Of a DNA stretch of 64,000 bases, positions 1 to 64,000 are shown in pieces (within the stretch, counting starts at the first letter, position 1; each line of letters starts with the position of its first letter). The DNA is taken from positions 186,001-250,000 of the forward strand of contig NZ_AQQX01000002.1 in NCBI RefSeq assembly GCF_000768315.1. The letters run 5' to 3'. The translations under genes and the position numbers were made by a program. The notes below the pieces were generated by a model. It saw only the letters and a list, made by a program, of their open reading frames with translations, had not been told where the DNA came from and did not search any database. Source of the stretch: Pseudooceanicola atlanticus (GTDB lineage Bacteria > Pseudomonadota > Alphaproteobacteria > Rhodobacterales > Rhodobacteraceae).

Positions 1-413
1 ACCTCGCCCCCGGCAAGCTGCGGGTCAAGCAGGGCGGCGGTCATGCGGGCCATAACGGGCTGCGCTCGATCCACCAACATATCGGCGCGGACTACCAGCG
101 CATCCGCCTTGGCATCGGCCATCCCGGCCACAAGGACCGGGTCGCAGGCTATGTCCTGTCGGATTTCGCCAAGGCAGAGGAAGGCTGGCTCGACGACATG
201 ATGCGCGGCATCAGCGACGGCGCGGCGGAACTCGCCGCCGGCGACACGGGCCGCTTCATGAACGCCGTGGCCCTGCGCACCGCACCGCCCCGGTCCTCGA
301 CCACGAAGCCCAAGCCCGACGCCGCGAAACCCGCGCCCGAGGACACACAAGATGCCGCGCCGGAACCCGACAAACGCTCCGCCCTGCAAAAGCTCGCGGA
401 CAAGTTCAAGTGA
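1..413 (+). CDS. pth: Peptidyl-tRNA hydrolase, 3' part only
   Basis: This is the C-terminal 136 residues of peptidyl-tRNA hydrolase, which frees tRNA from prematurely released peptidyl-tRNA in the cytoplasm. The reading frame is open from base 3, so the gene begins outside the window. The visible part contains the family signature [13 protein letters not shown] and the conserved LGIGHPG and VLSDF segments. The catalytic N-terminal His region is not in view. A proline- and lysine-rich tail of about 35 residues follows the core domain, as is often seen in Rhodobacterales Pth. The stop codon overlaps the start of the next gene by one base (TGATG), so the two genes are probably co-translated. Confidence 0.93.
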
Positions 414-1483
414 TGCCGCCCCCCGCCGCGCCCGCACCGCTTGAGGCGCTGTTCGAACAACAGGCCGGGGCCTGCGAACGGCTCGGGTCTCCGTTCATGG
501 CGCGGCTCCTGCGGGTCTGCGGCGCGCGGCTCAGGCCCGGCACACCTGTCGCCGACCGCCTGATCGGCTGGCCCGGCGATGCCACCGCCCTGGGCGACGC
601 GACCGCCCTGCGCTTTGCCGGTGCCCTGCACGCCCTCGTGCTGATGCAGCGCGACCCGGCGCTCATGGCCGCCTATCCGCCCAACGACGCCGACGACGAC
701 ATGCTCTGGCGGGCCGTGGCGAACGCGCTGGTCACCCATGAAATGCACATGATGACCTGGCTCGACAGCGCGCCCCAGACGAACGAGGTGCGCCGCTCCG
801 TTGCCATGCTGTCCGCCGCGCAGATCGTCGCGCAACGCTTTCCGGGCCTGCCGCTGCGGGTGTCGGAAATCGGCGCCTCTGCCGGGCTGAACCTCTATTT
901 CGACCGCTATGCGCTGGCCCTGCCCGATGGCTCCACCCGTGGCGCCGCCGATCCGGTCATCACCCTGCAGCCCGACTGGTCCGGGCCGCTCCCCGCTGAT
1001 GCGCCCTTTGAAATCGCGGAACGGCGCGGGGTCGACCTGAACCCGCTGGACCCGACCGATACGGCCGCCCGGCTGCGCCTGCGCAGTTACACCTGGCCCG
1101 ATCAGCCCGACCGGATGGCGCGGCTCGATGCAGCGCTGTCGATTGCCGAACCCTGCGTCGACCGGGCCGATGCCGCGCTCTGGCTGCCGGAACGGCTGGC
1201 CGAACCGACACCGGGACAGGTGGATTTCGTCTTCCACACCATCGCCTGGCAATATTTCCCGCCCGAGATCGACGCCGCCTGCCGCAAGGCCCTGGAGGAC
1301 GCCGCCGCCCGCGCCACACCCGATGCGCCCTTCGCGCATCTGTCGGTCGAAACCCTGCGCAATGGCAACGGGGCCGAGGTCGCGCTGACCCTGTCCACCG
1401 GCGGCACGCCGGAGCGCCTGATCCTGGGCCACATGGACCCGCATGGCCGCCGTATGGAGGCCACACCGGCGATCGCCGGCTGA
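413..1483 (+). CDS. DUF2332 family protein
   Basis: A protein of about 356 residues of the DUF2332 family (COG4427), whose biochemical role is unknown. It shows the family segments LRFAGALHALVL and YPPND near residues 65-90 and ASAGLNLYFDRY near residue 160. The latter resembles a glycine-rich nucleotide or SAM-type loop, but no catalytic activity can be asserted. The ATG at 413 overlaps the pth stop (TGATG); a GTG at 410 is an alternative start. No signal peptide or membrane segment is visible, so it is probably cytoplasmic. A short repeat GDATAL-GDATAL occurs near residue 58. Confidence 0.85.
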   Translation: MPPPAAPAPLEALFEQQAGACERLGSPFMARLLRVCGARLRPGTPVADRLIGWPGDATALGDATALRFAGALHALVLMQRDPALMAAYPPNDADDDMLWRAVANALVTHEMHMMTWLDSAPQTNEVRRSVAMLSAAQIVAQRFPGLPLRVSEIGASAGLNLYFDRYALALPDGSTRGAADPVITLQPDWSGPLPADAPFEIAERRGVDLNPLDPTDTAARLRLRSYTWPDQPDRMARLDAALSIAEPCVDRADAALWLPERLAEPTPGQVDFVFHTIAWQYFPPEIDAACRKALEDAAARATPDAPFAHLSVETLRNGNGAEVALTLSTGGTPERLILGHMDPHGRRMEATPAIAG

Positions 1484-1581
1484 CCGCCCGCACCACGTCT
1501 GATCAAAACAGTCGGAAAGACCCCCTCGTCAGGGGCGGTCCAATGCACTACCTGTGGCGCGTGCACCCGAAAGGAGCCACC

Positions 1582-1962
1582 ATGCCCCCCGTAAAAGACC
1601 CCTCCCTCAACGTGTTGGGAGAGGCGCTCGCCCCTTGCTCCACCCGGCCCGTGACCGGTTTCTTCCGCGACGGCCATTGCAATACCTGTGCCGAGGATCA
1701 GGGGTCCCACACTGTCTGCGCGGTCATGACCGCCGAATTTTTGGCCTATTCGAAATACGTGGGCAACGACCTGTCGACCCCGATTCCCGCCTTTGCCTTT
1801 CCCGGCCTGAAGCCCGGCGATTGCTGGTGCCTCTGCGCGGGCCGGTTCCTGCAGGCCCATGACGAGGGCTGCGCGCCGCAGGTGAACCTTGCCGGGACGC
1901 ATCAGCGCGCGCTGGAAATCGTGCCGTTCGACGTGCTGCGCCGCTACGACAGCCAGGCCTGA
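1582..1962 (+). CDS. DUF2237 family protein
   Basis: A 126-residue protein of the DUF2237 family (COG3651), function unknown. Family features are the N-terminal NVLGEALAPCS, the cysteine-rich GHCNTCAEDQGSHTVCAVMT, the FLAYSKYVGNDLSTP segment and PGDCWCLCAGRF. The many conserved cysteines suggest metal binding or redox chemistry, which is inference only. The ATG at 1582 is preceded by a good ribosome binding site, AAAGGAG; the frame stays open upstream to an ATG at 1543 that lacks such a site. It is monocistronic as far as can be seen. Confidence 0.85.
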   Translation: MPPVKDPSLNVLGEALAPCSTRPVTGFFRDGHCNTCAEDQGSHTVCAVMTAEFLAYSKYVGNDLSTPIPAFAFPGLKPGDCWCLCAGRFLQAHDEGCAPQVNLAGTHQRALEIVPFDVLRRYDSQA

Positions 1963-2075
1963 GCGCCCCGCCCAAACGCCACAGGACCGGCGGAACCCGG
2001 CCGGTCTGGGAAAAATTTCGCAACGACTCGGCCCGGATGCTACCGTGGTGCCATCCCACGTCACCGGAGCCCGCC

Positions 2076-2612
2076 ATGCGCCAGACCCTCACCGCCGCCC
2101 TCTTCGCCCTGCCCTTCCTCGCCGGAGCCGCACTTGCGGTCGGCGATGACGACAGCCCGCCCAAACCGACCGAGACCTCGACCGAGTGCCCGGACGGCTA
2201 TGTCTTCGACAAGGAAAAGGACGGCTGCGTGAAATCCGCCTCGCTCGACCTGGACGACGACCAGCGGTACCAGGCCGTGCGCGAACTGGCCTATGCCGGT
2301 CGCCCGGCCTCCGTGCTCAAGGTCATCGACGGGGCCAAGGCAAAGGACAGCCCCCGCTTCCTGACCTATCGCGGCTTCGCCCTGCGCGAGATGGGGGATT
2401 TCGACGGCGCGATGCAGGCCTATCAGCGCGCTCTGGCCATCGACCCGGACAACCTGCTGGCCCGCTCCTACATGGCTCAGGGCCTCCTGACCCAAGACCG
2501 CCGGGACGAGGCGTTGACGCAGTTGCAGATCATCGAGGCGAAGGGCGGCTCAGGCAGCTGGGCGCATGAATCGCTGAAAATGGCGCTGCGCGGTGAGTAC
2601 ACGAATTATTAA
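2076..2612 (+). CDS. Exported TPR-repeat protein
   Basis: A 178-residue protein with an N-terminal signal peptide (hydrophobic residues 4-20 ending ...AGAALA). A short region with two cysteines follows (ECPDGYVFDKEKDGCV), and then two or three tetratricopeptide-type repeats, seen in FALREMGDFDGAMQAYQRALAIDPDN. It is probably a periplasmic scaffold protein with no defined partner. ATG 2076 was chosen because the signal peptide begins there and GGAG lies nine bases upstream. A strong hairpin directly after the stop codon ends the transcript. Confidence 0.8.
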   Translation: MRQTLTAALFALPFLAGAALAVGDDDSPPKPTETSTECPDGYVFDKEKDGCVKSASLDLDDDQRYQAVRELAYAGRPASVLKVIDGAKAKDSPRFLTYRGFALREMGDFDGAMQAYQRALAIDPDNLLARSYMAQGLLTQDRRDEALTQLQIIEAKGGSGSWAHESLKMALRGEYTNY

Positions 2613-2647
2613 GGGTTTCGTCGGGGGCCCGTCGCTCGACGAAACCC
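2613..2647. terminator. Hairpin, probable bidirectional terminator
   Basis: An 11-bp perfect stem, GGGTTTCGTCG (2613-2623) and CGACGAAACCC (2637-2647), with a 13-nt loop, starts at the base after the TPR gene's stop. It lies between that gene and the convergent trpB. No U-tract follows on either strand. Confidence 0.6.
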
Positions 2648-2658
2648 GGCTGCGTCAT

Positions 2659-2677
2659 CCCCGGGCCTGACCCGGGG
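2659..2677. repeat. Short intergenic palindrome
   Basis: CCCCGGG and CCCGGGG arms surround the loop CCTGA, in the setting GTCATCCCCGGGCCTGACCC. This resembles a family of short intergenic palindromes common in alphaproteobacterial genomes. Only one copy is in the window, so the repeat status comes from general knowledge. Confidence 0.4.
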
Positions 2678-2754
2678 CAGCCTTCGTCGTTCCTGTCGAA
2701 ATGCCGGCCATCCGCACCGCCCGGCGGCTAAACCGAACAGCGCCGGACGGCAGG

Positions 2755-4008
2755 TCAGTCCGCCTCGCGGCCTTCCGTGTCGGACATGTCGAAGCCCAGG
2801 TAGCGCGCCACGGTCTGCACGTCCTTGTCGCCACGACCGCACATGTTCATCACGATGATATGGTCCTGGGGCAGGTCCGGCGCGATCTTCATGACATGGG
2901 CCAGCGCGTGGGAAGGCTCCAGCGCGGGGATGATGCCCTCGGTCGAACAGGACAGCTGGAACGCCTCCAGCGCCTCCATATCGGTGATCGAGACATATTC
3001 GGCCCGGCCTACATCGTGCAGCCAGGAATGCTCGGGCCCGATGCCCGGATAATCCAGACCGGCCGAGATGGAATAGCCTTCGAGGATCTGCCCGTCCTCG
3101 TCCTGCAACAGGTAGGTGCGGTTGCCATGCAGCACGCCCGGGCGCCCGCCGGTCAGCGAGGCGCAATGTTCCATCTTGTCGTTCACGCCCTTGCCGCCGG
3201 CCTCGACCCCGATGATCTTGACCGAAGGTTCGTCCAGGAATTCATAGAACAGGCCCATGGCGTTGGACCCGCCACCGATCGCGGCGATCACCGTATCGGG
3301 CAGGCGACCTTCGCCTTCCTGCTCTGCCAGCTGCCAGCGCACTTCCTTGCCGATGACCGACTGAAAGTCGCGGACCATCGCCGGATAGGGGTGCGGCCCG
3401 GCCACGGTGCCGATGCAGTAGAACGTGTCGCGCACATTGGTCACCCAGTCGCGCAGCGCATCGTTCATCGCGTCCTTCAGCGTGCCGCGACCGCTGGTCA
3501 CCGGCACCACCTCCGCGCCCAGCAGGCGCATGCGGAACACGTTGGGGGCTTGGCGCCGCACATCGTGCGCGCCCATGTAAACCACGCATTTCAAACCGAA
3601 TTTCGCGCAGACCGTGGCCGTTGCCACGCCGTGCTGCCCGGCACCGGTTTCCGCGATGATCCGGGTCTTGCCCATGCGGCGGGCCAGGATGATCTGGCCC
3701 AGCACGTTGTTGATCTTGTGCGCGCCGGTATGGTTCAGCTCGTCCCGCTTGAGATAGATCTTCGCCCCGCCCAGATGCTCGCTCAGCCGCTTGGCATGAT
3801 AGAGCGGCGACGGACGCCCGACATAGTTCTTCCACAGGTCGTCCATCTCGGCCCAGAAGGTCGGATCGTCCTTGGCATGGTCGTATTCCGCCTGCAGATC
3901 GAGGATCAGCGGCATCAGCGTTTCCGAAACGAAGCGTCCGCCGAACTCTCCGAACCGGCCCTTTTCGTCGGGGCCATTCATGAAGGAGTTGTATAGATCG
4001 TCAGCCAT
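2755..4008 (-). CDS. trpB: Tryptophan synthase beta chain
   Basis: A 417-residue PLP enzyme that condenses indole with serine to give tryptophan, in an alpha2-beta2 complex with TrpA. Seen: [12 protein letters not shown] near residue 60, the PLP-lysine segment [10 protein letters not shown] near residue 90, ETGAGQHG, and the phosphate-binding GGGSNAMG near residue 230. The ATG at 4008 (MADDLYNSF) was chosen over an upstream extension of low complexity. No trpA lies next to it, and trpF is on the same strand about 23 kb away (27081-27740), so the usual trpF-trpB pairing is broken here. It is divergent from udg, with 154 bp between them. Confidence 0.97.
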
Positions 4009-4162
4009 CGGCCCATCCCCTGCGCAAAGCTCTCTGGCCGTGATTAAGCGTGACGTCCTGCAAATTCCAGCCCTAGTTTGCCTTCGTGGCCCGTCGGGCA
4101 CGCGGCACAGCGCCTCAAACCGTCCAGTTTCCCCCGCCCGCGGTTCGGCGTAACCTCCGGCC

Positions 4163-4975
4163 ATGGAATCGGCACTGGACTGGCATACCGCGAAGGCCCT
4201 GCTCGACTGGCAGATCGAACTGGGCGCGGACGAGGCGATCGGGGACACCCCCGTCGACCGCTTTGCCGTGGCCAAGGCGGATGCCGAAGCGGCCGCCAAC
4301 AAGGCCAAGGAACCCGCCCGCGACAGCCGCACCGCCGCCACCCCACAGGTCCAGGAACGGACCGAGATCGACGCGGTCGAGGTCGCCCGCCACGCCGCCT
4401 CCGCCGCCACCAGCCTCGACACCCTGCGCGAGGCGATGGCGGGCTATGATCATTGCGCGCTCAAGCGTGGGGCACGAAACCTCGTCTTCTCCGACGGCAA
4501 TCCGGCCGCGCGCCTGATGATCCTGGGCGAGGCTCCGGGCCGCGACGAGGATCGCGAAGGCCGTCCCTTTGTCGGCCGCGCCGGGCGCCTGCTGGACCGG
4601 ATGCTGGACGCGATCGAGATGGACCGTACCACCGACACCCCGGACCGCGCGGTCTATATCACCAACGTCCTGCCCTGGCGGCCGCCGCAGAACCGCGACC
4701 CCGAACCCGAAGAGATCGCGATGATGCTGCCCTTCGTGCAGAAACATATCGAGCTGGCGAACCCGGATGTCATTGTTCTGATGGGCAATATCGCCTGCCG
4801 CGCCGGTCTGGGCCGGCAGGGTATCCTGCGCCTGCGCGGCAAGTGGGCCGAGGCCTTCGGCCGCCCCGCCATGCCCATGACCCATCCCGCCTACCTGCTG
4901 CGCCAGCCCCATGCCAAGCGCGACGCCTGGGCGGATCTGCTGGCGATCCGGGCGCGGCTGGGGGGTGCTTCTTGA
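4163..4975 (+). CDS. Uracil-DNA glycosylase, family-4-like, lacking most Fe-S cysteines
   Basis: A 270-residue protein. The C-terminal 190 residues form a uracil-DNA glycosylase superfamily domain with motif [20 protein letters not shown], the segment [18 protein letters not shown] and the C-terminal THPAYLLRQ motif. It would remove uracil from DNA. Classical family-4 enzymes bind a 4Fe-4S cluster with four cysteines. Here only the cysteine in DHCALKR remains; its CxxC partner and the two later ligands are replaced (WRPP, AMMLPF). The N-terminal 85 residues are Ala/Asp-rich and poorly conserved. The stop overlaps the TTG start of the LysE gene (TTGA), which implies coupled translation. Confidence 0.88.
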
Positions 4976-5586
4976 TCCTCGATCCGCTGACCCTGCTGGC
5001 GTTTCTGCCCGCCAGCCTGGCCCTGAACCTGACGCCCGGCGCGGACATGATGTTCTGCTTTGCGCAAGGTCTGCGACGCGGGCCGGTCGCGGCCTGGCGC
5101 GCCTCGGGCGGGATCGCACTCGGCGCGTTCATCCACGCCGCCGTGGCCGGTCTGGGCCTTGCTGCACTGATCGCGGCGCATCCGGCGCTGCTGGACCTGA
5201 TCCGCTGGGTCGGGGTTGCCTACCTGCTGTGGCTGGCGGTGAAATCGCTGAAATCCGGCCGCGCCGATGTGCCCGAGGACACACCGACCCACGCCTTTCG
5301 CGAGGGGCTGATCGTCAACCTGACCAACCCCAAGGTGATCCTGTTCGTGCTGGCCTTCCTGCCGCAATTCGTCGACCCGACCCTGCCGCTCATGCCCCAA
5401 TTCCTGGTCTTCGGGGCGGCGCTCGGCGCGGGCGGCTTCGTCATCAACGGCACGGTCGGGCACCTGGCGGGCGGCGCGGGCCGCCGCCTGGCCCGATCGG
5501 CGCAATTTTCCCGCTGGCTGGGGCGCGTCAGCGCCGGGGTCTTCACCCTGCTCGCCCTGCGCCTTGCCCTTGCAGAGACCAAATGA
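4972..5586 (+). CDS. LysE/RhtB-family amino-acid exporter
   Basis: A 204-residue inner-membrane protein of the LysE/RhtB translocator family, which exports amino acids or derivatives. It has the family signature NLTPGADMMFCFAQGLRRG near residue 20, followed by several hydrophobic segments and the VNLTNPKVILFVLAFLPQF motif near residue 115. The TTG start at 4972 overlaps the udg stop, and its own stop overlaps the moaB ATG (ATGA), so it sits as the middle cistron of a coupled trio. The substrate cannot be inferred. Confidence 0.88.
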   Translation: MILDPLTLLAFLPASLALNLTPGADMMFCFAQGLRRGPVAAWRASGGIALGAFIHAAVAGLGLAALIAAHPALLDLIRWVGVAYLLWLAVKSLKSGRADVPEDTPTHAFREGLIVNLTNPKVILFVLAFLPQFVDPTLPLMPQFLVFGAALGAGGFVINGTVGHLAGGAGRRLARSAQFSRWLGRVSAGVFTLLALRLALAETK

Positions 5587-6113
5587 CCGAAAAATCCTTC
5601 ATTCCCATCGGCATCGCCGTGCTCACCGTCTCCGACACACGCGGGCCCGAGGATGACCGTTCGGGCGACACGCTGGTCGCCCGGATCGAGGCGGCAGGCC
5701 ACCGCCTGGCCGCCCGCGCCATCACCACCGACGACCGCGACAGGATCAGCGCGCAGCTGCGCGACTGGATCGCCGACCCGGCCATCGACGCCGTGATCTC
5801 GACCGGCGGGACGGGCCTGACCGGGCGCGACGTCACGGTTGAGGCGCATCGCGACGTCTACGAGAAAGAGATCGACGCCTTCGGAACGATCTTCACCATC
5901 GTGTCGATGAAGAAGATCGGCACGTCTGCCGTGCAATCCCGTGCAACGGCCGGCGTGGCCGGCGGCACCTACCTCTTTGCCCTGCCCGGCAGCACGGGGG
6001 CGTGCAAGGACGCCTGGGACGAGATCCTCTTGCACCAGTTCGATTACCGCCACGCGCCCTGCAATTTCGTGGAAATCATGCCCCGGCTCGACGAACACCT
6101 GCGTCGAAAATAA
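5583..6113 (+). CDS. moaB: Molybdenum cofactor biosynthesis protein B
   Basis: A 176-residue protein of the MoaB/MogA family. It adenylates molybdopterin (or shares that fold) in molybdenum cofactor synthesis. Seen: VLTVSDTRGPEDDRSGD at residues 13-29, the STGGTGLTGRDVT loop near residue 70 and the C-terminal LFALPGSTGACKDAWDEIL segment. The ATG overlaps the lysE stop by four bases. mobAB, the guanine-dinucleotide-forming pair for the same cofactor, lies at 19-20 kb. Confidence 0.93.
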   Translation: MTEKSFIPIGIAVLTVSDTRGPEDDRSGDTLVARIEAAGHRLAARAITTDDRDRISAQLRDWIADPAIDAVISTGGTGLTGRDVTVEAHRDVYEKEIDAFGTIFTIVSMKKIGTSAVQSRATAGVAGGTYLFALPGSTGACKDAWDEILLHQFDYRHAPCNFVEIMPRLDEHLRRK

Positions 6114-6233
6114 TTGCCCCGATCCGCGACGGAAACCGTATCAAGCTGCGTAACACCATCGTGGCTTGGTTCTGCGGGGCCGGGTGTTACCTTATAAGAC
6201 CTGGCCCGGACGGGCCCTGATTGGACTGGCAAG

Positions 6234-7697
6234 ATGCGCTTCATACGACACAGCCTGACCGGGCTTTTCCTGATCGCGGTCACACTTGGCTTGGTGGTCT
6301 ATGCCGCCGCGCTGGTGCGGGACGCGGTGGAAACCCGGCTGGCCGATGAACCGCGCATGCCCCAGGCCCGCGAACGGGTCTTTGCCGTCAACGTCGTTCA
6401 GGCCCGCGAAGAAACGATCACCCCGATCCTCACCGCCTTCGGCGAGGTCCGCAGCCGCCGCACGCTGGAAATCCGCGCCGCGACCACGGGCACGGTGATC
6501 GAACTGGCCGAGACGTTCGAAGAGGGCGCGACGGTCCGTGCGGGCCAGGTGCTGGCGCGGATCGACCCGGCCAATGCGCAATCGGAACTGGACCGCGCCA
6601 GCAACGACCTGCGCGATGCCGAGATCGCGGTGCGCGACGCCGACCGTGCGCTCGAGATCGCCCGCGACACCCTCACCGCAGCCGAGGAACAGGCCGCCCT
6701 GCGCGAACGCGCCTTCCAGCGCCAGGTCGATCTGCGTGACCGCGGCGTCGGGACCGAGGCGCTGGTCGAGGATGCGGAACTCTCTGCCGCCTCTGCCCGA
6801 CAGGCCGTGCTGTCCTCGCGCAATGCGCTGGCCCAGGCCGAAACCCGGATCGAGAACGCGGAAACCACGCTGTCCCGCGCGACCATCGCCCGGGACGAGG
6901 CGCAAAGAAACCTGGACGACACGACCATCACTGCCGAATTCGACGGTACCCTGTCCGAGGTCACGGCGGTCGAAGGCGGGCTGGTGTCGGCCAACGAACA
7001 GCTGGCCCAGCTGGTCGATGCCAACGCGCTTGAGGTCGCGTTTCGCGTGTCCACCTCGCAATATGCGCGGCTGTTGAACAGCGATGGCGACCTGCTGCGC
7101 GCCGATGTCACCGTGATGCTGGACGTGCAGGGCATCGCGCTCAGTACCGATGGCACGATCACCCGCGACAGCGCAGCGGTCGGCGATGGCCAGACCGGCC
7201 GCCTGATCTTTGCCCGCCTCGATACGGCCCGCGGCCTGAAGCCCGGCGATTTCGTCACGGTCGAGATCACCGAACCCCCGCTGGAGCGCGTGATCCGCCT
7301 GCCCGCCACCGCCGTCGATGCCTCCCAGACCGTGCTGGTCCTGACCGAGGATGAACGGCTGGAAACCCTCGATGTCGACCTGATGCGGCGCCAGGGTGAT
7401 GACGTGCTGGTCCGGGCCGAGGCTCTGGCCGGGCGCGAAGTCGTGTCGCAGCGCTCGCCGCTTCTGGGGCCGGGGATCAAGGTCCGTCCCCTGCGCCCCC
7501 GCGGCGCGGTCGAGGCCGAAGAGGCCCAGCCCGATTTCGTCGAACTGACGCCCGAGCGGCGCGACAAGCTGCGCGCCTTCATCACCGCCAGCAGACGCCT
7601 GCCCGAGGACGTGAAGACCCGCATCCTGACGCAGCTGGAAAGCGACCGGGTCCCGGCCTCGATGGTGGCGCGGATCGAATCCCGGATGGGGGGCTGA
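6234..7697 (+). CDS. RND efflux periplasmic adaptor subunit
   Basis: A 487-residue membrane fusion protein of the HlyD/AcrA type. An N-terminal membrane anchor or signal (residues 5-30) is followed by a lipoyl-like half motif (GTVIELAETFEEGATVRAGQVLARID, residues about 85-110). A long Ala/Glu/Arg-rich coiled-coil hairpin spans roughly residues 110-225, then the second lipoyl half and beta-barrel domain. It links the inner-membrane permease encoded 3 nt downstream to an outer-membrane channel. No tolC-like gene is nearby, so the channel must be encoded elsewhere. Confidence 0.92.
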   Translation: MRFIRHSLTGLFLIAVTLGLVVYAAALVRDAVETRLADEPRMPQARERVFAVNVVQAREETITPILTAFGEVRSRRTLEIRAATTGTVIELAETFEEGATVRAGQVLARIDPANAQSELDRASNDLRDAEIAVRDADRALEIARDTLTAAEEQAALRERAFQRQVDLRDRGVGTEALVEDAELSAASARQAVLSSRNALAQAETRIENAETTLSRATIARDEAQRNLDDTTITAEFDGTLSEVTAVEGGLVSANEQLAQLVDANALEVAFRVSTSQYARLLNSDGDLLRADVTVMLDVQGIALSTDGTITRDSAAVGDGQTGRLIFARLDTARGLKPGDFVTVEITEPPLERVIRLPATAVDASQTVLVLTEDERLETLDVDLMRRQGDDVLVRAEALAGREVVSQRSPLLGPGIKVRPLRPRGAVEAEEAQPDFVELTPERRDKLRAFITASRRLPEDVKTRILTQLESDRVPASMVARIESRMGG

Positions 7698-7700
7698 TCC

Positions 7701-10700
7701 ATGGCCAGCGGCGTCAAGGGCGGGGTCGGCGGGATCCTCAGCTATTTCACCCGCCACCGGACCGCGGCGAACCTTCTCCTGGTGATCCTGCTGGCCGCGG
7801 GCATGACCGCCGTACCGCGGATGCGGGCGCAGTTCTTCCCCGATATTGTGTCCGACAGCATCGACGTCTCCGTCCGCTGGGATGGCGCGGGGGCCGAGGA
7901 TATCGACACCGCCATCGTGCAATTGCTGGAACCGGCGCTGTTGGCGGTCGAAGGGGTCGAAAGCTCTGAAAGCCGCTCGACCGAGGGGCGCGGTTCGATC
8001 GGGCTGGAATTCGAACCGGGCTGGGACATGTCCCGCGCAGGCGACGACGTGCAGACTGCGGTGGATGCGGTCACCAACCTGCCCGAAGAGGCCGAAGACC
8101 CGGTGATCCGGCGCGGCGGCTGGCGCGACCGGGTCACGGATGTGGTCATCACCGGCCCCGTCGGTCCCGATCAGCTGGGACGCTTCGCGGATGAGTTCGT
8201 CACCCGCCTCTTTGCCGAGGGCGTGACCCGCACCACGATCCGCGGCGTCGCCGCACCGCAGACCCTGGTCGAGGTGCCCTCGGTCAACCTGATCGCCCGC
8301 GACATCACCATGGCCGAGATCGCCAGCGCCATCGCCGCAGAGGTGAACGCGGACCCCGCCGGCGACGTCACCGGCGCCAATGCCCGCGTCCGCACCGGGG
8401 TCGAGAAACGGTCGGCCGATGAAATCGCCGGGATCGTGCTGCGCTCCAACCCCGACGGATCCTCGCTGACCATCGGCGACGTGGCCAATATCCAGGTCTT
8501 CGGCACGGCGCGGGAACGCGGCTATTTCGTGGGCGAAAACCCCGCCGTTTCGGTACGCGTGGACCGCTCGGAACAGGGCGACGCGATCAAGATCCAGCGC
8601 CAGGTCGAAGAAGTCGCCGCCGCAATGGAGCCGACCCTGCCGCAGGGCAGTTCCATTGACCTGATCCGCACGAGGGCCGAGGCGATCACCGGGCGGCTCG
8701 ATATCCTGCTGGATAACGGGCTGATGGGCCTCGGGCTGGTGCTGGTGTTGCTGTTCCTGTTTCTCAATGCCCGCACCGCCTTCTGGGTGGCCGCCGGTAT
8801 TCCCGTGGCGATGCTGTCGGCCATCGCGTTCATGTACCTGGCGGGCCTGACGCTGAACATGATCTCTCTGTTCGCGCTGATCATCACGCTGGGCATCGTC
8901 GTCGATGACGCCATCGTCGTGGGCGAACATGCCGACGCGCGGGTGCGCAAGCTGGGGGAAGGCCCGGTCGTGGCGGCGGAACGCGCGGCCCAGCGGATGG
9001 CCCTGCCGGTCTTTTCCGCCACGCTGACCACGGTGATCGCCTTCTTCGGGCTGACGGCGATCAGCGGGCGGTTCGGCGAAATGATCGCCGACATCCCCTT
9101 CACCGTGATCGTGGTGCTGATCGCCTCGCTGGTGGAATGCTTCCTGATCCTGCCGCGCCACATGTCCCACGCGCTGGCCCATTCGGGCGAAAAGCACTGG
9201 TACGACTGGCCCTCGCGGCAGGTGAACCGGGGCTTTGGCTGGGTCCGCGACACGCTGTTCCGGCCCTTCATGGCGGGCGTCATCAAGGCGCGCTACCCGG
9301 TGCTGGCCGGTGTCGTCGTGGCCTTTGCCAGCCAGGCCGCCTTGTTCATCCAGGGCGACGTGCAATGGCGGTTCTTCAACTCGCCTGAACGCGGCTCGAT
9401 CTCTGGCAACTTCATGATGGCCGAGGGCGCGACCCGCGAAGAGGCGATGGAACAGATGCGCGCCATGCAGCGCGCCGTAGAAGAGGTCGCGGCGGAATAC
9501 GAGGCCGAATATGGCCGCAACCCCGTAGACTACGCCATCGCCGAGATCGGAGGAAATACCGGGCGCAGCCTCTCCGGATCCGACAGCAAGGAGCCCGATC
9601 AGCTGGGCTCCATCGCGATCGAGCTGATCGACCCCGATGACCGGCCCTACTCCTCCTTCGCATTCCTGGGCGTGCTGCAGGACCGGATCGAACGCCACCC
9701 CATGGTCGAGGAACTCAGCTTTCGCGGCTGGCGCTCCGGCCCCGCCGGTGACGCGCTGGACGTGCAGTTCTACGGGGCCTCCGCCGAGACCCTGAAGGCG
9801 GCAAGCGAGGCGTTGAAGGACGCGCTCCTGCCCTTCCCCGAAGTGTCGGCGGTCGAGGACAACCTGGCCTATGACAAGGAAGAGCTGATCCTGGAGCTCA
9901 CCCCGCAGGGACAGGCGCTCGGCTTTACCATCGACGAGCTTGGTCGCGTGCTGCGCAACCGCCTGAACGGGATCGAGGCCGCGACCTATCCCGACGGCCC
10001 CCGCTCTGCCGAAATCCGGGTGGAGCTGCCCGAAGGAGAGCTGACAGCCGATTTCCTGGACCGCACCCAGATGCGCACCGCCTCGGGCGGCTACGTGCCG
10101 CTGGCCGACATCGTGCAGGTCGAGAACCGCACCGGGTTCTCCACCGTGCGGCGCGAAAACGGCATTCGGCTGATCTCGGTCAACGGGGATATCTCGGAAG
10201 ACGACCCCGCCCGCGCGGCCGAGATCATGCGCATCCTGCAACAGGACATCCTGCCCACCATCGCCAGCGAACAGCAGGTCGAATGGCGCATGTCCGGCCT
10301 GAGCGAGCAGGAGAACGACTTCCTGACAGATGCCGCGACCGGGTTGATCCTTGTCCTGCTGGGTATCTACCTTGTCCTCGCCTGGGTCTTTTCCAGCTGG
10401 ACCCGGCCCATGGTCGTGATGGCGATCATTCCCTTCGGCCTCGTCGGCACGATCTACGGCCACCACCTGTGGGAGGTGCCGCTGTCGATGTTCACCGTGG
10501 TCGGCCTGCTGGGCATGACCGGGATCATCATCAACGATTCCATCGTGCTGGTGACCACGATCGACGAATATGCCGAGGAACGGGGCCTTGTTCCGTCGAT
10601 CATCGACGGTGCGGCGGACCGGCTGCGCCCGGTCATGCTGACCACTCTGACCACGGTGCTGGGGCTGGCCCCGCTGCTTTACGAGCAATCCAGCCAGGCG

Positions 10701-11105
10701 CAGTTCCTGCGGCCCACGGTCATCACGCTGGTCTACGGGCTGGGCTTTGGCATGGTGTTGGTCCTGATGATCGTGCCTGCCCTGCTGGCCGTGCAGGACG
10801 ATGTCGCGCGCCTGACCACGTCCTGGCGCCGCAGCCTGACGGCCCGTCGTGCCACCGGATTGCGATCGGCCAACGGCATCGCGACCGCGCTGATCGGTGG
10901 CTGGCTTGTGGCGACGATGGGCTGGGCCGCCTGGACCGGAGAGCTGCCGACGCCGATCACCACGGTGCTGCCATTGCCCGGCGGGCTGCCGGTGATGGCC
11001 CTTGCGCTGGCGCTGTTCGTGCTGGGTGCGGCGCTGGTGGTGCTGGGGGTCTACGCGATCACCGCAATCACCTATGGATTGCGGCGGCGCGGGGCGCGGG
11101 CGTAA
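7701..11105 (+). CDS. RND efflux permease
   Basis: A 1134-residue inner-membrane proton-driven pump of the AcrB/MexB superfamily (ACR_tran). It has the first transmembrane segment near residue 20, the periplasmic porter domains, and the twin aspartates of TM4 (GIVVDDAIVVGEHAD, Asp402-Asp403) that carry the proton relay. A second twelve-helix half mirrors the first, with FTVVGLLGMTGIIINDSIVL near residue 940. It is longer than AcrB (1049 residues) because of a C-terminal hydrophobic extension after residue 1050. It forms an operon with the adaptor 3 nt upstream. Substrates are unknown. Confidence 0.94.
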   Translation: MASGVKGGVGGILSYFTRHRTAANLLLVILLAAGMTAVPRMRAQFFPDIVSDSIDVSVRWDGAGAEDIDTAIVQLLEPALLAVEGVESSESRSTEGRGSIGLEFEPGWDMSRAGDDVQTAVDAVTNLPEEAEDPVIRRGGWRDRVTDVVITGPVGPDQLGRFADEFVTRLFAEGVTRTTIRGVAAPQTLVEVPSVNLIARDITMAEIASAIAAEVNADPAGDVTGANARVRTGVEKRSADEIAGIVLRSNPDGSSLTIGDVANIQVFGTARERGYFVGENPAVSVRVDRSEQGDAIKIQRQVEEVAAAMEPTLPQGSSIDLIRTRAEAITGRLDILLDNGLMGLGLVLVLLFLFLNARTAFWVAAGIPVAMLSAIAFMYLAGLTLNMISLFALIITLGIVVDDAIVVGEHADARVRKLGEGPVVAAERAAQRMALPVFSATLTTVIAFFGLTAISGRFGEMIADIPFTVIVVLIASLVECFLILPRHMSHALAHSGEKHWYDWPSRQVNRGFGWVRDTLFRPFMAGVIKARYPVLAGVVVAFASQAALFIQGDVQWRFFNSPERGSISGNFMMAEGATREEAMEQMRAMQRAVEEVAAEYEAEYGRNPVDYAIAEIGGNTGRSLSGSDSKEPDQLGSIAIELIDPDDRPYSSFAFLGVLQDRIERHPMVEELSFRGWRSGPAGDALDVQFYGASAETLKAASEALKDALLPFPEVSAVEDNLAYDKEELILELTPQGQALGFTIDELGRVLRNRLNGIEAATYPDGPRSAEIRVELPEGELTADFLDRTQMRTASGGYVPLADIVQVENRTGFSTVRRENGIRLISVNGDISEDDPARAAEIMRILQQDILPTIASEQQVEWRMSGLSEQENDFLTDAATGLILVLLGIYLVLAWVFSSWTRPMVVMAIIPFGLVGTIYGHHLWEVPLSMFTVVGLLGMTGIIINDSIVLVTTIDEYAEERGLVPSIIDGAADRLRPVMLTTLTTVLGLAPLLYEQSSQAQFLRPTVITLVYGLGFGMVLVLMIVPALLAVQDDVARLTTSWRRSLTARRATGLRSANGIATALIGGWLVATMGWAAWTGELPTPITTVLPLPGGLPVMALALALFVLGAALVVLGVYAITAITYGLRRRGARA

Positions 11106-11110
11106 CCGGC

Positions 11111-11917
11111 CTAGCGGGCCGGGCAGCCCTGGATATCGACGGCGCGATCCGCCCCCAGAACGGTAAGCCGCAGCCCCGACCGGTCCAGCGCAAAGGGCTG
11201 GCCGTTCATCTGCATCAGCTCCGTCTCGGCGATCAGGCGGTTGCCCTCGCGGCGGGTCTTGGCCTCGGCGATCCAGATCGCGGGGTTGGAGGTTTCAAAG
11301 ACCACATGTTCCGTGCCGCCAATGGCGGGCATGTCGATCTCGGCCCGCAGGCGCATCTTCTTGGGCCCCGGTTCAACCGCGCAGGACACGTCACGCAGCC
11401 CGACCTCGCGCCCCGAATAGGGCCGGTCGGCCAGCGCGGCGGCGATGGCCGGATCGCGGCGCCCCTGATCGGGCAGCTGCACGGCGTCCAGCGACAGGGT
11501 CATCGGCACGCAGACATCGGAACAGATCCCGATCTGGATGTCGCCATCCAGCTGCATCTGCCCGCCATTGCCGCGCGGTTCGATCCGCAGGGGCAGGACC
11601 ATCCGCTTGGAATACCCAATGGAGCGCATGCCGTTCTGGTAGAACACCTCGGGCCGTGGCCAGATCACCTGAACGCTGTGCACGTTGCGCGACCCGGACC
11701 AGGAAAAGACCGGCGGTACCCCGGCATCGCCCGGCGCACGCCAATAGGTCTTCCAGCCATCCGACAGCGTCACCTCGAGCGCGGCCACATGCGACCCGTC
11801 CGCCTGCTGCCAACCAGGCAGAAGCCGGGCAGAGACATGTGCGTCATAGGGATTCGCAAGGGCCGGCACGGCGGCCAGCGCAGCGATCAGGGTGGTAAGG
11901 CGTCGGATCATCTTCAT
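11111..11917 (-). CDS. DsbD N-terminal-domain protein (periplasmic)
   Basis: A 268-residue exported protein whose signal peptide ends ...AVPALA. It resembles the periplasmic alpha domain of DsbD (DsbD_N), with HVAALEVTLSDGWKTYWRAPGDAG near residue 45 and the paired cysteines of GICSDVCVPMTLSL near residue 135. It lacks the membrane CcdA part and the C-terminal thioredoxin domain of full DsbD, so it would need a separate reductant donor. The ATG at 11917 is preceded by no clear ribosome binding site; ATG 11911 and TTG 11929 are alternatives. It converges on the RND operon with only 5 nt between stops. Confidence 0.82.
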   Translation of the reverse strand: MKMIRRLTTLIAALAAVPALANPYDAHVSARLLPGWQQADGSHVAALEVTLSDGWKTYWRAPGDAGVPPVFSWSGSRNVHSVQVIWPRPEVFYQNGMRSIGYSKRMVLPLRIEPRGNGGQMQLDGDIQIGICSDVCVPMTLSLDAVQLPDQGRRDPAIAAALADRPYSGREVGLRDVSCAVEPGPKKMRLRAEIDMPAIGGTEHVVFETSNPAIWIAEAKTRREGNRLIAETELMQMNGQPFALDRSGLRLTVLGADRAVDIQGCPAR

Positions 11918-12062
11918 GGTAGGTATCAAATGCGCATTCCCGCGATCAATGCCAACTCACATTCCGGCGAGACGATCAAAAGCGTCAAATTGCGTTGAAA
12001 CCGACGCGCAAAAGCATCAAGTTAATGGTCAGCGCCAGGCGCCGAAACACTGGATGGGCTGA

Positions 12063-12629
12063 GTGGAACCGACGACACAACTTGCCGGCAAGGTCTTGAT
12101 TGCCATGCCTGAAATGGGAGACGACCGCTTCGCCCGCAGCGTCATCCTTCTGTGCGCGCATTCCGAAGAAGGCGCCATGGGCCTGATGATCAACCTGCCC
12201 ACCGACGATGTTTCCCTGCGCGATCTGTCCGCCCAGCTGGGGCTGGAAGAACCCTCGGACGCCGACAATTGCCCCATCCATTCCGGTGGCCCGGTCGAAA
12301 CGGAGCGCGGCTTCGTCCTCCATTCCTCCGAATACAGCAGCGCGATTTCCACCATGCCGGTGACGCCCGACGTGTCGCTGACCGGCACGCTGGACGTGAT
12401 CGAGGACCTGGTCGAAGGCACCGGCCCCGACATCGCCTTGGTCATGCTGGGATATTGCGGCTGGGGTCCAGGCCAGCTGGAGGGCGAGATCGCCCAGAAC
12501 GCCTGGCTGGTCGGCGAGGCGCCGATGAAGCTGATCTTTGGCACACCCGACGCCCGCAAATGGGAGGCCGCGCTGGCCAACGAGAAGATCAGCGCGCTCA
12601 GCCTGTCATCGGTCGCGGGCCACGCCTGA
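12063..12629 (+). CDS. YqgE/AlgH family protein
   Basis: A 188-residue protein of the UPF0301 (YqgE/AlgH, DUF179) family, whose function is not settled. Typical features are the N-terminal LAGKVLIAMPEMGDDRFARSV, the HSEEGAMGLMINLP strand-turn, IHSGGPVETERGFVLHS and the C-terminal GWGPGQLEGEIAQNAWL. The GTG at 12063 gives the family's usual N-terminus. No signal or membrane segment is visible. It converges with the Sua5 gene, with 14 nt between the stops. Confidence 0.93.
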   Translation: MEPTTQLAGKVLIAMPEMGDDRFARSVILLCAHSEEGAMGLMINLPTDDVSLRDLSAQLGLEEPSDADNCPIHSGGPVETERGFVLHSSEYSSAISTMPVTPDVSLTGTLDVIEDLVEGTGPDIALVMLGYCGWGPGQLEGEIAQNAWLVGEAPMKLIFGTPDARKWEAALANEKISALSLSSVAGHA

Positions 12630-12643
12630 TCCGTTCCTGACCC

Positions 12644-13585
12644 TTACCGTGGCGCGGCGGCGCGGCGCAGCCTGTCGTTGATCGCCCGGCCCAGCCCGGT
12701 TTCCGGTACCGGGGCCACCGCGATCCGGCCGGCCCCCATGGCATCCAGCGCATGGAAATGGCGAAACAGGTTGGCCGCTGCTTCGGCCAGGTCCCCGCTT
12801 TCGGACAGATTCAGGTCGCAGGCCATCGGGCCAAAGCCCAGCATGACCTCACCCGGTTCGGGCACGGTGACATTCAGCCGCACGGCCCCTTCGGGCGCGT
12901 AATGCGACAGGAGCTGCCCCGGCGCGCTGATCGCCGCGCCCTCGGCCCGGTGCCCCACCGGATGGCCCAGAACCTCCGCCAGTGCCTCCTCGGGAATGCC
13001 GCCGTCGCGCAGGACAACGGCCTGCCCGGTCTCGTCGAATCCGACGATGGTGCTTTCCACTCCGATGGTGCAGGCCCCGCCGTCGAGAACCGCCGCGATC
13101 CGACCGTCGAGGCCGGCCATGACATGCGCGGCCTCGGTCGGGCTGATCCGGCCGGACGGGTTGGCCGAGGGGGCGGCCACGGCCCCGCCGAAGGTCGACA
13201 GGAGGGCGCGGGCCACAGGGTGCGAGGGCATGCGCACGGCCAGCGTGGACAGGCCCGCCGTGACCAACGGCGACACTTTCGCCCCCGCGCGCAGCGGCAG
13301 AACCAGCGTCAAGGCGCCGGGCCAGAACGCCGCCGCCAGCGCGCGCGCCGCATCCGACATTTCGACCAGCCCCTCGGCCATTGCGATGTCGCTGACATGG
13401 GCGATCAGCGGGTTGAAGGAGGGCCGCCCCTTGGCCTCGTAGATCGCCGCGACGGCCCGGTCATCGGCCGCGTTTCCGGCCAGTCCATAGACCGTCTCGG
13501 TCGGCATGGCGACCAGCTGTCCTTCATGCAACAGACTAGCCGCACGGGATAATCCGGCATCGTCGGGTCGCAGCAATTCGGTCAT
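12644..13585 (-). CDS. L-threonylcarbamoyladenylate synthase, Sua5 type
   Basis: A 313-residue enzyme that forms threonylcarbamoyl-AMP from threonine, bicarbonate and ATP, the first step of t6A37 tRNA modification. The N-terminal YrdC/TsaC domain (residues 1-200) shows PTETVYGLAGNA, EAKGRPSFNPLI and AAPSANPSGRISPT. The C-terminal Sua5 domain follows a linker (SAPGQLLSHYAPEG), which makes this the long Sua5 form rather than the short TsaC. The ATG at 13585 starts at MTELLRP. It is divergent from the acyl-CoA dehydrogenase gene, with a shared 132-bp promoter region. Confidence 0.93.
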   Translation of the reverse strand: MTELLRPDDAGLSRAASLLHEGQLVAMPTETVYGLAGNAADDRAVAAIYEAKGRPSFNPLIAHVSDIAMAEGLVEMSDAARALAAAFWPGALTLVLPLRAGAKVSPLVTAGLSTLAVRMPSHPVARALLSTFGGAVAAPSANPSGRISPTEAAHVMAGLDGRIAAVLDGGACTIGVESTIVGFDETGQAVVLRDGGIPEEALAEVLGHPVGHRAEGAAISAPGQLLSHYAPEGAVRLNVTVPEPGEVMLGFGPMACDLNLSESGDLAEAAANLFRHFHALDAMGAGRIAVAPVPETGLGRAINDRLRRAAAPR

Positions 13586-13717
13586 TGGGGCATTCTCCGT
13601 GACGCCGCGTTTGGGGTTGAAGCGGGCGGCGGGGTGGCTAGCCTTCCCTATCAAAGACGTGCATAGAAGACGGCACATTGCTTGCCAAGCGCGGCGCGCA
13701 TCGCCGAGGAGGACCCC

Positions 13718-15445
13718 ATGCCATTTCGCTCCCCTGTTTCCGAATACCGGTTCCTGCTGGATGAGATCGTCGATTTCGCCAAGGTCGCCGCGACCGACGC
13801 CTATGGCGAGGCCAGCCCCGAAACGGTCGAGGCGATCCTGTCCGAGGTCGGCAAGCTGTCCGAAGAGGTTCTGGCGCCCCTGAACCGCAACGGCGACCTG
13901 GACCCGGCTGTGCTGGAAAACGGTGTCGTTCGGACCTCGAAGGGGTTTGCCGATGGCTACAAGGCGATTGCCGAGGGCGGCTGGCTGGGCCTTTCCGCCC
14001 CTGCCGATCACGGTGGCATGGACCTGCCGCAGACCCTGACCTGCGTGGTCAACGACCTGTTCTCGGCCGCCTGCCTGTCGCTTGGTCTGAACCCGCTGCT
14101 CAGCCAGGGCCAGATCGAGGCGCTGGATCACCACGCCCCCGACTGGATGAAGGAAACCTACCTGCCCAAGCTGATCTCGGGCGAATGGACCGGCACGATG
14201 AACCTGACCGAACCGCAGGCCGGATCGGATGTGGGCGCGCTGTCGTCCAAGGCCGTGCCGAACGGCGACGGGTCCTACGCGGTCACGGGGACGAAGATCT
14301 ACATCTCCTGGGGCGATCACGATTTCGGTGGCAATGTCTGCCACCTCGTCCTGGCGCGCCTGCCCGATGCAGCGCCCGGCACCAAGGGCATCAGCCTGTT
14401 CATGGTGCCCAAGTACATGGTCAACGAGGACGGGTCGCTGGGCGATCCCAACAGCCTTCGCGTCCAATCGCTGGAGCACAAGATGGGCCTGCATGGCTCG
14501 CCGACCTGCGTGATGCAGTTCGACGGCGCGATCGGCTGGCTGGTCGGTGAAGAAAACAAGGGCATGGCCGCGATGTTCACCATGATGAACAACGCCCGCC
14601 TGGGTGTCGGCATCCAGGGTATCGGCGTCGCCGAAGGCGCGCTGCAACATGCCTTCGCCTATGCAATGGACCGCAAGCAGGGCAAGACGCCGCTCGACGG
14701 CAAGCCCGGCGGCACCGGCACCATCATCGACCATGCGGATGTGCGCCGCATGCTGACCACGATGAAGGCCGACACCTTCGCCGCCCGCGCCATCGCGCTG
14801 GCCTGCGGTGTTGCCATCGACATGGAAACCGCCACCGGCGAAAAGGAATGGGGCGCCCGCGCGGCCTTCCTGACGCCGATTGCCAAGGCCTTCGGCACCG
14901 AAACCGGGATGCGCGTGTCGGAAATGGGCGTGCAGGTCCATGGCGGCATGGGCTTCATCGAGGAAACCGGCGCCGCGCAATACAGCCGCGATGTCCGTGT
15001 CACCGCGATCTACGAGGGCACCAACGGCATCCAGGCGATGGACATGGTCGCCCGCAAGATGATGGATGGCGGTGAAATGGCCACCACCCTGATCGAAGAA
15101 ATCGAGGCCCAGGCCGAAACCGCTCGCGCCGATCTGCCGGAACTGGGCGGCGCGGTGTGGGAAGCCGCGGAAACCCTGCGCGAAGCGACCGAATGGATGA
15201 TCGCCCAGGGCGACCTGAACGACCGTTTCGCCGGCGCGGTGCCCTACCTGATGGGCTTTGCCCGTGTGCTGGGCGCGCATTACCACCTGAAGGCCGCGAT
15301 GACCGAAGATGGCGACGGCCCGCGGACGCGCCTCGCCCGGTTCTACATCAACCGTCTGCTGCCCGAGCATGTCGGTCACCTGGCCCACGCCACCTGCGGG
15401 GCCGAGGACCTGTATGCGCTGACAGCCGAGGAGTTGTCTGCGTGA
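13718..15445 (+). CDS. Acyl-CoA dehydrogenase family protein (DmdC-like)
   Basis: A 575-residue FAD flavoenzyme of the long acyl-CoA dehydrogenase subfamily that carries an extra C-terminal domain. The N-terminal helical domain is followed by the FAD/substrate loop TGTMNLTEPQAGSDVGALS near residue 155. The helical domain contains the probable catalytic glutamate in AIYEGTNGIQAMD near residue 430. Its length and extra domain resemble 3-methylmercaptopropionyl-CoA dehydrogenases (DmdC), but the subfamily also holds other acyl-CoA dehydrogenases, so the substrate is open. ATG 13718 has GAGGAGG just upstream. Its stop overlaps the GTG start of the next gene (GTGA). Confidence 0.88.
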   Translation: MPFRSPVSEYRFLLDEIVDFAKVAATDAYGEASPETVEAILSEVGKLSEEVLAPLNRNGDLDPAVLENGVVRTSKGFADGYKAIAEGGWLGLSAPADHGGMDLPQTLTCVVNDLFSAACLSLGLNPLLSQGQIEALDHHAPDWMKETYLPKLISGEWTGTMNLTEPQAGSDVGALSSKAVPNGDGSYAVTGTKIYISWGDHDFGGNVCHLVLARLPDAAPGTKGISLFMVPKYMVNEDGSLGDPNSLRVQSLEHKMGLHGSPTCVMQFDGAIGWLVGEENKGMAAMFTMMNNARLGVGIQGIGVAEGALQHAFAYAMDRKQGKTPLDGKPGGTGTIIDHADVRRMLTTMKADTFAARAIALACGVAIDMETATGEKEWGARAAFLTPIAKAFGTETGMRVSEMGVQVHGGMGFIEETGAAQYSRDVRVTAIYEGTNGIQAMDMVARKMMDGGEMATTLIEEIEAQAETARADLPELGGAVWEAAETLREATEWMIAQGDLNDRFAGAVPYLMGFARVLGAHYHLKAAMTEDGDGPRTRLARFYINRLLPEHVGHLAHATCGAEDLYALTAEELSA

Positions 15446-16485
15446 GCCCATCCAAACACGCACCGCTGAACTTCCCCTGGCCCGAAATCCCCGCCCCCGG
15501 TGAGGCGGTCGAAATCGCCGAAGGCGTGCTCTGGCTGTCGATCCCGCTGCCCATGGCCCTGAAATGGGTGAACGTGGTGGCGCTGGATGACGGCGACAGC
15601 TGGACCCTGGTCGATACCGGGTCCTACACCAAGGCCACGGTCGGCTATTGGGAACAGAACCTGGCCGGGCCGCTCAAGGGCAAGCCGGTGGGGCGCGTGA
15701 TCTCGACCCACCACCATCCCGACCACGTGGGGATGCTGGGCTGGTTCATGGAGAAACACGGCGCAGAACACTGGGCGTCGCGCACCACCTACCTGCTGAC
15801 CCGGATGCTGGTGCTGGACGAAGAGGAAACCCCCTCTCCGGCGGCGATCCGGTACTGGGTGCAGGCCGGGATGCCGCCCGAACGTCTGGAAAAGCGCAAG
15901 AGCGAACGGCCCTTCAACTTTGCCGATATCGTGCACCGCGTGCCCGTCGGTCATGTCCGGATCCAGCAGGGCGACGTGATCCGCGCCGGTGGCCGCGACT
16001 GGGACGTGCACATGGGCAACGGCCACGCGCCGGAACATGTGACCCTGTGGTCGCGCGACGACAACCTCGTCATCGCGGGCGATCAGGTGCTGCCGACGAT
16101 CAGCCCCAATGTCGGTGTCCAGCCCGCCGAACCCGAAGCCGATCCGCTGGCCGAGTGGCTAGAGGCCTGCGAACGCCTGCAGCAACTGGCCCACGAGGAT
16201 CACCTGGTCATCGGTGGTCACAAGTTGCCCTTCACCGGCCTGCCGCGTCGCATGAACGACCTGATAGAGAACCACCATAGCGGCCTGAACCGCCTGGTGG
16301 ATCACATCGCAGAGCCGAAAACGGCGGTCGAATGCTTCTCTCCGCTGTTCAAGCGGGAAATCGTCGACGAGATCTATGGTCTTGCGATGGTCGAGGCCTA
16401 TGCTCACCTTCAGCACCTGCACAAGATCGGCCGGGCCTCACGCACTCTGCGCGAGGATGGCGCGTTCCTCTGGCAGGCGATCTGA
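15442..16485 (+). CDS. Metallo-beta-lactamase-fold hydrolase
   Basis: A 347-residue MBL-fold metallohydrolase with the zinc motif STHHHPDHVGM near residue 90, later metal ligands in MGNGHAPEHVTLW (residues about 192-204) and VIAGDQVLPTISPNVG, and a C-terminal histidine in VIGGHKLPFTG. The GTG start at 15442 overlaps the acyl-CoA dehydrogenase stop by four bases, so the two proteins are likely made together. The hydrolase may act on a CoA thioester or related intermediate from that enzyme; this is inferred from coupling alone. No signal peptide is visible. Confidence 0.88.
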   Translation: MSPSKHAPLNFPWPEIPAPGEAVEIAEGVLWLSIPLPMALKWVNVVALDDGDSWTLVDTGSYTKATVGYWEQNLAGPLKGKPVGRVISTHHHPDHVGMLGWFMEKHGAEHWASRTTYLLTRMLVLDEEETPSPAAIRYWVQAGMPPERLEKRKSERPFNFADIVHRVPVGHVRIQQGDVIRAGGRDWDVHMGNGHAPEHVTLWSRDDNLVIAGDQVLPTISPNVGVQPAEPEADPLAEWLEACERLQQLAHEDHLVIGGHKLPFTGLPRRMNDLIENHHSGLNRLVDHIAEPKTAVECFSPLFKREIVDEIYGLAMVEAYAHLQHLHKIGRASRTLREDGAFLWQAI

Positions 16486-16525
16486 CGGCCCTTCCGGGTC
16501 CCGCGACGCAATCAAGGAGCCCCTG

Positions 16526-16990
16526 ATGGACAACGACATCGCCACCTCTGCCGAGGCGCACGAGGCCGACGCCCTGCCCCGCCGCTACGACGCGCTGCCC
16601 GATGGCGAGCAGGAGGACCGGCCCGATCACGTCACCGCCAAGCCCGCCAAGCAGAAAAGCCCGGCGGAATGGGCCTATGAACGCCTGATTCTCTACATCC
16701 AGAATTTCGAGGAAACGCTGGATTCGGAACACGAGGTCGCCATGGGCTTTGCCGGCGGCGAGGCTGGCGTTCTGCGGATCGAGGGCATGGGCTTTTTCGA
16801 TCCCGATATCGTCACCTTCTATGGCCGCGATCCGGTGGGCGGTAAGACCCAGCTGATCCAGCATGTCAGCCAGCTGTCGGTGCTGCTGCGCGCGATGCCG
16901 AAGATGGTGAAAGAGGCAAAGCCCAACCGGATCGGGTTCCGCCTGCGACAAAGTCTCGAAAAGACAACGCAGGACGCGCCTGAGGCGTGA
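16526..16990 (+). CDS. DUF6173 family protein
   Basis: A 154-residue protein matching the small alphaproteobacterial DUF6173 family, function unknown. The N-terminal 45 residues are acidic and disordered-looking. A conserved core follows: SPAEWAYERLILYIQNFEE, VAMGFAGGEAGVLRIEGMGFF, TFYGRDPVGGKTQLIQHVSQL. ATG 16526 is preceded by AAGGAG. It follows the MBL gene by 40 nt on the same strand and may belong to that transcript. Confidence 0.82.
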   Translation: MDNDIATSAEAHEADALPRRYDALPDGEQEDRPDHVTAKPAKQKSPAEWAYERLILYIQNFEETLDSEHEVAMGFAGGEAGVLRIEGMGFFDPDIVTFYGRDPVGGKTQLIQHVSQLSVLLRAMPKMVKEAKPNRIGFRLRQSLEKTTQDAPEA

Positions 16991-17047
16991 CAGGACCCGA
17001 CAAATCCGCTAATCACCCGTTCGACTGAAATCTGAAAGGATTGTACC

Positions 17048-17182
17048 ATGGCCGACCACAAGCACGGTGAAATGGATATCGAAGTTCAGGAAAAGACCTT
17101 CGAAGGATTCATCAAGGCATCCACCTGGGTTGCCGGTATCTCCATCGGGATCCTGATCTTCCTGGCGCTGTTCAACAGCTAA
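17048..17182 (+). CDS. aa3-type cytochrome c oxidase subunit IV
   Basis: A 44-residue protein that begins [20 protein letters not shown] and ends in one transmembrane helix ([18 protein letters not shown]). This is the small bacterial subunit IV that packs against subunits I and III of the aa3 oxidase in Paracoccus and Rhodobacter. As in related genomes it stands alone, away from the main cox operon at 44.7-49 kb. AGGA lies near -13 of the ATG at 17048. Confidence 0.92.
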
Positions 17183-17225
17183 ACCCCTCAGCGGGCGCCA
17201 ATATCCGCCCGGACAGGAGACGACG

Positions 17226-17783
17226 ATGAAACGCCTGTTTCTTGCCCTGGCGGCGATTTCCGTGATGGCGGCCTGTACCCGGAACCCCGACGTACTGCCG
17301 CCGGAACAACTGGCGCCCCTGGCCTATCGCAGCTCTGCTGCGCCCTCTCTCAAGCTTTACACGGTGGTCAACCGCCGAACCAACTCCGGCGCCCATACGG
17401 CGCTGGCGGTCAATGGCTCCGAAACCGTGCTGTTTGACCCCGCTGGCGGGTTCGAGGCGCAGGATATCGTCCGGTCCGGTGACGTGATCTACGGGTTCTC
17501 TCCCGCAGTCGACCGTGCCTTTACCAGCGCCCATGCCCGGACCGAATTCCTGGTGACCACCCAGACCATCCCGGTTTCGGCACAGGTCGCGGAAATGGCG
17601 TTGCAGATGGTCAAGGCCAATGGGCCGGTTGCCGCAGCACATTGCGCGGCCAGCACTTCTTCGATCCTGAAATCTCTGCCGGGCTTCGAGTCGATCGAAC
17701 AGACCTACTATCCGAAAAAACTGGAAGAGCAGCTGGTCAATTTCCCCGGCGTGCAGGGTCAGACTTACCTGGAAAACGACTGA
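17226..17783 (+). CDS. Lipoprotein with possible permuted NlpC/P60-like fold
   Basis: A 185-residue protein with a type II signal peptide and lipobox (VMAAC, Cys17), so probably membrane-anchored in the periplasm. The body has a His-containing strand NSGAHTALAVNG (His57), an LFDPAGGF turn, and a later HCAASTSSILKSLPG (Cys140). The order His then Cys, with the cysteine followed by a helix, is that of circularly permuted NlpC/P60 or LRAT-like cysteine hydrolases. This is pattern recognition only. A strong ribosome binding site (CAGGAG) precedes ATG 17226. It converges with azlD. Confidence 0.75.
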   Translation: MKRLFLALAAISVMAACTRNPDVLPPEQLAPLAYRSSAAPSLKLYTVVNRRTNSGAHTALAVNGSETVLFDPAGGFEAQDIVRSGDVIYGFSPAVDRAFTSAHARTEFLVTTQTIPVSAQVAEMALQMVKANGPVAAAHCAASTSSILKSLPGFESIEQTYYPKKLEEQLVNFPGVQGQTYLEND

Positions 17784-17795
17784 CCGGCGGCTGGT

Positions 17796-18122
17796 TCAGC
17801 CCAGCCACCAGAGCATCACGTAAAGCACCGCGATCCCCGCAAGGATCGCCGCCATTGCACGTTTGCTGACGAACCCGACAATCAACGCCGCAAAGGCCGC
17901 AAGCAGGCGGGCCGGGTCGACCTCGCCATTCGTAGCGGCCGGCCAAGCGACGAGCGGCGCGACCAGCGCGGGCAGCACGGCCACCGCCGTGTAACGCAGG
18001 TGCCGCAGCAGCCATTCCGGCATCTGCCGGTCGCCCACCAGCCCGGTAAAGGCGAACCGAAGGCCAAAGCTGCCGATTCCGAGCGCGATCATCACGATCC
18101 AGAGCTGCAGATCGTTATCCAT
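17796..18122 (-). CDS. azlD: AzlD family branched-chain amino-acid transport subunit
   Basis: A 108-residue hydrophobic protein with about four membrane segments, of the AzlD family. AzlD is the small partner of AzlC in exporters of branched-chain amino acids. Seen: GSFGLRFAFTGLVGDRQMPEWLLRHLRYTA near residues 17-46, with the P-x-W-L-x-x-x-L-R-Y pattern typical of the family. Its ATG overlaps the azlC stop by one base (TGATG), which shows coupling in the order azlC-azlD. Confidence 0.9.
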   Translation of the reverse strand: MDNDLQLWIVMIALGIGSFGLRFAFTGLVGDRQMPEWLLRHLRYTAVAVLPALVAPLVAWPAATNGEVDPARLLAAFAALIVGFVSKRAMAAILAGIAVLYVMLWWLG

Positions 18123-18844
18123 CACGCGGCCTCCTGCTTCAGCTTGCGGCGTTCCACGAACAATTCGACCTGCGCGCCGGTCATCATGCCCAGCAGCGCA
18201 GCGACCAGAAGGCCCAGGTTCAGCGGCAGCGGCGCGCAGACCAGCGCCATCACCACCGCAACGGTGGCCGCCGACAGGTGCGGCAGGGAGCGCAGCATCG
18301 GTGCGATCATCGCGATGAAGGTGATCGGCAGGGCGAAGTCCAACGCAAATTCGGGCGGGATCGCACTGCCCAAGATAGCCCCGACCAGCGTCAGCACGTA
18401 CCACATAGGGCAAACCGGGGTTATGACACCAAAGAAATACGACACCTTCCGCGCCACCGACCAATCCGGGTTCTTCTCGAACGTCGTGATCGAGATCGCA
18501 TAGCTCTGATCGACCGTGAAATAGGCCGCCACGGCCCGCTGCCACATCGGCGCCTTGCCGATATGCGGCGTGAGGGAAGCCGAATACATCGCCATCCGCA
18601 GGTTGACCGCAAGGGCCGACAGGATGACGACGATGGTCGGTGCGCCGTCCTGCAACAATTGCAGCGCGGTGAACTGCGCCGCCCCCGCGATCACCATGAC
18701 CGAGAATGTCAGCGCCTCGAACACGTTCAGCCCGGCTTCGGTCGCCACGACGCCGAACAGCATGCCGAACGGCCCCACGACGAGGAGATAGGGCAGACCG
18801 TCGCGGAAACCCTGCCAAAAGGCGGAATCGGGTGTGGAGGACAT
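18122..18844 (-). CDS. azlC: AzlC family branched-chain amino-acid permease
   Basis: A 240-residue multi-spanning membrane protein of the AzlC family that, with AzlD, exports leucine, isoleucine, valine or analogues. Family features are FWQGFRDGLPYLLVVGPFGMLFG at the N-terminus, SVMVIAGAAQFTALQLLQDGAP and NLRMAMYSASLTPHI near residues 60-100, and YFTVDQSYAI near residue 115. ATG 18844 (MSSTPDS) was chosen; an in-frame extension to 18913 would add a hydrophilic stretch with no family match. Confidence 0.92.
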   Translation of the reverse strand: MSSTPDSAFWQGFRDGLPYLLVVGPFGMLFGVVATEAGLNVFEALTFSVMVIAGAAQFTALQLLQDGAPTIVVILSALAVNLRMAMYSASLTPHIGKAPMWQRAVAAYFTVDQSYAISITTFEKNPDWSVARKVSYFFGVITPVCPMWYVLTLVGAILGSAIPPEFALDFALPITFIAMIAPMLRSLPHLSAATVAVVMALVCAPLPLNLGLLVAALLGMMTGAQVELFVERRKLKQEAA

Positions 18845-18961
18845 GGCGGGAAGCTCATAGACTGGATAACAGAACCGACCTACGTCCAGCGCCCGGCCGA
18901 TGCAATTGCCCATGCCTCACAACTCCGCCTTTGCACTGCGCAGATTTGCGACGGTCACCCG

Positions 18962-19558
18962 GTGACCGCGCCCCCCTTGGTCATTCTGAGCGGCGGCGCT
19001 GGCCGACGCATGGGCCGCGCCGACAAATCCACGCTGATGCTGGCGGGGCGTCCCCTGCTGGCGCATCTGCTGGACCGGCTTGAGCCGCAGACAGACCATA
19101 TCGCGCTGAACGCCCCGGCGGATCATCCCGCTCCCATGGGCCTGCCCCTTGTCCCCGACCTCGACGCCGATCGCCCCGGCCCGCTGGCCGGCATCCGCGC
19201 GGCGATGGAATGGGCGGCGGCGCAAGGGGCGACGCATGTGGCGACCGTGGCCATCGACACGCCATTCCTGCCGGGCGACCTGATCCCGCAACTGATGCTG
19301 CATGCCGAGGGGCATGAGGGGCCAGTCATCGCCTCCTGCGGCGGGCGGCTGCATCCGGTTGTGGGGCTGTGGCCAGTGCACCTGCGCCAGGACCTTGCCG
19401 CCGCCCTTGCCGCCGGCATCCGCCGCGTCACCGACTGGACAGAGGCCCAGGGCGCGATACCTTGCGATTTCCCGGCGACCCGACCAGACCCCTTCTTCAA
19501 CATCAACACGCCAGAGGATCTTCGCCACGCCGAGGACCTGATCGGAGCCGCAATATGA
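18962..19558 (+). CDS. mobA: Molybdenum cofactor guanylyltransferase
   Basis: A 198-residue enzyme that joins GTP to molybdenum-molybdopterin to form the guanine dinucleotide cofactor (MGD) used by DMSO-reductase-family enzymes. The GTP loop LSGGAGRRMGRADKSTL (residues 8-24), DRPGPLAGIRAAMEW and TVAIDTPFLPGDL near residue 95 match MobA. The GTG at 18962 (MTAPPLV) begins the conserved region. The stop overlaps the mobB ATG by four bases (ATGA). Confidence 0.93.
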   Translation: MTAPPLVILSGGAGRRMGRADKSTLMLAGRPLLAHLLDRLEPQTDHIALNAPADHPAPMGLPLVPDLDADRPGPLAGIRAAMEWAAAQGATHVATVAIDTPFLPGDLIPQLMLHAEGHEGPVIASCGGRLHPVVGLWPVHLRQDLAAALAAGIRRVTDWTEAQGAIPCDFPATRPDPFFNINTPEDLRHAEDLIGAAI

Positions 19559-20052
19559 AACTCTACGGCGTGGCCGGATGGAAGAATTCCGGCAAGACCG
19601 GGCTGATGGAGCGTCTGGTGACCGAATTCACCGCGCGTGGCCTGACCGTGTCGACGGTCAAGCACACCCATCACCGGGTCGACCTGGATCAACCCGGCAA
19701 GGACAGCTATCGCCACCGCGAGGCCGGCGCGCAGGAGGTGCTGATGGTTTCGGGGTCTCGCTGGGCGCTGCTGCACGAGCTGTGCGACGCGCCCGAGCCG
19801 CCCTTCGAAGACCTGATCGCGCGGATGAGCCCGGTCGATCTGCTGCTCATCGAAGGCTACAAGACCGGCACTCATCCCAAGATCGAGGCGCACAGGCAGG
19901 TGACAGGCAAGGCCCCCTTCGCCGGCGACGATCCGACCGTGCGCGCCCTGGCCAGCGATCAGCCGGAGGCCATCGTACTGGATCGCCCCGTCTTCGACCT
20001 GGACGATACGCGCGCCATTGCCGACTTCATCGCCGGCGACCTGTCACTCTGA
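19555..20052 (+). CDS. mobB: Molybdopterin-guanine dinucleotide biosynthesis protein B
   Basis: A 165-residue GTP-binding P-loop protein that assists MobA in MGD formation. The P-loop GWKNSGKTGL is at residues 8-17, followed by VSTVKHTHH near residue 35 and LLLIEGYKTGTHPKIEAHR near residue 97, the canonical MobB walker B region. It is coupled to mobA by a 4-nt overlap. Confidence 0.93.
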   Translation: MKLYGVAGWKNSGKTGLMERLVTEFTARGLTVSTVKHTHHRVDLDQPGKDSYRHREAGAQEVLMVSGSRWALLHELCDAPEPPFEDLIARMSPVDLLLIEGYKTGTHPKIEAHRQVTGKAPFAGDDPTVRALASDQPEAIVLDRPVFDLDDTRAIADFIAGDLSL

Positions 20053-20079
20053 TTGCCAATAACCTTGGGGACCAGCCCC

Positions 20080-21105
20080 CTAGTTGAACGTCCCCGCCAC
20101 ACGGCCCAGGAGCATGAAGGCGCGGGCGGTACGGGTTTCCGACAGTTCCGCGATGTCCTGGTCGGTGGCGGTCGGTTCGAATTCCACGAACATCTGGTCG
20201 AACCGGCGCAGGAAGTGATGCGCCGCGTCGCGGAAGATCGGGTCCTGCCGCATTCGCCCCGCCGTCAGGGCCAGCGAGGACCGGTCGCGGATACCGCCAA
20301 GCGCCGCAACCACGCGGCCCCGTTCGCCCTGGGCAAAGCGGCGCCAGATCTCGGGCCGCGCCAGGTCGGGGCGCAGGTCGTCCATGTAGATGCCGTCCTG
20401 GCTGAGCAGGGTCAGCACGTCCTGCGCCGCCTGGATCAGGTTCGCCGCCTGACGATCCTTCAACGCCTTGCGCAGGGCTGCAAAACCTTCCTCGTCCTCG
20501 GCGGTTTCGGGGAAGTTCAGCGCCCTGACAAAGACATCACGTGCCAGCGGCGGACGGTTCGCCTCGGGCCCCAGTTCCAGCGGCAGATCGGCCTGCCCTT
20601 CGGCGGCGGCCGGTTCGGGTTCGGCCTGCACAACGCGGGCCGCGGCCTCGACCGCGCGGGTCGAATGGAAGGTCGCCAGCGCGGTTTCCGTCTTGCGCTG
20701 TGCATCCGCGATCTCGTCCAGCTTCTTGGCGATGGATTCGTCCGAAGCACGCCCCATCCCCTTCTGAACCTCGGCCAGATAGGAGGTGCGGATCGCCTCT
20801 ATCGCGGAATGCAGGCGGCGGCTTTCCTCGCGTACCACGCGGCTGGAGCGGGCAGCCGTTGCCGCCACCCAGACCAGCGCGACCGGCATGAAGATCGCCA
20901 GCAGCACCATCACGAAGTTCAGCGGATCGAAGCTCGCATTGCTCTGGACGTTCGGGTCCTGCAACAGCAGGAAGAACAGCCCCGCGCCAAACAGCCAGAG
21001 CACCGACAGGATCAGCGCGATTGCTTCGGCAGGGGACATGCGTTCGCGCGTCGGCTTGTCGTAGACCCCAAGGGGGGTCGGGCGCGATTCGGGGCGTTCG
21101 GGCAT
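20080..21105 (-). CDS. Membrane protein of unknown function
   Basis: A 341-residue protein I cannot assign to a named family. After a polar N-terminus there are two adjacent transmembrane helices (residues about 27-47 and 60-85). A predicted coiled region follows (RRLHSAIEAIRTSYLAEVQK), then an Ala/Pro-rich linker and a C-terminal soluble domain (about 150-341) rich in charged helices, with DVFVRALNFPETAEDEEGFAAL and GIYMDDLRPDLARPEIWRRFA. Similar proteins are recalled beside greA in Rhodobacterales. ATG 21105 is the first good start; an upstream in-frame ATG at 21153 would overlap the end of greA. Confidence 0.75.
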   Translation of the reverse strand: MPERPESRPTPLGVYDKPTRERMSPAEAIALILSVLWLFGAGLFFLLLQDPNVQSNASFDPLNFVMVLLAIFMPVALVWVAATAARSSRVVREESRRLHSAIEAIRTSYLAEVQKGMGRASDESIAKKLDEIADAQRKTETALATFHSTRAVEAAARVVQAEPEPAAAEGQADLPLELGPEANRPPLARDVFVRALNFPETAEDEEGFAALRKALKDRQAANLIQAAQDVLTLLSQDGIYMDDLRPDLARPEIWRRFAQGERGRVVAALGGIRDRSSLALTAGRMRQDPIFRDAAHHFLRRFDQMFVEFEPTATDQDIAELSETRTARAFMLLGRVAGTFN

Positions 21106-21149
21106 GTCGTCCTGGTCCGTTGGGCGGCGAAGATTCGCGGCTATTCCGC

Positions 21150-21620
21150 TCAACTATAGTCGATTTTCAGGATTTCATAGGACCGCTCGCCACCCGGTGT
21201 GCGGACCTCCACCGAATCGCCTTCTTCCTTGCCGATCAATGCCCGCGCGATCGGCGATTTGACGTTCAGAAGGCCCTTTTCGATATTGGCCTCGTATTCG
21301 CCGACAATCTGCCAGACCTTTTCCTCGTCGGTATCTTCGTCGACGACGGTGACCTTCGCACCGAATTTCACCGAGCCGGACAAGGTCTTGGGGTCGATGA
21401 CATCGGCCAGCGACAGGACGCTTTCCAGCTCCTTGATGCGGCCCTCGATGAAGGACTGCTTTTCGCGCGCGGAATGGTACTCGGCATTCTCGGACAGGTC
21501 GCCAAGTTCACGGGCCTCCGCGATCGCCTTGATGATCTCGGGGCGTTCTTTGCTCTTGAGATGCTTCAGTTCGCTCTCCAGGGCGACAAAGCCCTCGCGG
21601 GTCATCGGTATCTTTTCCAT
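21150..21620 (-). CDS. greA: Transcription elongation factor GreA
   Basis: A 156-residue protein that binds RNA polymerase and stimulates cleavage of backtracked transcripts. It begins [22 protein letters not shown] and shows the acidic-tip coiled-coil motif [22 protein letters not shown] near residues 35-57. The C-terminal FKBP-like domain includes [25 protein letters not shown] sequence precedes the ATG at 21620. Confidence 0.97.
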
Positions 21621-21640
21621 TGCTCTCTCCGCGGCAACGA

Positions 21641-21668
21641 CGAAGGGGCCCGCTTACAGGCCCCTTCG
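21641..21668. terminator. Perfect hairpin between the VOC gene and greA
   Basis: A 10-bp perfect stem, CGAAGGGGCC (21641-21650) and GGCCCCTTCG (21659-21668), with loop CGCTTACA. On the minus strand it lies downstream of the VOC gene and 20 bp before the greA start, so it probably ends or attenuates read-through into greA. There is no clear U-tract on that strand. Confidence 0.6.
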
Positions 21669-21727
21669 CTCTTTATCAGGTTCAGACAACCTCGCTCAAA
21701 CGGGTACTGAAATGCAAGGGGTTTGCG

Positions 21728-22111
21728 TTACCCCTGATGCGATGCGACCTCCCATTCGATACCGTCGCCGTCATGGAAATAGAACCGCCGTCCCGGTGCG
21801 TAATCGTTGTGATTGATCGGGTTGAACCCGGCCCCGCGCACCCGATCCTCGACCGTGTCGATGTCTTCCTCGGTGAAGACGGCGAGGTGATTGAGCATGC
21901 CGATGGTCCGATAGCGATCCGTGGCCGACGGTTTCGCATCCCCGTAGGAAAACAGCGCGACATAGCTGTCATCAGTGCCGATATGCACCGTGTGGCCCGT
22001 CTGCATCCCCGGCCCCTCCCAACGGATGTGCCAGCCGAAGACGTCGCTCAGCCAGGCGGCGGTGGCCTTGGGGTCGGATACGGTGACATTCGCGTGTTCC
22101 AGGCGGATCAT
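21728..22111 (-). CDS. VOC (glyoxalase/bleomycin-resistance fold) protein
   Basis: A 127-residue vicinal-oxygen-chelate protein. Two beta-alpha-beta modules are seen: LEHANVTVSDPKATAAWLSDVFGW at the N-terminus and MLNHLAVFTEEDIDTVEDRV near residue 72. Probable metal ligands are His6, His75 and Glu121 in DGIEWEVA. The substrate is unknown. It is transcribed divergently from soxR, and a SoxR operator sits in its promoter (22149-22168), so it is very likely the direct target of SoxR, induced by redox-active compounds. A good ribosome binding site (GGAGGAAAGG) precedes ATG 22111. Confidence 0.88.
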   Translation of the reverse strand: MIRLEHANVTVSDPKATAAWLSDVFGWHIRWEGPGMQTGHTVHIGTDDSYVALFSYGDAKPSATDRYRTIGMLNHLAVFTEEDIDTVEDRVRGAGFNPINHNDYAPGRRFYFHDGDGIEWEVASHQG

Positions 22112-22140
22112 GATTTTTCCTTTCCTCCATCCTTTGAGAC

Positions 22141-22171
22141 AGGCTACTCCTTCAAGTTAACTTGAGGGCAA
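22141..22171 (-). promoter_or_regulatory. SoxR operator inside the VOC gene promoter
   Basis: Bases 22149-22168 read CCTTCAAGTTAACTTGAGGG, one mismatch from a perfect 20-bp palindrome and nearly identical to the enterobacterial soxbox core TCAAGTTAACTTGA. On the minus strand it lies between a -35-like TTGCCC (22166-22171) and a -10-like TAGCCT (22141-22146) separated by 19 bp. That is the long spacer typical of MerR/SoxR-activated promoters. The orientation points to the VOC gene. Confidence 0.85.
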
Positions 22172-22184
22172 CGGAATTGATCCT

Positions 22185-22655
22185 ATGCGAACCAGAGGCT
22201 TACCGATCAGCACCATCGCCGACCGCACCGGCCTGGCGCCATCCGCCATCCGCTATTACGAGGATCAGGGCCTGATCGACCCCGGCCGCGGCCCCGGCGG
22301 GCAGCGCCAGTTCGAAAAGGCCGACATCCGGCGGCTGAGCTTCATCATGATCGCACAGAAACTGGGCTTTTCGATTTCCCAGATCCGGCAGCAATTGTCG
22401 GCCCTGCCGCGGGGCCGCACCCCGACCGCCGCAGATTGGCGCAAGCTGTCGACGCTGTACCGGGCCGATCTGGATCAGCGCATCGCGACGCTGGAAAAAC
22501 TGCGGGATGACCTAGATGGTTGTATCGGGTGCGGTTGCCTGTCCCTTGACCGGTGCAGCCTGTACAATCCCGACGACCGTGCGGCACGGCATGGCAGCGG
22601 GCCGAGATATCTGATGGGGGACAAAGCCGACCCCGTCACGCCGGAAAATGGATGA
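22185..22655 (+). CDS. soxR: Redox-sensitive transcriptional activator SoxR
   Basis: A 156-residue MerR-family regulator. The N-terminal winged helix (STIADRTGLAPSAIRYYEDQGLI) and dimerization helix are followed by the [2Fe-2S] motif CIGCGCLSLDRC, with Cys113, Cys116, Cys118 and Cys124 in SoxR spacing. Oxidation of the cluster by redox-cycling drugs or superoxide switches on target promoters by untwisting the long spacer. No soxS gene is present. The operator lies 17 bp upstream of its own ATG, so autoregulation is also likely. Confidence 0.96.
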   Translation: MRTRGLPISTIADRTGLAPSAIRYYEDQGLIDPGRGPGGQRQFEKADIRRLSFIMIAQKLGFSISQIRQQLSALPRGRTPTAADWRKLSTLYRADLDQRIATLEKLRDDLDGCIGCGCLSLDRCSLYNPDDRAARHGSGPRYLMGDKADPVTPENG

Positions 22656-22772
22656 TTTCGGCATCAAAAGGCACGGAATGACGCTCTGTTGCGATTGACC
22701 CGCTGCATCGCGGCGCGATATTCACAGCGAAAGAAAATTTCGCAAACGACCCCGGAGGGGAGAGGAAAGAAC

Positions 22773-24422
22773 ATGTCCGAGACGCAGCGCGAGACGATGG
22801 AATATGATGTGGTCATCGTGGGCGCCGGCCCTGCCGGTCTGTCGGCCGCCATCCGCCTGAAGCAACTCGACGCCGATCTCGAGGTCGTCGTCCTTGAAAA
22901 GGGCTCCGAGGTCGGGGCGCATATCCTTTCGGGCGCCGTGCTGGACCCGTCGGGCCTGGATGCGCTGATCCCCGACTGGAAAGAAAAGGGCGCGCCGCTG
23001 AACGTGCCGGTCAAGGAAGACAATTTCTACATGCTGGGCGAAGCGGGCAAACTGCGCGTGCCGAACTTCCCGATGCCGCCGCTGATGAACAACCACGGCA
23101 ACTACATCGTCTCGATGGGCAATGTCTGCCGCTGGATGGCCGAACAGGCCGAGGAACTGGGCGTCGAGATCTTCCCCGGCATGGCCTGCTCCGAGCTGGT
23201 CTATGGTGAGAAGGGCGACGTCAAAGGCGTCGTCGCCGGTGAATTCGGCCGCAACCCCGACGGCACCGAGGGCCCGGGCTACGAGCCGGGGATGGAACTG
23301 CACGGCAAGTATGTCTTCCTGTCCGAAGGCGTGCGTGGGTCCCTGTCGAAGGAGGTCATCAACAAATACGGCCTGTCCGACGGGAAGGACCCGCAGAAAT
23401 TCGGCCTCGGCATGAAAGAGATCTGGGAAATCGACCCCGCCAAGCACCGCGAAGGCACCGTGACTCACACGATGGGCTGGCCGCTCGGCTCCGAAGCGGG
23501 GGGCGGGTCCTTCATCTACCATTTCGAAAACAACCAGGTGCTGATCGGCTTCGTGGTTCACCTGAACTACAAGAACCCGCACCTCTTCCCCTACATGGAA
23601 TTCCAGCGGTTCAAGCATCACCCGATGGTCGCGGAGCTGCTGGAAGGCGGAAAGCGTGTCGCCTATGGCGCGCGGGCGATCAGCGAAGGTGGCTACCAGT
23701 CGATGCCGCAGATGGTGGCACCGGGCGTCGCGCTGCTGGGCTGTACCGTGGGCATGGTCAACGTCCCGCGGATCAAGGGCAACCACAACGCCATGCTGTC
23801 GGGCAAGGCCGCCGCAGAGGCCGCGCATGAGGCGATCAAGGCGGGTCGTTCGGGCGATGAGCTGCACGATTACGAAACCGAGGTCCGCACCGGCGCGATC
23901 GGCAAGGACCTGAAGAAGGTCCGCAACGTCAAGCCGCTCTGGTCCAAGTATGGCCTGACCGCATCGCTGGCGATCGGTGGCTTCGACATGTGGACCAACA
24001 CGCTGGGCTTTTCCCTGCTGGGCACGCTCAAGCACGGCAAATCCGACGCCGAGGCGACGGAAATCGCGGCGAACCACAAGCCAATCGACTATCCGAAACC
24101 GGATGGCAAGCTGTCGTTTGACCGCCTGACCAACGTGTCGTTCTCCATGACGAACCACGAGGAAAGCCAGCCCGCGCACCTCAAGCTGAAGGACGAAAAC
24201 GTCCCCGTGCTGGACAACCTGCCGAAATATGCCGGCCCCTCGGCCCGCTACTGCCCGGCAGGCGTCTACGAATTCGTCGAGGAAGAGGGCAAACCGGCCA
24301 AGTTCGTCATCAACTTCCAGAACTGCGTCCACTGCAAGACCTGCGACATCAAGGACCCGGCCCAGAACATCAACTGGACCACGCCGCAGGGCGGCGACGG
24401 CCCGAATTACCCCAATATGTAA
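22773..24422 (+). CDS. Electron transfer flavoprotein-ubiquinone oxidoreductase
   Basis: A 549-residue membrane-associated FAD and 4Fe-4S enzyme that passes electrons from ETF (fed by acyl-CoA and other dehydrogenases) to ubiquinone. The N-terminal dinucleotide fold VVIVGAGPAGLSAAIRL is at residues 13-29. GGSFIYHFENNQVLIGFVVHL and SMPQMVAPGVALLGCTVG follow. The C-terminal cluster ligands are Cys494 (ARYCPAGVY) and Cys518, Cys521 and Cys524 (NCVHCKTCDIKDP). ATG 22773 has GGGGAGAGGAAAG upstream. It would serve the acyl-CoA dehydrogenase at 13.7 kb. Confidence 0.96.
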   Translation: MSETQRETMEYDVVIVGAGPAGLSAAIRLKQLDADLEVVVLEKGSEVGAHILSGAVLDPSGLDALIPDWKEKGAPLNVPVKEDNFYMLGEAGKLRVPNFPMPPLMNNHGNYIVSMGNVCRWMAEQAEELGVEIFPGMACSELVYGEKGDVKGVVAGEFGRNPDGTEGPGYEPGMELHGKYVFLSEGVRGSLSKEVINKYGLSDGKDPQKFGLGMKEIWEIDPAKHREGTVTHTMGWPLGSEAGGGSFIYHFENNQVLIGFVVHLNYKNPHLFPYMEFQRFKHHPMVAELLEGGKRVAYGARAISEGGYQSMPQMVAPGVALLGCTVGMVNVPRIKGNHNAMLSGKAAAEAAHEAIKAGRSGDELHDYETEVRTGAIGKDLKKVRNVKPLWSKYGLTASLAIGGFDMWTNTLGFSLLGTLKHGKSDAEATEIAANHKPIDYPKPDGKLSFDRLTNVSFSMTNHEESQPAHLKLKDENVPVLDNLPKYAGPSARYCPAGVYEFVEEEGKPAKFVINFQNCVHCKTCDIKDPAQNINWTTPQGGDGPNYPNM

Positions 24423-24467
24423 GCAAATGATCGCCGGTCGGTTGTGCGCCGGCGTCACAATTCGAAA

Positions 24468-24498
24468 AATGCGGGGGGCGCGATGCGTCCCCCGCATT
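24468..24498 (+). terminator. Hairpin after ETF-QO gene
   Basis: A 10-bp perfect stem AATGCGGGGG (24468-24477) and CCCCCGCATT (24489-24498), 46 bp past the ETF-QO stop and before the next gene. It is followed by GCGTTTCGC, so the U-tract is weak. Confidence 0.6.
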
Positions 24499-24552
24499 GC
24501 GTTTCGCGGCGCCCTTCCCTTAGGCTGAAGCAACACAGGATGAGGTGAGGGA

Positions 24553-26268
24553 ATGATTACCACAGGACGCATCTTGCGCGCCGTAACTCTGGCAGCCGCT
24601 CTGACGACCACTGCGCTGCCGGTGATGGCCGGAAATTCAGGCGATTATCTGGCTGCCCGGCAGGCCCGGATATCCGCAGATTTCGACAAGGCTGTGTTCT
24701 ACTACATCCGCGCCCTGGGCAAGGATCCTCACAACCCTCAATTGCTGGAAGGCGCCGCCCTGTCCCAGCTGTCCGCCGGTGACCTGGAACGCGCCGTCTC
24801 CATCGCGAAGCGGATGGAAGATGACGATCTGGAAAGCCAGATCTCCCAGGCGATCCTGTCGGCCGATGAATTCATGACCGGCGAATATGCCGCCATCCTC
24901 GACCGTGTCACCGCCGACCGGGGCGTCGGGCCGCTTGTCGACGGGCTGATGGTCGCCTGGGCCCAGCTGGGCAAGGGCGAGATGAGCCAGGCCCTCGCCA
25001 CCTTCGACAAGGTCGCCGATACCAAGGGGCTGCGCGGCTTTGCCCTGTACCACAAGGCGCTCGCGCTCGCGATGGTCGGTGACTTCGAAGGTTCCGAGGC
25101 CATCTATGCCGCGGATGGCGCAGGCCCGCTGCAGATGACCCGCCGCGGCGCCATGGCCCGTATCGAGGTACTGAGCCAGCTGGACCGCAGCGACGACGCG
25201 CTGGCCCTTCTGGATCGCCTTTTCGGTACCGACCTGGACCCCGGCCTTGCCGACATGCGCGAACGCCTGGTCGCCGGAGAGATCCTGCCATTCACCCATG
25301 TGACCGAGATCACCGATGGCGTGGCCGAGATCTTCTATTCCGTGGCCGCCGCCCTGAACGGCGAAGCGACGGACGATTACACGCTGATCTATTCCCGCAT
25401 CGCTGAAAACCTGCGCGCCGACCACGTCGACGCGATCCTGCTGTCGGCGCAGTTGCTGGAATCCATGGGTCGCCCCGAGCTGGCCACCCGCGCCTATCGC
25501 CGCGTCCCCCGTGAAAACCCTGCCTTCCACGCCGCCGAACTGGGCCGCGCGGATGCGCTGAACAAGTCCGGCCGTGGCGATGCCGCGCTGGAGGTGCTGG
25601 ACCAACTGGCCGAAAGCCATGGAGAGCTGCCCATCGTTCACACCACGCGTGGGGACCTGCTGCGCGGCATGAACCGCTATGTCGACGCCATCGCGGCCTA
25701 TGACACGGCCATTTCGCTGTATGGCGAGGCCGACCCGTCGCAATGGTTCGTCCTGTACGTGCGGGGGATCAGCCATGAACGTCTGGGCCAGTGGCCCGAG
25801 GCCGAACGGGACTTCCGCGCCGCCCTCGAGCTCAACCCCGAACACCCGCGCGTTCTGAACTATCTCGGCTATTCGCTGGTCGAGAAGAAGGAAAAGCTGG
25901 ACGAGGCGCTCGACATGATCGAACGCGCGGCGTCGGCCCGGCCCGACAGCGGCTATATTCTCGACAGTCTTGGCTGGGCGCTCTACAGCCTTGGCCGCTA
26001 CGAAGAAGCCGTGTCCCACATGGAACGTGCGGCCGAACTGATGCCGGTCGATCCGGTCGTGACCGACCATCTGGGCGACGTCTACTGGGCCGTCGGTCGC
26101 CAGCTTGAGGCGGAATTCCAGTGGAACCGTGCCTTGTCCTTCGATCCCGACGACAAGGACGCCACCCGCATCCGCCGCAAGCTGAAGGTGGGCCTGGATG
26201 CCGTGCTGGCCGAAGAGGGCTCCGCGCCGCTGAAGGTCGCGCAGGACATCAACAACAACGGCGGCTGA
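24553..26268 (+). CDS. Exported TPR-repeat protein
   Basis: A 571-residue periplasmic or outer-membrane-associated protein with a signal peptide (residues 1-26, ending LPVMA). It is built almost wholly of tetratricopeptide repeats. Clear units include YFYIRALGKDPHNPQLL-type segments early on and, near residues 400-540, AERDFRAALELNPEHPRVLN, ALDMIERAASARPDSGYILD, AVSHMERAAELMPVDPVV and EFQWNRALSFDPDDKDA. It probably acts as a scaffold. It is followed closely (3 nt) by ispE, so the two share a transcript, as in related genomes. GAGGTGAGGG precedes ATG 24553. Confidence 0.88.
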   Translation: MITTGRILRAVTLAAALTTTALPVMAGNSGDYLAARQARISADFDKAVFYYIRALGKDPHNPQLLEGAALSQLSAGDLERAVSIAKRMEDDDLESQISQAILSADEFMTGEYAAILDRVTADRGVGPLVDGLMVAWAQLGKGEMSQALATFDKVADTKGLRGFALYHKALALAMVGDFEGSEAIYAADGAGPLQMTRRGAMARIEVLSQLDRSDDALALLDRLFGTDLDPGLADMRERLVAGEILPFTHVTEITDGVAEIFYSVAAALNGEATDDYTLIYSRIAENLRADHVDAILLSAQLLESMGRPELATRAYRRVPRENPAFHAAELGRADALNKSGRGDAALEVLDQLAESHGELPIVHTTRGDLLRGMNRYVDAIAAYDTAISLYGEADPSQWFVLYVRGISHERLGQWPEAERDFRAALELNPEHPRVLNYLGYSLVEKKEKLDEALDMIERAASARPDSGYILDSLGWALYSLGRYEEAVSHMERAAELMPVDPVVTDHLGDVYWAVGRQLEAEFQWNRALSFDPDDKDATRIRRKLKVGLDAVLAEEGSAPLKVAQDINNNGG

Positions 26269-26271
26269 TCC

Positions 26272-27102
26272 ATGTCGCCAAAAGGGGCGGTGCAGGAACT
26301 TGCACCGGCCAAGATCAACCTGACCCTGCATGTCACGGGCCAACGGCCCGACGGCTATCACCTGCTGGATTCGCTGGTCGTCTTCGCCGATTTCGGCGAC
26401 CTGCTGACGATCGCTCCGGCCGAGGCGCCGTCGCTGACCCTGACTGGCCCGCTCTCGGCCGGGCTGCCGACGGATGACAGCAACCTGGTGCGCAAGGCCA
26501 TGGCCTTTGCCGGCTGGACCGGGGCCGTGACGCTGGAAAAACGCTTGCCCGCCGCGGCGGGGATCGGCGGTGGCTCCTCCGATGCGGCGGCGACGTTGCG
26601 GGGGCTGGCGCGCTTGCTGGACGCCCCCCTGCCCGCCGGGACCGAAGCCCTGGGCGCCGACGTGCCCGTCTGCCTTGCCGCTCGCGCCGCACGAATGCAG
26701 GGCGTCGGTGAGGTCGTGACGCCCCTGCCCGCCTTGCACCCGCTGCATGCCGTCCTGGTCAATCCCGGCATCGACATCCCGACGCCCCTGATCTTCCGAG
26801 CGCTGAGCTCCAAGACCAACCCGCCCATGCCTGTGGACCTGCCGGACTGGCCCGACGCGGCTGCACTGATCGACTGGCTGTACGGCATGCGCAACGATCT
26901 GGAACCGCCCGCACTGTCACAAGCGCCAGAGGTCGGCGCGGTGCTGGACCGCCTGCGACAGGACAAAGCCTGTCTGCTGGCTCGTATGTCCGGGTCGGGC
27001 GCGACCTGTTTCGCCCTGACCGACACGCGCCATGCGGCTGAGGCGATGGCAGATCGCCTGTCCGATACGGGATGGTGGGTTCAGCCGGTGACGCTGGCCT
27101 GA
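26272..27102 (+). CDS. ispE: 4-diphosphocytidyl-2-C-methyl-D-erythritol kinase
   Basis: A 276-residue GHMP-family kinase of the MEP isoprenoid pathway, which phosphorylates CDP-methylerythritol. Seen: the N-terminal [22 protein letters not shown] with the catalytic lysine region, the GHMP ATP loop [18 protein letters not shown] near residues 96-113, and the C-terminal [13 protein letters not shown]. Its last 22 bases overlap the convergent trpF gene. Isoprenoid output feeds ubiquinone and the polyprenyl phosphate used by the 32-36 kb operon. Confidence 0.95.
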
Positions 27103-27740
27103 CCGGTTGCCGCGGCGACGAAGGCGTCAATCTTGGCCGCGTCCTTCACCCCCGGCGCGCTTTCCACGCCCGAGGACACGTCCACCTGGCGCGCGCCGGT
27201 CAGACGCACGGCTTCGGCCACGTTTTCGGGGGTCAGGCCACCGGCCAGCATCCAGGGTTTGGTCCAGTATTTCCGGCCCTGCAACAGCCGCCAGTCAAAC
27301 GACAGCCCGTTGCCGCCCGGCAGAACCGCATCCTTCGGCGGCTTGGCGTCGATCAGCAACTGGTCGGCGACTTGGGAATAGACATCAATCGCCGGCAGGT
27401 CGTCTTCGCCGGACACCCCGATGGCCTTCATGACGGGCAGGCCGGTGCGCGCGCGCAGCTCTGCCACGCGTTCGGGGCTTTCCTTGCCATGAAGCTGCAG
27501 CATGTCGAGCGGCACTTTGGTGGTGATCTCGTCGATCAGCGCGTCATCCGCATCGACCACCAGCGCGACCTTTGCCAGCCCCACCGGCGCATCGACTGCC
27601 AAGGTCTGCGCCACGTCGGCGCTGACGGCGCGCGGGGATTTCGGGAAGAAGACAAAACCGCCGTAAACCGCCCCGGCCCTGGCCGCGGCGGTCACATCCT
27701 CGGGGCGGCTCAGGCCGCAGATCTTGACGCGAATATCCAT
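27081..27740 (-). CDS. trpF: Phosphoribosylanthranilate isomerase
   Basis: A 219-residue (beta/alpha)8 enzyme of tryptophan synthesis that converts N-(5-phosphoribosyl)anthranilate to CdRP. Seen: the N-terminal [12 protein letters not shown] with the catalytic cysteine, [23 protein letters not shown] near residue 80, [13 protein letters not shown] and [15 protein letters not shown] near residue 190. It overlaps the 3' end of ispE on the other strand. It lies downstream of lapA, probably in one transcript with ihfB-lapA. Confidence 0.96.
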
Positions 27741-27795
27741 GGGTCGGGCTTAGGCCCTCGGGCGCGGCCCGTCCAGAGCCGCGACACCGTTGGGG

Positions 27796-28137
27796 TCAGT
27801 CCAGCAGGGCCAGTACCTCGTCCTTGCCCTTGTGCTTTTCGCCCTTCAGGCGCTTGACCTCTTTCTCCAGCTTGCCGACCTCGCGCGCCTTGCGGTTCAC
27901 TTCCGCCCGGTGCTTGTGCTCGCGCAGCCATTCCCAGACGAAACCGATCAGCAGGCCGGCGACGACGCCACCGAAGATCACGACGAACAGCGGCAGGTCG
28001 ATGGTCTGGTTCATGCCCACGATGCGGGACAAACCGTCGGGCATCAGCTTCAGCGACACCATGTTGCGGTTGGCCAGCGCCACGGCGATCAGGGCCACGC
28101 CCAGACAGGCGAGGAAGAGGTAGCGGATATATTTCAT
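27796..28137 (-). CDS. LapA domain membrane protein
   Basis: A 113-residue protein with two transmembrane helices (residues about 4-24 and 46-68) and a lysine-rich cytoplasmic C-terminal coiled coil (KAREVGKLEKEVKRLKGEKH). It matches the LapA (lipopolysaccharide assembly protein A, DUF1049) domain family. Its start is 1 nt from the ihfB stop, and the order ihfB-lapA-trpF is usual in this group. The role in this organism is not defined by sequence. Confidence 0.88.
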   Translation of the reverse strand: MKYIRYLFLACLGVALIAVALANRNMVSLKLMPDGLSRIVGMNQTIDLPLFVVIFGGVVAGLLIGFVWEWLREHKHRAEVNRKAREVGKLEKEVKRLKGEKHKGKDEVLALLD

Positions 28138-28138
28138 G

Positions 28139-28423
28139 TCACTCTTGTCCGTTCAGACGATCGCGCAACAGCTTGCCGGTCTTGAAGAAGGGCACGTGTT
28201 TCTCTTCGACATGGACCGCCTCGCCGGTGCGGGGGTTCCTGCCCGTTCTCGCATCTCTTTTCTTCACGGAAAAGGCGCCGAAACCGCGCAGTTCGACCCG
28301 ATCGCCGCGCGCCATGGCCTCGATCACCTCTTCGAAGACGACATTGACGATACGCTCCACATCCCTCTGATAAAGATGCGGATTTTCATCGGCGATTTTC
28401 TGGATCAGTTCAGAGCGGATCAT
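28139..28423 (-). CDS. ihfB: Integration host factor subunit beta
   Basis: A 94-residue DNA-bending protein of the HU/IHF family, which pairs with IhfA. It begins [21 protein letters not shown] and contains the beta-arm segment [24 protein letters not shown] with the conserved intercalating proline. ATG 28423 has GGGGAGA upstream; an in-frame longer start at 28456 lacks family match. A 9-bp inverted repeat straddles the probable promoter 44-73 bp upstream. Confidence 0.97.
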
Positions 28424-28466
28424 TTGTGGTTTCTCCCCAGGACCAGACAGCAGCACATTCTATGAC

Positions 28467-28496
28467 ACTTCACGACTATAGGAGGATTCGTGAAGT
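28467..28496 (-). promoter_or_regulatory. Inverted repeat over probable ihfB promoter
   Basis: Arms ACTTCACGA (28467-28475) and TCGTGAAGT (28488-28496) are perfect complements 12 nt apart. On the minus strand a -10-like TATAGT (28475-28480) abuts one arm, and a weak -35-like TTTCGA (28498-28503) lies 17 bp upstream. The placement suits an operator; the cognate regulator is unknown. Confidence 0.5.
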
Positions 28497-28699
28497 CTCG
28501 AAACTGTCTCATCGAGGGTATCAGTCGGATTTTTCATGGAATTTCCGGCGATTGCGGCCATAGCAGGCGGATTCCCGCACCATTGTGGAGCGCGGGCAAA
28601 CATCCGGCCGGAACGCTGCATTGCGGCAATTTGACCTGATTCGGCCTGCCGGATGGCGGCAAACCGGTTCCGGTACTCGGAACATCACGGCGCCCGCCC
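28497..28699. other. Non-coding gap between ihfB promoter and rpsA terminator
   Basis: The full gap between ihfB and rpsA is 28424-28755. Apart from the inverted repeat and promoter-like boxes near ihfB and the rpsA terminator at 28700-28731, I see no convincing coding frame, RNA or repeat in it. Confidence 0.5.
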
Positions 28700-28731
28700 A
28701 AAGCAAAAGGCCCCGGTCTTCACCGGGGCCT
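28700..28731 (-). terminator. rpsA rho-independent terminator
   Basis: On the minus strand AGGCCCCGGT-GAAG-ACCGGGGCCT forms a perfect 10-bp stem (28708-28717 with 28722-28731), followed by TTTGCTTT. It lies 24 bp past the rpsA stop codon. Confidence 0.9.
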
Positions 28732-28755
28732 GCGCAAAGATCATGGGGACTGGGA

Positions 28756-30435
28756 TCAGTCGTCGCCCTTCAGAGCGGCGCCCAGGATGTCGCCCAGCGA
28801 TGCACCGGAGTCGGAGGAACCGTACTGTTCCACGGCCTCTTTCTCTTCGGCGATCTCGCGTGCCTTGATGGACAGGCCCAAGCGGCGGGTCTTGCTGTCG
28901 ACATTGGTGACGCGGACGTCGACCTTGTCACCAACCGAGAACCGCTCGGGGCGCTGTTCGGAGCGATCGCGGGACAGGTCGGAGCGGCGGATGAAGGACT
29001 TCATGCCTTCGTATTCCACTTCGATGCCACCGTCTTCGATCGCGGTCACTTCGACCGTGATGATCGAGCCGCGCTTCACGCCACCAACCGCTTCGGCAAA
29101 CTTGTCGCCGCCGACGTTCTTGATGGAGAGCGAGATGCGCTCCTTGTCGGTGTCGACTTCGGAGACAACGGCCTGAACCATGTCGCCCTTGCGGTAGTTC
29201 TGGATGGCGTCTTCGCCACGCTCGTCCCAGGACAGGTCGGACAGGTGAACCATGCCGTCGATGTCGCCGTCGAGGCCAACGAACAGACCGAATTCGGTGA
29301 TGTTCTTGACTTCGCCTTCGACAACGGTGCCTTCGGGATGGGTTTCCGCGAAGACTTCCCACGGGTTACGCTGCGTCTGCTTGAGACCCAGGGAAACACG
29401 ACGCTTGGCGCTGTCGATTTCCAGGACCATGACTTCGACTTCCTGCGAGGTCGACACGATCTTGCCGGGGTGCACGTTCTTCTTGGTCCAGGACATTTCG
29501 GACACGTGAACGAGGCCCTCGACACCCGGCTCCAGCTCCACGAATGCACCGTAATCGGTGATGTTCGTGACGCGGCCCTGGTGGACCGACGACAGCGGGT
29601 ACTTGGCAGCAACCAGATCCCACGGATCTTCCTGCAGCTGCTTCATGCCGAGGCTGATACGGTGGGTTTCCTTGTTGATCTTGATGACCTGGACCTTGAC
29701 GGTCTCGCCGATCGACAGGATTTCCGAAGGATGGTTGACGCGGCGCCATGCCATGTCGGTGACGTGCAGCAGGCCGTCCACACCGCCCAGGTCGACGAAG
29801 GCGCCGTACTCGGTGATGTTCTTGACCACGCCGTCCACGGCCTGACCTTCTTCGAGGTTCGAAATGACCTCGGCGCGCTGTTCGGCGCGGGACTCTTCCA
29901 GGATGGCACGGCGGGAGACAACGATGTTGCCCCGGCGGCGGTCCATTTTCAGGATCTGGAAGGGCTGCTTCAGACCCATCAGCGGGCCGGCGTCACGCAC
30001 GGGGCGGACATCGACCTGCGAACCGGGCAGGAAGGCCACGGCACCGCCGAGGTCGACAGTGAAGCCACCCTTGACGCGGCCGAAGATTGCACCTTCGACG
30101 CGGGCGTCGTCGGCGTAAGCTTTTTCCAGGCGATCCCAGGCTTCTTCGCGGCGGGCCATCTCGCGCGAGATGACAGCTTCGCCACGGGCGTTCTCGGCGG
30201 CGCGCAGGTAAACCTCGACCTCGTCACCAACGGTGATTTCGGGCGCTTCGCCGGGATTTGCGAATTCTTTCAGATCAACGCGGCCTTCCATCTTGTAGCC
30301 GACGTCGATGATGGCTTGGCCTGCTTCAACTGCGATGACCTTGCCTTTGACAACCGAACCCTCTTCGGGGGTGTCCATTTCGAAGCTTTCGTTGAGGAGG
30401 GCTTCGAATTCCTCCATGGATGCGTTCTGAGCCAT
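28756..30435 (-). CDS. rpsA: 30S ribosomal protein S1
   Basis: A 559-residue ribosomal protein that helps recruit mRNA to the 30S subunit. Six S1/OB-fold repeats can be followed. The third to sixth are the most canonical, for example GVVKNITEYGAFVDLGGVDGLLHVTDMAW (near residue 205) and GRVTNITDYGAFVELEPGVEGLVHVSEMSW (near 290); the first two are divergent, as in other S1 proteins. A strong terminator follows. The gene normally lies directly after cmk; here about 5.8 kb of accessory genes separate them. Confidence 0.98.
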   Translation of the reverse strand: MAQNASMEEFEALLNESFEMDTPEEGSVVKGKVIAVEAGQAIIDVGYKMEGRVDLKEFANPGEAPEITVGDEVEVYLRAAENARGEAVISREMARREEAWDRLEKAYADDARVEGAIFGRVKGGFTVDLGGAVAFLPGSQVDVRPVRDAGPLMGLKQPFQILKMDRRRGNIVVSRRAILEESRAEQRAEVISNLEEGQAVDGVVKNITEYGAFVDLGGVDGLLHVTDMAWRRVNHPSEILSIGETVKVQVIKINKETHRISLGMKQLQEDPWDLVAAKYPLSSVHQGRVTNITDYGAFVELEPGVEGLVHVSEMSWTKKNVHPGKIVSTSQEVEVMVLEIDSAKRRVSLGLKQTQRNPWEVFAETHPEGTVVEGEVKNITEFGLFVGLDGDIDGMVHLSDLSWDERGEDAIQNYRKGDMVQAVVSEVDTDKERISLSIKNVGGDKFAEAVGGVKRGSIITVEVTAIEDGGIEVEYEGMKSFIRRSDLSRDRSEQRPERFSVGDKVDVRVTNVDSKTRRLGLSIKAREIAEEKEAVEQYGSSDSGASLGDILGAALKGDD

Positions 30436-30777
30436 GTGGCTTGTCTGTTCCTTTACTAGCGTTTTGTCTGGCCGAACGGTTGTCTCCGCCGGTCTTGGGG
30501 TTGGTCATTTGAGCCGCCGCGAAACGAAGAAGGGCCGGTGCTCCCGACCCTGCCTGAGACTTCCATCGCGGCTTTTCGCCTTGTCGACGGGCTGCAAGTA
30601 CCCCTCATGCCCCTGTAAATCAAGCCCCAAAACATGCTGGGCCATATCCTGCCGGGCCTATCCGGGGCCTTTCCCAGACCTGACACGGGGCCAGCACCGG
30701 GCTGTCGGGGCCGACGGCTCTGGAAAAGCAGCGCAAAAGCAACTATCCCGCGAATATCCCCAACGATCCGAGCCGAC
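30436..30777. other. Divergent intergenic region rpsA/sulfotransferase
   Basis: This 342-bp gap holds the rpsA leader and the candidate promoter at 30595-30623 and must hold the promoter of the sulfotransferase gene. The sulfotransferase frame is open upstream to 30634, but the sequence there has no family character. No RNA gene or repeat was recognised. Confidence 0.5.
30595..30623 (-). promoter_or_regulatory. Candidate rpsA promoter
   Basis: On the minus strand TTGATT (30618-30623) and TACTTG (30595-30600) are separated by 17 bp, about 160 bp upstream of the rpsA start. The -10 is weak. If correct, rpsA has a long 5' leader, which would suit autoregulation by S1. Confidence 0.3.
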
Positions 30778-31923
30778 ATGCATTCGCAATCCGACTACAA
30801 TCGCTTGAACCTGTTGTCACGTCGGGCCGAAGAGGTCATGAACCAGGGCGATTTCGACGCCGCCCGCCGGTTCGCGACCGAGATGTTCTCGCTCGATCCC
30901 AACAACCTGGCCGGTTTCCTTGTCTACACCAACTCCGGTCGGATGAGTGCAGACGATCCGGTGACGCAACGGCTGCTGGCCATCGGGGATGGCAAGGCAC
31001 TGGATCGGCCGATCCGGACGATGATCCTGTTCCTGCAGGGCAAGGCGCTGGATGACTTGGGCGATCACAAGGCCGCGTTCGACAAGTTCGTGCTGGCGAA
31101 CTCCACCTATCGCGGGCAGACGGATCACAAGGCGACGCGCAAACGGGTGACGCAGGTGCTGCGCAACCCGCCGGCACATCGTGATCCGTTGCCGCCGACG
31201 AAACCCCGGATGGTCTTTGTCCTGGGCATGCCGCGATCCGGCACCAGTCTGACGACCCAGATCCTTTCGGCCCATTCGGGTATCGTCAGCGTCGGCGAAC
31301 AGACCAGCCTGGCGCTAGCCGTAAACAAGCCGCGCGGCATTCCCAATCCGCAGACCGTCGCGGCCTTCGCCACTGCCGATCTTGAGCAGATGCGCCAGGA
31401 TTACTTCAAACGTCTGCCGCAGGATGCTGTTGCGCAGGGGTTGGAGGGCAAGATCCTGGTCGACAAGCTGCCGGGAAATTACTGGTCGGCCTTCGCCATC
31501 CCGATCTTGTTCCCCGATGCGCTGATCATCCATTCCCACCGGGACAAGCTGGCCAGTTGCTGGTCCTGCTTCCGCAACCATTTCGGCACGGGGCACGATT
31601 ACGCCTACGATTTCAAGGACACGCTCAGCCAGTACGACCTGCATCTGAAACTGTGCGAGACGTGGAAGACCTACGCGGCCCCGGGCCAGTGGATCGACAT
31701 GCAGTTCGAGGATGTCGTCGGCCGCACGCGCGAGACCATTGAACCCGTGCTCAACAAGCTGGGCCTGGACTGGGAAGAGGCCTGCCTCAACCCCTCTGCT
31801 GCAAAGACCGAGATGAACACGATTTCGCGCTGGCAGGTTCGGCAGGGCATCAAGCCGTCGATTGCCCAAGCCTGGAAAGTGTATGAACCGCTGATCCGCG
31901 CCAAGTGGAATGTGCGCGGCTGA
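30778..31923 (+). CDS. TPR-sulfotransferase family protein
   Basis: A 381-residue protein. The N-terminal 110 residues are helical and TPR-like (FDAARRFATEMFSLDPNNLAGF). The remainder is a PAPS-dependent sulfotransferase domain: the 5'-phosphosulfate loop FVLGMPRSGTSLTTQIL (residues about 147-163) and the 3'-phosphate motif SHRDKLASCWSCFRNHF. It would transfer sulfate to an unknown acceptor, perhaps a glycan, lipid or peptide. ATG 30778 was chosen by family length. It is divergent from rpsA and converges with the operon at 32.0-36.1 kb. Confidence 0.85.
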   Translation: MHSQSDYNRLNLLSRRAEEVMNQGDFDAARRFATEMFSLDPNNLAGFLVYTNSGRMSADDPVTQRLLAIGDGKALDRPIRTMILFLQGKALDDLGDHKAAFDKFVLANSTYRGQTDHKATRKRVTQVLRNPPAHRDPLPPTKPRMVFVLGMPRSGTSLTTQILSAHSGIVSVGEQTSLALAVNKPRGIPNPQTVAAFATADLEQMRQDYFKRLPQDAVAQGLEGKILVDKLPGNYWSAFAIPILFPDALIIHSHRDKLASCWSCFRNHFGTGHDYAYDFKDTLSQYDLHLKLCETWKTYAAPGQWIDMQFEDVVGRTRETIEPVLNKLGLDWEEACLNPSAAKTEMNTISRWQVRQGIKPSIAQAWKVYEPLIRAKWNVRG

Positions 31924-31960
31924 GGGACCGCTTACAGCCCCCACATTGGATCGAAAAGGT

Positions 31961-31992
31961 CGCCAGGCGTCTCCTTCGCGGATCGCCTGGCG
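31961..31992 (-). terminator. Hairpin between convergent genes
   Basis: CGCCAGGCG (31961-31969) and CGCCTGGCG (31984-31992) form a perfect 9-bp stem. On the minus strand it is followed by ACCTTTTCG, and on the plus strand by CCAAAAGA. It probably terminates the minus-strand operon and the sulfotransferase gene. Confidence 0.7.
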
Positions 31993-32000
31993 CCAAAAGA

Positions 32001-32150
32001 TCAGCTGTCTTCGGCAGCCTTGACCGGGCGGCGGACCAGGCAGTCCTCCGCAAAGTCGAACTGGCGCCAATCGTCGCCGGTATTGCGCGCGGGGACCGTC
32101 TGGGCCTCTTGCGATTTGGGCGCTTGCGCCGTGGTTTGTGCGGGTTGCAT
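32001..32150 (-). CDS. Small protein of unknown function at end of DprE operon
   Basis: A predicted 49-residue hydrophilic protein, MQPAQTTAQAPKSQEA at the N-terminus and a more structured C-terminal part, DDWRQFDFAEDCLVRRPVK. A good ribosome binding site (AAGGAAA) precedes ATG 32150, and a terminator starts 8 bp past the stop. It is the last gene on the strand of the 32.2-36.1 kb operon, 77 bp after the DprE2-like gene. I do not recognise a family. Confidence 0.5.
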   Translation of the reverse strand: MQPAQTTAQAPKSQEAQTVPARNTGDDWRQFDFAEDCLVRRPVKAAEDS

Positions 32151-32227
32151 GGTGCTTTCCTTGCTGCTCGGTCTTTGGCCCTCTGGCACCCTTTATGCTG
32201 CCGCCCTTGCAGGGCGATCTTGAGGCA

Positions 32228-32956
32228 TCAGATGGACATCTTCTTGAATATGGCTTCCGGGATGCTGCGGATGATTCCCATAATCAGCCGCCAGACGCCG
32301 CGCACATAGATCACGTTCTGACCCTTGTCGACGGCTTTCAAAATCGCCGCGCCAACTTCCGCCGGTTGCGCGGTCAGCCGCTCTGGCAGGTCCATATGTT
32401 CGGTCATCTGCGTCGCCACGAAACCCGGTTTCACGGTCACCACATGCACCCCGGTGCCGGTCAGCCGATTGCGCATCCCCGACAGGAACGCGGTGAAGCC
32501 TGCCTTGGCCGATCCGTAGATGTAATTCGTCGCGCGTCCCCGGTCCCCCGCCACCGAAGAGATCCCGACGATGGTCCCCGTGCCCCGCGCCTCCATGCGC
32601 GTGGCATAGGCCCCGAGGATCGCCGCCGGCCCCTCGTAATTCGACCGCATCACGGCGACAGAGGCAGCGACGTCGTCCTGATCCGCGTCCTGCTCGCCCA
32701 TCCGGCCCACGGCACAGATGACGATGTCGGGCAGCGGGTCCGCGGCAGCAAAGTCCTCGTGCCCGTCGACATCCAGCGCGTCGAAGTCCCGCAGGCCGAC
32801 GGTGACACCGTAGCGCAGTTCGATATCCGCCTTCTCGGGGCCCAGCGTTTCGGATCGGCGCGCCGCCAGGACGATATCATGTCCGGCCCCCGCGAAGGCA
32901 TGGGCGCAGGCCAGCGCCATATCCGACCGCCCACCAAGGATCATGACCTGGCTCAT
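32228..32956 (-). CDS. DprE2-like short-chain dehydrogenase
   Basis: A 242-residue SDR with an atypical nucleotide loop MILGGRSDMALACAHAFA (residues 5-22) and the catalytic set Ser (ISSVAG) and Tyr-x-x-x-Lys (YGSAK) near residues 136-154. In mycobacteria DprE2 reduces the 2-keto intermediate made by DprE1 to polyprenyl-phosphoryl arabinose. The same role is proposed here from sequence type and the overlap (ATGA) with the DprE1-like gene. A hydrophobic C-terminal segment (VWRLIMGIIRSIP) suggests membrane association, as for DprE2. Confidence 0.85.
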   Translation of the reverse strand: MSQVMILGGRSDMALACAHAFAGAGHDIVLAARRSETLGPEKADIELRYGVTVGLRDFDALDVDGHEDFAAADPLPDIVICAVGRMGEQDADQDDVAASVAVMRSNYEGPAAILGAYATRMEARGTGTIVGISSVAGDRGRATNYIYGSAKAGFTAFLSGMRNRLTGTGVHVVTVKPGFVATQMTEHMDLPERLTAQPAEVGAAILKAVDKGQNVIYVRGVWRLIMGIIRSIPEAIFKKMSI

Positions 32957-34278
32957 AGCTTCAACCTTTCCGATTGCGCCGAGGCAAAGACCCCGGCATA
33001 TCCCGCCGCCTGCCGCGCCCTGGCAAATTCGCCCGCCCGTGGATCGGCCTTGTGCAGCACCTCGGCCGGGACGCGGCTGTCCTTGGCCAGGTAATACCGT
33101 CCGCCATGATCCAGCGTGATCGCATCCAGCCGGTCCAGCAACCGCAGCGCCGCCGGGCTGACCGGGAAATCCAGGGCCAGGGTGTATCCCTCCATCGGGA
33201 AGGAGAACTGCCCCTTTTCCGGCCCCAGCCGTTTCAGGACAGCCAGGAAGGACCCCTGCTCTGCCGCCGCGATCACATCCAGCAGGGTCCGCAAGCCATC
33301 GCGCGAAGCCTCCAATGGCAGCACCACCTGGTACTGTGCAAAGCCGCGCCGCCCGTAGATGCGGTTCCACTCATGCACCGCGTCCAGGGGATAGAAATAG
33401 CTGTCCCAATCCACGACCGACCGCCCGGCCTTGCCCGCATTCACCCTGTAATAGAGCGCGTTGAATGCGCGCAGGGTGTACTTGTTCAAGGCAAAGCCCG
33501 GCGCATCCAGCGGCACCCGCCGCGCCTTGCGCACGGGCACGTCGAAAGGCACGGGGCGCCGGTTGGCGGGCAGATCCGACGGCTCCGCATGATCGCCAAG
33601 GATCACCAGCGACCGGCCCAGATCGGCGCCCTTGGCCAGACAGTCGAACCAGGCAACGGCATATTGCGCGGCATCGCGTTCGAACACCTCCATGGCGGCA
33701 TCGAGGTCAGGCGTCGGGATCATCTCCTGTCGGATCCAGCCGGTCTGCACCGGGGCCAGTTGCAGGGCACAGCGCAGGATTACCCCGGTCAGGCCCATCC
33801 CGCCAATGGTCGCCGCGAACAGATCGGAGTTCTCACTGCGGGAGGCGCGGCGCAGCTCGCCGTCCGCGCCCATCACCTCGACCCACAGAACGTGGCGACC
33901 AATGGTGCCGTCGCGCCTGTGGTTCTTGCCGTGCACATCGGCTGCGATCATCCCGCCCAGCGTCACCAGCTTGGTGCCCGGCGTCACAGGCGGGAACCAA
34001 CCGCGCGGCAGGAAGGCGGCGATCACGTCACCCAGGATCACCCCGGCTTCGGCCGTCAGCACGCCGGTATCGGCGTCGAAGTCCAGCATCCGGTTCATCC
34101 GCCGCATGTCGAGCGTCCCCCCCACCTGCGCCGCCGCATCGCCATAGGACCGGCCATTGCCGCGCGCGATCACCGGTCCGTCCGCCATCGCCGCGCGCAA
34201 TCCGTCCTCGTCCCGCACCGGGATGCGGCGCCCCTCGATCCGCGGGTAGCGGCCCCAGCCGGACAGATCGGCGCTCAT
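32953..34278 (-). CDS. DprE1-like FAD-dependent oxidase
   Basis: A 441-residue FAD-linked oxidoreductase of the DprE1/alditol-oxidase type. Seen: the FAD loop ARGNGRSYGDAA (residues 38-49), the histidine motif AADVHGKNH (112-120), KGQFSFPMEGYTLALDFPV (355-373), the lysine in YYLAKDSR (Lys399) and the ending VFASAQSERLKL, all in DprE1 order. It would oxidise the 2-OH of a polyprenyl-phosphoryl ribose. The position of the benzothiazinone-reactive cysteine of the mycobacterial enzyme is Ala368 here. It overlaps both neighbours by four bases (ATGA each side). Confidence 0.9.
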   Translation of the reverse strand: MSADLSGWGRYPRIEGRRIPVRDEDGLRAAMADGPVIARGNGRSYGDAAAQVGGTLDMRRMNRMLDFDADTGVLTAEAGVILGDVIAAFLPRGWFPPVTPGTKLVTLGGMIAADVHGKNHRRDGTIGRHVLWVEVMGADGELRRASRSENSDLFAATIGGMGLTGVILRCALQLAPVQTGWIRQEMIPTPDLDAAMEVFERDAAQYAVAWFDCLAKGADLGRSLVILGDHAEPSDLPANRRPVPFDVPVRKARRVPLDAPGFALNKYTLRAFNALYYRVNAGKAGRSVVDWDSYFYPLDAVHEWNRIYGRRGFAQYQVVLPLEASRDGLRTLLDVIAAAEQGSFLAVLKRLGPEKGQFSFPMEGYTLALDFPVSPAALRLLDRLDAITLDHGGRYYLAKDSRVPAEVLHKADPRAGEFARARQAAGYAGVFASAQSERLKL

Positions 34279-34679
34279 GCGGCCACCCCCCGGTCAAAGA
34301 CGAACCGCCGGTCCAGCCGGTACTTGACCACGTAGCCGATGCTCAGCCCGATCACCGCCCCGACCTCGCGCGCGGTTTCGGTGCCCCAGATCAGCCAGGC
34401 CCCGGTTTCCGCCCCCCAGAAGATCGCCGTCGTGGCCACCCCCATGAGGGTATAAAGCGAGAACTTCTTCCCATGCGCGCCGGCCCCGCGACTGCGGTCG
34501 TCGAAGATCCAGCGCTTGTCGAGGACGTACTTCACCACCAGCCCCGCCGCCGTCCCGGCCAGCAAGGCCAGAACAAAGCCCAGCCCAAGCCCCAGAACGC
34601 CACGTTGAACGGCAAGGTTGACCAGCACCGCGATCACCGCGAAACCCGCATAGCGCAGGATCAGGCCCGGCAGGCTCAC
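34275..34679 (-). CDS. GtrA family membrane protein
   Basis: A 134-residue protein with four transmembrane helices and the GtrA signature VVKYVLDKRWIFDDRSR near residues 48-64, repeated late as VVKYRLDRRFVFDRG. GtrA proteins are linked to movement or presentation of polyprenyl-phosphate sugars. In Mycobacterium tuberculosis a GtrA protein (Rv3789) precedes DprE1 and DprE2, the same order as here. The GTG start overlaps the UbiA-gene stop (GTGA), and its stop overlaps the next ATG (ATGA). Confidence 0.92.
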   Translation of the reverse strand: MSLPGLILRYAGFAVIAVLVNLAVQRGVLGLGLGFVLALLAGTAAGLVVKYVLDKRWIFDDRSRGAGAHGKKFSLYTLMGVATTAIFWGAETGAWLIWGTETAREVGAVIGLSIGYVVKYRLDRRFVFDRGVAA

Positions 34680-36130
34680 AATTGCGCTCCCGCGACGACC
34701 AGCAGGAAGACCAGACCAAAGGCCGCATAGCTGACTTTGTCCTTGGCCGCGAAGACCACCGGGTCGTCATGCATCTTGCCCCGATGGGTGATCAACACGA
34801 TCCTGCTGATCCAGAACAGTAGGATCGCACAGATCCCGAACAGCACCTCGGGCCGCGCGTATAGGTCCGTCACCTCGGGCGAATTCACGTAAAGCGCCAT
34901 GACCAGGACCGAGACATAACCCGCCCCGACCGCCATCATCGCGACCAGCGGCAGGTCCTCTGCGCGATAGCCACGCCGCGCGTTCAACGCCCGGTCCGAC
35001 GCGACCGCATCCACCAGTTCTGCCTGTCGTTTCACCGCGGCAAGCGAGAAGAAGAAGAAGATCGAGAAGGCCAGCAACCAGACCGAAAGCGGCGTGCCCG
35101 TCGCCACGGCCCCCGCCACGATCCGCAATGTGTAAAGGCCCGCCAGCGTGCAGATATCCAGCACCGGCACCTGTTTCAGCCACATCGAATAGGCCGTCGT
35201 CGTCAGGTAATAGGCGAGCAGAACCGCGACGAAGCCCGGCCCCAGCAGCGCGCCCAACCCGAACCCCGCGACCAGCAGGAAGGGCGTCAGCCACAGCCCG
35301 TGCCGCAACGCCAACTGGCCGGAGGCAAAGGGCCGCGCACGCTTGCGCGGATGTGCCCGGTCCGATGGCAGGTCCAGCAGGTCGTTGATCACGTAGACCG
35401 AAGAGGCCAGCAGCCCGAAGGCGATGAAGGCCAGCACCGCCTGCGACACCCCCGGCGTATCCATCCGGTGCGCCGCCAGCAGCGGCAGGAAGATCAAGAT
35501 GTTCTTGGCCCATTGATGCGGCCTGAGCGCGCGCATCAAGGCTCGGGGGAAGGAGGGCAGGTCGGTGTCCAGATGTTCCACCCCGCCCTCTGCCCGGACC
35601 CGCTGCCGCAGGGAGTGCGGCGCACCGACCGTCACCGCGCCCGAAGATGCGGCCCAGACCGGCAGATCAGCCTCGGAATCGCCGATATAGTGAAACCCGC
35701 CCGCGCCGTAGCGGTCGATCAGGAAGGCCGCCTTGACCCCACCTTTCAGGTTCACGCCGCCGTCCGATCCATGCACCTCGTCGAAGAGGTTAAGATGCGC
35801 CGCGACGCGTTCCGCCAGGTGGCGGTCGGCGGCGGTGACAAGAGCGACCTTTCCGCCCTGCGCCCGCCAATCCCGCAGCCGGGCCAGGATATCCTCGCGA
35901 TAGGGCAGATGGCGCACATCGACATCGCCGCGCTGCGCCAGCACGGATTTCAGCGCGGCCCGCCCGCGCAACAGGCCGGCAAAGGCGGCAATAGGCGCAG
36001 TCCAGCGGCTGGCCAGCGCCGCCCAGAAGGACTCATCCAGCAGGTCGGTCCGGATCAGCGTCCCGTCCAGGTCACAGACCAGAACCGGGCGATCCACGCC
36101 CGAAATGTCGTGCAAATGCGCCTGCGCCAT
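34676..36130 (-). CDS. HAD phosphatase-UbiA prenyltransferase fusion
   Basis: A 484-residue two-domain protein. Residues 15-190 are a HAD-family hydrolase with all four motifs: Asp20-x-Asp22 (CDLDGTL), Thr99 (LVTAADR), a lysine (129 or 133) and Asp151/Asp155 (YIGDSEADLP). Residues 200-484 are a UbiA-type integral membrane prenyltransferase with RPHQWAKNILIF and the Mg-binding NDLLDLPSDRAHPRKRARP (Asn249, Asp250, Asp253, Asp257). The latter closely resembles the 5-phospho-ribosyl transferase Rv3806c. The likely reaction is PRPP plus polyprenyl phosphate, with the HAD domain removing the 5-phosphate. It is the first gene of a four-gene overlapping operon. Confidence 0.88.
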   Translation of the reverse strand: MAQAHLHDISGVDRPVLVCDLDGTLIRTDLLDESFWAALASRWTAPIAAFAGLLRGRAALKSVLAQRGDVDVRHLPYREDILARLRDWRAQGGKVALVTAADRHLAERVAAHLNLFDEVHGSDGGVNLKGGVKAAFLIDRYGAGGFHYIGDSEADLPVWAASSGAVTVGAPHSLRQRVRAEGGVEHLDTDLPSFPRALMRALRPHQWAKNILIFLPLLAAHRMDTPGVSQAVLAFIAFGLLASSVYVINDLLDLPSDRAHPRKRARPFASGQLALRHGLWLTPFLLVAGFGLGALLGPGFVAVLLAYYLTTTAYSMWLKQVPVLDICTLAGLYTLRIVAGAVATGTPLSVWLLAFSIFFFFSLAAVKRQAELVDAVASDRALNARRGYRAEDLPLVAMMAVGAGYVSVLVMALYVNSPEVTDLYARPEVLFGICAILLFWISRIVLITHRGKMHDDPVVFAAKDKVSYAAFGLVFLLVVAGAQL

Positions 36131-36244
36131 GGCGTCTGCCTATGCTGCCTCACGACGCGCCGGGTTCTGCGCCCGGTCGCCCCAATGCGATCAGGATAGT
36201 CGAACCCGCCTTTTCCGACAATCTTTTCGAGAAAATTAAGGGGA

Positions 36245-36868
36245 TTAGAGCTTGGGCTGTTGCCCCGAACGCTCGGTCACCAGTTTGATCGCGGCTTCCA
36301 CGGCCTGATCGATCGACATCTCGGACGTGTCCAGCACCACCGCGTCCTCGGCCGGGATCATCGGTGCCGCGGCGCGTGCCGAATCCCGGGCATCGCGTTC
36401 CCGCAGATCGGCCAGCACCTGGTCCAGCGTCACGTCATGGCCGGTGCCCGACAGCTCCGCGTAGCGCCGCTCGGCGCGGACCGCGTCGGAGGCGGTGACG
36501 AAGAACTTCACCTCGGCCTCGGGACAGATCACCGTGCCGATATCGCGCCCGTCCAGAACGGCCCCGCCGGACCGGCGGGCAAAGGCGCGCTGGAAATCCA
36601 CCAGCGCCTCGCGCACCTCGGGGATCGCGGCGACCTGGCTGGCGGCGCGGGCAACATCGGGGGTGCGCAGGCCGTCGGCCTCCAGGTCAGCAGCTTGCAG
36701 GGTTCGCGCGGCCTCCACCGCTTCGACACCGTCCAGCAGGCGACGACCGGTCGCGCGGTAGATCAGACCGGTATCCAGGTGCGCTATCCCGAAGGCATTG
36801 GCCAAAGCCTTGGAAATCGTGCCCTTTCCGGCTGCGGCCGGGCCGTCGATTGCAATCGTGAAAGCCAC
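36245..36868 (-). CDS. cmk: Cytidylate kinase
   Basis: A 207-residue CMP/dCMP kinase. The P-loop [16 protein letters not shown] lies near residues 7-22, followed by [10 protein letters not shown], the [20 protein letters not shown] segment near residue 105 and [20 protein letters not shown] start at 36868 (MAFTIAID) with AGGGGGC upstream was preferred; the frame is open to an ATG at 36925. It normally precedes rpsA directly, but here the HAD-UbiA operon and the sulfotransferase lie between. Confidence 0.95.
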
Positions 36869-36973
36869 GTGGCGCCCCCTGTTCTTCGGTCCGCCCTGTT
36901 TAGCCCGTGCCAAAGGCGCTGTCATCCCGCCAACCGCCCCGCGAACCGCTTTGCGGCGGGATGGCGCGCGGCA

Positions 36974-37546
36974 TCAGCGCAGGCCGCGTCGGGCGATCTC
37001 TTCGGCGAGGGACCGAACCACCTGCCCCCGCGCAGCGGCAATGGCGCTCGCGCCCTCTCCGACGATCGGTGCGGACAGGTCAAAGAGGCCCGACCGCCCG
37101 CCGACGCCGCTATCCGGCGCCACGTAATACTGCCCCGACAGGCGGAACGTGCCATCGGCATCGGCCAGCATCTGTTCGACCCGGATATCTACCAGCGCGG
37201 CGGCGCGGTCCAGGAAGGGCCAGGGCTCTGCCGCGACCTGGGCGCGGGTCATAAGGCCCAGAAGCCGCGCCAGTTCCAGCGTCATGCCCCGCGACGGCTG
37301 ATCCGCCCAGAGCAGCGAGGACTCCGATGTGATGGCCCCGGTCTCCCCCCGTTTCGCGATCTCTTCGGACGACGCGTAGCTGGGCAGCGACACCTCGCGC
37401 AGTTCGATACTGCCATACCGGCTGGAAATCCGCGGCAGGTCGGCGGTCTGGCTGGACGCGGGCACCGCGTAGCGTTCGATGGTCCCGCCCCCACAGGCGG
37501 CCAGCAGCGACAGGGTCAGGGCGAGCAGGGTAGTGCGATAGGTCAT
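36974..37546 (-). CDS. pqiC: PqiC-type lipoprotein
   Basis: A 190-residue lipoprotein with a lipobox (LLAAC, Cys18) and the PqiC/ABC-auxiliary lipoprotein fold: IERYAVPAS, IELREVSLPSYASSEEI near residue 48, LLWADQPSRGMTLELARLL near residue 80 and the C-terminal VRSLAEEIA. In the Pqi system PqiC forms the outer-membrane-anchored ring of an intermembrane lipid-transport machine. It starts 1 nt after the pqiB stop. Confidence 0.88.
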   Translation of the reverse strand: MTYRTTLLALTLSLLAACGGGTIERYAVPASSQTADLPRISSRYGSIELREVSLPSYASSEEIAKRGETGAITSESSLLWADQPSRGMTLELARLLGLMTRAQVAAEPWPFLDRAAALVDIRVEQMLADADGTFRLSGQYYVAPDSGVGGRSGLFDLSAPIVGEGASAIAAARGQVVRSLAEEIARRGLR

Positions 37547-37547
37547 G

Positions 37548-39938
37548 TCAGCGTCCGAATAGCAGCGAATTGGGCGAGCGTTCCAGCGCGCGGGCCAGAG
37601 AGGACACGGCTTCGGCCGCCCTCTGCACCTCGCGCACGGCGATGGCAAGATCACGGCCCACGCCCCGGTCCGCGTCATATCCTTCGATGGTCGACCCCGC
37701 ACGGGACAGGACCGACCGCGCCTGCGACAGGATCGCCGGCAATTGCTGGGCAATCTCGCGCAGCGTGTCCGCGGCCTGGCGGGCAGAATCGAAGGTGGCA
37801 TTCACGTTCTCGACCGTGCCGCCCTCGCGCAGCTCCTGCAACACCGCCTGCAGTTCCTGAAGCGCGTTGCCAAGATCCTCGGGCAATTGCCGCGCACCGT
37901 CCGTGTCCAGCACCTGATTGGCACTGTTCAGCAGGGCCGACAGGTCCTCGCCCAGCTGATCCAGCGGCACGGTTTCCGCCTTGGCCGCCACGGCGTTCAG
38001 CCGGTCCACGAGGTCCGGCACCCCTTCGAAGGACCGCGACACGGTTCCGGCCGCATCCCGCGCCGCGTTCAGCGCGGTCACGATGCTGTCGGTCATGCCC
38101 TGTTCGCGCGCCTCGGACAGAATGGTGTCGATTTCGGCCAGGGTGGCGGTCACCGCCGCCGGCAGGGCCTGCGCCTGATCCGATCCCAGCAAGGTCCGGG
38201 CGTTGCGGGTCAGGCCCGTCAACTCCTCGGTCAGCTGCTCGATCTCCAGGTTCGCGGCCTTCTTGGCCACTGCGTCGATGCTCTCGAACAGCTCCGGCAG
38301 GCCTTGCGAGACCTTGCTGACATCCGCCGCGGCCTCCTGCGTTGCGTCGAAGGCAGCAAGGACCCGCCCCGCCACGTCGCGTTCGTTCAGGTCCGACACG
38401 AGGATCTCAAGCTGGTCCGCCACGGCCGTGATCCGGCCCGGCAACGCCTGGATATCTTCGGAGCCGATCACATTGCGCACCTCTTCGACGGTGCCACGCA
38501 CCTCGCCGATGGTGGCGCGCAAGTCGGTCGGCAGCGCTCGCAGATCCGGGCTGCCCGCGACGCGACTGATATTGTCCATCAGGCCGATGGCGCTATCCAG
38601 CAATTCCTCGATCGGCAAGGCGTTGATCCGCTCGAACACACCCTCCGCCGTGGCCGAGACATCCGCGATATCGCTTTCGGTCGTCGGGAACAGCGGGTTC
38701 GGTTCATGGGTCAGGTCGATCTCGGCCGGATCGAGGTCCGGCTCCTCGATCTCGATCATTTCGACCTTCAGCCCCCCGGTCAGAAGCGAGGCATTCACCA
38801 GCCGCGCCCGCACCCCTTCCTGCGCGCGTCGTTGCAGGAATTCCAGCGCTGCGTCGGCCCCGATATCGCCGTCCATGCCCAGCCGGGACGGGTTGATCGA
38901 CAGCGTCACCGCCAGCCGCACCCGTTCGTCCCCGAACCGGTCTGCGTCCACAACGCCGTTCAACGCCGTCACCCGACCGATCCGGATGCCGCCCAGTTCA
39001 ACCGGGGCGTCCTCGCTCAGGCCCGAGGCGTGATCCTCGAAGATCGCGCTCAGGTTCAACCGGGGCCCGTCCTCCTCGCTGAAGACACTGGACCGGGCCG
39101 ATCCCTCGTCCGGGTAGACCACGAAAACCTGGCCATCCTCGACCGGCTCCCCGCCCGAGACAACGGTGCGGAAGGTCACCCCGCCCGATACCAGCGACGC
39201 GACCGAGGAAAAGTCGAGACGTGCGCCCCCCGGCCCCAGCGAAAAGCTGAAGCCAGACGCATCCCAGAACCGGGTCGCCGAGGAAATCAGACGGTCATGC
39301 GGGGCAAAGACCACCGCCTCCGCCTCGATCGTGTTGCCGTCATCGGTGATGTTGGCGCGACCGATCTGACCCACTTCCAGCCCCTGGTAAACGATGGGCG
39401 ACCTCTCGGTCAGGCTGGCCTCGGGGGCCGCGCGCAACACCAGGCGCTTGCCGCGTTTGCCGCCAACCATCAGCGGCGAATCCGCGCTGCCCTCGTGCAG
39501 AGGGGTGAAGCCGCCCGGCTCCGTATCCCAATCGCCCTGGATGTAGACACCGGACAGCACCGTCTCCAGCCCCGACACCCCGCGCGAGGTGATCTCGGGC
39601 CGGACCACGAAGAACTCGGATTCGTCGTCCACATACTCGGCCACGGCCTTGTCCAGCCGGACGCCCACCAGCACCTTGCCCAGAGACTCGGTGAAGGACA
39701 CGGTTTCGACCAGCCCCACGGCAACATCGCGATAGCGCAGCTCCGTCTGCCCTGCGACCACGCCCGACGCGTTTTCAAAGGCGATCTCGACAACCGGCCC
39801 GCGATCCGCATAGCTCTGCCAGGCCACGCCAAGTGCAATCACCAGGGCGACCAGCGGGACGACCCAGACGATCGACACCCGTTCGAAGAAACTGCGTCGC
39901 GCGGGGCGGATCGGCACGTTCGGCGGTGTCTCGGTCAC
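37548..39938 (-). CDS. pqiB: PqiB-type MCE-domain protein
   Basis: A 796-residue periplasm-spanning lipid-transport protein. One N-terminal transmembrane helix (residues about 21-42) is followed by three MCE domains: starting near residue 47 (GPVVEIAFENASGVVAGQT), near 164 (VLRAAPEASLTERSPIVYQG) and near 288 (LSAIFEDHASGLSEDAPVEL). A long C-terminal helical region of repeated Leu/Glu/Ala segments would form the needle-like tube known for PqiB. The GTG start overlaps the pqiA2 stop (GTGA). It is longer than E. coli PqiB (546 residues), mainly through this C-terminal region. Confidence 0.92.
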   Translation of the reverse strand: MTETPPNVPIRPARRSFFERVSIVWVVPLVALVIALGVAWQSYADRGPVVEIAFENASGVVAGQTELRYRDVAVGLVETVSFTESLGKVLVGVRLDKAVAEYVDDESEFFVVRPEITSRGVSGLETVLSGVYIQGDWDTEPGGFTPLHEGSADSPLMVGGKRGKRLVLRAAPEASLTERSPIVYQGLEVGQIGRANITDDGNTIEAEAVVFAPHDRLISSATRFWDASGFSFSLGPGGARLDFSSVASLVSGGVTFRTVVSGGEPVEDGQVFVVYPDEGSARSSVFSEEDGPRLNLSAIFEDHASGLSEDAPVELGGIRIGRVTALNGVVDADRFGDERVRLAVTLSINPSRLGMDGDIGADAALEFLQRRAQEGVRARLVNASLLTGGLKVEMIEIEEPDLDPAEIDLTHEPNPLFPTTESDIADVSATAEGVFERINALPIEELLDSAIGLMDNISRVAGSPDLRALPTDLRATIGEVRGTVEEVRNVIGSEDIQALPGRITAVADQLEILVSDLNERDVAGRVLAAFDATQEAAADVSKVSQGLPELFESIDAVAKKAANLEIEQLTEELTGLTRNARTLLGSDQAQALPAAVTATLAEIDTILSEAREQGMTDSIVTALNAARDAAGTVSRSFEGVPDLVDRLNAVAAKAETVPLDQLGEDLSALLNSANQVLDTDGARQLPEDLGNALQELQAVLQELREGGTVENVNATFDSARQAADTLREIAQQLPAILSQARSVLSRAGSTIEGYDADRGVGRDLAIAVREVQRAAEAVSSLARALERSPNSLLFGR

Positions 39939-40591
39939 GCATGGACCTCCTGAGGCTGTAGCGGCTGGGGCGTGGGCTCACTGTCCCGGTCCCAGATCAT
40001 GCGGCTGTCGAAGCTTTGCGCCGACAGCATGGTGAAAATGACCGACAGGGCGAAAAACAGGCTCGCCTTGCCCGGGGCAATGGATGCCAGTGCCCCCAAT
40101 TGCACGAGCGAGGACAGGATGGCCACGACAAAGACGTCGATCATCGACCAGCGCCCGATATATTCGACCACCTCGTATAACTGGTGACGCCTGAGCTGGC
40201 TCATCCGCGTGCCGCGACGCACCCCAATGGCCAGTGCCGCGATCACCGCGAACTTGCCGATGGGGATCAGCACCGAGGCGACAAGGATGACGATGGCGAT
40301 GCCATAGCTGCCGTGATGGGCCAGCTCCACCGCGCCGCCGACGATCGTGTCCTCGGATTTCGACACCAGCGTGCGCGTGGACAGCATCGGGTAGGTATTG
40401 GCGGGTATGTAGCAGATCAGCCCCACGACCCACCATGCCCAGGCCCGCTGCAACGACCCCGGATCGCGCGATTGCATCCGGTGACCGCAGCGGCCGCACC
40501 GCTCCGTCTCTCCCGGCCACACCTTGGTGCAGCGGGTACAGGCCACCAGCCCCATCTGCCGGGCCGTGGTTACGTTTCCAGGGATTTCCAT
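39935..40591 (-). CDS. pqiA: PqiA-domain membrane protein, second copy
   Basis: A 218-residue inner-membrane protein with an N-terminal zinc-ribbon-like pair of CxxC motifs (CTRC and CGRC) and four membrane segments, matching one PqiA domain (YIPANTYPMLSTRTL, GKFAVIAALAIG, MIDVFVVAILSSLVQLG). E. coli PqiA has two such domains in one chain; here they are separate genes. ATG 40591 overlaps the end of the first copy by 22 bp; ATG 40555 is an alternative with a poorer upstream region. Confidence 0.9.
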   Translation of the reverse strand: MEIPGNVTTARQMGLVACTRCTKVWPGETERCGRCGHRMQSRDPGSLQRAWAWWVVGLICYIPANTYPMLSTRTLVSKSEDTIVGGAVELAHHGSYGIAIVILVASVLIPIGKFAVIAALAIGVRRGTRMSQLRRHQLYEVVEYIGRWSMIDVFVVAILSSLVQLGALASIAPGKASLFFALSVIFTMLSAQSFDSRMIWDRDSEPTPQPLQPQEVHA

Positions 40592-41184
40592 ACCGAATAC
40601 CTGCACATGTAGCTGTCTTTGAGCATCATCAGGACCACGAGGGCCGAGAACATCCAGAAGGCCGGGCCGAAATGCACGTCCGCCAGATCCGCCACCTTCA
40701 CCAGCGCCACTGCGCAGCCGATGGCAAAGATTTCGGCCATCGACCAGGGCCGCAGCCCCTCCGACAGGCGGAAGGCGCGGATTGCACCGGGCCAGGGCGG
40801 CCGGTCGAAGACCACCGGCGTCAGCACGTAGATCACCAGCAGGGCCCGCAGAACCGGGATGAAGACGATCAGCGCCGCCACGGCCAGCGTCAGCACGACA
40901 AGAAGGCTGGAGGACGAAAAGGCCAGCGCCGCATCCAGGACCGACGACCCGTGGCTTACCCCCGCCGCGCGGATGCTGAGAAACGGAAAGATCGTCGCCG
41001 CGATCACCAGCACAACGATGGCCAGCGCAATCGCGATGATCTGCTTGCCGGCCCGTTTGCGCGGCGCGATCAGCACGTTGTGACACCGCGCACAGACGGC
41101 CCGTTCTCCCATGCCGGGCTCTTCGACATGGTAGACGGCATCGCAGCGCGGGCAGGCGATCAGCTGATCGAGGTCCCGGCTCAC
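40570..41184 (-). CDS. pqiA: PqiA-domain membrane protein, first copy
   Basis: A 204-residue inner-membrane protein with CxxC pairs (CPRC and CARC) near residues 10-35 and four membrane segments, corresponding to the first half of E. coli PqiA (IFPFLSIRAAGV, VVFIPVLRALLVIYVL-like, FAIGCAVALVKVADLADV). No ATG lies at a sensible position. The GTG at 41184 is proposed because it overlaps the stop of a short upstream frame (see 41181-41222). The upstream frame is open to 41343. Confidence 0.85.
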   Translation of the reverse strand: MSRDLDQLIACPRCDAVYHVEEPGMGERAVCARCHNVLIAPRKRAGKQIIAIALAIVVLVIAATIFPFLSIRAAGVSHGSSVLDAALAFSSSSLLVVLTLAVAALIVFIPVLRALLVIYVLTPVVFDRPPWPGAIRAFRLSEGLRPWSMAEIFAIGCAVALVKVADLADVHFGPAFWMFSALVVLMMLKDSYMCRYSVWKSLET

Positions 41185-41222
41185 GTCGCGAAAGGTCCGA
41201 ATTTGAGGGCCGACGGGCTCAT
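41181..41222 (-). CDS. Possible 13-residue leader peptide coupled to pqiA
   Basis: ATG at 41222 follows an excellent ribosome binding site (CAGGAG, 4 nt spacing) and encodes MSPSALKFGPFAT. Its TGA overlaps the proposed GTG start of the first pqiA gene (GTGA). It could be a translational-coupling leader; alternatively a one-base indel in the sequence could fuse it to pqiA. Confidence 0.4.
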   Translation of the reverse strand: MSPSALKFGPFAT

Positions 41223-41467
41223 GACGCTCCTGAAGAAACAAAAGGTTGGTTGTAGAAACATAGGCGGATTCGCCCGAACGCAAACAAGTGGACAGGATTT
41301 CACTGTCCTGCGCCCACGGCAAGGCCCCGCGCCGCCGCAGCACTCGGCACCGTCACCGCAGATCGCAACCGGTGCCGCCCGCGCCCGCCGCCTTTGCCCG
41401 CGACAAAGGCCTCAGGTCGTGTGCGCCGCAGGCGCGCCTTTGGATCAGGACGCGAGGATCGGGCGCC

Positions 41468-42052
41468 TTAGCCCACATCGGTGCGGCCGCGCCGGTCCAT
41501 CCGCAGCGCCGCATAGAGCACATGCGTCCTCCAGCGTCCGTCGATCTGCAGATAGCTCTGCGCGACACCTTCGTATTTGAACCCGCATTTTTCCAGCAGC
41601 GCCCGCGACGGTGCGTTCTCGGGCAGGCAGGCCGCCTCGATCCGGCTCAGGTCCATGCGGTGGAAGGCATGATGCACCAGTGCGTCTATGGCTTCGCGCA
41701 TGTACCCTTCCCGGGCATAGCGTTCCCCGGTCCAGTAGCCGATGGTCCCGGCCTGGGCCGGACCGCGACGGATATTGTCCAACGTGATCGCGCCCAGCAG
41801 CGCCTCATCCTCGCGTCGGATCAGGAACAGCGGCAGGGCAGAGCCGTTGTTAATCGACCGCTGCGCCCAGTAGACCCGGTTGGTGAAGGCGCGCCGGGAC
41901 AGGTGATCCGGCGCCCAGCTGGGCTCCCACCTCGTCAGGAAATCGGCGCTGTCGCGTCGCAGAGCCGACCAGGCACGGTGATCGCCATGGACCGGCGGGC
42001 GCAGGGACATCCGCTCGGTCTCGATCCGCACCTTCCGCCGGTTCAGGATCAT
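41468..42052 (-). CDS. RimJ-type GNAT acetyltransferase
   Basis: A 194-residue GNAT-fold N-acetyltransferase of the RimJ/RimL type, which acetylates protein N-termini such as those of ribosomal proteins. Seen: ERMSLRPPVHGDHRAWSALR at the N-terminus, GTIGYWTGERYAREGYMREAI (acetyl-CoA region, near residues 103-123) and SRIEAACLPENAPSRALLEKCGF. Its ATG overlaps the M16 peptidase stop by one base, at the end of the cox-thrC-M16 gene string. Confidence 0.9.
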   Translation of the reverse strand: MILNRRKVRIETERMSLRPPVHGDHRAWSALRRDSADFLTRWEPSWAPDHLSRRAFTNRVYWAQRSINNGSALPLFLIRREDEALLGAITLDNIRRGPAQAGTIGYWTGERYAREGYMREAIDALVHHAFHRMDLSRIEAACLPENAPSRALLEKCGFKYEGVAQSYLQIDGRWRTHVLYAALRMDRRGRTDVG

Positions 42053-43314
42053 CAGGCCGCCCGTGCCTCGTTCAACGCTGCGTGGTCCGGCGCACCGGCC
42101 ACCGGGCCGTAAAGCGCCAGCGCCATCGGTGCCTCGACGGCCATGCGTTCCGCATAGCGGCGCAGGTCGTCGCGGCTGACCGCCTCGATGCGTTCGACCA
42201 CATGGTCCAGTGCCGGGACATACCCCCAGATCTGCACCATGCGCGCCATCCGTTCGGCGCGGCTCGACGGGCCTTCCAGCCCCATCAGCAGCCCCGCTTT
42301 CATCTGCGCCTTGGCCCGCGCGGTTTCCTCTTCGGTGAAATCCTCGGCGGCGCGCTTCATCTCGTCGATGGTCAGCCGCGCCAGGTCCCCCACCTGATCG
42401 CCCGAGGTTCCCGCATAGACGGTCGTCATCCCGGTATCGGTATAGGCCCCGGCCTGGGCGAAGATCGTGTAGCACAGCCCGCGCTTTTCGCGGATTTCCT
42501 GGAACAGGCGCGAGGCCATGCCCCCGCCCATGGCCGCGGCATAGACCTGCGCGACATAGGCATCCTCGCTGCGGTAATTGGGGCTTTCGAAGCCGATGGC
42601 GACATGAGCCTGCTCCAGCTGCTTTTCGCGCCGAACCTCGCCTCCGACGAACTTGGCGGCGCCGGCCACCTTCTGATTCACCGGGGTCATGTCTCCGAAC
42701 TGGCGTTCCGCGATCTCGACGATGGCGTCGTGATCCACGTCACCGGCGGCCGACAGGATCATCTGGCCTGGCCCGTAATGTTCGCCCACGAAGCCCGACA
42801 GGTCATCGCGCGAGAAGCCCTTGACCCGTTCCGCCGGGCCCAGGATCGTCCGGCCCAGCGGCTGTTCCGGGTAGGCCTGTTCCTGCAACCAGTCGAAGAT
42901 CACGTCGTCGGGCGTGTCCAGCGCTTGCCCGATCTCGGACAGGATCACGCCGCGTTCGACCTCCAGCTCGCGCGCATCCAGCGTCGAATTGCGAAGGATG
43001 TCGGCGATCACGTCCAGCCCCAGCGGCACGTCCTGCCCCAGGACCCGTGCGTAATAGGCCGTCACCTCGCGCGAGGTATAGGCATTCATGTAGCCGCCGA
43101 CATCCTCGATCGCCTCGGCGATCTGCACGGGGCTGCGGGTCTTGGTCCCCTTGAACGCCATGTGTTCCAGGAAGTGCGCGATCCCGTTCTGTTCGGGCCG
43201 TTCATCCCGCCCGCCTGCTGCCACCCAGACCCCGATAGAGGCCGATTGCAGCCCCGGCATCCGTTCGGTGACAATACGGAACCCGTTGGAAAGCGTGTGA
43301 AGCTGTGGGGTCAA
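42052..43314 (-). CDS. M16 family zinc peptidase
   Basis: A 420-residue zinc protease of the M16B family (mitochondrial processing peptidase beta-like, PepR). The zinc motif HFLEH (His47, Glu50, His51) and the distal ligand Glu127 (RGVILSEIGQ) are present 76 residues apart, as the family requires. The C-terminal half holds the glycine-rich loop YAAAMGGGMASRLFQEIREKRG. The TTG start overlaps the thrC stop (TTGA). The substrate is unknown. Confidence 0.93.
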   Translation of the reverse strand: MTPQLHTLSNGFRIVTERMPGLQSASIGVWVAAGGRDERPEQNGIAHFLEHMAFKGTKTRSPVQIAEAIEDVGGYMNAYTSREVTAYYARVLGQDVPLGLDVIADILRNSTLDARELEVERGVILSEIGQALDTPDDVIFDWLQEQAYPEQPLGRTILGPAERVKGFSRDDLSGFVGEHYGPGQMILSAAGDVDHDAIVEIAERQFGDMTPVNQKVAGAAKFVGGEVRREKQLEQAHVAIGFESPNYRSEDAYVAQVYAAAMGGGMASRLFQEIREKRGLCYTIFAQAGAYTDTGMTTVYAGTSGDQVGDLARLTIDEMKRAAEDFTEEETARAKAQMKAGLLMGLEGPSSRAERMARMVQIWGYVPALDHVVERIEAVSRDDLRRYAERMAVEAPMALALYGPVAGAPDHAALNEARAA

Positions 43315-44699
43315 TTGGCGATCTTTCCTCGCATGAAGTCTTCGATCTCGGCCAGGTCGTTCTCGACCCGGGTCACCCGTTCGTCGCGGTCGAACAGGTC
43401 CGCCATGCGCGGCGGCAGGCCCGGGCGCAGGCCCGTCGCAGCCTCGACCGCGTCGGGGAACTTGGCCGGGTGGGCCGTGGCCAGCGTGATCATCGGCACG
43501 GCAGGGTCCAGGTTCTCTTCGGCCACCTTCACGCCCACGGCGGAATGCGGGCACAGAAGCTCTCCGGTCGTCTCGCGCAGTCGCTTGATCGTGGCCGAGG
43601 TCTCCTCCTCCGAGGCGCGCCCCGACAGGAACAGGTCCTGCAGATGCTGCAACGCGCCCTGGCTGACGGTGAACCCGCCCGATTTCAGCTCGTCCATCAG
43701 CTGCGCGACCGCCTTGCCGTCACGGCCGTAGGCATCGAACAGCACCCGTTCGAAATTCGACGACACCTGGATGTCCATCGACGGGCTGATCGACGGGATC
43801 ACGCCGTCGGGCTTGTACGCGCCCGTGCTCAGGCAGCGGTGCAGGATGTCGTTCTGGTTCGTGGCCACGACCAGCTTGTCGATGGGCAGACCCATCTTGC
43901 GCGCGATGTAGCCCGCGAAGATGTCGCCGAAATTGCCCGTCGGCACGGTGAAGGACACCTTGCGCTGCGGCGCACCCAGGCTGACGGCGGAGGAGAAGTA
44001 GTAGACGACCTGCGCCAGCACCCGCGCCCAGTTGATCGAGTTCACGCCCGCCAGCCGCACCTCGTCGCGGAAGTCGAAATCGTTGAACATGTCCTTCACG
44101 CGGGCCTGGCAATCGTCGAAATGGCCGGTCACCGACAGGGCGTGGACGTTGGCTTCGGACGGCGTGGTCATCTGGCGGCGCTGCACCTCGGACACCCGGC
44201 CATGCGGGAAGAGGATGAAGACATCGACCGCGTCCAACCCCTTGAACGCCTCGATCGCCGCTGACCCTGTATCACCCGAGGTCGCGCCGACGATGGTCAC
44301 CCGGTCGCCCGAACGGGTGAGCGACGCCTCGAACAGCTGGCCGATCAGCTGCATCGCGAAATCCTTGAAGGCCAGGGTCGGCCCATGAAACAGCTCCAGC
44401 AGGAAATGCCCCGGCGCCAGCTGGACCAGCGGCGCGCGGGCGGCATGGCCGAAGCCGTCATAGGCCTTGGCGATGATCTCGCGGAATTCATCATCGGTGA
44501 AGGCATCGCCCAGGAACGGGCGCATGATGCGGAAGGCGGTTTCCTCGTAGGACAGTCCCGCCAGCGCGGCGATATCGCCTTCGGACAGGGTCGGGATCGT
44601 GTCGGGAACGTAGAGCCCACCATCCCGGGCCAGCCCGGTCAGCATCGCCTGTTCAAAGCTCAGATCGGGGGCCGCGCCCCGGGTCGAGATATACTTCAC
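43311..44699 (-). CDS. thrC: Threonine synthase
   Basis: A 462-residue PLP enzyme that converts O-phosphohomoserine to threonine. It begins MKYISTRGAAPDLSFEQAML and contains the PLP-lysine motif GPTLAFKDFAMQLIGQLF near residues 105-122, ATSGDTGSAAIEAF, and VPTGNFGDIFAGYIARKMG near residue 230. The GTG start at 44699 overlaps the surf1 stop (GTGA). Its place after surf1 is typical of Rhodobacterales. Confidence 0.97.
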   Translation of the reverse strand: MKYISTRGAAPDLSFEQAMLTGLARDGGLYVPDTIPTLSEGDIAALAGLSYEETAFRIMRPFLGDAFTDDEFREIIAKAYDGFGHAARAPLVQLAPGHFLLELFHGPTLAFKDFAMQLIGQLFEASLTRSGDRVTIVGATSGDTGSAAIEAFKGLDAVDVFILFPHGRVSEVQRRQMTTPSEANVHALSVTGHFDDCQARVKDMFNDFDFRDEVRLAGVNSINWARVLAQVVYYFSSAVSLGAPQRKVSFTVPTGNFGDIFAGYIARKMGLPIDKLVVATNQNDILHRCLSTGAYKPDGVIPSISPSMDIQVSSNFERVLFDAYGRDGKAVAQLMDELKSGGFTVSQGALQHLQDLFLSGRASEEETSATIKRLRETTGELLCPHSAVGVKVAEENLDPAVPMITLATAHPAKFPDAVEAATGLRPGLPPRMADLFDRDERVTRVENDLAEIEDFMRGKIAN

Positions 44700-45382
44700 G
44701 TCGTCTCACCTTTTTGCGGTCTGCCCGTGCGATAAAGCAGATAAAGGGTCATGGCCAGCCAGATTGCCGCCAAAGAAAACCAGGTGATCGCATATTCCCG
44801 GTGATCGTTCGGAATGGGAGCGGTCGAGACCGGCATCGGGTCGACCGGCACGGCGTCGTAGGACAGGCTGCGCGCCACGATCAGCAGCGGCTCCGTGTCC
44901 AGCGCGGCGGCCATGTCGGGCACTTCGCGGGCAAACCACTGGTTGGTGGCCTCGTCCGGTTCCGGGGTGAAGCCGTCGGTTTCCTCGGGCCAGGCCAGAT
45001 TGCCGGTGATCGTCACCTCGCCCTCGGGCAGCGGAGGCGCGGTATCATTCAGTTTCAGGAAGCCGCGGTCGATCATGATCCGCCGCTCGCTCGTCTCGAA
45101 AACCTGGATCAGGCGATGCCCGGCGCCGATCTGCTTGCGGCTGGCCAGGACGCGCAATCCCGCCTCGCCGAACTGGCCCGTCACCTCGACCGGCAGGTAT
45201 TCGTCCGCCACCGGGTCCACGCTGGCTGGAAGCGCGACCGGGGCCGCGGCGATCCGCGCCTCGATCTCGGCCAGGATGCCTTCTTTCCAGGCCAGCCGCT
45301 GCACCTGCCACATCCCCAGGGAGACAAGGATGGCGACGCCGCCGATCCCCATGACAAGGGGTCCGATCCACTTCTTGATCAC
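44696..45382 (-). CDS. surf1: SURF1 family cytochrome oxidase assembly protein
   Basis: A 228-residue inner-membrane protein with one transmembrane helix at each end (residues about 6-26 and 205-222) and a periplasmic domain, the SURF1 layout. It assists heme a insertion into oxidase subunit I. Seen: LGMWQVQRLAWKEG, YLPVEVTGQF, IMIDRGFL and the end HREYAITWFSLAAIWLAMTL. A GTG start at 45382 with AAGG upstream was chosen; the frame is open to an ATG at 45433. Confidence 0.92.
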   Translation of the reverse strand: MIKKWIGPLVMGIGGVAILVSLGMWQVQRLAWKEGILAEIEARIAAAPVALPASVDPVADEYLPVEVTGQFGEAGLRVLASRKQIGAGHRLIQVFETSERRIMIDRGFLKLNDTAPPLPEGEVTITGNLAWPEETDGFTPEPDEATNQWFAREVPDMAAALDTEPLLIVARSLSYDAVPVDPMPVSTAPIPNDHREYAITWFSLAAIWLAMTLYLLYRTGRPQKGETT

Positions 45383-45466
45383 GCTATGCCCTTTCAATGC
45401 CAAAGGCGCGAAGCCCTGCCCCGCGCCTTTCAATCTCTCATGCGGCGGGCCGGGGCCCGCCCGTGC

Positions 45467-46267
45467 TTAGCCGCCCCAGATGTAGACTGCCGCGAACAGG
45501 AACAGCCACACGACGTCGACGAAGTGCCAGTACCAGGCGGCCATTTCGAAGCCGACATGGCTTTTCGGGGTGAATTCACCGCCATAGACCCGGAACAGGC
45601 AGACGATCATGAAGATCGTGCCGATGATCACGTGCGCGCCGTGGAACCCGGTCGCCATGAAGAAGGTCGCGCCGTAGATGTTGCCCGAGAAGCCGAAGGC
45701 GGCGTGGCTGTATTCGTAGGCCTGGAAGACCGTGAAGATCGCGCCCAGGGCGATGGCCAGCAGCAGGCCCCACTTGACGTCCTGGCGGTTGTCTTCGTGC
45801 ACCAGGGCGTGGTGGGCCCAGGTCAGCGCCGCACCGGAACACAGCAGGATCAGCGTGTTGATCAGCGGCAGGTGCCAGGGGTCGAAGGTTTCGATCCCCG
45901 CCGGCGGCCACTGACCGTCGCGAATCGGGGACATTTCACCCATCGGGTACAGCGCGTGCTTGAAGAAGGTCCAGAACCACGCCGAGAAGAACATCACCTC
46001 GGACATGATGAACAGGATGAAGCCGTAACGCAGGCCGATCTGCACCACCGGGGTGTGATCGCCGACCTTGTTTTCCTTCACCGTTTCAGCCCACCAGCCG
46101 AACATGGTGTACAGAACGGCAGCAAGGCCGATCAGGAACATCCACGGGCCGCCATCGTGCATCCAGCGCACTGCGCCGAAGAGCATGATGAATGCCCCAA
46201 TCGACCCGATAAACGGGTAAATTGACGGGCTCAGAATATGGTAGTCGTGGTTCTTCTCATGCGCCAT
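45467..46267 (-). CDS. ctaE: Cytochrome c oxidase subunit III
   Basis: A 266-residue integral membrane subunit of the aa3 oxidase with seven hydrophobic segments. Seen: [20 protein letters not shown] at the N-terminus, [16 protein letters not shown] near residue 90, [19 protein letters not shown] near residue 195 and the C-terminal [20 protein letters not shown]. It belongs to the ctaC-ctaB-ctaG-ctaE operon. Subunit I is not in the window. Confidence 0.97.
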
Positions 46268-46300
46268 CCTGGTTCCCTCGTTCCCTCACCTGAGGAGGTC

Positions 46301-46876
46301 TTAGTTTACATCCTTGGTGCCATCCGTCTCAAGCGCAGCTTGCCGATCGGGAAGGTCAATCTCGTAGAAAGTGTAGCCCAGCGTGATCGTCTGGACGTAT
46401 TTCGCGTCGCGGTCCTCGACCATCTCGGGGTCGACGTAGAAGGTCACCGGCATCTCGACCCGTTCACCGGGCTGCAGGACCTGCTCTTCAAAGCAGAAGC
46501 AGTCGATCTTGGTAAAGAAACCGCCGGCCTCGTAGGGGTAGACGTTGTAGCTCGCCGATCCGGCGACGGGGCGGTCGGTCGGGTTGTAGGCCTCGTAGAA
46601 GGCCAGGCCCGTCTCGCCGATCCGCAGCTCCATCTCGCGCTGCATGGGCTTGAATTCCCACGGCATGTTCCGGTCCAGCGACGCGTCGAAACGGACCTTA
46701 ATGGTCTCGTCCAGGATCTCGTCGCTGGCGGCATCCGCCTCCTGCGTGACGCCACCGAACCCGGTGACGCGGCAGAACAGGTCGTAAAGCGGGACAGAGG
46801 CAAAGCCGAGGCTCGCCATCACCGTCACGACGCCGACGGTGGTCAGAACGGTTTTCTTGGGTCCGGAGATCGCCAT
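46301..46876 (-). CDS. ctaG: Cytochrome c oxidase assembly protein CtaG (Cox11)
   Basis: A 191-residue copper chaperone with an N-terminal transmembrane helix (residues about 9-29) and a periplasmic domain carrying the Cox11 copper motif IDCFCFEEQVLQPGE near residue 125. It delivers CuB to subunit I. Other family segments are YDLFCRVTGFGG and MPVTFYVDPEM. Its ATG overlaps the stop of the small upstream gene (TAATG). Confidence 0.96.
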   Translation of the reverse strand: MAISGPKKTVLTTVGVVTVMASLGFASVPLYDLFCRVTGFGGVTQEADAASDEILDETIKVRFDASLDRNMPWEFKPMQREMELRIGETGLAFYEAYNPTDRPVAGSASYNVYPYEAGGFFTKIDCFCFEEQVLQPGERVEMPVTFYVDPEMVEDRDAKYVQTITLGYTFYEIDLPDRQAALETDGTKDVN

Positions 46877-47037
46877 TACTCAGTTCCTCCCTGCGCCGGC
46901 AGCTGGATCGGGTTCTGCGACACCTTCACGATCGTCAGGCCAAAGACCAGCGATACGAAGACAATCAGAACCAGGCCAAGGCCCAGGTTGCGACCGAACC
47001 GACGCTTGTGCAGTTCATGTTCTTCACGAAACGACAT
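46876..47037 (-). CDS. Small cytochrome oxidase operon protein
   Basis: A 53-residue single-span membrane protein, [20 protein letters not shown] followed by a helix ([15 protein letters not shown]) and a short tail. A small gene of this kind lies between ctaB and ctaG in many Rhodobacterales and probably aids oxidase assembly; its exact role is not established. Both ends overlap neighbours by one base (TAATG with ctaB upstream and with ctaG downstream). Confidence 0.87.
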
Positions 47038-47975
47038 TACCATCCTCCAAGGCCCCAGGGGCGCAGTGCGGCTTCGGCCAGGATCGCGCCGAAGTGGAGG
47101 AAAAGATAGAGCAGGGAGAAGGCGAAGAAACGCTTCTCGACCTTGTATTTGTCAGCTTCCGCTGCGTCCTCGTCCCGGCGCAGGATGTCCCAGGCGCCTT
47201 TCAGGAAAAGGGCGTTCATGATCACGGCCGCGCTCAGGTAGATCGGCCCGCCGATCGAGGTGAAGCCCAGCCCGATCGCAACCGGCGCCAGCAGGATGGT
47301 GTAGGCCAGAACGTGGCGGCGCGTGGTGCGGCGGCCATGGGTGACCGTCAGCATCGGCACCCCGGCTTCCTCGTAATCGGATTTCATGAACAACGCGAGC
47401 GCCCAGAAATGCGGCGGGGTCCACATGAAGGTCAGCGCGAACATCAGCACCGATTCCAGCGATACGCCACCGGTGACCACGGCCCAGCCGATCATCGGGG
47501 GGAAGGCGCCGGCGGCACCGCCGATGACGATGTTCTGAGGCGTCCAGCGCTTCAGCCACATCGTGTAGATGACCGCGTAGAAGAAGATCGTGAAGGCCAG
47601 CAGCCCGGCGGCAACCCAGTTGGAGGCCAGCCCCAGCATGACGACCGAAAAGCCCGACAGCGTCAGGCCGATGGCCAGCGCGTCCTGCGGCGTCACCCGG
47701 CCCGACGGGATCGGGCGGCCCTTGGTGCGCTTCATGATGCGGTCGATATCGGCATCGTACCACATGTTCAGCGCGCCCGATGCGCCGCCGCCGATGGCGA
47801 TGCACAGGACCGCGAAGAAGGCCAGAAAGGGATGCACGCCACCCGGTGCGGCCAGCAGGCCGACCGCCGCGGTGAACACGACGAGCGACATCACGCGCGG
47901 CTTCAGCAGGGCGACGAAATCGCCGAATTGCGCCTCGCCCGGCTCAGTCTGCGTCTGGATGCTCGCGTCAGTCAT
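47037..47975 (-). CDS. ctaB: Protoheme IX farnesyltransferase
   Basis: A 312-residue UbiA-superfamily membrane enzyme that makes heme O from heme B and farnesyl diphosphate. Seen: [18 protein letters not shown] near residue 24, the diphosphate-binding [19 protein letters not shown] near residues 70-88, and the second Asp motif in [21 protein letters not shown] near residue 186. It is in the cox operon between ctaC and the small ORF. Confidence 0.97.
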
Positions 47976-47992
47976 AGCGTTCCCGTAAGTCG

Positions 47993-48047
47993 GGGCGGAT
48001 CACCCGGATCCGCCCGTATTGAACCCCCGGCCGATGCTCCGGCCGGG
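47993..48047 (-). terminator. Two tandem hairpins between ctaC and ctaB
   Basis: The first hairpin read on the minus strand has 8-bp arms (48026-48033 with 48040-48047, CCCGGCCG/CGGCCGGG). The second has 9-bp arms (47993-48001 with 48007-48015, GGGCGGATC/GATCCGCCC). Neither is followed by a U-tract. They may stabilise the ctaC mRNA or reduce read-through into ctaB. Confidence 0.5.
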
Positions 48048-48055
48048 ATGATGGA

Positions 48056-48964
48056 TCAGCCGTTCAGCTGCGACGGATCAACATAGGTGCCGGCTTCTTC
48101 CGAAGCGGCCAGCCATGCGTCGTAGACTTCCTGGCTGACGACCTTGACGGTGATCGGCATGTAGGCGTGGTCCTTGCCGCACAGTTCCGAACACTGGCCG
48201 AAATAGACGCCTTCCTTGTTGGCGGCGAACCAGATCTGCGCCAGGCGACCCGGCACGGCGTCCTGCTTCACGCCGAAGGCGGGAATGGTCCAGGAGTGGA
48301 TCACGTCGGCGCCGGTCACGGTCAGCACGACGGTCTTGCCGACGGGCACGACCATCGCGGTGTCGGTGGCCAGCAGGAACTCGTCCTCGTTATAGCCATT
48401 GGCGACCAGCTTGGCCTTCATGGCGTCGCTGTTCACGTAGGCCTGGGCACCGGCATTCTGGTCTTCCTCGGTCATCGTGGCGGGCTGGCCGATCATGTAG
48501 GCGTCGTAGGCCAGTTCGGCTTCGCTGTCGGTGTATTCATAGCCCCAGTACCACTGGTAGCCGGTCACCTTGATGTTGATCTCACCGTCCGGGAAGGTCT
48601 GCTGCTTGAACAGAATCGGCAGGGAGAACGCGCCGATGAAGACCAGGATCAGGATCGGAACGATCGTCCACGCGACTTCCAGCGGCGAATTGTGGGTGAA
48701 GGTGCCCGGGGTCGGGTTGGCCTTCTTGTTGTAGCGGAAGATCACGATCAGCAGCAGGATACAGACCAGGATCACGATCGCCGTGATGATATACAGGATC
48801 ATGTGATCCAGCCATTGCAGGTCGCTCGCGACCTCGGTCACGGCGGGCTGGAAGCCAAGCGCGCCAGGCTCGGGCTTACCGACGGTTTCCAGCGCGTCCT
48901 GCGCGAAAGCGGGAAGGGCGGCGAAGGACGCCAGAAGGGCCAGAAGGCTCGTGATAATACGCAT
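48056..48964 (-). CDS. ctaC: Cytochrome c oxidase subunit II
   Basis: A 302-residue protein with a signal peptide (ends PAFA), two transmembrane helices (residues about 50-110) and a periplasmic cupredoxin domain. The CuA ligands are present in [17 protein letters not shown] near residues 253-269, along with the conserved [10 protein letters not shown] aromatic strip near residue 130. It accepts electrons from cytochrome c. It is the first gene of the oxidase operon. The upstream region is shared with divergent tldD and contains an FNR-type site. Confidence 0.97.
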
Positions 48965-49107
48965 GTGTCACCCTGATCGGTTAAGGCTCGTGATCCGTCC
49001 ACGGGAGCCGGACTCGGAATCCCGGATCCGCCCGTTGTTTGCGGCTGCTTAAAACCATATTCTTCACAACACCACAATAATCACGCTTGCGGCAAACGGA
49101 CGCTTTT

Positions 49108-49121
49108 TTGACATGGATCAA
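49108..49121. promoter_or_regulatory. FNR/FnrL-type binding site
   Basis: TTGACATGGATCAA matches the FNR-family consensus TTGAY-N4-RTCAA exactly. It lies 143 bp upstream of the ctaC start and 53 bp upstream of the tldD start. An oxygen-responsive control of the oxidase operon or of tldD is plausible. Confidence 0.6.
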
Positions 49122-49174
49122 GAAAAACCGCCCTCCCGCAACGCGTAACGGCCACCGGCCACGGAGCAGACAAC

Positions 49175-50593
49175 ATGTCGGATACCCCATTCAGACCCTT
49201 TGAATCCTTGCTCGACGAGGGCCGCGCCCTCGGTCTCCTGCGCGAGGCGACGGCGGGCGGCGACGACGGCGAGCTGTTTTTGGAACGCAAGCGCTCCGAG
49301 ATGCTGCATTTCGACGATGGCCGGGTGAAAACCGCCAGCTACGACGCCTCCGAAGGGTTCGGGTTGCGCGCGGTGCGCGGCGACGTCACCGGATATGCCC
49401 ATGGCACCGAGATCACGGAATCCGCCCTGAAACGCGCGTCCGAAACCGCGCGGCTGGCCGTCGGCGATGGCGGCGGCACCATGGCGCCCCCGCCCAAGGC
49501 CACAAACCGGCGGCTCTATACCGATGCCGATCCGATTGCCGGGGCCGATTTCCCGGTCAAGGTCGAAACGCTTAGGGAAATCGACGCCTTCGCCCGCGAC
49601 ATGGACCCCCGCGTCGTGCAGGTCAGTGCCTCCATCGCCGCCTCCCTGCAGGAAGTCGAGATCCTGCGCCCCGAGGGTGACATCACCCGCGATGCCCGCC
49701 CCATGGTCCGGGTGAACGTGTCGGTGATCGTCGAACAGAACGGCCGGCGCGAATCCGGTACGGCGGGCGGTGGCGGCCGCGTGGGCCTCGACGGTCTGCT
49801 CGATCCCGCCGACTGGAAGGCCAAGGCGCAGGATGCGCTGCGCATCGCGCTGGTCAACCTCGAAGCGGTCCCCGCCCCGGCCGGGGTCATGGACATCGTG
49901 CTGGGCCCGGGCTGGCCCGGCATCCTGCTGCACGAGGCGATCGGCCACGGGCTGGAGGGCGACTTCAACCGCAAGGGCAGCTCCGCCTTTGCCGGGCTGA
50001 TGGGCCAGCAGGTCGCGGCCAAGGGCGTGACGGTGCTGGATGACGGCACGATCCCCGACCGCCGCGGTTCGATCTCCGTCGATGACGAGGGCACGCCGTC
50101 GGGCAAGAACGTGTTGATCGAGGATGGCGTGCTGGTCGGCTACATGCAGGACCGGCAGAACGCCCGCCTGATGGGGGTCGAACCCACCGGCAACGGCCGC
50201 CGCGAAAGCTATGCCCACGCCCCGATGCCGCGGATGACCAACACATACATGCTGGGCGGCGATGCCACCCCGGACGAAATCGTGGCCGAGATGAAGGACG
50301 GCATCCACGCCGTCGGTTTCGGTGGCGGCCAGGTCGACATCACGAGCGGCAAGTTCGTCTTCAGCTGCACCGAGGCGTATATCGTCAAGGACGGCAAGCG
50401 CGGCGCCCCGGTCAAGGGCGCGACCCTGATCGGCGACGGCCCTCAGGCCCTGACCCGCATCCGGGCGCTTGGCAACGACATGGCGCTCGATCCGGGGCTG
50501 GGCAATTGCGGCAAGCAGGGCCAATGGGTCCCCGTCGGTGTCGGCCAGCCCACCGTGCTGATCGGCGGCCTCACCGTCGGCGGTTCTGCATGA
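49175..50593 (+). CDS. tldD: Metalloprotease TldD
   Basis: A 472-residue zinc protease of the PmbA/TldD family, normally working with TldE/PmbA to trim unfolded peptides. Seen: the HEAIGH zinc motif (His253, Glu254, His258), GDFNRKGSSAFAGLMGQ directly after, SYAHAPMPRMTNTYMLGG near residue 350, and the third-ligand region VFSCTEAYIVKDG. tldE is not in the window. The stop overlaps the ATG of the next gene (ATGA). Confidence 0.96.
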   Translation: MSDTPFRPFESLLDEGRALGLLREATAGGDDGELFLERKRSEMLHFDDGRVKTASYDASEGFGLRAVRGDVTGYAHGTEITESALKRASETARLAVGDGGGTMAPPPKATNRRLYTDADPIAGADFPVKVETLREIDAFARDMDPRVVQVSASIAASLQEVEILRPEGDITRDARPMVRVNVSVIVEQNGRRESGTAGGGGRVGLDGLLDPADWKAKAQDALRIALVNLEAVPAPAGVMDIVLGPGWPGILLHEAIGHGLEGDFNRKGSSAFAGLMGQQVAAKGVTVLDDGTIPDRRGSISVDDEGTPSGKNVLIEDGVLVGYMQDRQNARLMGVEPTGNGRRESYAHAPMPRMTNTYMLGGDATPDEIVAEMKDGIHAVGFGGGQVDITSGKFVFSCTEAYIVKDGKRGAPVKGATLIGDGPQALTRIRALGNDMALDPGLGNCGKQGQWVPVGVGQPTVLIGGLTVGGSA

Positions 50594-51021
50594 CGACATG
50601 GCCGGCCTGGCAGACCGACCCCGAAGCGCCCCGGCTTCGGGTCCGGTCGCTCCTGGGCGCCATTGTCCTGGCCTGGATATCCCCGATGGGGCTGGGCGTT
50701 GTGCTGTTGGCCCTGTCCAACACGTTGGCCGACGCAAGCGAGGCGCACCTGAACCTCGGCATCGCCGCGATCCTGAGCTTCTACGCCCCGATGTTTTCCT
50801 GGATCGGCGTCCTGCCGGCGGCCCTGCTGCATTGGGGCGCATTGCGAAACGGCTATGGCGGCTGGGCCACGGCGCTGGTCATCGGACTGCTGCTGGGCCT
50901 GATCCTGTCCAGCTACCTGGGCCCGCTGGCCGCGATCTTTGCCCCGCCCATAGCGATCTTCTACTGGTGGGTCCTCAAACTCTTCGATCCGCAGGCCCTG
51001 CGCCCGCCCCCGGCGACGTAG
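50590..51021 (+). CDS. Small membrane protein of unknown function
   Basis: A 143-residue hydrophobic protein with three or four membrane segments (residues about 22-45, 57-82, 90-112 and 113-132). No family was recognised. It is translationally coupled to tldD by a 4-nt overlap, but the pairing does not reveal a function. Confidence 0.75.
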   Translation: MTTWPAWQTDPEAPRLRVRSLLGAIVLAWISPMGLGVVLLALSNTLADASEAHLNLGIAAILSFYAPMFSWIGVLPAALLHWGALRNGYGGWATALVIGLLLGLILSSYLGPLAAIFAPPIAIFYWWVLKLFDPQALRPPPAT

Positions 51022-51041
51022 TCCTGCGCTGTCGCAGTTTG

Positions 51042-51070
51042 TTAACCAAGTTGTTCATCCTTAATTAACC
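51042..51070 (+). promoter_or_regulatory. Paired TTAACC motifs ahead of dprA
   Basis: TTAACC at 51042-51047 and TTAATTAACC at 51061-51070 lie 39-67 bp upstream of the dprA start, repeated in the same orientation 23 bp apart. They resemble half-sites of the cell-cycle regulator CtrA (TTAA-based). In Rhodobacter capsulatus dprA belongs to the CtrA-dependent gene-transfer-agent recipient set. Confidence 0.4.
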
Positions 51071-51108
51071 GGGCGCTCCTATACCTGATTCCGCAAGCAG
51101 GCGGAGTC

Positions 51109-52263
51109 ATGACGGTCGTGGATACACATCCTTCCACTCACCCCCCACTCCCACCCACCACGGAAGATGAGCGGCTGTCGTGGCTTCGCCTCTTGCGCTC
51201 CCGACGGGTCGGCATCGCGACCTTCTACCGGCTCCTCTCCGAACATGGCACGGCCGACGCGGCACTCGACGCACTGCCGGATATCGCCCGACAGGCCGGC
51301 GTGAAAGAGTACCAGGTCTGCCCGCCCGAGATCGCAATCGCCGAACTCAAGGCCGCGCGCAAAACCGGGGCGCGGCTGATCTGCATCGGGCAGCCGGACT
51401 ACCCTGCAGCCCTGCTCGATATTCCCGACCCGCCCCCGATGCTCTGGATGATGGGCCAGCTCGAAGTGCTGCATCGCCCCATGATCGCCCTCGTCGGGGC
51501 CCGGAACGCCTCTTCCCTCGGGCTGCGCATGGCCCGCAACCTCGCCGCGGAACTGTCCGAGGCGGGGTTTGTCACCGTGTCGGGCCTGGCCCGCGGCATC
51601 GACGCGGCCGTGCACCGCGCCAGCGTCCATACCGGCACCATCGCGGTCATGGCCGGGGGTGTCGACGCGCTCTATCCGGCTGAAAATGCCGGGTTGGCGG
51701 ACGAATTGATCGTGCATGGCGCCCGGCTGTCGGAAATGCCCATGGGCCTGCAACCCCAGGCCCGCCACTTCCCGCGCCGCAACCGGATCATCTCCGGCCT
51801 CGCCCAGGCCCTCGTGGTGGTAGAGGCCGCGGCAAAATCCGGCAGCCTCATCACCGCCCGCGCCGCGCTCGACCAGGGGCGCGACGTGCTGGCCGTGCCC
51901 GGTCATCCCTTCGATGCCCGCGCCGCCGGTGGCAACATGCTGATCCGGGACGGCGCCGTCCTGGTGCGCGATGCCGCAGATGTGATCGACGCATTGCCCG
52001 CCGAACTGACCGCCCCCGCCCAGCCCGCGCTGGACCTGCCGCCACCCGCGCCGACCAACCAGCGCCCGCTGCGCGACATCGCCGCGCTGCACACAGAAAT
52101 CCTCAACCGCCTCAGCCCTGCCCCGCTGGCCGAGGACCAGCTGATCCGCGATCTGCGCCACGATCCGGGCCGGGTCACGCCGGAAATCACGCGGCTGGAA
52201 ATGCTGGGCCGGATCCGCCGCAGTGCCGGCGGATTGCTCTCGAAAGCCGGGGAAAAAGGCTGA
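51109..52263 (+). CDS. dprA: DNA-processing protein DprA
   Basis: A 384-residue protein that loads RecA on incoming single-stranded DNA during natural transformation or gene-transfer-agent uptake. The Rossmann-like DNA-binding domain shows IALVGARNASSLGLRMARNL near residue 125, VSGLARGIDAAVH near 160, and HFPRRNRIISGLAQALVVVEAA near 222. A C-terminal winged helix (about 320-380; DQLIRDLRHDPGRVTPEITRLEMLG) follows. The SAM domain seen in some DprA proteins is replaced by an N-terminal helical region. Confidence 0.96.
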   Translation: MTVVDTHPSTHPPLPPTTEDERLSWLRLLRSRRVGIATFYRLLSEHGTADAALDALPDIARQAGVKEYQVCPPEIAIAELKAARKTGARLICIGQPDYPAALLDIPDPPPMLWMMGQLEVLHRPMIALVGARNASSLGLRMARNLAAELSEAGFVTVSGLARGIDAAVHRASVHTGTIAVMAGGVDALYPAENAGLADELIVHGARLSEMPMGLQPQARHFPRRNRIISGLAQALVVVEAAAKSGSLITARAALDQGRDVLAVPGHPFDARAAGGNMLIRDGAVLVRDAADVIDALPAELTAPAQPALDLPPPAPTNQRPLRDIAALHTEILNRLSPAPLAEDQLIRDLRHDPGRVTPEITRLEMLGRIRRSAGGLLSKAGEKG

Positions 52264-52377
52264 TCGCATCGCCGCCCTTGCGAAAAAAGGGCCGACTGAC
52301 GCTCCATTGACATTACCCTCTTGCGGGCCACATGTTCGCCCGCCATATAGCTCGCCCAGAGTTGAAAGGATCATTTC

Positions 52378-55035
52378 ATGCCCGTCGTTGTTGTCGAATC
52401 CCCTGCCAAGGCCAAGACAATCAACAAGTATCTGGGGTCCGATTACACGGTTCTCGCCTCCTACGGCCACGTCCGCGACCTGCCGCCGAAGGACGGGTCG
52501 GTCGATCCCGAACATGAATTCGACATGAAATGGGAGGTCGCCTCCGACAGCAAGAAACACGTCAAGGCAATCGCCGACGCGCTGAAGGACGACAACGCCC
52601 TGATCCTCGCCACCGACCCCGATCGCGAGGGCGAGGCGATCAGCTGGCACCTGGAAGAGGCCCTGCGCAACCGCAAGGCCATCAAGAAAGACACGCCGGT
52701 CAGCCGCGTGGTCTTCAACGCCATCACCAAGAACGCCGTGACCGAGGCGATGCAGAACCCCCGGCAGGTCGACAGCGACCTGGTCGAAGCCTACCTGGCG
52801 CGCCGGGCGCTCGATTACCTCGTCGGCTTCAACCTGTCCCCGGTCCTGTGGCGCAAGCTGCCCGGCGCGAAATCCGCTGGCCGCGTGCAATCGGTCTGCC
52901 TGCGCCTCATCGTCGAGCGCGAGATGGAGATCGAGGCCTTCCGCGCCCGTGAATACTGGTCGGTCAAGGCGCTGCTCGCCACGCCCCGCGGCCAGGAATT
53001 TGAGGCCCGCCTGACGATTCTCGGCGGCAAGAAACTCGACCGCTACGACATCGCCGACAGCACCGCCGCGGAACTGGCCGTGCAGGCCATCACCTCGCGC
53101 GATCTGACGGTGCAATCGGTCGAGGCCAAGCCGGCCTCCCGCAACCCGTCTCCGCCCTTCATGACCTCGACCCTCCAGCAGGAGGCGTCGCGCAAGTTCG
53201 GCATGGGTGCCCGCCAGACCATGCAGGCCGCCCAGCGTCTCTACGAGGCGGGCCACATCACCTATATGAGGACCGACGGCATCGACATGGCCCCCGAGGC
53301 GGTCGAGGCCTGCCGCGCCGCCATCGGCGACCGGTTCGGCAAGGAATACGTGCCGGGCTCCGCTCGGGTCTACAAGAACAAGGCCAAGAACGCGCAGGAA
53401 GCGCACGAATGTATCCGTCCCACGGACATGACCGCCGATGCCGACGGCCTGCGCCTGACCGAGGCGGACCAGAAAAAGCTCTATGACCTGATCTGGAAAC
53501 GCACGCTCGCCTGCCAGATGGAAAGCGCCCGGCTGGAACGCACCACCGTCGACATCACCAGCCGCGACGAACAGGTCGGCCTGCGCGCCACCGGTCAGGT
53601 CGTGCTGTTCGACGGCTTCCTGCGGATCTACGAGGAAGGCCGCGACGACGTCGTGGATGACGACGACAAGCGCCTGCCGCAGATCTCGCAGGGCGACAAG
53701 ATGGACAAGCGGTCCATCACGCCCGAACAGCATTTCACCCAGCCCCCGCCCCGCTACACCGAGGCCACGCTGGTAAAACGGATGGAAGAGCTCGGCATCG
53801 GCCGGCCCTCCACCTATGCCTCGATCGTCACGACGATCCAGGACCGGGGCTATGTCCGCAAGGACAAGAACCGTCTCTTCCCCGAGGACAAGGGCCGGCT
53901 CGTCACCGCGTTTCTGGAAAACTATTTCCGCCGCTACGTCGAATACGATTTCACCGCCGACCTCGAAGGCGAACTTGACGACGTGTCCGCCGGGGACCGC
54001 GATTACAAGGACGTGCTGAACCGCTTCTGGCGCGATTTCTCGGCCGCGATTTCAGAAACGTCCGAGCTTCGGATCACCGAGGTCCTGGAAAAGATCAACG
54101 AGGTGCTGGAACCGCACCTCTTCCCGCCGAACGAGGAAGGCACCGATCCCCGGATCTGCCCGAATTGCGGCGAGGGTCGGCTGTCCATGCGCACTGCCCG
54201 GTCGGGCGGCGCCTTCATCGGCTGCTCCAACTACCCCGAATGCCGCTACACTCGTCCCTTCGGTCCCCCCGACCCGGAAGCCGAAGCCAGCGCCATCCCC
54301 CCCGAGGGCAAGCTGCTGGGCGAGGACGAGGGCGACGAGATCCGCGTGTTCAAGGGCCGGTTCGGGCCCTACGTCCAGCGCGGCCCCGTCACCGAAGAGA
54401 ACAAGAAGCCCCCGCGCCAGTCGGTGCCCAAGGATTGGGTGCCAGAGGATCTGACGCTGGAACAGGGCGTCATGTTGCTGACCCTGCCCCGCCTGATCGG
54501 CACCCATCCCGAGGACGGGGTGAATGTCTGGGCGAATATCGGGCGCTATGGTCCCTACATTAAACACGCGGACACGACGTCGGACCGGGGCGGCACCAAT
54601 GCCAACCTCGACGGCATCGACGAGGTCTGGACCGTGGGCATGAACCGCGCCGTGCAGCTGCTGGCGGAAAAGGTCGCCTCTCGCGGGCGTCGTGGCCAGC
54701 CGGCCACCCCGATCCGCGAACTGGGCGAACACCCCGATGCGGGCGGTCCGGTCAATGTCTATGACGGCAAGTACGGCCCCTACGTGAAGTGGGACAAGAT
54801 CAACGCGACCATCCCCGACACGGTCGAGGTCGACGCGCTGACCCTGGGCCAGGCCGTCGAACTGATCGCCGAACGCGCCGCCAAGTCCGGCAAGAAGGCT
54901 CCGGCCAAGAAAAAGGCCCCCGCCAAGAAGACCGCCACCAAAAAGACGGCGGCCAAGAAAACGACGGCGAAAAAGACGACAGCCAAGAAACCGGCTGCCA
55001 AGACGACCGCGAAAAAGGCCGACGACGCGGAGTGA
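52378..55035 (+). CDS. topA: DNA topoisomerase I
   Basis: An 885-residue type IA topoisomerase that relaxes negative supercoils. The Toprim domain begins at the N-terminus (VVVESPAKAKTINKYLGSDY, then DPDREGEAISWH near residue 80). The active-site tyrosine is Tyr296 in ITYMRTDGID. One four-cysteine zinc finger (CPNCGEG...CSNYPEC) lies near residues 595-625, followed by topoisomerase C-terminal repeats (KGRFGPYVQ, IGRYGPYIK, DGKYGPYVK). The last 45 residues are a lysine/alanine-rich tail of KKTA-type repeats, probably binding DNA nonspecifically. GAAAGGA precedes ATG 52378. Confidence 0.97.
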   Translation: MPVVVVESPAKAKTINKYLGSDYTVLASYGHVRDLPPKDGSVDPEHEFDMKWEVASDSKKHVKAIADALKDDNALILATDPDREGEAISWHLEEALRNRKAIKKDTPVSRVVFNAITKNAVTEAMQNPRQVDSDLVEAYLARRALDYLVGFNLSPVLWRKLPGAKSAGRVQSVCLRLIVEREMEIEAFRAREYWSVKALLATPRGQEFEARLTILGGKKLDRYDIADSTAAELAVQAITSRDLTVQSVEAKPASRNPSPPFMTSTLQQEASRKFGMGARQTMQAAQRLYEAGHITYMRTDGIDMAPEAVEACRAAIGDRFGKEYVPGSARVYKNKAKNAQEAHECIRPTDMTADADGLRLTEADQKKLYDLIWKRTLACQMESARLERTTVDITSRDEQVGLRATGQVVLFDGFLRIYEEGRDDVVDDDDKRLPQISQGDKMDKRSITPEQHFTQPPPRYTEATLVKRMEELGIGRPSTYASIVTTIQDRGYVRKDKNRLFPEDKGRLVTAFLENYFRRYVEYDFTADLEGELDDVSAGDRDYKDVLNRFWRDFSAAISETSELRITEVLEKINEVLEPHLFPPNEEGTDPRICPNCGEGRLSMRTARSGGAFIGCSNYPECRYTRPFGPPDPEAEASAIPPEGKLLGEDEGDEIRVFKGRFGPYVQRGPVTEENKKPPRQSVPKDWVPEDLTLEQGVMLLTLPRLIGTHPEDGVNVWANIGRYGPYIKHADTTSDRGGTNANLDGIDEVWTVGMNRAVQLLAEKVASRGRRGQPATPIRELGEHPDAGGPVNVYDGKYGPYVKWDKINATIPDTVEVDALTLGQAVELIAERAAKSGKKAPAKKKAPAKKTATKKTAAKKTTAKKTTAKKPAAKTTAKKADDAE

Positions 55036-55063
55036 TCCGCGTCGCCCTTGCTCGGCTCGTTCC

Positions 55064-56341
55064 TCAGCCCGCGAAGTAGGTCCGGTCCCCCCGGCTGCGC
55101 ACTGCATCCGCGATCCGGTCCACGGCCAGCGAATAGGCGGCCTCCCGCATCGGGATGTCCTCTTCGGCGGCCAGGTCGAAACAGCGCTCCGCGATATCCT
55201 GCATCCGCTCGGCCAGGCGTTCGTTTACGACCCTTTCGCTCCAGCGTTCACCGGTCCGGCCCTGCACCCATTCGTAATAACTGACCGTGACGCCACCCGC
55301 ATTGGCCAGAACGTCGGGCAGAACCGTCTTGCCGTCCTTGGCCAGCGCCTCGTCCGCCTCGACCGAAACCGGGCCATTGGCGATCTCCAGCACGACCGGC
55401 GCCCTGATGTCCCCGACATTGTCGCCGGTCACCGCATCCTCCATCGCCGCCAGGACCAGCACGTCGACATCCAGACCCAGCAATTCGGATTGCTCGATCT
55501 CCTCGCCACCATCGCGTTCCTTGACCGAACTGTCGGCATAGAGAGCGCCGGAAAGCTCCTTCTCGCGCTCCTTGTAATCCAGCAGTTTCTGCGGGTCCAA
55601 ACCGTCTTGCGAATGGATGGCCGCCCGGCTGTCCGAAACGGCCACGACCTTGTAACCCTCATCATGCGCCAGGCAGGCGAAATGCGCCCCGGCATTGCCA
55701 AAGCCCTGAACCGCCAGCGTCACATCCTCCGGCTTGCGATCCTGCCGCTTCATCCAGGCATCCAGCACGATGAGCGCGCCACGCCCCGTCGCCTGGCTGC
55801 GCCCCTCGGACCCGCCCAGGCAGACCGGCTTGCCGGTGATCGAGGCGGGCTGGTGGCTGCGCTTGATCGTGCCGTATTCATCGGCCATCCACCCCATGAT
55901 CCGCGCATCGGTGTTCACGTCCGGCGCCGGAATATCCATGTCCGGCCCGATGATATCCGCGATCGCCCCGATGTAATTGCGCGACAGCCGCTCAACCTCC
56001 AGCGGGGACAGCGTCTTGGGGTCGACCTGCACGCCGCCCTTGCCGCCGCCGAAGGGCAGGTTCAGCAGCGCGCACTTGATGGTCATCCAGAAGGCCAGCT
56101 GCGTGCATTCCTCTGCCGTCACGTCGGGATGGAACCGGATGCCGCCCTTGGCCGGGCCCAGCGTCGTGTCGAACTGCACCCGCCAGCCCGGATAGACGTC
56201 CAGCGACCCGTCATCGCGCCGCAGCGGAACGGCCACGCCAAGCGCACGCTTGGGCTGGGCAAGCATCGAGCCCAGGTCCGGCGACACGTCCCGCGTGTCG
56301 AGGATTCGGGTCATCAGGTCGGGCAGCTTGAAATCGGTCAT
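55064..56341 (-). CDS. gdhA: Glutamate dehydrogenase (Glu/Leu/Phe/Val family)
   Basis: A 425-residue amino-acid dehydrogenase that interconverts glutamate and 2-oxoglutarate with ammonium. The catalytic lysine lies in LNLPFGGGKGGVQVDP near residues 93-108, the aspartate in DIPAPDVNTD near 142, and the NAD-binding Rossmann loop is VQGFGNAGAHFA near 213. Length and motifs fit the hexameric, probably NAD-dependent, type; coenzyme use cannot be fixed by eye. ATG 56341 has AAAGGA upstream. Confidence 0.92.
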   Translation of the reverse strand: MTDFKLPDLMTRILDTRDVSPDLGSMLAQPKRALGVAVPLRRDDGSLDVYPGWRVQFDTTLGPAKGGIRFHPDVTAEECTQLAFWMTIKCALLNLPFGGGKGGVQVDPKTLSPLEVERLSRNYIGAIADIIGPDMDIPAPDVNTDARIMGWMADEYGTIKRSHQPASITGKPVCLGGSEGRSQATGRGALIVLDAWMKRQDRKPEDVTLAVQGFGNAGAHFACLAHDEGYKVVAVSDSRAAIHSQDGLDPQKLLDYKEREKELSGALYADSSVKERDGGEEIEQSELLGLDVDVLVLAAMEDAVTGDNVGDIRAPVVLEIANGPVSVEADEALAKDGKTVLPDVLANAGGVTVSYYEWVQGRTGERWSERVVNERLAERMQDIAERCFDLAAEEDIPMREAAYSLAVDRIADAVRSRGDRTYFAG

Positions 56342-56554
56342 CCGGGGTCCTTTCGTCACCGGCCGGGTCGGGGATGCGACCGCCGGGCTGCATCAAGTAG
56401 CGGGAAAACCGGCCCCGCACAGGGCGGACAGCTGGTGCAAACCCGCCTGTGCCCCATGGAACATATCGTATCAACTGAATGTTATTGGCGGCGTGACCGC
56501 CAGCTGTGGAATGTCACACCCAAACCCGATCCGCATAACGAGAGAGGCAGAGAC

Positions 56555-57157
56555 ATGAACCGCAAGATCCTCCACCCCACGCGCCGCGCCTTCGTGGCGG
56601 GCGGTGCGCTGGCCCTCGCCGCGCCCGGCCTGCTGCGCGCGCAGGATGCCGAAACCCCCGCCCCCGACGCCGCCACCGACCAGCCGGTCGACGGCGTCCG
56701 CCGCAATGTCTCCAGCTTTGTCCGGCAGGACTGGCAGGACCATTTCGACAGCCTCGGCAAGGGCGCCATCGTGGCCGACACGACCTCCCGCGCGCTGCAT
56801 TACTGGTCCGGCGACGGCAGCGATTACCGCATCTACCCCACCTCCGTGCCTCGCAGCGACGAGCTGACCAAGCGTGGCTATACCGAGGTCGTGCGCAAGA
56901 AGGTCGGCCCCGACTGGACGCCCACGGCCTCGATGATGGAACGCTTCCCCGATCTCAAGTACATGCCTCCCGGCCCGGACAATCCGCTGGGCACCCATGC
57001 CATGTATCTCAGCTGGCCCGCCTACCTGATCCACGGCACCCACGACACGCGCAAGATCGGCCGGCAAAGCTCCGACGGCTGTATCGGCCTCTACAATTTC
57101 GCCATCGAAGAGCTCTTCGCGATCACCCCGATCGGCACCCAGGTCCGCATCATCTGA
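56555..57157 (+). CDS. L,D-transpeptidase (YkuD domain)
   Basis: A 200-residue exported protein with a twin-arginine-like signal (RRAFVAGGALALAAPGLL) and a YkuD catalytic domain. The motif YLIHGTHDTRKIGRQSSDGC with CIGL following contains the catalytic cysteine near residue 176. Such enzymes form 3-3 crosslinks in peptidoglycan or attach proteins to it. A 6-bp hairpin (56486-56502) lies in the 5' region. No linked partner gene is seen. Confidence 0.9.
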   Translation: MNRKILHPTRRAFVAGGALALAAPGLLRAQDAETPAPDAATDQPVDGVRRNVSSFVRQDWQDHFDSLGKGAIVADTTSRALHYWSGDGSDYRIYPTSVPRSDELTKRGYTEVVRKKVGPDWTPTASMMERFPDLKYMPPGPDNPLGTHAMYLSWPAYLIHGTHDTRKIGRQSSDGCIGLYNFAIEELFAITPIGTQVRII

Positions 57158-57318
57158 CCATCTGCGCTCTGCCCGAACCTTGGGCAGAGCGCGCGCCGAT
57201 ATCTCCGCATCGCGCAAAGCGGGTCCACCATGCGGAACCCCGGCCGCAAGGCCCGCCCGGATGATTGACTCTCGCCCCCCTCCCGGCCAAGACATTGCCA
57301 ATCTTCAAGGAGGACTTC

Positions 57319-58026
57319 ATGAAAAAGATCTACGGATCCGCGGCCGAGGCGCTCGACGGACTTCTGTTCGACGGGATGTTCATCGCCGCCGGCGGCTTCG
57401 GCCTCTGTGGCATCCCTGAACTGCTTCTGCAGGCGATCAAGGATGCCGGCACCAAGGACCTGACCTTCGCATCCAACAATGCGGGCGTCGACGATTTCGG
57501 CATCGGTATCCTGCTGCAATCCAAGCAGGTGAAGAAAATGATCTCTTCCTACGTGGGCGAGAACAAGGAATTCATGCGCCAGTACCTCTCGGGCGAGCTC
57601 GAGCTCGAATTCAACCCGCAGGGCACGCTGGCCGAGCGTATGCGCGCCGGTGGCGCCGGCATCCCGGGCTTCTACACCAAGACCGGCGTCGGCACCCAGA
57701 TCGCCGAGGGCAAGGAGCACAAGGATTTCCACGGCGAAACCTACATCCTTGAAACCGGCATGTTCGCCGACCTGTCGATCGTGAAGGCCTGGAAAGCGGA
57801 TGAAACCGGCAACCTAGTGTTCCGCAAGGCCGCCCGCAACTTCAACCCGCCCGCCGCCACCTGCGGCAAGGTCTGCGTGGTCGAGGTCGAGGAAATCGTG
57901 CCGACCGGGTCGCTCGACCCCGATCACATCCACCTGCCGGGCGTCTACGTGCACCGGATCATTCAGGGTGAGCATGAAAAACGTATCGAACAGCGCACCG
58001 TGCGCACCCGGGAGGCCGCGCAATGA
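57319..58026 (+). CDS. scoA: Succinyl-CoA:3-ketoacid CoA transferase subunit A
   Basis: A 235-residue alpha subunit of the CoA transferase that activates acetoacetate with succinyl-CoA. Seen: the oxyanion-type loop AAGGFGLCGIPELL near residues 23-36, SNNAGVDDFGIG, and NPQGTLAERMRAGGAGIPGF near residue 100. A strong ribosome binding site (AAGGAGG) precedes ATG 57319. The beta subunit follows after 61 nt. Confidence 0.94.
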   Translation: MKKIYGSAAEALDGLLFDGMFIAAGGFGLCGIPELLLQAIKDAGTKDLTFASNNAGVDDFGIGILLQSKQVKKMISSYVGENKEFMRQYLSGELELEFNPQGTLAERMRAGGAGIPGFYTKTGVGTQIAEGKEHKDFHGETYILETGMFADLSIVKAWKADETGNLVFRKAARNFNPPAATCGKVCVVEVEEIVPTGSLDPDHIHLPGVYVHRIIQGEHEKRIEQRTVRTREAAQ

Positions 58027-58045
58027 AAAGTGGGAACCGGTTTTC
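58026..58045. repeat. Short conserved palindromic element
   Basis: AAAAGTGGGAACCGGTTTTC starts on the last base of the scoA stop. Its GAAAA and TTTTC ends and AACCGGTT core make it palindromic. Elements of this form are frequent between genes in alphaproteobacteria; only this copy is in the window. Confidence 0.35.
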
Positions 58046-58087
58046 ATGCCCGCGCGGCGACCAGATGATGAATAGGGAGGACGCATA

Positions 58088-58711
58088 ATGCCTTGGGATC
58101 GTAACCAGATGGCCGAACGCGCGGCCCAGGAACTTGAAGACGGCACCTATGTGAACCTCGGCATCGGCATCCCGACGCTAGTGTCGAACTACGTGGGCGA
58201 CAAGGACATCACCCTGCAATCCGAAAACGGCATGCTGGGCATGGGTCCCTTTCCCTTCGAGGGCGACGAGGATCCGGACCTGATCAACGCGGGCAAGCAG
58301 ACGATCACCGAACTGCCCCGCACCGCCTATTTCGACAGCGCGACATCCTTCGGGATGATCCGTGGCGGCAAGATTGCCGCGGCGATCCTCGGCGCGATGG
58401 AAGTGGCCGAGAACGGCGACCTCGCGAACTGGATGATCCCCGGCAAGCTGGTCAAGGGCATGGGCGGCGCGATGGACCTCGTCGCCGGCGTGCAGAAGGT
58501 CATCGTCGTGATGGACCACCAGAACAAGGCCGGTGAATCCAAGGTGCTCAAGGAATGCACCCTGCCGCTGACCGGCACGGGCGTCGTCGACCGGATCATC
58601 ACCAATCTCGGCGTGCTGGACGTGGTCGAGGGCGGGCTGAAGATCGTCGAACTCGCCGACGGCGTCACCGAGGAGCAGATGCGCGACGCCACCGAGGCAA
58701 CGATCGTCTGA
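58088..58711 (+). CDS. scoB: Succinyl-CoA:3-ketoacid CoA transferase subunit B
   Basis: A 207-residue beta subunit. The catalytic glutamate lies in LQSENGMLGMGPFP near residue 50, which forms the enzyme-CoA thioester. GTYVNLGIGIPTLVSNYV near residue 18 and GGKIAAAILGAMEVAENGDLANW near residue 95 match the family. GGGAGGA precedes ATG 58088. A rho-independent terminator follows the stop by 23 nt. Confidence 0.95.
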   Translation: MPWDRNQMAERAAQELEDGTYVNLGIGIPTLVSNYVGDKDITLQSENGMLGMGPFPFEGDEDPDLINAGKQTITELPRTAYFDSATSFGMIRGGKIAAAILGAMEVAENGDLANWMIPGKLVKGMGGAMDLVAGVQKVIVVMDHQNKAGESKVLKECTLPLTGTGVVDRIITNLGVLDVVEGGLKIVELADGVTEEQMRDATEATIV

Positions 58712-58734
58712 TCCTCCGCCCCCAAAAGAACGCC

Positions 58735-58768
58735 AAACGCCCCCGCAGCACCCTGCAGGGGCGTTTTT
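58735..58768 (+). terminator. scoAB rho-independent terminator
   Basis: AAACGCCCC-C-GCAG pairs with CTGC-A-GGGGCGTTT across a 4-nt loop, with a single C-A mismatch, and is followed by TTCTTGTC on the plus strand. Confidence 0.88.
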
Positions 58769-58891
58769 CTTGTCACGACAATGCCAGCCGGGCCTCCGGC
58801 CGCCCCGCCCCTCTTTCATCTGGCCAGTAAATATCCTCGCCGAAGGCATGGGCGCGGCGGGGCTCGATGCCCCGACGGGGCCACCCTGCCC

Positions 58892-59707
58892 TCAGGGCTG
58901 GCGGAACGCGCAGCCATCCGACACCAGCACGGGTGGCGTCAGGCACAGGCCCCGGGCGACGTTGAACGCCGCAAGAACCTTGGGCACGTAATCCCGGGTC
59001 TCAGCGTAAGGCGGCACGCCGCCATGCTTGCGCACCGCGTTCTCGCCGGCATTGTAGCCCGCCAGCGCCAGCACCGGGTCATTGTCGAAATCCTGCAGCA
59101 ACCGGTCGAGGTAGCGGATGCCGCCCCGGATGTTCTGCGCCGCGTCCAGCCGGTCACTTACGCCAAACCGCTCCGCCGCCGCGGGCATCAGCTGCATCAG
59201 CCCCTGCGCGCCCGCGCCGCTCTGCGCATCCGCACGGCCTGCCGATTCCACCGCGATCACCGCCAGGGCCAGCGCGGGCGATACCCGCGTGTCGATCGAG
59301 GACATGAGGATATCGGCGCCATAGGCCTCCGTGATCTTCAACAGCATGTCGAGCCGCGGCTCCGGCACCCGCGCGCCCGCAGGGCCATTGGCCAGGTGAA
59401 CCAGCGCAGGGCCCAGCCGATCGGGGCTCGACGCGGTGAGGTCGGGTGAGATCTCGGTCCAGAACCAGTCCAGCGCCCCGCGGGGCGCGGCGGCGGCCGG
59501 GGTCACCTCGGCCTCGTTCTTGCGCGGCTTCGGCACCGGCAGGGGTTCGGTGATCTGCACATTGATCCGCTTGCCCGCCGACGCCTTGGGCGGCTTGACC
59601 CGCTTGAAGGTGAAATCCTGAAAGGCCGGCGGTTCGGCCGAAACGGGCAGCCCATGCAGGCACAACACGCAGCCGGCAACGGCTAAGGGTCTGGCAAGTC
59701 GACGCAT
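58892..59707 (-). CDS. Lytic transglycosylase, SLT domain
   Basis: A 271-residue exported muramidase-type enzyme. A signal peptide (residues 1-24, ending PVSA) and a proline/lysine-rich linker precede the C-terminal transglycosylase domain. The catalytic glutamate lies in VIAVESAGRADAQSGAGAQG near residue 155, followed by LMQLMPAAAERFGV and LALAGYNAGENAVRKHGG. It cleaves peptidoglycan and may open a path for the adjacent pilus machinery; that link is suggested only by position. It converges with scoB. Confidence 0.92.
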   Translation of the reverse strand: MRRLARPLAVAGCVLCLHGLPVSAEPPAFQDFTFKRVKPPKASAGKRINVQITEPLPVPKPRKNEAEVTPAAAAPRGALDWFWTEISPDLTASSPDRLGPALVHLANGPAGARVPEPRLDMLLKITEAYGADILMSSIDTRVSPALALAVIAVESAGRADAQSGAGAQGLMQLMPAAAERFGVSDRLDAAQNIRGGIRYLDRLLQDFDNDPVLALAGYNAGENAVRKHGGVPPYAETRDYVPKVLAAFNVARGLCLTPPVLVSDGCAFRQP

Positions 59708-60076
59708 TTCTATTGCCTGTCTCTATAAAAGATGTTTTTTGTCTGCTCTTTTGCAGCAAGTGTCGCAGAATCCCGTGATTCAGACCACCCTGCCGGTAAA
59801 ATGCGTGACATTTGCGCACCACAAACCGCATGGAACGCGTTTCCGAACAGAAAAATCGTTAACTTTTCCTAGCCCTGTCAAGGCGTTAACAATTTTTCAG
59901 TTTCCGTTGCGCATTTCTTTATTTCCGAACCAATCACGCCCAAATGCTGCCCCAATCCGCTGGCTATATTGCGTTGTGCCGCCGAGGTGGTGCCCTGGAA
60001 AGAGAGAGCCAAAGGGTACCGGAATACCGAAACGGACAATCGAAACACTTACATGATCCTTTGGAGGGACATCAAA
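59708..60076. promoter_or_regulatory. AT-rich divergent region with paired GTTAAC motifs
   Basis: This 369-bp gap between the transglycosylase and flp1 is clearly more AT-rich than its surroundings and has no credible coding frame. GTTAAC occurs at 59858-59863 and 59885-59890, 27 bp apart. These resemble CtrA half-sites, and pilin promoters are CtrA-controlled in Caulobacter. A sigma-54 site was looked for and not found. Confidence 0.4.
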
Positions 60077-60256
60077 ATGATCAAGTTCATCAAAAACTTC
60101 CGCAAAGACGAAGCTGGCGCCGTGACCGTTGACTGGGTTGTGCTGACCGCAGCCGTGGTTGGCCTGGGCGTTGCCGCCTACGGTTCCATCGAAACCGGCG
60201 CAAGCGGCCTGACGTCCAACGTCTCGACCTACATGGGCTCCCAGAACCCGAACTAA
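60077..60256 (+). CDS. flp: Flp-type IVb pilin, first copy
   Basis: A 59-residue Flp prepilin. The short leader MIKFIKNFRKDEAG ends in the glycine cut by the prepilin peptidase. The mature chain begins AVTVDWVVLTAAVVGLGVAA, a hydrophobic helix. Position +5 is Asp and +6 Trp, not the common Glu-Tyr. GGAGGGA precedes ATG 60077. A hairpin 31 nt past the stop probably makes this a separately abundant transcript. Confidence 0.92.
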   Translation: MIKFIKNFRKDEAGAVTVDWVVLTAAVVGLGVAAYGSIETGASGLTSNVSTYMGSQNPN

Positions 60257-60286
60257 GTTTCGCGCTTGGCGTAAGCTGACGAAAAT

Positions 60287-60317
60287 GGACCGTGCCCTTG
60301 CCCAAAGGGCGCGGTCC
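60287..60317 (+). terminator. Hairpin between the two flp genes
   Basis: GGACCGTGCCCTT (60287-60299) pairs with AAGGGCGCGGTCC (60305-60317) with one G-U pair and a 5-nt loop, followed by TTTCGGTTTC. It is probably a partial terminator that sets high flp1 expression relative to downstream genes. Confidence 0.8.
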
Positions 60318-60406
60318 TTTCGGTTTCATACGGAACCGAACGGCCGAAGAATCGGCGTCTCAAGGGTCGCAAGACCATCAACCCTCTGATTCTGGGGAAG
60401 AGCAGG

Positions 60407-60580
60407 ATGAAGAAGGTCGTGAAGACATTTCGCCGGGACGAAGCCGGCGCCGTTACGGTCGATTGGGTCGTTCTGACCGCACTGGGAATCGCGCTTTGCG
60501 TGGCAACGTTCAATGCCATGAGCGACGGCGCGACCGGTCTGGCCGGAAACACGGAATCCTTCATGGGATCCCAGCGGTAA
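60407..60580 (+). CDS. flp: Flp-type IVb pilin, second copy
   Basis: A 57-residue Flp prepilin, MKKVVKTFRRDEAG before the cleavage site, with mature start AVTVDWVVLTALGIALCVAT. It shares the 15-residue block DEAGAVTVDWVVLTA with the first copy and also ends FMGSQ before its last residue, so the two arose by duplication. It has a cysteine in the helix, unlike the first copy. The start codon has AGCAGG upstream. Confidence 0.9.
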   Translation: MKKVVKTFRRDEAGAVTVDWVVLTALGIALCVATFNAMSDGATGLAGNTESFMGSQR

Positions 60581-60777
60581 GGACCACCCGGCCCGTCACC
60601 GCGCCATGCACCTCGCGAACCGTGCCCGCATCGCTGGCGCGGCGTTCACCGTTCGGCCCCGCGCCTCATGCGACAGTCACCTCACTGGACTGGTTCAACA
60701 TGACGCTACGGGACACCGAACAACCCAACACTGTCCAATATTTGGCCACAATCCGCTTCTAATCTGACGCTTGTGGT

Positions 60778-60806
60778 AGCCCCGTGCCGACAGTCCGGGG
60801 CTTTGT
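60778..60806 (+). terminator. Hairpin upstream of cpaB
   Basis: AGCCCCG (60778-60784) and CGGGGCT (60796-60802) with an 11-nt loop, then TTGTGG. It lies in the 269-bp gap between flp2 and cpaB. I see no gene in that gap. Confidence 0.5.
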
Positions 60807-60849
60807 GGGGGCCGGAACTTTCCGACCCTGAGCTGGAAAGGAACGCAAT

Positions 60850-61704
60850 ATGAGAGCTGTATTCGGATTGGTACTTGTCGTCGGTCTCGGCCTTGCCGGG
60901 TTTGCCGTCGTCATGGTCAAGAACCTCCTGAATGAACAGGCCATGCTGGCCCAGTCCCAGGCGGGACAGGTGCAGAAGGTCCCGACAAAGATGGTCTACG
61001 TGGCCAACCGCCAGGTTCAATATGGCGAGGAACTGAAGAAGGAAGACGTCCGCCGCGTCGAATGGCCCGCGGCCGCGATGCCCGAAGGCGTGTTCTTCGA
61101 AGAGGACCAGCTCTTCCCCGCCGGTGACACCCGCCCCCGCTACGTCCTGCGCATGATGGAGCCGAACGAGGCCGTCATGGAGGTCAAGATCACCAAGCCC
61201 GGCGAAGATGCCGGCCTCACCTCGCGCCTCGAAAAGGGCATGCGTGCCTTCGCGATCAAGGTCGACGTGTCCTCGGGCGTGTCGGGCTTCCTGCGCCCCG
61301 GTGACAAGGTCGACATCTACTGGACGGGCCGTGTCGAAGGTGCCAACCGCTCCGGCGAAGTGACCAAGCTGATCGAAACCGGCATCAAGCTTGTCGCGGT
61401 CGACCAGATGGCCAATGGCGATGTCAGCGAGGCGATGATCGCCCGCACCGTCACCGTCGCAATCAACCCGCAGCAGGTCGCCTCCCTCGCCCAGGCACAG
61501 TCGACGGGCAGCCTGTCGCTCTCGCTCGTGGGCAATTTCGACGATACCGTCGCCGAGGCCATCGAGGTCGACCAGCGCTCCCTGCTGGGACTGGCGGAAA
61601 TGCCCGAAATTCAACAGCAACGCGAGGAACCCAGAGAGCGCGTCTGCACCATCCGGACCCGCCGCGGCGCAGAGGTCGTGGAGACCCCGGTCGCCTGCAA
61701 CTGA
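60850..61704 (+). CDS. cpaB: Tad pilus assembly protein CpaB
   Basis: A 284-residue periplasmic pilus assembly protein anchored by an N-terminal helix (residues 4-24). It has a SAF domain (MVYVANRQVQYGEELKKEDVRRVEWP, near residues 48-73) and the RcpC/CpaB core (SGVSGFLRPGDKVDIYWTGR near residue 140). It works with the secretin CpaC encoded downstream. AAAGGA precedes ATG 60850. A 12-bp hairpin follows the stop. Confidence 0.92.
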   Translation: MRAVFGLVLVVGLGLAGFAVVMVKNLLNEQAMLAQSQAGQVQKVPTKMVYVANRQVQYGEELKKEDVRRVEWPAAAMPEGVFFEEDQLFPAGDTRPRYVLRMMEPNEAVMEVKITKPGEDAGLTSRLEKGMRAFAIKVDVSSGVSGFLRPGDKVDIYWTGRVEGANRSGEVTKLIETGIKLVAVDQMANGDVSEAMIARTVTVAINPQQVASLAQAQSTGSLSLSLVGNFDDTVAEAIEVDQRSLLGLAEMPEIQQQREEPRERVCTIRTRRGAEVVETPVACN

Positions 61705-61727
61705 CCCCCTGCCACATCGCGAATTCG

Positions 61728-61760
61728 ACAAAGCCGCAGCCTCGCTCTGCGGCTTTGTTG
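61728..61760 (+). terminator. Hairpin after cpaB
   Basis: ACAAAGCCGCAG (61728-61739) and CTGCGGCTTTGT (61747-61758), a perfect 12-bp stem with a 7-nt loop followed by TGCATC. It lies between cpaB and cpaC and may be a partial terminator. Confidence 0.7.
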
Positions 61761-61876
61761 CATCAGGAATGGCGCGAAAGTCATTGATTCTTGCAAAAAA
61801 TCGGCTTTTGCCCCATCATGAAAGGAACGACGGGCGAAAAGACCCGACCAGAGGCGTGATCGGAGAGGCAGGTCAC

Positions 61877-63301
61877 ATGAAAAATTGCACGTTCCTACGG
61901 GCCGCCCTTTTGGGGCTGACCCTGGCCATTGGCAGTACGGCTGTGCCCGCTCAGGCAGAGCGGCTGACAGTGGTGAACCGAAATTCAGAACAATCGCTCA
62001 AGGTGTCGATCAACCGCGCCGTGGTGGTCGAAAGCGACGTGGCCTTTGCCGAACTCAGCATCGCCAACCCGCAGATCGCCGACATCTCGTCGCTCTCGGA
62101 CCGGTCGATCTACGTTCTGGGCAAGGCGCCGGGGATCACCACGCTGACCCTGCTCGACGCAGAGGGGCGGCTGATCTCCAATGTCGACGTGGTCGTGTCC
62201 GCCGATATCTCGGAATTCAAGGAACGGCTCCGCCAGATCCTGCCCAACGAGAAGATCGAGGTGCGCACCGCCAATGACGGGATCGTCCTGTCGGGCGTCG
62301 TGTCCTCCTCCCAGCGGTTGCAACGCGCCCTGGACCTTGCCGAACGCTACGCGCCGGAACGGGTGTCCAACCTGATGTCCGTGGGCGGCGTCCAGCAGGT
62401 GATGCTGAAGGTCCGATTCGCCGAAATGCAGCGGTCCGTGTCCAAGAACCTCGCCGCCTCGCTGGCGGCCGACGGCTCCGCGCTTGGCGGTGGCCTGGGG
62501 ATCTCCACCGGCACCGGGCGCTATTCCAACTCCGGCAGCCAGACCTCCGGCATCGGCGGCACGCTTCCGGGCTCCAACACCAATTCCGGCGCGACCCTGC
62601 TGGGCTTCAACGCCGGTGCGGTGCAGGTCGGCATCCTGCTGGAAGCGCTGGAAACCAAGGGCGTTGTCCGCACCCTGGCCGAACCCAACCTCACCGCCCT
62701 GTCGGGGCAGGAGGCCAAGTTCCTCGCCGGTGGCGAATATCCCGTGCCCGTCGCCCAGGATGGCGGCACCGTCACGGTCGAATTCAAACCCTTCGGCGTT
62801 GAGCTCAACTTCATCCCGCGGGTCGTCGACCAGGACCTCATCAACCTCGAACTGCAGGCCGCCGTGTCGGCGATCGACCCCAATAACGGGTTCGAACTCA
62901 ACGCCTTCCGGATCGACGCCTTCACCCGCCGCGAAACCTCCACCACGGTGGAAATGCGCGACGGTGACAGCTTTGCCATCGCGGGCCTGCTTCAGGACGA
63001 TTTCCGCGACACCAAAAGCCAGGTGCCATGGCTCGGGGACATCCCGATCCTGGGCGCGCTGTTCCGCTCCGCCGAATACCAGCGTGAGCAATCCGAACTG
63101 GTCATCATCGTGACCGCGCACCTTGTGACCCCCACGCGGGGCGAGGCGCTGGCCCTGCCGACCGACCGGGTCAAACCCCCGTCGGAAAAGGATCTTTTCC
63201 TGTTCGGCAAGGTCGAAAAAGATCAACGCAAGCTCAAGGGGGCCGCGGGCGAAGTCGCCAAGCAGGACTTCAAGGGCTCCTATGGCTACGTGATGGAGTG
63301 A
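61877..63301 (+). CDS. cpaC: Tad pilus secretin CpaC
   Basis: A 474-residue outer-membrane secretin of the type II/III secretion superfamily (CpaC/RcpA). A signal peptide ending PAQA is followed by a pilus N-terminal domain (VVVESDVAFAELSIANPQIAD), a BON-like segment (LPNEKIEVRTANDGIVLSGVV), and the secretin core (VVRTLAEPNLTALSGQEAKF, then VPWLGDIPILGALFRS near residue 390). It forms the exit pore for Flp pili. GGCAGG lies upstream of ATG 61877. Confidence 0.95.
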   Translation: MKNCTFLRAALLGLTLAIGSTAVPAQAERLTVVNRNSEQSLKVSINRAVVVESDVAFAELSIANPQIADISSLSDRSIYVLGKAPGITTLTLLDAEGRLISNVDVVVSADISEFKERLRQILPNEKIEVRTANDGIVLSGVVSSSQRLQRALDLAERYAPERVSNLMSVGGVQQVMLKVRFAEMQRSVSKNLAASLAADGSALGGGLGISTGTGRYSNSGSQTSGIGGTLPGSNTNSGATLLGFNAGAVQVGILLEALETKGVVRTLAEPNLTALSGQEAKFLAGGEYPVPVAQDGGTVTVEFKPFGVELNFIPRVVDQDLINLELQAAVSAIDPNNGFELNAFRIDAFTRRETSTTVEMRDGDSFAIAGLLQDDFRDTKSQVPWLGDIPILGALFRSAEYQREQSELVIIVTAHLVTPTRGEALALPTDRVKPPSEKDLFLFGKVEKDQRKLKGAAGEVAKQDFKGSYGYVME

Positions 63302-63306
63302 TCGGG

Positions 63307-63975
63307 ATGGCTCGCACAACTCACCTGATCCTCATCGGCGCGCTGGCCACCACGGCCCTGTCCGCCTGCACCACGGACAGCCGCCGGTCCTTCCTGAACG
63401 AGGCCGGTACCTTCCAGGGCGATGGCACCTTCGGCAACGCCACGATGAACAACACGCTCGTCCAGAACGGCGAAAAGCGCTACGTTCTGGATCTCGCCAA
63501 CCGGTTCGCCAACGAAGTCGACAGCACCGTTAACTTCGCCTTCAACTCGTCGCAGCTCGATGCGGCGGCGCGGGCAACGCTGAACCAGCAGGCCAATTTC
63601 ATCCGCCAGTTCCCCGAGGTCCGGTTCCGTGTCTACGGCCATACCGACCTGGTCGGGTCCGCCGCCTACAACCAGCGCCTCGGCCTGGCCCGGGCGCGTG
63701 CGGTGGTCGGATACCTCGTCTCCCACGGGATCAGCGCCACCCGGCTCGAAGCGGTCGTCTCCAAGGGCGAAACACAGCCTCTGGTTGTTACACAAGGTCG
63801 CGAGCGGAAAAATCGCCGCACAGTGACTGAAGTGACCGGCTTCGTCGAGGATAACCCGATGATTCTAGACGGAAAATACGCCCAGGTCGTGTATCGCGGC
63901 TATGTCGAATCCGCCATCGCCCCGACCGGTCTGACCGGGGTCGATTTCACCGGTGGGTCCTCGGGTGGTGAATAA
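63307..63975 (+). CDS. OmpA-family lipoprotein of the tad locus
   Basis: A 222-residue lipoprotein (lipobox ALSAC, Cys21) whose middle part is an OmpA-like peptidoglycan-binding domain: VNFAFNSSQLDAAARATLNQ near residue 75 and RVYGHTDLVGSAAYNQRLGL with ARARAVVGYL near residue 110. It probably anchors the pilus machine to the wall at the site usually occupied by a CpaD-like protein. ATG 63307 with GGAG upstream was chosen over GTG 63298, which would overlap the cpaC stop. Confidence 0.9.
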   Translation: MARTTHLILIGALATTALSACTTDSRRSFLNEAGTFQGDGTFGNATMNNTLVQNGEKRYVLDLANRFANEVDSTVNFAFNSSQLDAAARATLNQQANFIRQFPEVRFRVYGHTDLVGSAAYNQRLGLARARAVVGYLVSHGISATRLEAVVSKGETQPLVVTQGRERKNRRTVTEVTGFVEDNPMILDGKYAQVVYRGYVESAIAPTGLTGVDFTGGSSGGE

Positions 63976-63995
63976 TCCCGGTTTGTGACCGGGAT
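63975..63995 (+). terminator. Hairpin after the OmpA-like gene
   Basis: ATCCCGGT (63975-63982) and ACCGGGAT (63988-63995) form an 8-bp stem starting at the last base of the stop codon. The window ends five bases later, so a U-tract cannot be judged. Confidence 0.45.
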
Positions 63996-64000
63996 CGTTC

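Follow-up and report, generated by a model that had tools for sequence, protein, structure and literature searches.

The analysed window is a 64,000-nucleotide stretch of the Pseudooceanicola atlanticus genome, in which four minus-strand genes occupy positions 36130-32228 (Table 1). They encode a UbiA transferase, a GtrA protein, a DprE1-like FAD oxidase and a DprE2-like short-chain reductase (SDR), and overlap by 4 nt at all three junctions (34679-34676, 34278-34275 and 32956-32953). An earlier reading of this DNA, based on sequence only, had described such an arrangement, which is borne out by the coordinates and by the family matches (UbiA PF01040, 2.4e-23; GtrA PF04138, 3.4e-12; FAD_binding_4, 1.6e-23; adh_short, 8.6e-23); the NDxxDxxxD motif that it had reported for the UbiA protein is also present. 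All four reading frames are open and the catalytic residues are retained. Promoter and terminator scans gave no signal above shuffled sequences. A Tad (Flp) pilus locus lies within the same window, 23 kb from the operon, and homologues of tadZ, tadA, tadB and tadC come next, past the right end. The two ORFs of this locus that we take to encode Flp-type pilins were recognised by the sequence pattern of such pilins, the first one also by its place.

Table 1. Features of the arabinose operon and of the Tad locus in the window.
Feature	Position	Strand	Remarks
HAD-UbiA fusion, 484 aa	34676..36130	-	putative polyprenyl-phosphate phosphoribosyltransferase plus fused 5'-phosphatase
HAD phosphatase domain (about residues 16-190; nucleophile predicted as D20)	35561..36085	-	PF12710
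UbiA / DPPR-synthase domain, residues 196-484, NDLLDLPSD 249-257, R368, E371	34679..35545	-	
GtrA protein (134 aa), putative flippase	34275..34679	-	PF04138; NoeN homologue, 57% identity
DprE1-like FAD oxidase, 441 aa	32953..34278	-	NoeH homologue, 57% identity
DprE2-like SDR, 242 aa	32228..32956	-	NoeO homologue, 58% identity
CoA-transferase/SLT gene junction, 180 nt	58712..58891	.	type-B relatives carry flippase-DprE1-DprE2/UbiA here
SLT transglycosylase gene, Tad locus boundary	58892..59707	-	PF01464
Flp-type pilin ORF, predicted acceptor	60077..60256	+	read by eye; no Pfam match
Second Flp-type pilin ORF	60407..60580	+	read by eye
RcpC/CpaB, Flp pilus assembly	60850..61704	+	PF16976, 3.6e-24
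Tad secretin	61769..63301	+	PF00263, 1.5e-43, and PF13629
OmpA-family gene of the Tad locus	63298..63975	+	PF00691

The UbiA protein carries an N-terminal HAD domain, matched by PF12710 at residues 18-158 (1.1e-12). Its fold is phosphoserine-phosphatase-like, and D20, D22, G23 and T24 are invariant among 49 aligned sequences, picked for carrying the domain. The UbiA domain has a DPPR-synthase fold, with DPPR synthase (8j8j, 4.9e-29) as the best solved structure. In Citrobacter, ORF15 is a HAD-UbiA fusion making lipid-linked ribose; the seven residues that were mutated in that protein (D18, N247, D248, D251, D255, R366 and E369) are all present here, as D20, N249, D250, D253, D257, R368 and E371. 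The HAD domain would perform the step of Rv3807c in mycobacteria, and we offer it as the missing phosphatase. With this domain fused and these residues kept, the pathway predicted to lead from PRPP to lipid-linked arabinose seems to lack no step. The sequence-only reading had proposed that a lipid-linked ribose is epimerised to arabinose and flipped outwards, which fits the oxidase, reductase and GtrA protein; it had overlooked the HAD domain and was to that extent incomplete.

The GtrA gene sits between the UbiA and oxidase genes, as in noeCNHO, and its product scores 166 bits against NF037976 (cut-off 50); a PDB sequence comparison of this protein gave no usable match. The best solved structures for the oxidase and the reductase are DprE1 (4aut, 3.3e-86) and DprE2 (21gq_C, 3.1e-32). 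Both proteins score under the NCBIfam equivalog cut-offs, with 417 of 500 bits for DprE1 (NF053785) and 197.6 of 250 bits for DprE2 (NF053786), and are therefore named DprE1-like and DprE2-like. The NF053785 cut-off was reached by none of the 120 genomes of our family sample, and in P. atlanticus itself the SDR exceeds by far the next of 43 matches to the DprE2 model (70.2 bits). In quick trees with flagged long branches, which used 4 of 9 FAD and 18 of 19 SDR paralogues, the oxidase groups with NoeH and the reductase with NoeO (95 SH-aLRT each), and the paralogues from the same genome fall on the other side of the branch from the DprE-side proteins (100 and 99 SH-aLRT, respectively). The earlier claim of homology between the four proteins and the mycobacterial decaprenyl-phosphoryl-arabinose types is supported.

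Genes of these four types, likewise overlapping and identically ordered, form the first part (noeCNHO) of the Nod-factor arabinosylation operon noeCNHOP of Rhizobium sp. IRBG74 and Azorhizobium (PMC5080398), with 55-58% identity, and the four-gene module is thus not new as stated. NoeC, however, lacks the HAD domain, and the overlaps are 4, 4 and 1 nt there as opposed to 4, 4 and 4 here. The window has no homologue of the fifth gene product, NoeP (tblastn E 0.57 at best), and we saw no nod genes around the operon. Our comparison suggests that noeN encodes a GtrA-type flippase rather than the phosphatase put forward as possible in print. The three-component pentofuranose system of Citrobacter youngae O1/O2 (ORF12-15) shares the HAD-UbiA fusion, whereas it uses a GT136 transferase, a MATE flippase where GtrA is found here, and a single SDR epimerase instead of an oxidase and a reductase. 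In the mycobacterial pathway (Rv3806c, Rv3807c, DprE1, DprE2, Rv3789), the transferase, oxidase and reductase are homologous to those of the operon, whereas the phosphatase belongs to another family; no AftA- or Emb-type gene was found here. An annotated record of Rhodococcus ruber also shows the GtrA-DprE1-DprE2 order that had been likened to that of mycobacteria; an arabinofuranosyltransferase gene follows, and another GtrA gene, on the opposite strand, separates the first one from DprE1.

To judge from these homologies, the operon is very probably a donor pathway for lipid-linked arabinose. Together, its four products would convert PRPP to polyprenyl-phosphate D-arabinofuranose and flip it over the inner membrane: the 5'-phosphate would be cleaved off by the HAD domain, the oxidase and reductase would invert C2, turning ribose into arabinose, and GtrA would bring the lipid-sugar to the periplasm. 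For homologues of the proteins behind these steps, activity or mutant data are in print, from which we infer the reactions and the sugar as likely. Of the 120 family genomes, 47 show a strong UbiA match, 38 carry DprE1 and 36 combine the two, more often than expected by chance (Fisher p 1.7e-18). A sulfotransferase gene (PF13469, plus strand, ORF to 31923) is convergent to the operon, as previously noted near 30.8 kb. Its suggested link to the operon's product found no support: there was no tblastn match at 1e-10 in 15 other genus loci around the UbiA gene, and at 1e-3 BLAST did not match it to the sulfotransferases from two exopolysaccharide clusters with the module or part of it. We therefore rejected it as a partner of the operon.

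Type-B relatives possess an alternative arabinose block, with a PF03706 flippase in place of GtrA. This block is flanked by homologues of the CoA-transferase and SLT genes, the two genes bordering the Tad locus of the window, in 20 of 21 sampled loci; the 21st has no match to the SLT gene. As the sequence-only reading had stated, no arabinosyltransferase was found in the window. A candidate is encoded 6.8 kb past its right end, after the tad genes (C12:256846-258444). This protein of 532 aa and 11 helices is related to proteins whose genes in Rhizobium and Paracoccus directly follow DprE2 (HHalign 99.7%), and a homologue is present in 17 of 17 type-B tad flanks versus none of the four control tad loci, from genomes without the pathway. 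Among genomes with a GtrA-type operon, this comparison covered the tad locus of P. atlanticus only. Neither Pfam nor NCBIfam gave a match to the protein, so that its glycosyltransferase role is itself predicted. A distance of 35 kb separates its gene from the operon, whose architecture differs from that of the 17 type-B relatives.

By gene context, this arrangement resembles the TfpW system, in which D-Araf is placed on the type IV pilin of P. aeruginosa group IV. That system combines a lipid-linked donor with a pilus-encoded multi-helix transferase, both predicted here, and its acceptor is a type IV pilin as opposed to a Tad/Flp pilus, the predicted acceptor here. P. atlanticus has a multi-helix protein of a DprE2-linked family at its pilus locus, from which we infer transferase activity, and the arabinose pathway in its own genome. 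By analogy with TfpW, the Tad pilus is probably the acceptor of the arabinose. The 532-aa protein would then transfer it onto Flp pilin, a step predicted from gene linkage and profile homology. More broadly, we propose, with a probability of roughly 0.55, that Rhodobacteraceae Tad pili are arabinosylated by a family of membrane glycosyltransferases that bears no Pfam or NCBIfam name and whose genes close the tad locus, using lipid-linked D-arabinofuranose. The donor would be supplied by tad-embedded genes that include a PF03706 flippase or, in the case of P. atlanticus, by a noeCNHO-like operon that stands apart and has a GtrA flippase. In place of the unknown envelope glycan of the sequence-only reading we thus put, as the probable target, the Tad pilus, whose locus lies inside the window.

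Many marine and plant-associated bacteria attach to surfaces by means of Tad pili. If Flp pilins are arabinosylated, attachment and phage sensitivity become genetically testable in an abundant marine family; the Tad pilus is also a candidate answer, in one large group, to where the donor of a widespread module goes. TfpW-type pilin glycosylation is reported to help P. aeruginosa to escape pilus-specific phages (PMC11841053). Our literature search found no published account of Flp/Tad pilin glycosylation with arabinofuranose, nor of this arabinose module in Rhodobacteraceae/Rhodobacterales. The donor pathway being already known, the novelty lies in its likely destination.

Alternatively, the lipid-linked D-arabinofuranose could serve a polysaccharide of the cell surface, either an exopolysaccharide or an O-antigen side chain, through another membrane transferase, which we consider rather unlikely. 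In Salipiger sp. CCB-MM3 (plasmid unnamed3), Ruegeria sp. SCSIO 43209, R. conchae and, as read by eye, one congener (G128, locus L110), the module is found within or next to polysaccharide genes, so that the donor can serve other acceptors; no such genes were seen, however, near the P. atlanticus operon or near the gene of the best candidate for this role. The latter, a solitary 377-aa membrane protein (C43:191321-192454), is the sole clear match of an operon-linked family in 776 ORFs of the genome (E 8.9e-11; next 3.9 bits), but its identity to that family is 19-25% and its AF2 model is too poor for use (pLDDT 49). One family member (L119) matched a single record among 72,556 plasmids, 1.4 kb from the module, whereas two other family queries, including the 377-aa protein itself, matched none. 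The 377-aa protein carries an RRG motif. The two profiles that yielded candidates covered about a fifth of the P. atlanticus genome. Its sole PF13231 protein (C23:345584) was not our first choice, since a gene judged by eye to be of GT2 type is divergent to it. Two further proteins served as queries for a transferase and were dropped: the L034 protein matched the genome with E 0.06 at best, and the L110 protein was present in one of 22 genus genomes, its own source. GT87 had no match in the genome, nor had one AftB-like protein and profile A2, searched with no known positive as control; PDB sequence comparison of the AftB-like protein gave no usable match.

That the lipid carries another pentofuranose, either ribose or a different epimer, with the oxidase and reductase acting on a different lipid-sugar, appears improbable. 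The scores under the equivalog cut-offs would allow it, as would the 11 of 47 family genomes with a strong UbiA that lack DprE1 and the extended SDR (family read by eye) found beside the HAD-UbiA gene at some loci, as in the Citrobacter Xylf system (PMC11127046), but both proteins group in the trees with members of the Nod-factor arabinosylation operon. Finally, the patchy occurrence of the UbiA gene (15 of 22 genus genomes, P. atlanticus counted) might indicate a relic, or a role unrelated to the envelope, but this is very improbable given the open frames, the kept catalytic residues, the complete four-gene set in 13 of 13 congener loci with DprE1 and the membrane nature of two of the four products.

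The four genes proved to lie exactly at the positions claimed by the sequence-only reading, with three 4-nt overlaps, and Pfam and NCBIfam confirmed their assignment to the UbiA, GtrA, DprE1-like and DprE2-like families. An N-terminal HAD domain on the UbiA protein (PF12710, residues 18-158) had been overlooked. A cytidylate kinase gene lies upstream of the operon on the same strand, and a TPR-sulfotransferase gene is convergent to the operon, followed by rpsA and ihfB (both identified by eye). An ORF of about 50 aa (window 32150-31999, minus strand) is found just 3' of the SDR gene.

A plasmid of Rhizobium sp. IRBG74 (NC_022536.1) encodes a UbiA protein, a GtrA protein, an FAD oxidase, an SDR and a 401-aa protein, with overlaps of 4, 4, 1 and 4 nt. 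Identity of the window proteins to the first four is 55% for UbiA (over 286 residues, confined to the UbiA part), 57% for GtrA, 57% for the oxidase and 58% for the SDR; NoeC lacks the HAD domain of the window UbiA protein. PMC5080398 describes this operon, noeCNHOP, as the one for arabinosylation: loss of noeP lowers the arabinose on Nod factors from 51.7% to 0%, loss of noeN lowers it to 27.8%, and the authors suggest that the noeN product is possibly a phosphatase. The IRBG74 record annotates noeN (L228:8576-8998) as GtrA, and operon order there suggests a GtrA gene rather than a phosphatase gene. By homology to characterised enzymes, the window operon very probably makes an arabinose donor. 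Since its IRBG74 relative is noeCNHOP, the donor part of the lipid-linked arabinose pathway proposed earlier is of a known kind.

Trees of the oxidase and reductase families were built by a quick method, with SH-aLRT as the sole support measure, from 49 of 125 DprE1 and 52 of 114 DprE2 rows, hand-picked to be widely spread. The window oxidase and NoeH fell in one 24-row group and the window reductase and NoeO in one 20-row group (SH-aLRT 95 for each), and both proteins were separated from their own-genome paralogues: FAD proteins (4 of 9 usable) by a branch with SH-aLRT 100, SDRs (18 of 19 usable) by one with 99. Actinobacterial proteins were on the DprE side in both trees; deep placement is weak because the program flagged long branches. 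With the DprE2 model the window SDR scored 197.6 bits, and the next best of 43 own-genome matches 70.2. Both window proteins missed the NCBIfam equivalog cut-offs, which counts against the DprE1/DprE2 reading. The window oxidase has alanine at the position aligned with the cysteine of the DprE1 VCVDFPI segment, which is the benzothiazinone target.

DprE1 was present in 28 of 49 fetched family loci, seven with window-like GtrA operons and 21 of a second type (type B), in which a flippase-type protein (PF03706 and TIGR00374 in the one checked) adjoins DprE1-DprE2, UbiA is on the opposite strand and no GtrA lies within 4.5 kb. The type-B block stands between homologues of the window CoA-transferase and SLT genes in 20 of the 21, the remaining locus having no match to the SLT gene, and RcpC or secretin occurs within the fetched stretch in 18. 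A corresponding Tad locus without the arabinose block occupies 58.9-64 kb of the window, its remaining genes continuing beyond (L282); tad gene families were Pfam-checked in the window and one type-B locus. An arabinose block with a PF03706-type flippase is seen at the tad locus in many Rhodobacteraceae (L050-L082, the 21 type-B loci).

Features at the Tad locus of the genome under study (C12, one of its contigs)
Feature	Coordinates	Strand	Remark
180-nt junction	window 58712-58891		place of the type-B arabinose block in relatives
532-aa, 11-helix protein	C12:256846-258444	minus	3' of tadC

Among ORFs from 0.92 Mb of the genome, the 532-aa protein was the sole match (E 1.7e-9) to the profile of the family of about 520 aa that adjoins DprE2 elsewhere. 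Profile-profile comparison of its own family (20 members) with that family gave 99.7% over 481 columns; control profiles gave less than 2% (NoeP, RRG family, PMT_2, MATE, cytochrome oxidase, MFS, TRAP) or 49% over 79 columns (GT87), names other than GT87 and PMT_2 being assigned by eye. A homologue was found in 19 of 20 fetched tad-side flanks, the exception (L291) showing no tad genes. In three of these 20 genomes DprE1 was distant from UbiA, lay on a different contig or was not detected. All 17 tad-bearing stretches of relatives carried the homologue, its near end within 3 kb of tadC, and every one of those genomes had DprE1. Control tad loci came from pathway-free genomes, located via weak UbiA-family matches taken as ctaB; in the four of eight fetched stretches that had tad genes and covered at least 4.2 kb beyond tadC, no homologue was found. 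This linkage and co-occurrence suggest that the donor is used at the Tad pilus (probability roughly 0.6). D-Araf on a pilin has a precedent in TfpW of P. aeruginosa (PMC11841053). A polysaccharide is a possible acceptor instead: the four-gene module lies in or beside polysaccharide genes in Salipiger, Ruegeria and one congener, and the genome also encodes a solitary 377-aa protein from another operon-linked family.

The UbiA gene was found in 15 of 22 Pseudooceanicola genomes, the source included. Among 15 other loci of the genus (14 genomes), all 13 with DprE1 had the full module and HAD domain, with cmk directly upstream in nine and rpsA downstream in six. Across 120 family genomes, UbiA matched at E 1e-80 or better in 47 (our own count from the match list) and DprE1 at 1e-40 in 38; both occurred together in 36 (p 1.7e-18), and in 29 of the 38 the two genes were no more than 5 kb apart. 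A survey of named genomes matched at least 585 stretches, 579 of them confirmed; among the best 80, 52 carried the complete four-gene set on a single strand within 4.5 kb, and 50 of the 52 also had HAD. The oxidase matched at 1e-30 in 64 of 72,556 plasmid records.

The gene 3' of the SDR varies: GT87, NoeP, the family of about 520 aa (Tateyamaria, Paracoccus, Rhizobium), a protein that is AftB-like by motif (Shimia L170), or others, and some loci have no such transferase-type gene there. These differing partners suggest that the donor module is combined with exchangeable transferases. The sole PMT_2-type match in the genome under study (L115:8193-10960) is encoded divergently from a gene that looks GT2-like by eye and may belong to a separate system for lipid-linked hexose. 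Six loci without DprE1 (L041, L073, L074, L076, L077, L113) have an extended SDR (by eye) beside or near HAD-UbiA and are candidate lipid-linked xylofuranose systems like that of Citrobacter O2. On a Leisingera plasmid (L277), HAD-UbiA and GtrA are encoded in an exopolysaccharide cluster that also includes a sulfotransferase; a glycosyltransferase takes the place of the oxidase and reductase, which makes this a candidate ribose version of the module. A contig labelled Nocardioides marinus (L149) carries a Roseobacter-like operon whose gene neighbours are also those of Leisingera L131, and is likely mislabelled or a contaminant.
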